This document shows, one piece after another, positions 1 to 25,864 of a stretch of 25,864 nt of DNA. The stretch comes from a virus. The stretch spans positions 1-25,864 of IMG/VR virus record IMGVR_UViG_3300025646_000322; one strand, 5' to 3'. The notes under the pieces are model-generated. The model was not told the DNA's origin. It saw nothing but the letters and a program-made list of their open reading frames with translations, and did no database searches. A program made the position numbers and the translations under genes. The number at the start of each line of letters is the position of its first letter. Position 1 is the stretch's first letter.

Positions 1-949
1 CGTCTGTCTTCAAGTGGCCGGACATGACCTGCTGTAGGCGAAGCAGTTGCGTGATCACAGCCGGGGCGCTGACCATCTGGCCGTCATCAAACATGTGCAA
101 CGCTTGGCTCTGGATGGACTCGTACATGGCCGCCTGCTCTGCTGTCAGGGTGACGTAGCGGGCGGTGTAGGTCTTCTCCGGCAGGTCGAGGCAGTCCTTC
201 TTGAGGACGCGGAAGGAGAACTGATCCACCCGCCATGTCAGCTCGTCGAGGTTCTTGTATCCCACGATCTGCTGGAAAGACTTGGCGCCCATCGTGCGCT
301 TGTTCAGCACCGCGTAGCGGGCTTGGAAGCTGTAGAAGCTGTCGAACCCGAGCAGCCCCGGTCGGAGGAACTCGGTCTGCCCGTAGAGGTCGAGGGGCGA
401 CTTGGTCACGGGCGAGCCCGTCAACAGGCGGCGGTAGGCAAACCCAGCGGCGATTTTCATCAGCGCCTTGGTCCGCTTGGCCTTGTGGTTCTTGATCGTT
501 GTGCTTTCGTCGATTGCGATCAGACCCTTTGCACCAAATTTAGTTGCAAGCCACTGCCCTGCCTTCTGGCCTTTGAGCGTGGAGAACGCCTCGACATTCA
601 TCACGAACAGCGTCAGGCCGTTGTACGGCGTTTGTACGGATCGAAGCTCCTGTTCTTGCTGCTTGTTGGGGTTGGCCACCCAACGGATAACCCGATGGGG
701 CACGTCCTCGGACATGTGTTCGGGGATCTCCTTGCTCACCCAGTTGCGGTACACACCCTTGGGTGCGATGACCAAGGCGAACTGAGCACGGCCATCCAGA
801 TAGAGCAAGCCAAGGTTGTCGAGCAGCACCTTCGACTTGCCCGTCCCCATCTCCATGAAGAAGCCGAACTCGGGGCGGGACCCTGCTGCGGCCAGTGCTT
901 TCCTCTGGTGGTCGAACGGTTCTAGTTTAAAATTGTAGTTGACAGTCAC
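1..949 (-). CDS. SNF2-type superfamily 2 helicase, N-terminal part (cut by window edge)
   Basis: Reading the minus strand from GTG at 949 gives an open frame to the window edge, about 316 residues. It shows the first RecA-like lobe of an SF2/SNF2 helicase: a Q-motif-like start (LEPFDHQRKAL, residues 9-19), Walker A (EMGTGKSK, 33-40), motif Ia (IAPKGVYRNW), a DExx box in the form AIDES (145-149) followed by TIKNHKAKRTKAL, and motif III LTGSP (176-180). The family are ATP-driven DNA translocases; phage members are thought to act in replication, recombination or fork remodelling. The second lobe lies left of the window. The GTG start is chosen because GGAGGT (960-955) sits 5 nt upstream and the N-terminus is the normal length for the family. 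The gene is transcribed away from the replication cassette across a 76-bp divergent gap. Family assignment is firm; the exact role is inferred. Confidence 0.9.
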   Translation of the reverse strand, partial: MTVNYNFKLEPFDHQRKALAAAGSRPEFGFFMEMGTGKSKVLLDNLGLLYLDGRAQFALVIAPKGVYRNWVSKEIPEHMSEDVPHRVIRWVANPNKQQEQELRSVQTPYNGLTLFVMNVEAFSTLKGQKAGQWLATKFGAKGLIAIDESTTIKNHKAKRTKALMKIAAGFAYRRLLTGSPVTKSPLDLYGQTEFLRPGLLGFDSFYSFQARYAVLNKRTMGAKSFQQIVGYKNLDELTWRVDQFSFRVLKKDCLDLPEKTYTARYVTLTAEQAAMYESIQSQALHMFDDGQMVSAPAVITQLLRLQQVMSGHLKTD

Positions 950-966
950 GATATACCTCCAATAAG
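939..966 (+). promoter_or_regulatory. Candidate sigma70-like promoter for the replication cassette
   Basis: A perfect -35 box TTGACA (939-944) is followed after 16 nt by AATAAG (961-966), which matches 4 of 6 bases of the -10 consensus. It would start transcription near 973 and read into the rightward genes. The -35 box overlaps the first codons of the leftward helicase gene. It lies in the only divergent gap of the window, where a promoter is expected. No equally good leftward box was found. Confidence 0.4.
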
Positions 967-977
967 GTCCACAGTAT

Positions 978-999
978 GGATGGCACATCCCGTGCATCC
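978..999. promoter_or_regulatory. Imperfect inverted repeat in the divergent gap
   Basis: GGATGGCAC (978-986) and GTGCATCC (992-999) pair with one bulged G around a 5-nt loop. The element lies just after the predicted rightward start of transcription and before the first gene, so it could be an operator or a 5'-UTR hairpin. Position and symmetry are seen; function is inference. Confidence 0.3.
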
Positions 1000-1025
1000 G
1001 ATCAACCCCTGAAGAGGACAAACTT

Positions 1026-1589
1026 ATGGATGACATCTTTGAAGACATGTTCGACGACGCCGGTGCGTTGGGCAGTATTGATACAGCAACCGGCAAGAAC
1101 CTCAGCGATCTGGTACGCGCGCTTCGCCGCGTTGAGCAACAGATCGAAGATGCTGAGACGCATATCAAAAGCCTGAAAGCTGAGAAGCACAAGCTCTCTG
1201 TAGAGTTGATCCCCGGTCTTATGGACGAGATGGGCGTCGAACGTTTGGATGTCGACGGCCTTACCGTTTCCCGTAAGATGATGGTCCATGCGTCCATCCC
1301 CGTGGATCGCCGGGAAGAGGTCTATGCTTGGCTGCGGGAAAACAACCTCGACGACATCATCAAGAACGATGTCATCGTAAGTTTCGGAAAAGGCGAAGAC
1401 AACATGGCTGGTCATGTGGTCGGCATGCTCGAAGAACAGGGGCTAAACCCCGAGCAGAAGACCCACATCCACCCCGCTACGCTCAAGGCCTTTGTCAAGG
1501 AGCGTATCGAAAACGGTAAACCCATCGACCTCGACATGTTCGGGGCATTCGTCGCCAACGCGGCTGAGATCAAGAGGAAAGCAAAATGA
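1026..1589 (+). CDS. Conserved phage protein with N-terminal coiled coil
   Basis: This is a 187-residue soluble protein and the first gene of the rightward cassette. After an acidic N-terminus (MDDIFEDMFDDAG), residues 26-55 form a predicted coiled coil rich in charged heptads (LRRVEQQIEDAETHIKSLKA). A mixed alpha/beta part follows with a short beta element (ERLDVDGLTVSRKM), then a helical C-terminus (HPATLKAFVKERIENGKPID). I recall similar proteins of about 190 residues next to SSB or recombination genes in other phages, some loosely labelled Gam-like, but no catalytic motif is visible and I do not assign a function. The start has a modest GAAGAGGA ribosome site. It overlaps the next gene by 4 nt (ATGA), suggesting translational coupling. 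Confidence 0.8.
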   Translation: MDDIFEDMFDDAGALGSIDTATGKNLSDLVRALRRVEQQIEDAETHIKSLKAEKHKLSVELIPGLMDEMGVERLDVDGLTVSRKMMVHASIPVDRREEVYAWLRENNLDDIIKNDVIVSFGKGEDNMAGHVVGMLEEQGLNPEQKTHIHPATLKAFVKERIENGKPIDLDMFGAFVANAAEIKRKAK

Positions 1590-1756
1590 GCGTCAAGAAC
1601 CGCATGATCGAAGAGGCGCTCGAACGGATGGAGGCGGAATATGAAACCGCCGCCGAACTACAAGTGGCCATGGAGGCGCAGGCCTTCGCAGAAGGCTGGG
1701 ATTCTCTCGCCGCTAAAATTCTTCACACTGTTCTTTTAATGGAGGAAGATCAATGA
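1586..1756 (+). CDS. Small acidic helical protein, unknown function
   Basis: ATG at 1586 overlaps the stop of the preceding gene (ATGA) and opens a 56-residue frame ending at 1756. The product begins MSVKNRMIEEALERMEAEYE and is almost wholly helical and acidic, ending in LLMEEDQ. No family is recognised. Support comes from tight coupling at both ends, since its own TGA overlaps another ATG at 1753, and from a stretch that would otherwise be empty between two certain genes. It could be a small regulator or inhibitor of a host protein, but nothing in the sequence shows this. Confidence 0.6.
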   Translation: MSVKNRMIEEALERMEAEYETAAELQVAMEAQAFAEGWDSLAAKILHTVLLMEEDQ

Positions 1757-1794
1757 CTACCGCAAAAGAGGACATGATCAATGGGCGCAGTTAA
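1753..1794 (+). other. 13-codon mini-ORF resembling the start of the SSB gene
   Basis: The frame MTTAKEDMINGRS begins at an ATGA overlap and stops at 1794. Its first codons and leader (GAGGAAGATCAATGACTACCG) closely match the leader and first codons of the SSB gene at 1951 (GAGACAAGCAATGACTACCG), then both continue into AAAGAG after a gap of 12 nt. It is probably a duplication remnant of the SSB start rather than a functional gene, although its ribosome site may still be used. Confidence 0.45.
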
Positions 1795-1954
1795 GAATTG
1801 GCTAATGGAGCAAGAGGAGCGGGAGTACGATGAAAAGCTCCACGAAGCTCTTGCTCGTGATGATGACGTTGGCTTCAAGGAACCGATGAACAAAGAGTTG
1901 GTCGAGGTTATTGAGGCCCTGAAGAAAAAGTATGACAAAGGAGACAAGCAATGA
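1781..1954 (+). CDS. Small charged protein, unknown function
   Basis: This is a 57-residue frame starting MGAVKNWLMEQEEREYDEKL and ending KKYDKGDKQ. It is highly charged and helical with no recognised domain. Its stop codon overlaps the ATG of the SSB gene (CAATGA), the same coupling seen throughout the cassette. Its start lies inside the 13-codon mini-ORF, in another frame. The choice of ATG 1781 is the weak point; an internal ATG (MEQEE) is possible. It is probably translated, given the spacing and overlap with SSB. Confidence 0.55.
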   Translation: MGAVKNWLMEQEEREYDEKLHEALARDDDVGFKEPMNKELVEVIEALKKKYDKGDKQ

Positions 1955-2748
1955 CTACCGCAGTAGCAAAAGCAAAAGAGACCGCACTGTCCACGGACGT
2001 GCTTGACGACATCTTCGACACGGCAGGGGAAGGCGCCGCCTTCGACAGCTCCGAGATGCAAATCCCGTTCATCCGGGTCTTGCAGGCGCTGTCGCCCCAG
2101 CTCAACAAGAAGAAGCCGGAGTACATCGAGGGCGTGGCACAGGGCGACCTGTTCAACACGGTCACCGGCGAGCACTGGTCGGGCGAGGAGGGCATCACCG
2201 TGATCCCCTGCTTCCAGACCACCAAGTACCTCGAGTTCGTGCCGCGTGACATGGGCGGTGGGTTCAAGGGCGAGATCCCACCCACCAGCCCGGTGCTCCA
2301 GCAGACCACGCGCAGCGGTGCGCGTGAGATGCTTCCCAGCGGCAACGAGCTGGTCAAATCCGACCAGCACTTCTGCTTGGTGGTGTCCGAAGACGGCAGC
2401 TACCAGCCTGCTGTGATCGATATGAAGTCGACCCAGCTCAAGGTTAGCCGCCGCTGGAAGACCCAGATCGCGATGCAGAAGGTCAAGCACCCGAGCACTG
2501 GTGCCATGGTCACACCTGCTGTGTTCGCGACCATGTGGAAGCTGACCTCGACCGAGGAATCCAATGACCAAGGTTCGTGGAACAACTACCTTGTAGAGAA
2601 GGTCGGTCTGGTCACGAACCGCGATCTCCTTCTCGAAGCTCAAGCCTTCCGTAAGTCGATTATGGCGGGCGAAGTGAAAGCTGCTCCAGAGGAACGCCCG
2701 GAAGGTTACGCGGCCGCGCCTCACGATGGGGACGAAATCCCCTTCTGA
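1951..2748 (+). CDS. Phage single-stranded DNA-binding protein
   Basis: This 265-residue protein should coat single-stranded DNA during replication and recruit partner enzymes. The core is a beta-rich region of the type found in phage SSBs of the gp2.5-like class (IPFIRVLQALSPQLNKK, residues 29-45; WSGEEGITVIPCFQTTKYLE). The decisive feature is the C-terminus: a low-complexity linker (EERPEGYAAAP) ending HDGDEIPF, which is the classic acidic SSB tail with terminal Pro-Phe. It is followed by a GC-rich hairpin and then the primase. The ribosome site is GGAGA (1940-1944). Assignment rests on the tail, the size and the position in a replication cassette; the OB-fold itself is inferred. The downstream primase carries a similar tail. 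Confidence 0.8.
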   Translation: MTTAVAKAKETALSTDVLDDIFDTAGEGAAFDSSEMQIPFIRVLQALSPQLNKKKPEYIEGVAQGDLFNTVTGEHWSGEEGITVIPCFQTTKYLEFVPRDMGGGFKGEIPPTSPVLQQTTRSGAREMLPSGNELVKSDQHFCLVVSEDGSYQPAVIDMKSTQLKVSRRWKTQIAMQKVKHPSTGAMVTPAVFATMWKLTSTEESNDQGSWNNYLVEKVGLVTNRDLLLEAQAFRKSIMAGEVKAAPEERPEGYAAAPHDGDEIPF

Positions 2749-2756
2749 GCAGCCTC

Positions 2757-2803
2757 GGGGCGCCTCTTCCTCGCTCCTCCCCCTCATCAGGAGGGGGCGC
2801 CCC
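2757..2803 (+). terminator. GC-rich hairpin after the SSB gene (terminator or attenuator)
   Basis: GGGGCGCC (2757-2764) pairs perfectly with GGCGCCCC (2796-2803). Inside it a second stem CCCCCTC/GAGGGGG (2779-2785 with 2791-2797) has a 5-nt loop. Only a weak T-rich stretch (ATCTTTC) follows, so it may be a partial terminator that lowers expression of the genes after SSB, or an mRNA processing or stabilising element. Confidence 0.5.
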
Positions 2804-2824
2804 ATCTTTCACTTGGAGTAGACA

Positions 2825-4357
2825 ATGTCAGACGCAGCAAGAATGCTGGCTGCCTTCGAGGGTTCGAAGGTTGCCCACGGCACGACGAAAGTCGGAAGGA
2901 CCGGGCGCACAGGGAAGGCAGAGGCGGATAGCCGGATCGTTCGCGAGCCGCTGACCGCTGCGAAGATCGAGGCGCACCTGAGCGGCGGCCTTGGTGTCGG
3001 TGCCATTCCGATCAACGCCGACAACCAGTGCAAGTGGGGCGCGCTGGACATCGATGTCTATGACCTCGATCACAAGGCCCTGCAGGAAAAGATCCAGAAG
3101 CTCAAGCTTCCGTTTGTTCACTGCCGAACCAAGTCCGGCGGGGCGCATCTATACCTATTCTTGGATCAGTTCTACGACGCCAAGGATGTGCGCGAGTTTC
3201 TAACAGAGTTCGCGATTGCGCTGGGCCACAGCGGCTGCGAGGTTTTTCCGAAGCAGGACACGATCCTGTCCGACCGGGGCGATGTAGGCAACTTCATCAA
3301 CATGCCCTACCAGAATGCAGAGATGACCATGCGCTACGCCTTCGACCAGAACGGCGAGGCCATGGAACTCAGTCAATTTCTTGACGCTGTCGAAGCCAAG
3401 CGGGTCACGCTGTCCGACCTTGAGGGCATCCAGCTTTCGAAGAAACGAAAGTACTTCACCGACGGGCCGCCCTGCCTCGAGCATCTCTTTGCCGACGGCC
3501 CGGTGTCGGTCGACCGCAACAAGACGCTGTTCAACTGCGGGGTCTACTGCCGGAAGAAGTGGCCGGACAAATGGGTTGAGAACATGGAGGACATGAACCG
3601 GCGGCTGTTCGTCGATCCGCTCGGCGCCACAGAAGTATCCGGGGTGCAGAAGTCTCTGGAGAAGAAGACCTACGGCTACACCTGCAAGGACGAGCCGTTC
3701 AAGAGCCACTGCGATGTGCAGCTCTGCCGCACCCGCGCCAACGGGATCGACAGCAACAGCCCGGACATGCCAAAGCTCGGGGGCTTGACCATCCTGATGT
3801 CGGAGCCGCGGCTCTATTTTATGGATGTCGACGGCCACCGCATCCAGCTCACCACCGAGGAGCTACAGAGCCAGAACCTTTGGCAACGGGTGGTCATGGA
3901 GCAATCGACGATCATGCCGCCCAAGATCAAGGAGATGGACTACCAAGGCAAGATCGCGCAGATGCTGCGGGATGCCACCCGGCTCGAGGCCCCGGAGGAA
4001 CTGACTGTGCGCGGCCAGTTCAAGGAGGTCCTGCGCCAGTACTGCACCAGCCGGATCCGGGCCATGGAACCTGCCGAGCTAAAGATGGGCAAGCCGTGGA
4101 CCGAGAACGGCCGCACGATGTTTACGATGCCGGGGCTCGAAGAGTTCTTGCGTCAGCGGCACTTTAACTACCGCAGCAGGGCCGAGATCCAAGAGCATCT
4201 GAAAGCGATCAACGGATCCGAGAACTGCCACGGCATCAAGAATTACTACCATGATGACGGCCAGAGGACCTCGGTCCGCGTGTGGTGGGTGCCGGCATTT
4301 GAAGAAGATGAGGTCAGCCTCGATGTGAAGGAGATTGAAAATGACGTCCCGTTCTAA
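2825..4357 (+). CDS. Archaeo-eukaryotic-type primase (AEP, TOTE-like) with SSB-like C-terminal tail
   Basis: This 510-residue protein should make primers for DNA synthesis. The catalytic AEP palm is visible: GALDIDVYD (residues 72-80, metal-binding Asp75 and Asp77), the nucleotide-binding CRTKSGGAHLYLF (100-112, Ser104 and His108), EVFPKQ (139-144) and GNFINMPY (155-162). These match the primase domain of the TOTE conflict group and related phage primases. A second domain begins PPCLEHL (215-221), continues RNKTLFNCGVYCRKKWPDKW and ends with C287-x8-C296-x4-C301. With C217 this could bind iron-sulfur or zinc, as in PriL-type primase domains. The last residues, IENDVPF, resemble an SSB tail. 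The ribosome site GGAG (2815-2818) precedes the ATG at 2825. AEP family is confident; the metal site and tail role are inferred. Confidence 0.85.
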   Translation: MSDAARMLAAFEGSKVAHGTTKVGRTGRTGKAEADSRIVREPLTAAKIEAHLSGGLGVGAIPINADNQCKWGALDIDVYDLDHKALQEKIQKLKLPFVHCRTKSGGAHLYLFLDQFYDAKDVREFLTEFAIALGHSGCEVFPKQDTILSDRGDVGNFINMPYQNAEMTMRYAFDQNGEAMELSQFLDAVEAKRVTLSDLEGIQLSKKRKYFTDGPPCLEHLFADGPVSVDRNKTLFNCGVYCRKKWPDKWVENMEDMNRRLFVDPLGATEVSGVQKSLEKKTYGYTCKDEPFKSHCDVQLCRTRANGIDSNSPDMPKLGGLTILMSEPRLYFMDVDGHRIQLTTEELQSQNLWQRVVMEQSTIMPPKIKEMDYQGKIAQMLRDATRLEAPEELTVRGQFKEVLRQYCTSRIRAMEPAELKMGKPWTENGRTMFTMPGLEEFLRQRHFNYRSRAEIQEHLKAINGSENCHGIKNYYHDDGQRTSVRVWWVPAFEEDEVSLDVKEIENDVPF

Positions 4358-4553
4358 GCTTCTGGCGGTTCGAGAGGTAGCGGAGTGGATCGGCGTCTCT
4401 CAGTCTGCGATTTACAAATGGGTGGCCAACGGCCGCTTCCCGTCGCCAATCAAACTGGGCGGCGAAGAGCAAAAGCGCGTAGCCGTGCGCTGGCTCGAAG
4501 AGGACATTCAACAATGGATACAGGAGAGAAAGAATGCACCCCATCCCGAATAG
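4341..4553 (+). CDS. AlpA-like helix-turn-helix DNA-binding protein
   Basis: This 70-residue protein matches the AlpA/excisionase-like winged helix-turn-helix pattern: LLAVREVAEWIGVSQSAIYK (residues 7-26, helix-turn-helix), WVANGRFPSPIKLGG (wing) and VAVRWLEEDIQQWIQER (C-terminal helix). AlpA proteins are small phage or mobile-element transcription regulators or excision accessory factors. ATG 4341 is preferred over an upstream TTG at 4335 because AAGGAG (4328-4333) sits 7 nt before it. The gene overlaps the primase end by 17 nt and the helicase start by 20 nt, so it is translated in register with the replication genes. It is the only DNA-binding regulator visible here; the divergent gap at 950-1025 is a candidate target, but this is inference. 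Confidence 0.85.
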   Translation: MTSRSKLLAVREVAEWIGVSQSAIYKWVANGRFPSPIKLGGEEQKRVAVRWLEEDIQQWIQERKNAPHPE

Positions 4554-6069
4554 CCGCTTGATCCTTGGACCGCCCGGCTGCGGCAAGACACACACCCTGA
4601 TCGAGATCGTCAGAGAGGCTCTAGCACGGGGCATACATCCGTCTCGCATAGCCTTCGTGTCGTTCACCACCAAGGCCGTCAGAGAGGCGCTGGACAGGGC
4701 CTGTGCTGAGTTCAACCTCGAGCCCAAGCAGCTCCCGCATTTCCGCACCCTGCATGCCACGGGCTACCACGCGCTAGGCTTACAGCGGACCGACGTCATG
4801 GCGCGGACGGACTACAAGCAGCTTGGTGAGATCCTCGGGGTTGAGTTCCAAGCAGCGGACCGCACGTCGATGGACGACGGGATCGTCTTGCCGACGATCG
4901 GCGGGAGCGGCGCCAAGTATCTGCAGGCAGCTATGCGGGCGCGCTACCGGGAGGTCTCGCTCGAGCGGGAGTACAACGACATGGAGGACTACTCGCTCAG
5001 CTATCCCAAGCTTGTGCAGGTCCACCAGCAGAACGAAGAGTACAAAGCCAAGATGGGCAAGTCTGACTTTGCCGACATGATCGCCCTGTACCCTACCATG
5101 GCTGAGCCTGTCTACCTCGACCTTTTGATCGTGGACGAAGCGCAGGATCTGACGCCGCTGCAATGGACCATGGTCCGACACATGGCGGAGACAGCCGAGG
5201 AGGTGGTGATCGCAGGTGACGACGATCAGGCGATCCACCGCTGGGCTGGGGTGGATGTGCGCCGGTTCCTCCGCTGCTCGGAAAACATCGAGGTCCTGTC
5301 GCAGTCCTACCGCCTGCCCCGCCCTGTGTGGCGGCTGGCCAAGAGCATCACAGCAAGGATCAAGGACCGACTGCCGAAGGAGTTCTATCCCCGGGACGAC
5401 GAGGGCTCCGTCCAGCAGATCATGCGCCTTGACGATGCGCCCTTGGACCGAGGATCGTGGACCATCATGGCGAGGGTCAACTCCTTCTGCTATGAGTTTG
5501 CCGACAAGCTTGAGCAGCGAGGCTACTACTACAGCGTCAAGGGGAACCCGTCGGTTAGCCCGTCGCTGTTGCAGAACATTGAAACATGGAAGCAGCTTTC
5601 CAACGGCGGCAGCGTAGGGCTGCGCTTTATCCGGGATTTGTACGGCGCAGTGCCGAAGACGGGCGAGGGCGCCATGGTACGACGCGGTGCTACCAAGCTT
5701 CTCGACGCCGCCGACCCCGAAGCCCTGATCGGCTTCGACGATCTGGTCGAGCACTACGGCTGGCTGGGGCCGCAAGACCAGCATGTTTACGAGGTTCTTC
5801 GTATCAGTACAGACGAGGCGCGCTACATCCGAGCGCTGATCGCCCGGGGCGAGGACCTGACCAAAGAGCCGAGGATCAAGGTCAGTACGTTCCATGCCAT
5901 GAAGGGCGGGGAGGACGATAACTGTATCGTGTACCTTGGGTCGACATGGTCGTGCATCGAAAGCAAGTTCCCGGACGATGAGCTGCGCGCTCTTTATGTG
6001 GCTGTCACCCGGACCAAGGAGAACCTATACTTGCTCGAGTCGGACAAAAAATACAGGTACTATCTATGA
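4534..6069 (+). CDS. UvrD/Rep-type superfamily 1 DNA helicase
   Basis: This 511-residue protein carries a full set of SF1A helicase motifs: Walker A GPPGCGKT (12-19), motif Ia VSFTTKAVREAL (42-53), Walker B/motif II VDEAQD (200-205), motif III GDDDQAIHRWAG (228-239), motif IV QSYRLPR (257-263), motif V VSTFHAMKGGE (450-460) and motif VI YVAVTRTKENLYLL (488-501). It should unwind duplex DNA 3'-5' using ATP, probably ahead of the phage polymerase. At 511 residues it is shorter than bacterial UvrD (about 720), lacking much of the accessory 1B/2B domains, as is usual in phages. AGGAGAG just upstream supports ATG 4534, inside the AlpA-like gene. It overlaps the next gene by ATGA. Confidence 0.93.
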   Translation: MHPIPNSRLILGPPGCGKTHTLIEIVREALARGIHPSRIAFVSFTTKAVREALDRACAEFNLEPKQLPHFRTLHATGYHALGLQRTDVMARTDYKQLGEILGVEFQAADRTSMDDGIVLPTIGGSGAKYLQAAMRARYREVSLEREYNDMEDYSLSYPKLVQVHQQNEEYKAKMGKSDFADMIALYPTMAEPVYLDLLIVDEAQDLTPLQWTMVRHMAETAEEVVIAGDDDQAIHRWAGVDVRRFLRCSENIEVLSQSYRLPRPVWRLAKSITARIKDRLPKEFYPRDDEGSVQQIMRLDDAPLDRGSWTIMARVNSFCYEFADKLEQRGYYYSVKGNPSVSPSLLQNIETWKQLSNGGSVGLRFIRDLYGAVPKTGEGAMVRRGATKLLDAADPEALIGFDDLVEHYGWLGPQDQHVYEVLRISTDEARYIRALIARGEDLTKEPRIKVSTFHAMKGGEDDNCIVYLGSTWSCIESKFPDDELRALYVAVTRTKENLYLLESDKKYRYYL

Positions 6070-6338
6070 CCAGAGACGAGATCCTCGACACCGCCAAGCA
6101 TTTGATCTCAGGACCAAGGGCCACGGACTACGGTGATGCGCGGGACAACTTCGACCGTATTGCCGCTGGCTGGAATATCATCATCGAGAACCTCGACGGC
6201 CCGGTCACGGCCAAGCATGTGGCCCTGATGATGGACTGGGTGAAGACGGCCCGGTTGCTGGAGACAATCGATCACGCGGACTCGTGGATTGACAAGTGCG
6301 GATACAGCGCGCTTGGCGGTAGCTTTAGTAAGGGATGA
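6066..6338 (+). CDS. DUF6378-like phage protein
   Basis: This 90-residue protein has the pattern I associate with DUF6378: RATDYGDARDNFDRIAAGW (residues 18-36), then HVALMMDWVKTARL (51-64) and HADSWIDKCGYSALGG. Conserved Tyr/Gly/Asp, Asn-Phe and Asp residues suggest a small helical bundle. The family is common next to nucleotide and replication genes in phages, but its biochemical role is not known to me. It begins at an ATGA overlap with the helicase stop and ends 1 nt before the polymerase start, so it sits in the same translational unit. Confidence 0.75.
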   Translation: MTRDEILDTAKHLISGPRATDYGDARDNFDRIAAGWNIIIENLDGPVTAKHVALMMDWVKTARLLETIDHADSWIDKCGYSALGGSFSKG

Positions 6339-6339
6339 C

Positions 6340-8244
6340 ATGCAGGACTCTCTGTTCGAAAAAGACCATTACATCGCCCTTCAGATGAATGAAGGCGCGG
6401 AGCTTGAGTGGCATATGCCCTCTGAGTATCCGGATCTTACAGGGTATAAGCAGATTGCGGTCGACCTCGAGACCTGCGACCCGCGCCTGACCACGCTGGG
6501 TCCCGGCTGGGCTCGCAAGGATGGGTTCATCGTCGGCATCGCCGTGGCTGCCGGGGACGAGTCTTGGTACTTTCCGATCAGGCATGAGAACGGCCACAAC
6601 CTCGACCCCAAGATCACGATGAAATGGCTCAAGACGCAAATGGCCACGCCGCGGATCGACAAGATCATGCACAACGCCACCTACGACTTGGGCTGGCTTT
6701 GGGCGGAAGGAGTTGATGTTCAAGGCCGAATCATTGACACGATGATCACCGGGGCTGTGGTGGACGAAAACCGTTGGTCCTACAGCCTGAACAACCTCGG
6801 CAAGGATTACCTCGAGGAGCGCAAGAACGAAAAGCTGCTGCGCGTGGCGGCCGAGGAGTGGGGCATCGACGCCAAGGCGGAGATGTGGAAGCTGCCACCC
6901 AAGTATGTCGGGCTCTACGCCGAACAGGATGCGGCCATGACGCTGCGCCTGTGGGAGCGCCTCAAGATCGAGCTCGACAAGCTGGACCTCTGGAGTATCT
7001 GGGAGCTGGAGACGTCGCTGATCCCGATGATGCTTGATATGCGGAAGATGGGCGTTCGGGTGGATCTCGACGGCGCGGAGAAAGCGCGACGTGTTCTCCG
7101 CACCCGCAAAAAAGAGGTCGCGGACTTCATCAAGGACAAGAGCGGCGTGGCCATCGAACCTTGGGCCGCGGCATCCGTGCAGAAGGTCTTCGAGGCGCTG
7201 AACCTGCAGTACCCCAAGACCGAAGCCGGGGCGCCGTCGTTTACCAAGCAGTTCCTGTCCGCCCACCCACACGAGGTCGCGCAGGCGATCGTGCGGCTGC
7301 GGGAGACAGACAAGGCTGACAGCACGTTCATCGACACGATCCTGAAGCACGAGCATGAAGGCCGAATCCACACAGAATTTCACCAGCTCCGCAGCGACGA
7401 AGGCGGCACGGTGACCGGGCGGTTCAGCTCTTCGAACCCGAATCTCCAGCAGATCCCGGCCCGTGATCCGGAGATCAAGAAGATGATCCGGGGCCTGTTC
7501 GTCCCGGAGGATGGGACACAATGGGGATCGTTCGACTACTCGTCGCAGGAGCCCCGGCTGCTGGTCCACTTCGCCGCCAGTATCCGCGGACAGAACCGGC
7601 ATGACATGATCGACAGCGTGGTTCAAGCGTACCACGAAGGCGACGTAGACCTGCACCAGATGGTGGCAGACTTCGCCGGCATCTCCCGCAAGGAGGCCAA
7701 GGTGGTCAACCTTGGGATCATGTACGGCATGGGCAAGGGCAAGCTCGCAGGCCAGCTCGGTATTACTGAGGCGGAGGCGGGCGACCTGCTGTCTACGCAC
7801 CACGAGAAGGTGCCGTTCGTCAAAGGACTGGCCGACCTCGCCATGCAGCAAGCAGCCAAGCACGGGGTCATCCGGACCCTGCTCGGGCGCCGCTGCAACT
7901 TCCATCTCTGGGAGCCCCGGACTTTTGGCTACAAAAAGCCGCTCCCCTTTGAGGAAGCGATGAAAGAGTACGGCCAGCCCCTGACAAGAGCGTTTACTTA
8001 CAAGGCCTTAAACAAGCTGATCCAAGGTTCGGCGGCCGACCAGACCAAGAAGGCGATGGCGGACTGCTATGCAGAGGGCCTTCTTCCTATGCTCACGGTT
8101 CACGATGAGCTATGCTTCTCCGTAGAGAGTTCGGAGCAGGCGGCCCGGATCAAGGAGATCATGGAGACCGGCCTCTCCGACATCCTCAAGGTCCCATCCA
8201 AAGTGGATGCGGAACTGGGAGCCAACTGGGGAGAGGTCGGATGA
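6340..8244 (+). CDS. Family A DNA polymerase with 3'-5' exonuclease
   Basis: This 634-residue T7/Pol I-type replicative polymerase keeps all key motifs. Exonuclease: AVDLETCD (Asp42, Glu44), HNATYDLGWL (Asp116), YAEQD (Tyr193, Asp197). Polymerase: TGRFSSSNPNLQQIP (359-373), motif A SFDYSSQEPRLL (Asp399), O-helix motif B with Arg450, Lys454 and Tyr462-Gly463, and motif C TVHDEL (His588-Asp589-Glu590). The residue aligned with E. coli Phe762 is Leu458 (NLGIMYG). There is no 5'-nuclease domain and no obvious DnaJ insertion between the domains. ATG 6340 is preferred over an upstream start at 6289 because it follows the preceding stop by 1 nt, has AAGGG (6330-6334) upstream, and avoids a 50-nt overlap. 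It should replicate the phage genome with the SSB, primase and helicase of this cassette. Confidence 0.95.
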   Translation: MQDSLFEKDHYIALQMNEGAELEWHMPSEYPDLTGYKQIAVDLETCDPRLTTLGPGWARKDGFIVGIAVAAGDESWYFPIRHENGHNLDPKITMKWLKTQMATPRIDKIMHNATYDLGWLWAEGVDVQGRIIDTMITGAVVDENRWSYSLNNLGKDYLEERKNEKLLRVAAEEWGIDAKAEMWKLPPKYVGLYAEQDAAMTLRLWERLKIELDKLDLWSIWELETSLIPMMLDMRKMGVRVDLDGAEKARRVLRTRKKEVADFIKDKSGVAIEPWAAASVQKVFEALNLQYPKTEAGAPSFTKQFLSAHPHEVAQAIVRLRETDKADSTFIDTILKHEHEGRIHTEFHQLRSDEGGTVTGRFSSSNPNLQQIPARDPEIKKMIRGLFVPEDGTQWGSFDYSSQEPRLLVHFAASIRGQNRHDMIDSVVQAYHEGDVDLHQMVADFAGISRKEAKVVNLGIMYGMGKGKLAGQLGITEAEAGDLLSTHHEKVPFVKGLADLAMQQAAKHGVIRTLLGRRCNFHLWEPRTFGYKKPLPFEEAMKEYGQPLTRAFTYKALNKLIQGSAADQTKKAMADCYAEGLLPMLTVHDELCFSVESSEQAARIKEIMETGLSDILKVPSKVDAELGANWGEVG

Positions 8245-8447
8245 TCGAAGATTTCAAATCACTAGGCTTCAAAGACATGCACCCGATGCAGGTCGAGGCA
8301 ATCGTGGAGTTGATTGGGATCGCCTTGAACCTTGCGTCCATCTGTGAAGACAACGAAGTCCTCGACGACACCACCGCCTACTGCGACGAGCTGGTCAAGC
8401 TCTTCGGTGGCAATGGCGTCCGTCTCTCTGTGGACATAGACGTTTAA
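8241..8447 (+). CDS. Small acidic protein, unknown, last gene of the rightward cassette
   Basis: ATG 8241 overlaps the polymerase stop (ATGA) and opens a 68-residue frame starting MIEDFKSLGFKDMHPMQVEA and ending VRLSVDIDV. It is acidic and helical with two Cys and no recognised family. Coupling to the polymerase suggests co-expression and perhaps an accessory role, but nothing shows this directly. A longer frame starting at 8112 lies within the polymerase gene and is rejected. The stop TAA at 8445-8447 overlaps the stop of the opposite-strand gene. Confidence 0.7.
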   Translation: MIEDFKSLGFKDMHPMQVEAIVELIGIALNLASICEDNEVLDDTTAYCDELVKLFGGNGVRLSVDIDV

Positions 8448-11400
8448 GCCCGTCCTGTAGCCTGCGCGATCTGCATATTGGCCGCCTGCTCTGCTGGAGT
8501 GTCTCCAAGTAGAGCGGGCGAGACCGGAGCTGCGTTTGACTGGGGAGCCAGACGCATGCGGGGCGGAGGCGTGAACTGGAACTGCGGTGCGCCCCGAGGC
8601 ATTTGAACCTGCGGAAGACCCTGCTGCGGCATCTGCTGCTGCATGCGTTCAACGCGCTGAGCTGCCGCCTGCTGACCTTGTGACATGCCCTGCGCCGCAA
8701 CCTGTCCGGCAATCTCCCACGCTGTCTCCAGCGCCAAGCCAACCTTGTCAAAGTCAACCCCGGGGCCCGGACGAACCCCGGTGGGGCGCGTGATGAGATC
8801 TAGGAAAGCTTTGGTTCGAAGGAGTTTGGACATAGCCAAAAGGGAGCCGCCGGTTGCGAGTGTTACAAAAGGCTTTGTAATAAGACCAATAATACCCAGT
8901 GAACCTGCGATTGTTGCAGGGGCCAACGCCCCCAAGCCTTTGATCGGGTCGTTGGATGCAATGCGCGAGAATCGAGCCAAAGCATACAATCCGTCCACGA
9001 CATCAGATCCGAGGAGCTCGTTCAGTGTAGGACGGCCATAGCCGTTCAAAGCTTTCTCGATCGCGGTTGCATTCTTTCCGGAGAAGACAGCTTCAAGAAA
9101 GTCGTCACCCGGATCTGCGGCTTTTGCCAGAATGTCACGAACCGCAAGGTCTTTGACCATCTCCATAGTTGGCGACTGATCCCCAAGGATGTCTTTCGCA
9201 GCCTTCACCGCACTGACATTGTTGGGCTTGAGCACCGCGTTGAGCACCCGGTTGGCGTCGCCATCAGCCGCAGCCTGCTCAAGAACCCGAAGCAGGTTGA
9301 TGCCCTTGAGGTCGGCAACCTGTTGCGTCAGCCCGTTGATGGCCTGCAACTGGTCGGTAATGGGCATACCGGCCAAACGTGCCAGATCCCGCTCATTAAC
9401 ATTCCGGCCCAGTGTGGCCATGTCTTTCAAAGCGCCTTGCACTGCTGGGAACTGCTCCCCAAACAACGTCTTAGCTGTGCTACCAAGCGCATTGATCTTT
9501 TCTGCCACCTTCTCCGGCGCCACGCGGCCAAGTACATCCCGGCTTTCGTCAAACATCCGGTTGAGGTACATACCCGCGATCTGGCGGCGTACAGCTTCGC
9601 GCGTTTCGACACCCTGACCACGCGCCTGTGCCAGCCGCTCACCGAAGCGAACCTTGCTATTGAACAGCTCGTTATAGTAGCCGCGCAATGGATCGGTTTC
9701 CGGGAGAGCTGCCACAATATCACGAAGGGCTCGCGTCGTGCCGTTAGGCTGTGGGATCTGTACATCCGGCACCACCTCAAGAAGAGAGGTCGGAGGTTCA
9801 AGGGCCGCGCGCCCAGAAGGCACCACCGAGTTCAGGAAGCGACGCATGCCCTCCCCGTTGTTTGGCACCAGCAGACCAAAGTTCGGGTTGACGATGTCTT
9901 CCGGGTTGAAGTTCGTGTTTTCCCGAAACTTGCGGAAAAGGTTCTCCGACTGGACCTGACGGAACCGGTCGACGCCGCTCGTATAGAACCGCTGCGCCTT
10001 GCGGAGCAGGTCAAAGCCCTCGCGCATTTGCGCGAGCTCGGCTTTCGACATAAAGCGGCCATCTGGTCCCCGGAGGGGCGCTTTGGATGTGACGATGCCG
10101 GCAGCCATAGCCTCGGTTTCGCGGAAGGCGTCTTGGACCGAGCCAGTCAGACGAGTAAGCATGGCCTTGTCTACCGCGCCCACAAGGCTCGGATCAAAGG
10201 ACGCTTGGTTCAACATCGTGCGCAGGCTGTTGGCCGTATATACGTCCACGACATCCGGCATCTGAGAGACAAAGCGGCCAAAGCTGGTGCTCTCAAGGTT
10301 CATAGCAGGATTGTCCTGAACGATCTGTGCAAGTGTTCTTTTGACCGGCTGCACATTAACGATCGGCTTGCGCCCAAGACGTTGGTTGGCCATGCCGTAT
10401 ATCGCGTCGACGTCTTCGTCAAACGCGCGCTTGGCGATATCCAAAGCCTCGGCAATTGGACGAGCGCCCCGCGGATCGGGAGTACCAAACATTTTGGTCA
10501 GCTTGCCGATCTCGGTATCGACGACATTGCGTAGGTTATCTTCCGCAGAACGAAGCAAACCTTCGGGTGTACCGTAGATACGTTCGATGTCGCGGTTGAT
10601 CACGCCGCGCAGGCTGGCGTAGTCAAACTCTCCAGCAACACCACGCTCCTGTTGGATGCGCTGTATTTGCTGCATCACAGCATCAGCGTTTTGCTGCGCC
10701 GCAGCTTTGTTCGGGAACACACCCTCATAGATCGCCTGCAAGCGGCCAAGAATAGGCGAGGTATTCGCTGCTCGGACCGTGGGCCTAGCACCTTCGGCCA
10801 GCATCGCTCGGACCTCACGACGGGCGGCATTCGCTGCATCGCCACCCGGGCCCTTAATCAGGCGCGCAAGACCCATCGAGATTCCTCGGCCAAGTCCTTC
10901 ACCGGCGGCACCCAGAACGGTTTCAACAACAGCCTGACGGCCCACTTGGGCTAGCGGTTCGTCCTGCAAACCTGTTGTATACTCAAGGCCCTCGTCCAAG
11001 AGATAGCCGATACCGGTGCCGGCCCCGGCAAGCGCCATAGCTGGGAGGATCCCAACTCCGGTTGCAGCAAGGCCGCCGGCGACGCCGCCGATCAGAGGCA
11101 AAGCAGAGGCAGAGAAGAACTCCGAGATGTCCTGCCGTGTGAACCGCTTCTCGTCTTCGATAGACAGCAGCCCAGAGCCCTCGAGGCCATACATGTCCTT
11201 GAGGTTCTGCGGGACAGCGGCGAGATTTAGCGCATATCCGCCTTCCGGATCCTGCGTGTACATCTCAGGCGTAAACCCGGCGCGCTCAAGGCGGAGCCGG
11301 TATTCGCTGTCGTTGTCGGCTTTGGCCAAGAAGTTCCGCAGGCCGGTGTCTTTAACCCCGCTGCGGTCAATCTCAGCAGGTTGAGAGAAGTTCTTGCGGT

Positions 11401-11491
11401 AGTAGTTGGCCGCAATTCGCTTGGCTTGCTCCGGATCGCTCACCGAAGGCATCGAGAGAACTTGGCCGTTCGGCAGCGCTACGTCGACCAT
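8444..11491 (-). CDS. Large internal virion / DNA-ejection-type protein
   Basis: This 1015-residue protein is the last gene of the leftward virion block. The N-terminus (ALPNGQVLSMP..SDPEQAKRIAANY) is a small motif common at the start of phage internal virion proteins. Two long hydrophobic Gly/Ala-rich segments, near residues 128-165 (ALPLIGGVAGGLAATGVGIL) and 852-892 (ATIAGSLGIIGLITKPFVTL), could enter a membrane. The middle is long and helical, and the C-terminus is Gln/Pro-rich (MQQQMPQQGLPQVQMPRG) ending SPALLGDTPAEQAANMQIAQ. In T7-like phages, large internal proteins form the ejectosome that carries DNA through the cell envelope; this protein has the size, position and character for that. 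No lysozyme or transglycosylase motif was found. It starts 1 nt after the preceding stop (TAACATG). Function is inferred from context. Confidence 0.75.
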   Translation of the reverse strand: MVDVALPNGQVLSMPSVSDPEQAKRIAANYYRKNFSQPAEIDRSGVKDTGLRNFLAKADNDSEYRLRLERAGFTPEMYTQDPEGGYALNLAAVPQNLKDMYGLEGSGLLSIEDEKRFTRQDISEFFSASALPLIGGVAGGLAATGVGILPAMALAGAGTGIGYLLDEGLEYTTGLQDEPLAQVGRQAVVETVLGAAGEGLGRGISMGLARLIKGPGGDAANAARREVRAMLAEGARPTVRAANTSPILGRLQAIYEGVFPNKAAAQQNADAVMQQIQRIQQERGVAGEFDYASLRGVINRDIERIYGTPEGLLRSAEDNLRNVVDTEIGKLTKMFGTPDPRGARPIAEALDIAKRAFDEDVDAIYGMANQRLGRKPIVNVQPVKRTLAQIVQDNPAMNLESTSFGRFVSQMPDVVDVYTANSLRTMLNQASFDPSLVGAVDKAMLTRLTGSVQDAFRETEAMAAGIVTSKAPLRGPDGRFMSKAELAQMREGFDLLRKAQRFYTSGVDRFRQVQSENLFRKFRENTNFNPEDIVNPNFGLLVPNNGEGMRRFLNSVVPSGRAALEPPTSLLEVVPDVQIPQPNGTTRALRDIVAALPETDPLRGYYNELFNSKVRFGERLAQARGQGVETREAVRRQIAGMYLNRMFDESRDVLGRVAPEKVAEKINALGSTAKTLFGEQFPAVQGALKDMATLGRNVNERDLARLAGMPITDQLQAINGLTQQVADLKGINLLRVLEQAAADGDANRVLNAVLKPNNVSAVKAAKDILGDQSPTMEMVKDLAVRDILAKAADPGDDFLEAVFSGKNATAIEKALNGYGRPTLNELLGSDVVDGLYALARFSRIASNDPIKGLGALAPATIAGSLGIIGLITKPFVTLATGGSLLAMSKLLRTKAFLDLITRPTGVRPGPGVDFDKVGLALETAWEIAGQVAAQGMSQGQQAAAQRVERMQQQMPQQGLPQVQMPRGAPQFQFTPPPRMRLAPQSNAAPVSPALLGDTPAEQAANMQIAQATGRA

Positions 11492-11492
11492 G

Positions 11493-13205
11493 TTATTCCC
11501 CCAATCGCAGGATGTCTTCTTCCGTTAGGACAATGGGCGCTGTTCCGGGAGCCGATGTCGCTGGCGCAGGTGCGGCGGCAGGCGCCTCTGGGCGCTGGAC
11601 CTGCATACCCGGAATGCGGCTGGCCAGCATCTCAAACTCGGTTTCAACCTCCCGCCGGTTTTGTTGCAGGATCACGTTAACCTCGCGAATGGCTTCGCGG
11701 AGCTCTGCTTCACTGCGGAAGGCTCCAGAAGCAAGGCCGTTGATGTTCAGGCCCAGCCCGTCTTTGTCGTCTGTGACGATGCCAAGCAATTCGGCAACGC
11801 GGCGGCGGTCGCCGTCCGAAATCGTTCGGCCGCTTTCACCAAGTAGCATAGGTGCAAGCTGCGCGGCGAGAGTACGCTGGATCACATCAAAACGCTGCGC
11901 CGCACTGGCCCGCGGATTATCCCTGTCGACGCCCAAAGCATTTGCCACCGGCGTGGGCAGCGCCGCAGCCGCCCGGGTCAGGAAGCGACTGGCCGAGCCT
12001 TCAAACCCGGCGACGTCTTCCATGTCCAAAAGGTTTTCGGCCTCAGCGCTCAGTCCAAGCAAGCGGTCGCTTTCATCCATGGCGTTGTTATACGTCATGA
12101 TGATGCGGTCCTGCTCGCCTGCGATGATGGGCGTTGCACCAGAAAGTGTCCCCGGCAGCGTCGGCATAAACTGCGGGATGGTGCCGAAATGTTTGGTTTC
12201 AAGGTTCGAAGTGCTTTCGCCATACAGCTTGGACAGCGGATCTGACTGAGACTTGTACACTTCCAAAGTAAGAGCGGCTTCGGTCGCCTCACGGCCTGTC
12301 GCGGTTTCCCGCTTAGCTTGAAGACCTATGAGCATAGCGTTAGAAATACGCTCGGCCACGGACCCCGGACCACCAATCGCGCGGCCGAGGGCCACCCCGG
12401 TGATGGCGTCGTTGAGCTCGTCAACGGTCGCGGAGGCAGGCATCTCGCGTCCCGTAATCTCAGAAACAACTTTGCGGAAGCCTTCCCGAGTATTGGGAGC
12501 CCCAGCAGCCTCAGTAACCGCGCGCTGCCGATCCTCAGGTGTTGCCTCTGGATCAGACAGTGTGCTTTCCAGCTGACTAAACTGCGCCTGCGCTTCTTTG
12601 TTTTTACCCAGCCTTTCCCGTACCAAGGGCGCGATATCCTGTGCCGTGTCTCTTGGACGAGGTGTTGGCGTCTGTGTAATGTTCACAGGTCTGCCCTGAG
12701 CCTGATTTTGAGTGGCAGCAAACTGCGTACCAAGAGACGGCTCTGCCTGACCCTGACGGATAGCCTCAAGCGCGACATCTCCGCCGACATTCATGCGCAC
12801 AGGCTGGGGCTGTGCCATCTGCATGGGCGGCTGCTGAGGCTGTGCCATCTGCATGGGAGGCTGCTGAGGCTGTGCCATCTGCATGGGAGGCTGCTGAGGC
12901 TGTGCCATCTGCATGGGTTGTGGGCGTGGCTGCGGCTGCGGGAACATCCCGGGCACGATGTTGGGGAGTGGCACCTGCGCCATCGGTGGAGCCGCCGGGC
13001 GCATCTGCGGCGCCATCATATTCGGCATCATCCCGGTCATCTGAGGTGCCATGGCGCGCGGCCGGGCTGCTGCCATAAGTTCCTGAGACGACGCCATGAT
13101 GCCTTGTGGCATACGGCGATCCACGCCCGCCATCTCACGGAGCTTGTTTCGAGCGGCTTCCGACTTCCGGCGGAACAGGGCGCGATTGTAAACGTCGTCC
13201 TGCAT
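11493..13205 (-). CDS. Internal virion-type protein with Met/Gln/Pro repeat region
   Basis: This is a 570-residue protein. Residues about 50-140 are low complexity and rich in Met, Gln, Pro and Ala, including about 3.6 copies of the decapeptide MAQPQQPPMQ. The rest is mainly helical, with ATPEDRQRAVTEAAGAPNTR, ASAAQRFDVIQRTLAAQLAP and LLGESGRTISDGDRRRVAEL. The last motif recurs, as I recall, in putative internal virion proteins of marine podoviruses. The C-terminus is Ala/Pro-rich and ends TEEDILRLGE. AAGGTGAT lies close before ATG 13205. It sits between two other internal-type proteins and probably assembles with them in the capsid as part of the ejection apparatus. No enzyme motif is seen; the function is inferred from neighbours and composition. 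Confidence 0.7.
   Translation of the reverse strand: MQDDVYNRALFRRKSEAARNKLREMAGVDRRMPQGIMASSQELMAAARPRAMAPQMTGMMPNMMAPQMRPAAPPMAQVPLPNIVPGMFPQPQPRPQPMQMAQPQQPPMQMAQPQQPPMQMAQPQQPPMQMAQPQPVRMNVGGDVALEAIRQGQAEPSLGTQFAATQNQAQGRPVNITQTPTPRPRDTAQDIAPLVRERLGKNKEAQAQFSQLESTLSDPEATPEDRQRAVTEAAGAPNTREGFRKVVSEITGREMPASATVDELNDAITGVALGRAIGGPGSVAERISNAMLIGLQAKRETATGREATEAALTLEVYKSQSDPLSKLYGESTSNLETKHFGTIPQFMPTLPGTLSGATPIIAGEQDRIIMTYNNAMDESDRLLGLSAEAENLLDMEDVAGFEGSASRFLTRAAAALPTPVANALGVDRDNPRASAAQRFDVIQRTLAAQLAPMLLGESGRTISDGDRRRVAELLGIVTDDKDGLGLNINGLASGAFRSEAELREAIREVNVILQQNRREVETEFEMLASRIPGMQVQRPEAPAAAPAPATSAPGTAPIVLTEEDILRLGE
12811..12917 (-). repeat. Tandem 30-bp repeat coding for MAQPQQPPMQ
   Basis: Units at 12811-12840, 12841-12870 and 12871-12900 plus a partial copy to 12917 are nearly identical; the first differs at one base (GCGG versus GAGG). 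The unit is a multiple of three, so copy-number change would alter length of the disordered region without breaking the frame. Confidence 0.92.
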
Positions 13206-13208
13206 GGA

Positions 13209-14342
13209 TCACCTTCCCGTGTTTGTCAAAGAGCCAAGACCCTTACTCAAGGAAATTGCCGTACCAAAGATCGAGGCAACCGGATTGGGCGTCGGGGTGG
13301 TGGCCGAAGTAATGGATTGGCTGGTTGTCGGTACACCTTGGAAGATGTCAGACATAAAGCCAAACCGCTGCATCGGCTCATAGGCCTCTTCAAGCGCCGC
13401 GGACCGCTGTACGTCGTACTCGGCCTGCTGCTGCGCTTGTTGCAAGGCGCCGACATTGAACAGCGCGTTGACGTCGCGGGATGCCGCAGCCTGTGCCGCT
13501 TCGCCCAGCGCCGCTTGGCTCGTGCCCAACTGACCGATACCCTGACCCAGCTGACCGAAGATCTGCGCTGCCTGCTGGCCGCGCTGCATCTGGTTCTGGA
13601 ATGCGTTCTGCGCCTGCTGCTGTGCACCAGTGAAAGCAGCCGAGCGCAGCTGCGCTGAAGTGTTGGCGAGCTGCTGGGCAACATTGCGCTGCAGTTCCTG
13701 CTCAGCGACAGCCTGCCGCGAGCCGCCAAAGGCCCCAGCGCTCACAGCCTGCCCGCCAATGCGCTGGCGTTCAATAGCAGCTTGCCGCTGAAGATCGGCC
13801 TCCGTGCCGCGGATCACGTCTTCGACGAACGGATCGTAGAACTGGCGGTAGGACATCGGGTCATAGGCGCCCGTGGTACCCATCAAGCCGCCAGCTCCCG
13901 TGAGATACGACCCCAAGCCTGTAGCGTAGGTCTGCTCAGCCTGTTCCATCATCGGGGCGTAAAGACCGATACCGCCCCCTTCATACTGCCCGGTTTCGGG
14001 ATTGTACCGCCCGGTCATCAACTCCGTGGCGCGCTGCTGGGCAGGCGTAAATTGCATGATGTCGGCGCGCGGAACGCCGCCAACCACCAGCTCCATCGGC
14101 TGGCCCTGCTGGTTACGAGCTGCCATCGTCGGGTCGGTGGTCGTGCCGCCTTCCGGAGTGCGGTACAGCAGATTGCCCTGTTCGTCGTACTGGGCTTGAC
14201 CATACAGCGGAGACGTAGCAGCAATCCCGGAGACAGCGCCTGTTACCGGGTCCGTGTAGTAGATGTTGGCCAGCAAATCCTTGAGGAACCGCTCCTGATA
14301 CTCCGGGAGGACCGTCTGCTGCTGCTGTAGGGTCGTGGCCAT
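13209..14342 (-). CDS. Gln/Ala-rich internal virion-type protein
   Basis: This is a 377-residue protein. The N-terminal third has PxxGxYEGGGIGLYAPMMEQ-like stretches and a Tyr/Pro segment (YDPMSYRQFYDPFVEDVIRG, residues about 161-180). A long helical Gln/Ala-rich region follows with the characteristic QAVSAGAFGGSRQAVAEQEL, then many QQ pairs (TGAQQQAQNAFQNQMQRGQQ). The AGAFGGSRQ motif with a preceding FxxPxxE/D pattern is one I associate with internal or ejection proteins of marine podoviruses. Composition suggests an extended helical assembly. Start ATG 14342 overlaps the preceding stop (TAATG). It is likely part of the ejection complex with its neighbours; no enzymatic residues are seen. 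Confidence 0.7.
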   Translation of the reverse strand: MATTLQQQQTVLPEYQERFLKDLLANIYYTDPVTGAVSGIAATSPLYGQAQYDEQGNLLYRTPEGGTTTDPTMAARNQQGQPMELVVGGVPRADIMQFTPAQQRATELMTGRYNPETGQYEGGGIGLYAPMMEQAEQTYATGLGSYLTGAGGLMGTTGAYDPMSYRQFYDPFVEDVIRGTEADLQRQAAIERQRIGGQAVSAGAFGGSRQAVAEQELQRNVAQQLANTSAQLRSAAFTGAQQQAQNAFQNQMQRGQQAAQIFGQLGQGIGQLGTSQAALGEAAQAAASRDVNALFNVGALQQAQQQAEYDVQRSAALEEAYEPMQRFGFMSDIFQGVPTTSQSITSATTPTPNPVASIFGTAISLSKGLGSLTNTGR

Positions 14343-15136
14343 TATGCTCTCCGCTCGAGACGGTTCATCATCTCGTACATTTTCGCCGCGCCAGCATTGC
14401 GGTTGCCGTTGCCAGCGCCGCGGACCGCGCGTTCCGTCATGACGAACTCGCCATCAGACAGCATGGCCTCCTGAACGGGGCCGCCGTTCTGGTAGATCTT
14501 CGCCGGGATCGAATCACTGGTCCCGGTCCCCGGCCCTTGGATATATCCACCAACAGCGAAGCCGGGCCGGTTTGCGCCACCCGTCCGGTAGTCCGGAGCC
14601 GCTGTGCCCCGGTAGTCTGGGAGGCGTTCGCCCGTCTCGAGCATCCGCTTCTGTTCCGGGCTGAGCATGTCTTGGCTAGGCTCTGCGGCCTGCATCAAAG
14701 CGGCCATGATAAGCGGGTTCTGCTGGGCAAAGCCCATGATCCCGCCGCCAAGACCCGCTGCGCCGCCGCCAGCGCCACCACCGGTTAGGGCGGCGAGGGG
14801 GTTGATCTTTGCGCCACCGCTCATGGCTGCGCCCATGCCGCCAGCGCCACCACTTGCAGCACCAGCGCCGCCGCCGCCAAACAGAGCTGCCATGGGGCCA
14901 CCACCGCCACCTGCGCCACCAGCCAATGCGTTCAAGCCCAGAGAGCCTGCCGCGCCCTGCACAAAGCCCTGCGCCCCGGGAATTGACCCGATGCCAAAGC
15001 CCAGCACCCCAGCTTTCAGCGCATCGCCAATGTCTCCGCCGCCCGCAAGGGTGCCGATGCCAGAACCAAGGGCCGCGCCGAGAGGGCCGCCGACCGCCAG
15101 ACCGATCAAGCCGCCTATGGATGAAAGAAGGCCCAT
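14342..15136 (-). CDS. Glycine-rich virion protein with DSIPA/LSDGEFVM motif
   Basis: This is a 264-residue protein. Residues 1-150 are Gly/Ala-rich and hydrophobic (LLSSIGGLIGLAVGGPLGAA, AGGAGGGGGPMAALFGGGGA), likely membrane-active or self-associating. The C-terminal third is conserved in style: GYIQGPGTGTSDSIPAKIYQ, then LSDGEFVMTERAVRGAG and AAKMYEMMNRLERR. The GTSDSIPA...LSDGEFVM motif recurs in many tape-measure and virion proteins of phages. A good AGGAG (15148-15144) precedes ATG 15136. Location at the head of the internal-protein group suggests a gp14-like or membrane-interacting role during DNA delivery; this is inference. Confidence 0.72.
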   Translation of the reverse strand: MGLLSSIGGLIGLAVGGPLGAALGSGIGTLAGGGDIGDALKAGVLGFGIGSIPGAQGFVQGAAGSLGLNALAGGAGGGGGPMAALFGGGGAGAASGGAGGMGAAMSGGAKINPLAALTGGGAGGGAAGLGGGIMGFAQQNPLIMAALMQAAEPSQDMLSPEQKRMLETGERLPDYRGTAAPDYRTGGANRPGFAVGGYIQGPGTGTSDSIPAKIYQNGGPVQEAMLSDGEFVMTERAVRGAGNGNRNAGAAKMYEMMNRLERRA

Positions 15137-15159
15137 TATGCTTCTCCTGCCGTAATCAT
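15136..15159 (-). other. Seven-codon mini-ORF linking two virion genes
   Basis: ATG at 15159 overlaps the stop of the preceding gene (ATGA) and the frame MITAGEA ends in a TAA that overlaps the ATG of the next gene (TAATG). It contains the AGGAG site of the next gene. It would let ribosomes pass from gene to gene without release; the peptide itself is unlikely to matter. Confidence 0.35.
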
Positions 15160-15452
15160 GTCGTCACCACCGTCACCGACCCAACAGAACCAAGGGCCGA
15201 GGACCCACGAACGTGCGGCGTGTTTGCTAGGGCGATCTTAACAAATCCCCCCTGCTGAAACAATGCACCAGTTTCAAGGCCTACATCATCGGTCTGCAGC
15301 GCGGTCAGGACGATGAAAGTGTTTCTGCCTTCACCGGGGTTTTGCGACTGCTCCAGATAGACGGAGAATGCCCGGATGACCTCCGCGAAGTATCGTTGAT
15401 CATATGATACAGGCGGGATCGGAAAGTACGGGAGAACGAGGTTGCGGCTCAT
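15156..15452 (-). CDS. Small conserved virion protein ending GSVGSVTVVTT
   Basis: This is a 98-residue protein beginning MSRNLVLPYFPIPPVSYDQR with the helix YFAEVIRAFSVYLEQSQNPG. ATG 15452 is chosen because it overlaps the stop of the preceding gene (ATGA) and starts at the conserved-looking MSRN; the longer frame reaching 15500 would run into the neighbour. The protein resembles small virion proteins encoded after tail proteins in marine phages, function unknown. The C-terminal tag GSVGSVTVVTT is shared with the protein at 23209-23511 and resembles the repeat core of the protein at 18435-19061. Confidence 0.7.
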   Translation of the reverse strand: MSRNLVLPYFPIPPVSYDQRYFAEVIRAFSVYLEQSQNPGEGRNTFIVLTALQTDDVGLETGALFQQGGFVKIALANTPHVRGSSALGSVGSVTVVTT

Positions 15453-17362
15453 CTTCGTCCATCCGGCCTCATGTCGACCCGGGGAGACCCAAGCCGCCAT
15501 GTTGTCTCGAGCTCATCTGACCTGACCACGAGGCTCATCTGGCGACCTCTGAGACGGAAAAATAGCTGCTCGGTCCTCTGGTCCACGGGTACGGACTGCG
15601 ATTTAACAAAATCCTCAGACTGGCTGTTGAAGTATGTGCCTTCCGGAAAATTTCGCACGCGCAAAGTAAACTCCACCTTGGGTGTCAATGCGGTTGAGTT
15701 TTGAAAAACAAGGTCCGGAATCATGCGATTGATGAACATAAACTGCTGCCCGTCCCCGATGTCCATTGGACTCGATGTAATGAATGCCTCAATGGGGGAG
15801 ACAGGATTGGTCGTGCCGTCGTCAAAACCAACCTCTTGGTAGTAGAGGTAGCCATCAGAGTTCGCGGCGATGACGAAATCAAAGATCCCCCGATCAATCC
15901 ACGAAGTCCGTCCAATGGTGCCGTAGTACCAGCAGTCCTCGAGGTAGTTGTAGACGACGTATCGGTCCAGCTCGGTGCCGTCCAACGAGGGGTAAGACCA
16001 CCATACTTCGGAGTATTCCGTATTCACCCCGCAAGAAACCTTGCTCAGCTGCTGGTCGTTAAGGTTGTCGAAGATGTAAGATCGAACACTGCAGGGCAGC
16101 CGGCGAACAGCGCCCGAGTAAACGTAGAACTCGGACTGGCCCATCCAGAACACGGTGTCGTCCACGGCTACAGCCGCGTGGGGGCTGGCGATCGTGATGT
16201 TCTCCGACAACGAACTGACGCCAAAGGTGAACGGCGGCCCCAGATACTGCATTGCGTACAGGGTTGTGTCGGTGAAAACGAGAACCTGCTGGCGCGTTTT
16301 CAACGCCAAGATAATCTCAGACCCTGAGCCAAGCCGGAGATCACCCGCCGTGTTCGTAGCGGTAGCTGCCCAGTCCGTGATGCTTTCTTGGCTCGAAAAG
16401 CGGATAAGCAGCGGGTCTTGAACGCCAAGGCTTCCCTCGGCGTCGCAGCCAAAGGCGATGACATGCCGATCTCTGTCCGACACCATAATCTGCTTTGCGA
16501 CTGTCGGCGCGGTAGAGCCAGCAAGATCGGCGATATTGACGGCGCGCGTAGCAAGACCAACACTGGAATCCCAGTAGTAAATGCCGCCATCCCGAACGTT
16601 CAGGAGCAGGTCTTCACCAAAGTTGTCCTGTGACCAGAGGCGAAGCGTGTTTGAGACGATCGCGGCATTGGACGGATCACCCCACCCGGCGCGGCTCCAA
16701 GGTCCCGCGCCCCAACCAGAGCCGGTCACCACGGTATCCAGCCCGCTGTTGACTTGGTATGCGCCCACAACGGCGGCACCACCGTCATTCGAGTCTGAAG
16801 AATTGGCAAGTACAGGCGTGGGGTCCAACTGCCCATCAACCGTGATGTCGGAAATCGTGGCCACAGCCCGAGCCTCGATGTAATAGGTCGACGAGTTGGC
16901 AACTTCGATGATCTGATACTCTTGATTCAGAATGGCCGCGGTAATATTGCCGCCAAGGCTCACTGCGCCGCTGTAGGTCACGAAGTCGTTGACCACCGCA
17001 CCGTGGTTTGTGTGAGTAACCTCAATTCGTGCGGATCCGTCAGTGGCCGAAAAAGTGATATCTCCTGCCGAAGTGGTCAGCCGGATTGGCGTGATGTCGT
17101 TGAAGGCACCGCCTCGGTCGACGTAGAACTTGAGGTTGGTACCGACGCCTATGTATTGATCTCGATCCAGCGTCACCCATGGGTGCAAAGACCGGCATGT
17201 TCCGAGAAACGACTGGTTCGATCGCTTCTGCCAGCCGCCTATTTTTTGGGGAAAACCCTTCACAAACCGGACGAAGTCACAGTCATGCCAGCCGCCCTCG
17301 TTGGTGTACGAGGTGACCTCTCGGTTAATGCCGGCGCGAAACTGCAGCTTTGTCAGAGGCAT
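15449..17362 (-). CDS. Large tail / packaged-DNA-stabilisation-type structural protein
   Basis: This is a 637-residue beta-rich protein. The N-terminus (LQFRAGINREVTSYTNEGGW, residues 5-24, then FVRFVKGFPQKIGGWQK) is a strong signature of a family seen in many marine podoviruses and related to P22 gp10-like tail hub or stabilisation proteins. The middle shows alternating strands and Gly/Asp turns (LLIRFSSQESITDWAATATN, MQYLGPPFTFGVSSLSENIT), compatible with a beta-propeller. Asn/Asp-rich strands at residues 110-200 may form an inserted domain. Its position among adaptor and fibre genes supports a tail hub or tube role. The link with P22 gp10 is from memory of the family and is not proven here. 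It starts after a short gap at 17363-17364. Confidence 0.72.
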   Translation of the reverse strand: MPLTKLQFRAGINREVTSYTNEGGWHDCDFVRFVKGFPQKIGGWQKRSNQSFLGTCRSLHPWVTLDRDQYIGVGTNLKFYVDRGGAFNDITPIRLTTSAGDITFSATDGSARIEVTHTNHGAVVNDFVTYSGAVSLGGNITAAILNQEYQIIEVANSSTYYIEARAVATISDITVDGQLDPTPVLANSSDSNDGGAAVVGAYQVNSGLDTVVTGSGWGAGPWSRAGWGDPSNAAIVSNTLRLWSQDNFGEDLLLNVRDGGIYYWDSSVGLATRAVNIADLAGSTAPTVAKQIMVSDRDRHVIAFGCDAEGSLGVQDPLLIRFSSQESITDWAATATNTAGDLRLGSGSEIILALKTRQQVLVFTDTTLYAMQYLGPPFTFGVSSLSENITIASPHAAVAVDDTVFWMGQSEFYVYSGAVRRLPCSVRSYIFDNLNDQQLSKVSCGVNTEYSEVWWSYPSLDGTELDRYVVYNYLEDCWYYGTIGRTSWIDRGIFDFVIAANSDGYLYYQEVGFDDGTTNPVSPIEAFITSSPMDIGDGQQFMFINRMIPDLVFQNSTALTPKVEFTLRVRNFPEGTYFNSQSEDFVKSQSVPVDQRTEQLFFRLRGRQMSLVVRSDELETTWRLGSPRVDMRPDGRR

Positions 17363-17364
17363 GA

Positions 17365-17739
17365 TCAGCTGATCTCTTCATAGCTCACGATAACCCTGAG
17401 ATCGTTGCTGGCACTTGCTGTGGCGCCAAGCGACCGGTTCTCCTCGAGATAGATCGGGGTGTCCTTGCTGATTACCACTAGATTGGTTTCCGCGGCGACG
17501 CTTTTGCTTTGGATGATCTCGGTGGCGGTGCCGCCGATATTGTCCTCACTGTAAAAGCTCACCGTGATATCCGCCGCGTTCGTGCCGTCGACATTGGCGA
17601 CGATAAGCGTGTTCACCTTGAAGACTTTTCCAGATGCATCTGCGTTGCTCAAGACCTCGGTGGCGCTGGTCGTCGTGAGGTCGACCGTGGCAGTCTTTCC
17701 AAGGACCGAAGTCGCAGCGATGATGTTCGGGGCAGCCAT
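17365..17739 (-). CDS. Small beta-rich virion protein
   Basis: This is a 124-residue protein starting MAAPNIIAATSVLGKTATVD and ending DLRVIVSYEEIS. It is composed of alternating beta strands, with KVFKVNTLIVANVDGTNAAD, NLVVISKDTPIYLEENRSLG and a final VSYEEIS. Such proteins are common in marine phages as virion or decoration components, with no established role known to me. AAGGAG precedes ATG 17739. Translation coupling is loose here (12-nt gap to the preceding gene). Confidence 0.7.
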   Translation of the reverse strand: MAAPNIIAATSVLGKTATVDLTTTSATEVLSNADASGKVFKVNTLIVANVDGTNAADITVSFYSEDNIGGTATEIIQSKSVAAETNLVVISKDTPIYLEENRSLGATASASNDLRVIVSYEEIS

Positions 17740-17751
17740 GACGGAAACTCC

Positions 17752-18426
17752 TTAGCTAAAGATCAGGGACAGCGCGAAGGCTGTGCTGTTGCTGGCAGTG
17801 TTCGCAAACGAAAGCGTTCCAGAGCCGTTGGTGACAAGAACTTGGTCTGCCGTGCCGTCAACCGTGGGCAATGTGAAGGCGGTGACAAAGGATTGGAGGT
17901 TGGCATCGTAGGCCAAGACATCAGACCCGATTGCAACCCCCAAATTGGTGCGCGCAGTCGAGTCGTTGTCGAGATCAGACAGGTTGTTCGCCGCAAGCAG
18001 GTATGGAGCAAAGGTTGCGGTGAAGTCGGTAACCTTCGCGCCGGCCCCGGCCCCATCCGCGTAGATGATCGCGGTGTTCCCGTCGGCAATGGTCACATCC
18101 CCGCCCGAGCCCTGCGTGAAGACGGCGCTTTCGCCGCTCCCGTTCACCACGAAATAGAGCTTCTGGGCATCGTTGGGCGAGATCGTGATCGTGTTCGTCC
18201 CCGACGGCGACCCACCAAGCACCAGCACCCGGTACTGTCCCTCGGACAAAGATCCGTCGCTCGTGGTCAGCGTGTGTGTTGTCCCCGAGAGGTTGATCGT
18301 TCCGACGCCGTTCACGACGCGGTCGATGATGTCGTAGTTTACGTTGGCAGTCGTGCCCCAAGTCCCGGACTGTTCGCCGTTCGCGGGCTTCTCGATGCCA
18401 GTGTTCGCCGTGTAGGTACTGGGCAT
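17752..18426 (-). CDS. Tail-fibre-type protein
   Basis: This is a 224-residue protein with the pattern of phage tail fibre N-terminal and shaft domains: MPSTYTANTGIEKPANGEQS and GTWGTTANVNYDIIDRVVNG at the start, then a beta-rich domain (LSEGQYRVLVLGG, DAQKLYFVVNGSG). A conserved shaft follows (NNLSDLDNDSTARTNLG, then VLAYDANLQS and QVLVTNGSGTLSF). The NLSDLxDxxTARTNLG and VLAYDANL motifs are common in fibre proteins of marine and other phages. It probably attaches to the tail through its N-terminus. Its ribosome site is AGGAAGAG. It sits beside two repeat proteins likely to form the rest of the host-recognition apparatus. Confidence 0.78.
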   Translation of the reverse strand: MPSTYTANTGIEKPANGEQSGTWGTTANVNYDIIDRVVNGVGTINLSGTTHTLTTSDGSLSEGQYRVLVLGGSPSGTNTITISPNDAQKLYFVVNGSGESAVFTQGSGGDVTIADGNTAIIYADGAGAGAKVTDFTATFAPYLLAANNLSDLDNDSTARTNLGVAIGSDVLAYDANLQSFVTAFTLPTVDGTADQVLVTNGSGTLSFANTASNSTAFALSLIFS

Positions 18427-18434
18427 GGCTCTTC

Positions 18435-19061
18435 CTACGGTTTGATTTCAACCCAGATCGTGTTCACATCCGGAATGATGTTCCCGTACACTAGCACATC
18501 TCCAACGGCAGCAACAGCGGAGATACCAGTGACTTGAACAACGGCTTGACCGATAACCGTGGCGTTTCCAACTTGGCCATCGGCCGCGTTTGGCGCGACC
18601 ACCGGAATGACCGCCGTCGTGCGCTGGGTGACAACACCAACCTCACCAGTGGCCTCGACGCCTGTGGGAGATACCACCGCCGTACCAGTGACGGTGACAA
18701 CGCCGAGCTGCCCTGCTGCTGAAAGGCCGGTAACGGGAATGGATGCCGAGCCCGAGATCGTAACCGTCCCGACCTCACCAGTGGCCTCGACCCCCGTCAA
18801 GGTTACAACGGCGGCACCCGTAATCGTGACCGCGCCAACTTGCCCATCCGCCTGAAGACCAACGAGCGTGATCGAAGCGTCACCCGTGGCGGTGACAACG
18901 CCAACCTCACCCGTGGCCTCGACCCCCGTTACTTGGACCTCGGCACTCGCTGCAACGGTGACAGAACCCACCTGACCGGTGGCTTGAACCCCGGTCACCC
19001 AAATCGTGCCCTCGGGAAGGGCTGCTAGTGGGGATGCTGCGATGGGGCCGAAACCGAGCAT
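18435..19061 (-). CDS. 22-residue-repeat beta protein of the tail-fibre region
   Basis: This is a 208-residue protein. After MLGFGPIAASPLAALPEG come eight repeats of about 22 residues with the core TGVEATGEVGVVTATG (residues 19-196) and a short C-terminus (NTIWVEIKP). Even-numbered units read TGVEATGEVG and odd-numbered ones read GLQADGQVG or GLSAAGQLG, so the true period may be 44. The pattern of hydrophobic residues alternating with Gly and Ala suggests a beta-solenoid or stacked strands. GAGGT precedes ATG 19061. It lies between a fibre protein and a tail-assembly chaperone, so a fibre or spike component is likely. Confidence 0.72.
   Translation of the reverse strand: MLGFGPIAASPLAALPEGTIWVTGVQATGQVGSVTVAASAEVQVTGVEATGEVGVVTATGDASITLVGLQADGQVGAVTITGAAVVTLTGVEATGEVGTVTISGSASIPVTGLSAAGQLGVVTVTGTAVVSPTGVEATGEVGVVTQRTTAVIPVVAPNAADGQVGNATVIGQAVVQVTGISAVAAVGDVLVYGNIIPDVNTIWVEIKP
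18474..19007 (-). repeat. Eight 22-residue repeat units within the tail-fibre-region protein
   Basis: Eight units, each about 66 bp, code for variants of TGVEATGEVGVVTATG; one has an extra residue. Copies differ more at DNA level than those of the 51-residue repeat protein, suggesting an older expansion. Confidence 0.8.
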
Positions 19062-19069
19062 GGCTTACC

Positions 19070-19507
19070 TCAATGTTTGGCGGGCCACGTCACGGAATAC
19101 GGGAAGCCCTCTTGTGCAGTAATATCACGAAGCGCCTGACGATACACCTCCCACTCCATAGGGATGTTCGTGCCGCGCTCGGTGTGCATGATGACGATCC
19201 AATCTGTCTCAGAGAGCAGCCGATCTCGATGCGCGCGAACATTAACAGATGCCGTTTCGATAGGCAGTTCAAGAACTCGCCACACCTGCGTCCACGTCCT
19301 GTCAATGTTCTGCACAGATTGAGAGACGCGATGCGTCTTGCTATCCACCGCAGGAGCAGGCACCGCCTGCACGGGATAAACGTCATACGCCGCTAGAACA
19401 CTGTCAGGCACCTGCTTCGGGAAGCTGGTGTGCGGATTGTCACGGCGCAGTTCGCCGAGCGTGTAGGGATATTTGCTCGGCTGGCCGTTTGTTACTTTGA
19501 CGAACAT
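19070..19507 (-). CDS. Phage tail assembly chaperone-like protein
   Basis: This 145-residue protein ends with the pattern of the Phage_tail_APC family: RAHRDRLLSETDWIVIMHTE (residues about 90-109), EWEVYRQALRDITAQEGFP and YSVTWPAKH. The family is thought to act as fibre assembly chaperones that help trimeric fibres fold. The N-terminal half (KVTNGQPSKYPYTLGELRRD) resembles other fibre-linked proteins. AAGGAG precedes ATG 19507. It directly follows the 51-residue-repeat protein and precedes the 22-residue-repeat protein, the usual place for a fibre chaperone. Domain recognition is good; the client protein is inferred. Confidence 0.8.
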   Translation of the reverse strand: MFVKVTNGQPSKYPYTLGELRRDNPHTSFPKQVPDSVLAAYDVYPVQAVPAPAVDSKTHRVSQSVQNIDRTWTQVWRVLELPIETASVNVRAHRDRLLSETDWIVIMHTERGTNIPMEWEVYRQALRDITAQEGFPYSVTWPAKH

Positions 19508-19522
19508 TTCCGTCTCCTTTGG

Positions 19523-21130
19523 TTAGAGGTCATAGGAAAAAACAGCGTCTCCAACGCTGTCAACGATATACATCTTCGTGCCATCGTCTTTGAAGAATAA
19601 GTCTCTCGGGAGTGTCGCTTGCGCCGCCACGCTAAAGTTCTGCACATAAGAGGCCGTGCTGATGTCCCATGCAGACGATAGGCTGTATTCATTCACAGCG
19701 TCTGCATTGTTGCCGACGATATACATCTTCGTGCCATCGTCTTTGAAGAAGACTCCTGTCGGGTTTGTCTCTTGCGCCGCCACGCTAAAGTTCTGCACAT
19801 AAGAGGCCGTGCTAACGTCCCATGCAGACGATAGGCTATATTCGTTCACATCGACTCCAGTGCTGCCGACGATATACATCTTCGTGCCGTCGGGTTTGAA
19901 GAAGACGCCACCCGGGTTTGTCTCTTGCGCCGCCACGCTAAAGTTCTGCACATAAGAGGCCGTGCTGATGTCCCATGCAGACGATAGGCTGTATTCATTC
20001 ACATCGTCGCCGCTTTGGCCGGTGATATACATCTTCGTGCCGTCGGATTTGAAGAAGACGCCTTGCGGGTTTAGCTCTTGCGCCGCCACGCTAAAGTTCT
20101 GCACATAAGAGGCCGTGCTAACGTCCCATGCAGACGATAGGCTGTATTCATACACAGCGTCGCCGGTTTGGCCAACGATATACATCTTCGTGCCATCGTC
20201 TTTGAAGAATAAGTCATTCGGGGCTGTCTCTTCCGTCTCCACGCTGAAATAGTCAGTGGCCGGATATGTGAACGACGCCGTGCTGATGTCCCATGCAGAC
20301 GATAGGCTGTATTCGAAAACAGCGTCCGATTTAGAGCCGCCGACGATATACATCTTCGTGCCATCGGATTTGAAGAAGACGCCACCCGGGCCTGTCTCTT
20401 GCGCCGCCACGCTAAAGTTCTGCACATAAGAGGCCGTGCTAACGTCCCATGCAGACGATAGGCTGTATTCATTCACATCGACTCCAGAGCTGCCGACGAT
20501 ATACATCTTCGTGCCATCGTCTTTGAAGAAGACGCCTGTCGGGGTTGTCTCTTCCGTCGCCACGCTAAAGTTCTGCACATAAGAGGCCGTGCTAACGTCC
20601 CATGCAGACGATAGGCTATATTCATTCACATCGTCTCCAGAGCTGCCGACGATATACATCTTCGTGCCGTCGGATTTGAAGAAGACGCCTTGCGGGACTG
20701 ACTCTTGCGCCCCTATGCTAAAGTTCTGCACATAAGAGGCTGTGCTGATGTCCCATGCAGACGATAGGCTGTATTCATTCACATCGTCGCCGCTTTGGCC
20801 GGTGATATACATCTTCGTGCCGTCGGATTTGAAGAAGACGCCATTCGGGGCTGTCTCTTGCGCCCCTATGCTAAAGTTCTGCACATAAGAGGCCGTGCTA
20901 ACGTCCCATGCAGACGATAGGCTGTATTCATTCACATCTTGGCCGGTTCGGCCAACGATATACATCTTCGTGCCGTCGGGTTTGAAGAAGACGTCTGCCG
21001 GGGATGTATCTTGCGCGGCAACATAAAACCAATTTATCGGCGACCCATTATACGCCGCATTAGCCAAATCCCAGCCGCCAGTCGGCACACCACCAGCCGC
21101 CGCTTGTTGCATCAGCCTCGCAATGCTCAT
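19523..21130 (-). CDS. 51-residue-repeat, propeller-like protein (probable receptor-binding fibre)
   Basis: This 535-residue protein is made of a 43-residue N-terminus and nine full plus one partial repeat of 51 residues (one has 56). The core of each unit is [14 protein letters not shown], then [12 protein letters not shown] and [16 protein letters not shown]. The spacing and Asp-Gly-Thr turns fit a beta-propeller blade. Variation is concentrated at two places per unit: the residue after FFK (Asp, Ser or Pro) and the loop after YIVG. ATG 21130 is used because it overlaps the preceding stop (ATGA); a frame reaching 21163 would overlap that gene. A chaperone-type gene follows. A host-binding fibre tip is the best guess; no enzymatic motif is present. 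Confidence 0.72.
19526..21001 (-). repeat. Near-identical tandem 153-bp repeats (9.5 copies)
   Basis: The array codes for the 51-residue units. Long stretches are identical between units; for example 19962-20062 and 20742-20842 match over 101 bp at an offset of 780 bp (five units plus one 15-bp insertion). Copies at the left edge and the one with the 5-residue insertion diverge most. Such identity implies recent duplication or conversion between units. Confidence 0.93.
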
Positions 21131-21810
21131 GACAGGTCTTGCCCCGCAGTGAAGCCATACCAAATCGTGCCGCCGTCATGCGTGAAGAACACGAACACAT
21201 CGACATCGCCGGAACCAGTCGAGAGTGTCGGTGCAGTGGCAGCGGCCCAATCAACCGAGGCAGGCCAAGTGATCGTGCGAGCCGTGCTGTCCTGCGTTAC
21301 CTTGAGCGTGAAGCCGTAGGCGGTTCCCGAAGCTGGCGGATTGGAGAATGTCGTGCTGGTCACATCCTCCGACAGGCTTAGAGAGAAAACATTCCCTGCT
21401 TCACAGTCTATGGTTAAAGCCCCAGAAGAAGAAGCGACAGAAACAAACGTTTCATTGTAGGACTTCGCTTGGAACTCTTCAGGAGCAGAAAAATCCCCTG
21501 AATCATTAACCTCGAGGAAGTGTGCCGCAGTAGCTGTAATGAACACCGAGGCCGAGCCTGCGAGATTAAGCGGGGAACCGGAGTTTGAACTCTCCGTGGC
21601 ACTACGAGTAAGTGTGGTCCCGCTGGCAGTGTAGGTGCCGGTGCCAATCTCCCAAGAAGAGCCCTCTTCAATCGTGTACCGGACAACCTCACCATCCAGA
21701 ACCCCGGCGTCCGCGAAGGATTGGTAGCCTGCTTCAGCCGACCCAAGGGTGATCGTCCCCGTGCCGGTAGTGGCCGTGGTCATGCGGGCGCGGTTGACGA
21801 GCGTCACCAT
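21127..21810 (-). CDS. Beta-rich virion / fibre-type protein
   Basis: This is a 227-residue protein rich in Ser, Thr and Gly. It starts [20 protein letters not shown], continues [20 protein letters not shown] with a Ser/Asn-rich linker, and ends [20 protein letters not shown]. This arrangement (short N-terminal strand region, central TxSGTTLTR, C-terminal TWPASVDWA) is common among phage tail or fibre proteins, and I recall similar ones near fibre genes in marine phages. GGAG lies 8 nt before ATG 21810. It precedes and overlaps the repeat protein, so it may be its base or attachment partner. Specific role is not shown. Confidence 0.68.
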
Positions 21811-21832
21811 CTCGGGGCTCCTATCTCAGACG

Positions 21833-22270
21833 TCAGGCAATGCGGATGATCGCGTTCGACGCATCCGCAGTCGGGAAGACGATCTGGAAGTCGCCTGACG
21901 ACGAGCTCTTATCCGAACCAAAGTCAAGAACAACCACTGCCGGGTCACCCGCCGCCGTGTCGTTGTAGATCAGCGCGCCGCGAGCCGTGATCGTTGCCGA
22001 CGTAAACGTGATGTCCGAGAAATCGGTGAACGCCGTCGTGCCGCTCGTCGTCGGGGTCACATTGGTCAACGTGCCGCCGCCAGCCGAGTAGGTGCCAGAG
22101 TTGCCGACCTCGTTGCTCGAAGTGTAGGCCGTCGTCGCAGCCGTAAACGAAGCCGAGTTCGTGTACAGCGCCAGCTTGAACGCATCGCCCGTGCTGGCGG
22201 TAAAGTTGTGTACGCCTTGCAGGAGCTCCTGCTTGAACGAGGTACACATAAAGTTGCCCGTGAAAGCCAT
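21833..22270 (-). CDS. Conserved beta-rich virion protein
   Basis: This is a 145-residue protein beginning MAFTGNFMCTSFKQELLQGV, then HNFTASTGDAFKLALYTNSA and a run of Thr/Gly/Ser strands with FSDITFTSATITARGALIYN, ending VFPTADASNAIIRIA. I recognise this as a recurrent virion protein of marine phages of unassigned function. The start at 22270 is preferred over a longer frame beginning at 22315 because AGGAG lies 8 nt before it, the previous stop is 1 nt away, and MAFTGxF is the conserved start. Confidence 0.75.
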   Translation of the reverse strand: MAFTGNFMCTSFKQELLQGVHNFTASTGDAFKLALYTNSASFTAATTAYTSSNEVGNSGTYSAGGGTLTNVTPTTSGTTAFTDFSDITFTSATITARGALIYNDTAAGDPAVVVLDFGSDKSSSSGDFQIVFPTADASNAIIRIA

Positions 22271-22271
22271 T

Positions 22272-22565
22272 TCAGAGTCTCCTGACCAGTTCTGCGAGCT
22301 TCGGTTCACCCGCATCCATTAACGTATTGTACACGGTTGTGCGGTCACTTTGAACCGCTTGTTTCAGGTACAATTCTATCAGCTTCTCGATCCGAGCGCG
22401 ATACGCCAAAGCCTGATCTCGAATAGCCGGCGGGGCTGTGTCCGAAACAGCCACAATCTTGTCCGCGCACTGCTGAGCCAGCTCTTCGGCCGTAAAGCCG
22501 CGGCGATCAGTCGTGCGAACCCCGACCTTGAAATCGGAACTTAATTCCATTGCTGCAGTAATCAT
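22272..22565 (-). CDS. Small conserved helical phage protein
   Basis: This is a 97-residue protein, mainly helical: RRGFTAEELAQQCADKIVAV (residues 21-40), PPAIRDQALAYRARIEKLIE and QAVQSDRTTVYNTLMDAGEP. It closely resembles a small protein found next to adaptor genes in many marine phages, with no known biochemical role. The start overlaps the preceding adaptor-like gene (ATGA). Helical content and gene position suggest a head-tail or assembly accessory role. Confidence 0.75.
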   Translation of the reverse strand: MITAAMELSSDFKVGVRTTDRRGFTAEELAQQCADKIVAVSDTAPPAIRDQALAYRARIEKLIELYLKQAVQSDRTTVYNTLMDAGEPKLAELVRRL

Positions 22566-23212
22566 TGTTTTGCCCTCATGACCAGACCCGTGCGGTATTC
22601 ATCCGTTGTTTCCTTGGCCTCGCCCAGCTGCTTAAGGCCGATCAGGCTCTCTTGAAAGCGAGCGGTGTAATACTGCATCATGTCTTGCTCACCCTTCATA
22701 AAGGTGTAGGCTTCCATGAGGCAACCATAAAGCAGCGTCAATTCCGCGTTGGTACTGAGCCACGAAGTCTGATCTTCTGCCAGCTCTGTGATGCTCTGCG
22801 GGCGGTACATGTAGTGCAGCTCAACCGGGAAACTCGACGCCGGCGTGGGCGCTAGAATAAAGTAACCCACATCGAACTGTGCGTAATACTTCGGATCGCC
22901 GGTCACGTCGGGATCCGGTGTGTACTCCTGCAGGAAAGTCACATCCTTAAAATCCATGAACACCTTCTCGCCGTCGGCGTTCGTGTAACTCAGGGAGAAC
23001 GGAGCGAGGAAGTCGGACGGAGCAGCCAAGTACTTGTTGTTGGCCGAAGCATTCGCTGTCGCGTTCTTGCGAAACAGCGACAGCTGCACCTGCTTGAGAA
23101 TACGCTCCTCCGCCATGCGGATGAACAGCGGTAAGTTTGCCACGAAAGTCGATTCCGTGTTTTCGGTGTAGTCTTGAATCGCCTGTTTCAGTTGCCCGTA
23201 TGTAAAGCTCAT
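22562..23212 (-). CDS. Head-tail adaptor-like protein (SU10 adaptor type)
   Basis: This 216-residue protein starts MSFTYGQLKQAIQDYTENTE, with a helical N-terminus (FVANLPLFIRMAEERILKQV), a central beta region (YLAAPSDFLAPFSLSYTNAD; YFILAPTPASSFPVELHYMY) and helical C-terminus (YGCLMEAYTFMKGEQDMMQY). The pattern fits the adaptor proteins of short-tailed phages such as SU10, which ring the portal and link the head to the tail. ATG 23212 overlaps the preceding stop (ATGA). Together with the gene at 23511 it suggests a short-tail connector. Family identification is from memory of the sequence style. Confidence 0.72.
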   Translation of the reverse strand: MSFTYGQLKQAIQDYTENTESTFVANLPLFIRMAEERILKQVQLSLFRKNATANASANNKYLAAPSDFLAPFSLSYTNADGEKVFMDFKDVTFLQEYTPDPDVTGDPKYYAQFDVGYFILAPTPASSFPVELHYMYRPQSITELAEDQTSWLSTNAELTLLYGCLMEAYTFMKGEQDMMQYYTARFQESLIGLKQLGEAKETTDEYRTGLVMRAKQ

Positions 23213-23511
23213 GTCGTCACCACCGTAACCTGCCCTACACTACCTACCATGCGAGGCCGCACAAGGCTAGGATCCTCTATTGTCGGCACTCCGACGTAGA
23301 TCTGCAGAGCCTCGGGCTGGTCGGGGCGCGGGTTGCGTAGCGCCTGTGGGTCTGGGCCGACCTTTGGCGGGTAGAGCTGGGGATGCTTCGGTTCGTACTC
23401 GTCCGGGCCGACAAGCGCACCTGTCCACTCCTTCTTCATGTCGCGAAGACGGTAGCGGAACCCGGAGCGGTCCGAAATGCCGTAGGCGTTTTTGTCCGAC
23501 GCGAAAGCCAT
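23209..23511 (-). CDS. Small conserved virion protein ending GSVGQVTVVTT
   Basis: This is a 100-residue protein with the N-terminal signature MAFASDKNAYGISDRSGFRY and KKEWTGALVGPDEYEPKHPQ, then a Pro-rich linker (PPKVGPDPQALRNPRPDQPE). It is seen in marine phages between adaptor genes; function unknown. The start overlaps the preceding stop (TAATG). Its last 11 residues GSVGQVTVVTT match those of the protein at 15156-15452 except for one residue. Confidence 0.72.
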   Translation of the reverse strand: MAFASDKNAYGISDRSGFRYRLRDMKKEWTGALVGPDEYEPKHPQLYPPKVGPDPQALRNPRPDQPEALQIYVGVPTIEDPSLVRPRMVGSVGQVTVVTT

Positions 23512-24176
23512 TAGGTCCTCATGTAGCGGGAGCTCGGCTGTAGCTTCAAGGATACACGGTCCTCATCTTCCTCCGCCGCACGTTGGAACTCTTCTTCGTA
23601 CACAGCTTTCAGGATCTGCAACCGTTCCGGCGCCCGTTTCATGGCCAAATAGTAGGCCAGCCCCGCGACCATGCAAGGCAGGAAGCGGAACGGAAGATCA
23701 GTCGTGTTGACCAACGCATCGGCGTCCTCGATCCGCTGGACGTAGTAGTAGATCAGCTGGTCCGTAGAGTTTTCCGGCGTCTGCCAGAGGGTGATCACAG
23801 GTTGGATCTGACGGTTCAAGAAGAACTGCGACGGCCGGCCTTGATCGGTCTTGTTCGGGAACGTCAGGTACTCCCCGCGGCTGATCCGCTCGACCTCGTA
23901 GTCCGTACCATCCCGGCGCAGCACCATCTCGAGGATGTCGACCACATCCGCGCCTAGCGTGTAGGTCGATGTGCCTTGCGTAAGAGTGGTCGTCCCCTGA
24001 GCTACCGTCCAGAGATTCAGGCCCCGGTTCGCCCAGTCAGCGAACATCAGGTTGAGGGACCGACGAGCTGTGCGCGCGTCGTAGCCCGTGCGAACCTCAA
24101 GGCCGCAGCGCTCATAGGCTTCCTCGATGACTTCAGCGACATCGAGGTTGAAGGTCCGGGTGCCTGACGTGGTCAT
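23511..24176 (-). CDS. Head-tail adaptor / tail accessory factor-like protein
   Basis: This 221-residue protein has DVAEVIEEAYERCGLEVRTG (residues 12-31), RSLNLMFADWANRGLNLWTV, VDILEMVLRRDGTDYEVERI and a C-terminal helical part (RFLPCMVAGLAYYLAMKRAP). The helical start with YERCG and SLNLMFADWANRGLNLW are typical of P22 gp4-like or T7 gp11-like adaptors that close the portal and mount the tail. ATG 24176 overlaps the preceding small gene... that is, it is followed by that small gene's ATGA overlap at 24173-24176. It lies next to a second adaptor-like gene. The exact homolog class is uncertain; a connector role is likely. Confidence 0.76.
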   Translation of the reverse strand: MTTSGTRTFNLDVAEVIEEAYERCGLEVRTGYDARTARRSLNLMFADWANRGLNLWTVAQGTTTLTQGTSTYTLGADVVDILEMVLRRDGTDYEVERISRGEYLTFPNKTDQGRPSQFFLNRQIQPVITLWQTPENSTDQLIYYYVQRIEDADALVNTTDLPFRFLPCMVAGLAYYLAMKRAPERLQILKAVYEEEFQRAAEEDEDRVSLKLQPSSRYMRT

Positions 24177-24325
24177 TTTTTCTTCGCCGTCTTGGCCGAC
24201 TCACGGAACGCCTTTGCAGTCGGCGCACCTTTGGTGCCGGGCTTCCTCATTTTCTCGCCAGAACCTTCCGCGATCCGCTTCCGCTTGGCGTGGATGTTGG
24301 CGTAAAGACCGGGGCGCTTGGCCAT
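24173..24325 (-). CDS. Tiny basic protein (PGLYANIHAKRKRI type)
   Basis: This is a 50-residue protein starting MAKRPGLYANIHAKRKRIAE and ending AKTAKKK, with 16 Lys/Arg and 3 Glu. A similar 50-residue protein is frequent in marine phages, function unknown. The start at 24325 overlaps the preceding stop (TAATG), so the longer frame to 24460 is rejected. Strong positive charge suggests nucleic-acid contact or a virion role. Confidence 0.7.
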   Translation of the reverse strand: MAKRPGLYANIHAKRKRIAEGSGEKMRKPGTKGAPTAKAFRESAKTAKKK

Positions 24326-24468
24326 TACTTCATCTTTCCCATGGCCATCTGCTTGCGGGGGCTGCACATCACCTGCCCGCCCTTGGCCATCTTGACCTTG
24401 CCGCCCTTCTTGTAGCCGGCCATAACCTTGCCGCCCATCTTCATACCCTTGGGTTTGCATCCAGCCAT
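24325..24468 (-). CDS. Tiny Lys/Met/Gly-rich protein
   Basis: This is a 47-residue protein with 12 Lys, 1 Arg, 9 Met and no acidic residues (MAGCKPKGMKMGGKVMAGYK). ATG 24468 is chosen because GGAGG lies 5 nt upstream; a start at 24510 (MNRANMAKQITEVP) is possible. Similar KKGGKVKMAKGG proteins are common in marine phages; they may bind DNA or capsid interior, which is inference. Confidence 0.62.
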   Translation of the reverse strand: MAGCKPKGMKMGGKVMAGYKKGGKVKMAKGGQVMCSPRKQMAMGKMK

Positions 24469-24512
24469 CGGAACCTCCGTTATCTGCTTGGCCATATTAG
24501 CACGGTTCATTT

Positions 24513-24779
24513 TCACTGTCCCACGTTGTTCTTGATGTAGAAGCCAACCGCCCCAGCAATAAAGGTCAGCACCGCAACGGTGACCACCTTCACGACTGTA
24601 GACCAGATGGCTTTCTTTGTATCGCGCCACGAGGTCAGCAGGTTGCGGATTTCCTCGAGATCCTTCTCTGCGTTCTGGTCGTGCAGCCCAAGTTCTTCGA
24701 GCGCAGCGCGGGCGCCCTTCTTGGCCGCGCGGTCGAGCATAGCCTCAAATTCTTCTGGGGTCATGTTAACGTTTCCCAT
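24513..24779 (-). CDS. Small membrane-anchored protein (DUF6127-like, possible holin)
   Basis: This is an 88-residue protein. The soluble acidic N-terminus has MTPEEFEAMLDRAAKKGARA (residues 6-25) and EELGLHDQNAEKDLEEIRNL, then LLTSWRDTKKAIW. One membrane segment follows (VVKVVTVAVLTFIAGAVGFYI, about residues 62-82) and then a short tail (KNNVGQ). This plan fits DUF6127, a phage family with one membrane helix after an amphipathic domain. It could be a holin-like or spanin-related protein, but small size and one membrane segment do not prove this. It stands apart from any lysis enzyme in this window. Confidence 0.65.
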   Translation of the reverse strand: MGNVNMTPEEFEAMLDRAAKKGARAALEELGLHDQNAEKDLEEIRNLLTSWRDTKKAIWSTVVKVVTVAVLTFIAGAVGFYIKNNVGQ

Positions 24780-24780
24780 G

Positions 24781-25032
24781 TCAGCATTTCCACTTCTTTA
24801 AGGCTAGAGCTTTTCGAGTCGGACGACCTTTCTCGTCCTTCATTGGTCCGGGCATCCCGCCCATCCGAGCGCAGAAGCTTTTCTTGCGGCCCGCGTCCTT
24901 TTTGTTCTTCGGGTTCGGAGCCGGCGGTTTGAGGTTCATACCCTCACGTTTCGCCGAAGCTCGGCCCTTGGCGTTGAGGCCACCCTTGGGGTCCTTGCCC
25001 TCTTTGCGCTGCCATGCTGGGGATTTAGCCAT
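24781..25032 (-). CDS. Small basic protein (DUF6321-like)
   Basis: This is an 83-residue basic protein with the DUF6321 pattern: SPAWQRKEGKDPKGGLNAKG (residues 4-23), RASAKREGMNLKPP, SFCARMGGMPGPMKDEKGRP and TRKALALKKWKC. The family is common in phages and phage-like contigs; function unknown. The start at 25032 overlaps the stop of the preceding virion gene (TGATG). Its strong positive charge and position just after the capsid genes are shared with the next two small genes. Confidence 0.78.
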   Translation of the reverse strand: MAKSPAWQRKEGKDPKGGLNAKGRASAKREGMNLKPPAPNPKNKKDAGRKKSFCARMGGMPGPMKDEKGRPTRKALALKKWKC

Positions 25033-25820
25033 CAGAGCGGGCCTCCGTTCTTGACTAAGACAAGTATAAAGAAGCAGGAGGCCTCGTTATTGTTCGAACT
25101 ACCATTAGCCGTGGCCTCGAGTGTTGTCTTTTCCGGAATCGCGAGAGGGTACTCAAACACGTAGTTCGCCGACCCGTTGTTGACCGTAGTGATCGCCGCA
25201 GCGCGCCGAATCCCGTCCTGTCCGATAGTAAGAAGACGGCCAACAACTTGCGCCGACCCGCCGGGTTGTCCTGCGGAAAACAAACCCTGCGACAAGTAAG
25301 CCGTGTATCCTGCAGGGATGGTGTAGCTGCCTGTGATGCGCCGGTTGTAATCGAATTTGATAAGGTCATAAACCGTTGCGGGCACACCACTCGTGACCGA
25401 CCCAGCCCCAAAGTAGATGTCTCCCGCCGCAGACAAGCCGGAGCCGGCGGTCGCGACATAGGCATCGTTGATGTGCAAAAACGCCTGTGACGTAAGAACC
25501 TCCGTCTGACCATTAAGGGTGACGGTTTCTGAAATCTCGTTGTGATTTGCATCCAAACCAGCGACAAAAACCGTCCTAGCGCCAGTACCCGCCGCAGTGT
25601 CGTCTACGCTTGAGGAACTGACCTTCAGCTGCGCGGCGGGGGAGGGGAAAGTGAGAATGCCCGAGCGAGGCCATACGGTTACCCTAGTCGTGTCAACGTC
25701 CGGGTTGTATCCAAACACAGCAACAGAGCGGTGGCCCGGAATTTGACCCCGAGCCACCTGTAGTTCAAACGGTTCTACAGTACCGACCTGCGATATCGAT
25801 CTGATGTCGTAGACCGGCAT
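25032..25820 (-). CDS. Beta-rich virion protein next to the capsid gene
   Basis: This is a 262-residue protein starting MPVYDIRSISQVGTVEPFEL and running through alternating strands: VTVWPRSGILTFPSPAAQLK, ARTVFVAGLDANHNEISETV, TLNGQTEVLTSQAFLHINDA, then YIP/AGYTAYLSQG and a C-terminus CFFILVLVKNGGPL. The GLDxxxNEISETVTLNG element is one I have seen in virion proteins of marine phages. TTGAGGTGAGG immediately before ATG 25820 is a strong ribosome site. It could decorate the capsid or belong to the neck; the proximity to the capsid end suggests a head-related role. Confidence 0.7.
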   Translation of the reverse strand: MPVYDIRSISQVGTVEPFELQVARGQIPGHRSVAVFGYNPDVDTTRVTVWPRSGILTFPSPAAQLKVSSSSVDDTAAGTGARTVFVAGLDANHNEISETVTLNGQTEVLTSQAFLHINDAYVATAGSGLSAAGDIYFGAGSVTSGVPATVYDLIKFDYNRRITGSYTIPAGYTAYLSQGLFSAGQPGGSAQVVGRLLTIGQDGIRRAAAITTVNNGSANYVFEYPLAIPEKTTLEATANGSSNNNEASCFFILVLVKNGGPL

Positions 25821-25828
25821 GCCTCACC

Positions 25829-25864
25829 TCAATTATACATCGCGGTGAAGCTGGAGAAGACAGT
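25829..25864 (-). CDS. C-terminal end of an upstream gene, probably major capsid protein
   Basis: The minus strand from the window edge reads TVFSSFTAMYN then TGA. Only 11 residues are seen. The ending FSSFTAMYN is similar to major capsid protein C-termini I recall from marine phages, and gene order (capsid, then virion protein, then adaptors) fits. The rest lies outside the window. Confidence 0.4.
   Translation of the reverse strand, partial: TVFSSFTAMYN

Follow-up and report, generated by a model that had tools for sequence, protein, structure and literature searches.

The window, as the whole 25,864-nt stretch analysed here is called (IMGVR_UViG_3300025646_000322, positions 1 to 25,864), contains a minus-strand gene composed almost entirely of near-identical repeats, and this raises the question of what such a protein does and how it comes to differ among related phages. 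An earlier note, made from the sequence alone, had proposed a propeller-like protein in which blade shuffling or copy-number change diversifies one face of a binding protein without any reverse transcriptase. The ORF starts at an ATG at 21130, has its final sense codon at 19526 and encodes 535 aa. TRF identified 9.5 copies of a 153-bp unit at 19542-21016 with 84% matches. The DNA identity among the eight regular 51-residue units was 84-94%, far beyond chance and higher than the 60% median blade identity above which propellers count as highly repetitive (PMC9218822). The longest exact repeat, 101 bp, was found in blade 2 (20742-20842) and blade 7 (19962-20062), both on the minus strand, with an offset of 780 bp, that is, five blades plus 15 bp; the note had given this identity correctly. 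Its count of nine and a half 51-residue units agreed with TRF, but the unit profile showed a half blade, four blades, a hybrid blade with a 5-residue insertion, four blades and another half blade, which makes ten blades once the split N- and C-terminal halves are counted. Two other repeats were observed in the window. A 30-bp tandem repeat at 12803-12917 (3.8 copies, 97% matches) encodes (PQQPPMQMAQ)n in the minus-strand ORF 11493-13205, and a 13-bp partial repeat at 19304-19316, inside the chaperone gene described below, was put down to chance.

The whole protein was modelled by AF2 with a pLDDT of 94.3. Residues 19-291, comprising the first propeller, were modelled alone with a pLDDT of 93.6 and a pTM of 0.90, and exactly 20 strands (5 x 4) were obtained. 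The best structural match of this model was 3qqz (Z 21.8, 221 of 243 residues, 2.8 A), followed by the glutaminyl cyclase 3mbr (Z 20.8, 209 of 236 residues, 2.6 A), and both ranked above NHL and Pizza proteins. By sequence, the closest solved chain was the YVTN propeller 1l0q (E 1.3e-12). Tachylectin-2 was absent among the structure matches listed for propeller 1, an absence that does not argue against a lectin role. Models and structure matches agreed on the propeller-like fold that had been proposed and, together with the half blades at both ends, pointed to radial four-stranded blades with split-blade closure. The protein is therefore predicted to form two tandem five-bladed beta-propellers, each ring closed by a split blade.

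In this predicted layout, all on the minus strand, a conserved, low-confidence N-terminal leader of 17 residues (21080-21130) is followed by propeller 1 (about residues 18-280, 20291-21079), with an N-terminal half blade, four full blades and a C-terminal half, and by propeller 2 (about residues 281-535, 19526-20290), which is built in the same way. Unit 5 is a hybrid of 56 aa (20225-20392) that joins the C-terminal half of propeller 1 to the N-terminal half of propeller 2, and its 5-residue insertion is explained by its position at the junction between the two propellers. Five blades per ring and two rings in the window were assigned because relatives carry one, two or three five-blade blocks: a linker was found at the hybrid position in L027, three blocks in L037, L066 and L081, and one block in L195, L241 and L253, while linkers separate the five-blade blocks in L066, L081 and the CRP phages. 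A single ten-bladed ring was ruled out by the relatives with one and three propellers and by the model of propeller 1, which folds alone. The propeller protein matched PHROGs families of unknown function only. Confident-looking Pfam matches at 19526-21130 to PFO_beta_C (1.5e-11), DUF3297, Cas9_PI_C and similar families were judged spurious because their scores are sums of repeated short matches, and such families on a propeller gene are a hazard for automatic annotation.

Blade number was compared in 86 distinct homologous arrays whose ORF is complete within the contig. Ten blades were scored in 55 arrays, 15 in 13 and five in 10, so that 78 of the 86 had exactly a multiple of five. Four more (L183, L184, L290 and L303) were miscounted, because divergent blades leave gaps of at least two units, and four were irregular: L003 and L071 with eight blades, L242 with four and L330 with three. 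Among cultured phages, five blades were found in ICBM2 and 15 in each of CRP-2, CRP-9 and CRP-13. Under this 5/10/15 rule, variety does not usually come from copy-number change; the idea that copy-number expansion is the main process was rejected, and with it the copy-number half of the earlier proposal. The comparison among relatives that the note had suggested gave a divided answer, since the repeat number was nearly always a multiple of five and the loop residues differed.

Most of these arrays come from metagenome assemblies, in which near-identical repeats can be misjoined, and short-read assemblers might have scrambled or collapsed the repeats of co-occurring strains. L003 corresponds to the window array without blades 8 and 9, and its flanks are identical to those of the ten-blade contigs. 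Exactly two blades (306 bp) are absent across an 80-bp identity zone at 19924-20003 (minus strand), the crossover site of the deletion, as assembly error would predict, and the array arose either by recent recombinational deletion or by assembly collapse. L003 and L242, two of the four irregular arrays, share one assembly, and the odd blade of L009 lies at a contig end. However, the same arrays recur in several samples (L016/L017/L318-L323; the window array in L002, L162 and L163), the isolates ICBM2, CRP-2, CRP-9 and CRP-13 obey the multiple-of-five rule, and the CRP isolates show hypervariable propellers and lost blade order. The ICBM2 study credits PacBio and Illumina work (PMC6775973). Assembler collapse may account for the irregular arrays L003, L071, L242 and L330 but not for the isolates, and as a general explanation we consider it improbable. 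Within the window population, the array was identical across contigs save for one silent SNP, plus the L003 deletion. In L330 (1-4207), three blades (1, 2/9 and 10 of the L017 type) were found within the fibre domain, reflecting deletion or assembly collapse.

The propeller gene is flanked upstream by a tail-fibre ORF of 227 aa (21127-21810, minus strand; PHROG tail fiber protein, 6.5e-18) and downstream by a tail-fibre assembly chaperone (19070-19507, minus strand; Phage_tail_APC, 8.7e-19), and its ATG overlaps the stop of the fibre ORF (ATGA). The minus-strand virion genes are ordered as SU10-type adaptor proteins, fibre ORF, propeller gene, chaperone and more structural genes. The ICBM2 homologue is likewise flanked by a fibre ORF and a chaperone. 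This location, in a tail-fibre module with a cognate chaperone, is that of a phage receptor-binding protein. Further along the window, 18435-19061 (minus strand) encodes a protein of 208 aa with degenerate repeats of about 20 residues (VTGVEATGEVGVVTVTG...) and without a family match, and L243 encodes a similarly repetitive protein at 5894-6568. At 2825-4357 (plus strand) there is a primase with a TOTE-type archaeo-eukaryotic primase domain (PF22548), adjoining SNF2 and UvrD helicases and a family A polymerase.

Comparison of homologous loci revealed insertion and replacement of the whole module. The homologous fibre domain is split by the propellers in L004, L005, L017, L244 and L334, the insertion falling in one loop between window residues ~172 and ~176. 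A shared short leader precedes 15, 10 or five blades, a LamG lectin in L243, which sits in the propeller slot after the same leader (PF13385, 1.2e-19), or another domain in L250. Furthermore, the place of the ICBM2 propeller is taken in ICBM1 by a collar-domain protein, and Lentibacter SH36 is the host of both phages. The domain swaps after the leader and the difference between ICBM1 and ICBM2 form the pattern of an exchangeable host-recognition module. The window leader also recurs before quite different domains in L031, L241, L243, L250 and L253; preceding propellers and other domains alike, it is perhaps a tail-attachment plug. Many single-cell genomes of SAR11 and some MAGs of Patescibacteria also contain relatives of the array (L402, L403, L405, L408-L418 and other genome_contigs loci), which may be captured phages or host genes.

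Instead of being a pure binder, the propellers might work enzymatically on host envelope material, in the manner of a lactonase, glutaminyl cyclase or depolymerase. At the level of family scores, SGL reached 38.4 bits against a cut-off of 26.3 and the ICBM2 homologue matched Lactonase, and the structure match 3mbr is itself a glutaminyl cyclase. However, every blade repeats the most conserved residues (FFKxDGTKMY, LSxAW), whose role seems structural; a single conserved set of active-site residues was not observed, and in L243 the same slot is occupied by a lectin. We consider an enzymatic role very improbable.

The other half of the earlier proposal, blade shuffling, was borne out by arrays whose blades had been copied and reordered. 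In the Antarctic pair L010/L017, 108 of 640 aligned codons, including those of the N-terminal segment, differed by amino acid, while the flanks were 99.5% identical over 6 kb. In L006/L016, the 5' flank and propeller 1 were 100% shared and propeller 2 was different. Blade copies lying several blades apart were found in L017 (155 and 146 nt) and L004 (152 nt). Identical tracts of at least 60 nt were present in 5.8% of within-array blade pairs and 0.3-0.4% of pairs between arrays, about a fifteenfold difference, and between arrays the long identical tracts fell regardless of blade position. Among 16 Antarctic arrays, blade likeness was ~0.83 at the same position and 0.82 at other positions, and within-array blade identity equalled that between arrays, which fits shuffling as well as independent amplification. 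In the same set, 30 of 128 nearest-neighbour blades were at the same position, compared with ~15 expected, and three close pairs (L030/L035, L032/L036 and L039/L046) kept their blade order 8/8. This residual position signal and the order-keeping pairs indicate that the extent of shuffling differs among lineages, from strong to weak. The propellers of CRP-9 and CRP-2 showed 32-53% aa identity, whereas their linkers and C-terminus showed 74-94%; blade order was retained mainly in propeller 1 between these two phages and not at all between CRP-9 and CRP-13. As judged by sequence comparison, the arrays are mosaic, and little of the blade order is left in one Antarctic group or in CRP-2, CRP-9 and CRP-13.

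An ordinary, recently amplified propeller would also have near-identical blades; its loops would vary because they are unconstrained, and the differences among phages would be old divergence plus ordinary mosaicism. Recently amplified propellers are widespread (PMC9218822), and pS was 0.139 within the window array and 0.76-0.99, near saturation, to relatives. Preserved blade order in some pairs and loop pN/pS values mostly below 1 outside the D-A loop are also in line with this explanation. Amplification explains the likeness within an array but not the replacement inside near-identical flanks seen in L010/L017 and L006/L016, nor the non-adjacent blade copies of 146-155 nt, and pN/pS values above 1 in the D-A loop (window 5.9, Antarctic set 1.3) also speak against it. 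We regard amplification alone as unlikely and prefer an explanation by recombination, both of blades and of modules.

The D-A and B-C loops share one face because of propeller topology. In the window, the mean amino-acid entropy was 1.05 bits in the eleven D-A and B-C loop columns and 0.21 elsewhere; the respective values were 1.31 and 0.32 in the Antarctic set, and 2.01 and 0.94 over all arrays. This concentration was matched by only 2 to 4 of 20,000 column permutations (2 for the window), and of 51 register rotations the true register alone attained the contrast. Amino-acid changes were also enriched in the D-A and B-C loops in five close pairs (odds ratios 2.6-6.9). Strand D (columns 38-45) had zero nucleotide changes among the eight regular blades, and the codons of invariant residues were nearly invariant. 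Several different amino acids were found at each of columns 1, 3, 9, 19, 20 and 22. The sites to which the note had limited variation, namely the residue after FFK, the loop after YIVG and the turn before the next Pro, do vary, but columns 3, 4, 17, 23, 24, 26, 35 and 46-51 vary too. Its single variable face holds for the D-A and B-C loops, where changes are concentrated, but not for the residue after FFK (column 9, in the A-B turn), which lies on the face opposite the other hot spots and is invariant in the Antarctic relatives. Diversifying selection on the loops is suggested; the B-C loop pN/pS was below 1 in both the window and the Antarctic set, and in most of the sets compared, and since the ratio is clearly above 1 for the D-A loop alone, relaxed constraint may suffice.

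A diversity-generating retroelement (DGR) could also mutate loops, and the hot-spot codons are often compatible with changes from A-rich codons. However, 14 of 41 variable nucleotide columns had no A in any blade, and majority-A columns varied no more (7/35) than others (34/118). No RVT_1 reverse transcriptase was found in 20 records, some of them fragments, and no template repeat was found in the window. A DGR was therefore rejected as the diversifier, its likelihood being close to nil, and the part of the earlier proposal that dispensed with reverse transcriptase stood.

Among the nearest known counterparts is Gp45, the receptor-binding protein of Staphylococcus phage phi11, with five-bladed, N-strand-closed propellers and the glutamine cyclotransferase 3NOL as best structural match (PMC4901313), an enzyme of the same type as 3mbr. 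Gp45 is trimeric, with one propeller per chain, a long stem and a tower, whereas the window protein has two propellers and its relatives one to three. Near-identical blades and, among the named relatives, Gram-negative marine hosts also set the present family apart. No Gp45-type trimeric stem was found in the same chain, where only ~17 low-confidence residues precede propeller 1, and the upstream fibre ORF may serve as the stem. For highly repetitive propellers, the survey of Pereira and Lupas (2022) puts the emphasis on repeated amplification from single blades and on a continuum of numbers (PMC9218822). As in the window family, their blades are near-identical, synonymous differences within one array are few and each family has a preferred blade number, but here the number is almost always a multiple of five and blades recombine inside syntenic phage loci. 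In Enterococcus phage EfV12-phi1, the tail-fibre adhesin is reported to change by internal duplication (PMC6365445, citing Tetart et al. 1996). This too is repeat-based change of a tail-fibre host-recognition gene, but in that account copy number changes under selection, while the window family has a fixed number and changing content. DGR-diversified phage receptor-binding proteins (PMC6199706) likewise have variable positions on the presumed binding surface, but here no reverse transcriptase, template or A-directed pattern was found. The literature search yielded no direct precedent for hypervariable or repeat-shuffled phage propellers, and no description of fixed five-blade rings with exchanged blades and rings.

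Taken together, this marine phage gene probably encodes a mobile tail-fibre receptor-binding module of two predicted five-bladed propellers, one that diversifies as blades and modules recombine while ring closure locks the blade number. We infer the role in surface binding and adsorption. The variable face of each ring would consist of its D-A and B-C loops and would most likely bind a cell-surface glycan or protein. Homologous recombination would copy blade segments within one array, related phages would exchange blades or whole propellers in the same way, and the whole module would be swapped in and out of the fibre. Point changes in the loops would be tolerated or favoured, and arrays without five blades per ring would be eliminated by ring closure, so that number is conserved and content changes. 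A more far-reaching version, which we put forward only tentatively, is a retroelement-free combinatorial system in which a shared pool of interchangeable blades is reassorted into five-blade rings to give new binding faces. Such a pool would resemble cassette assembly in some vertebrate repeat receptors.

Several hypothetical proteins of marine phages in culture, namely ICBM2 gp51, CRP-2 gp51, CRP-9 gp42, CRP-13 gp43 and CRP-738 gp33, are likely propeller adhesins, and short-read assemblies of blade arrays call for long-read verification. Five blades per ring is a testable rule. Loop changes on one face are what recognition of bacterial surfaces would lead one to expect, and, if the proposed mechanism is true, blade recombination under a ring-closure constraint would join retroelements, inversion, point mutation and duplication as a route to variation in host recognition.
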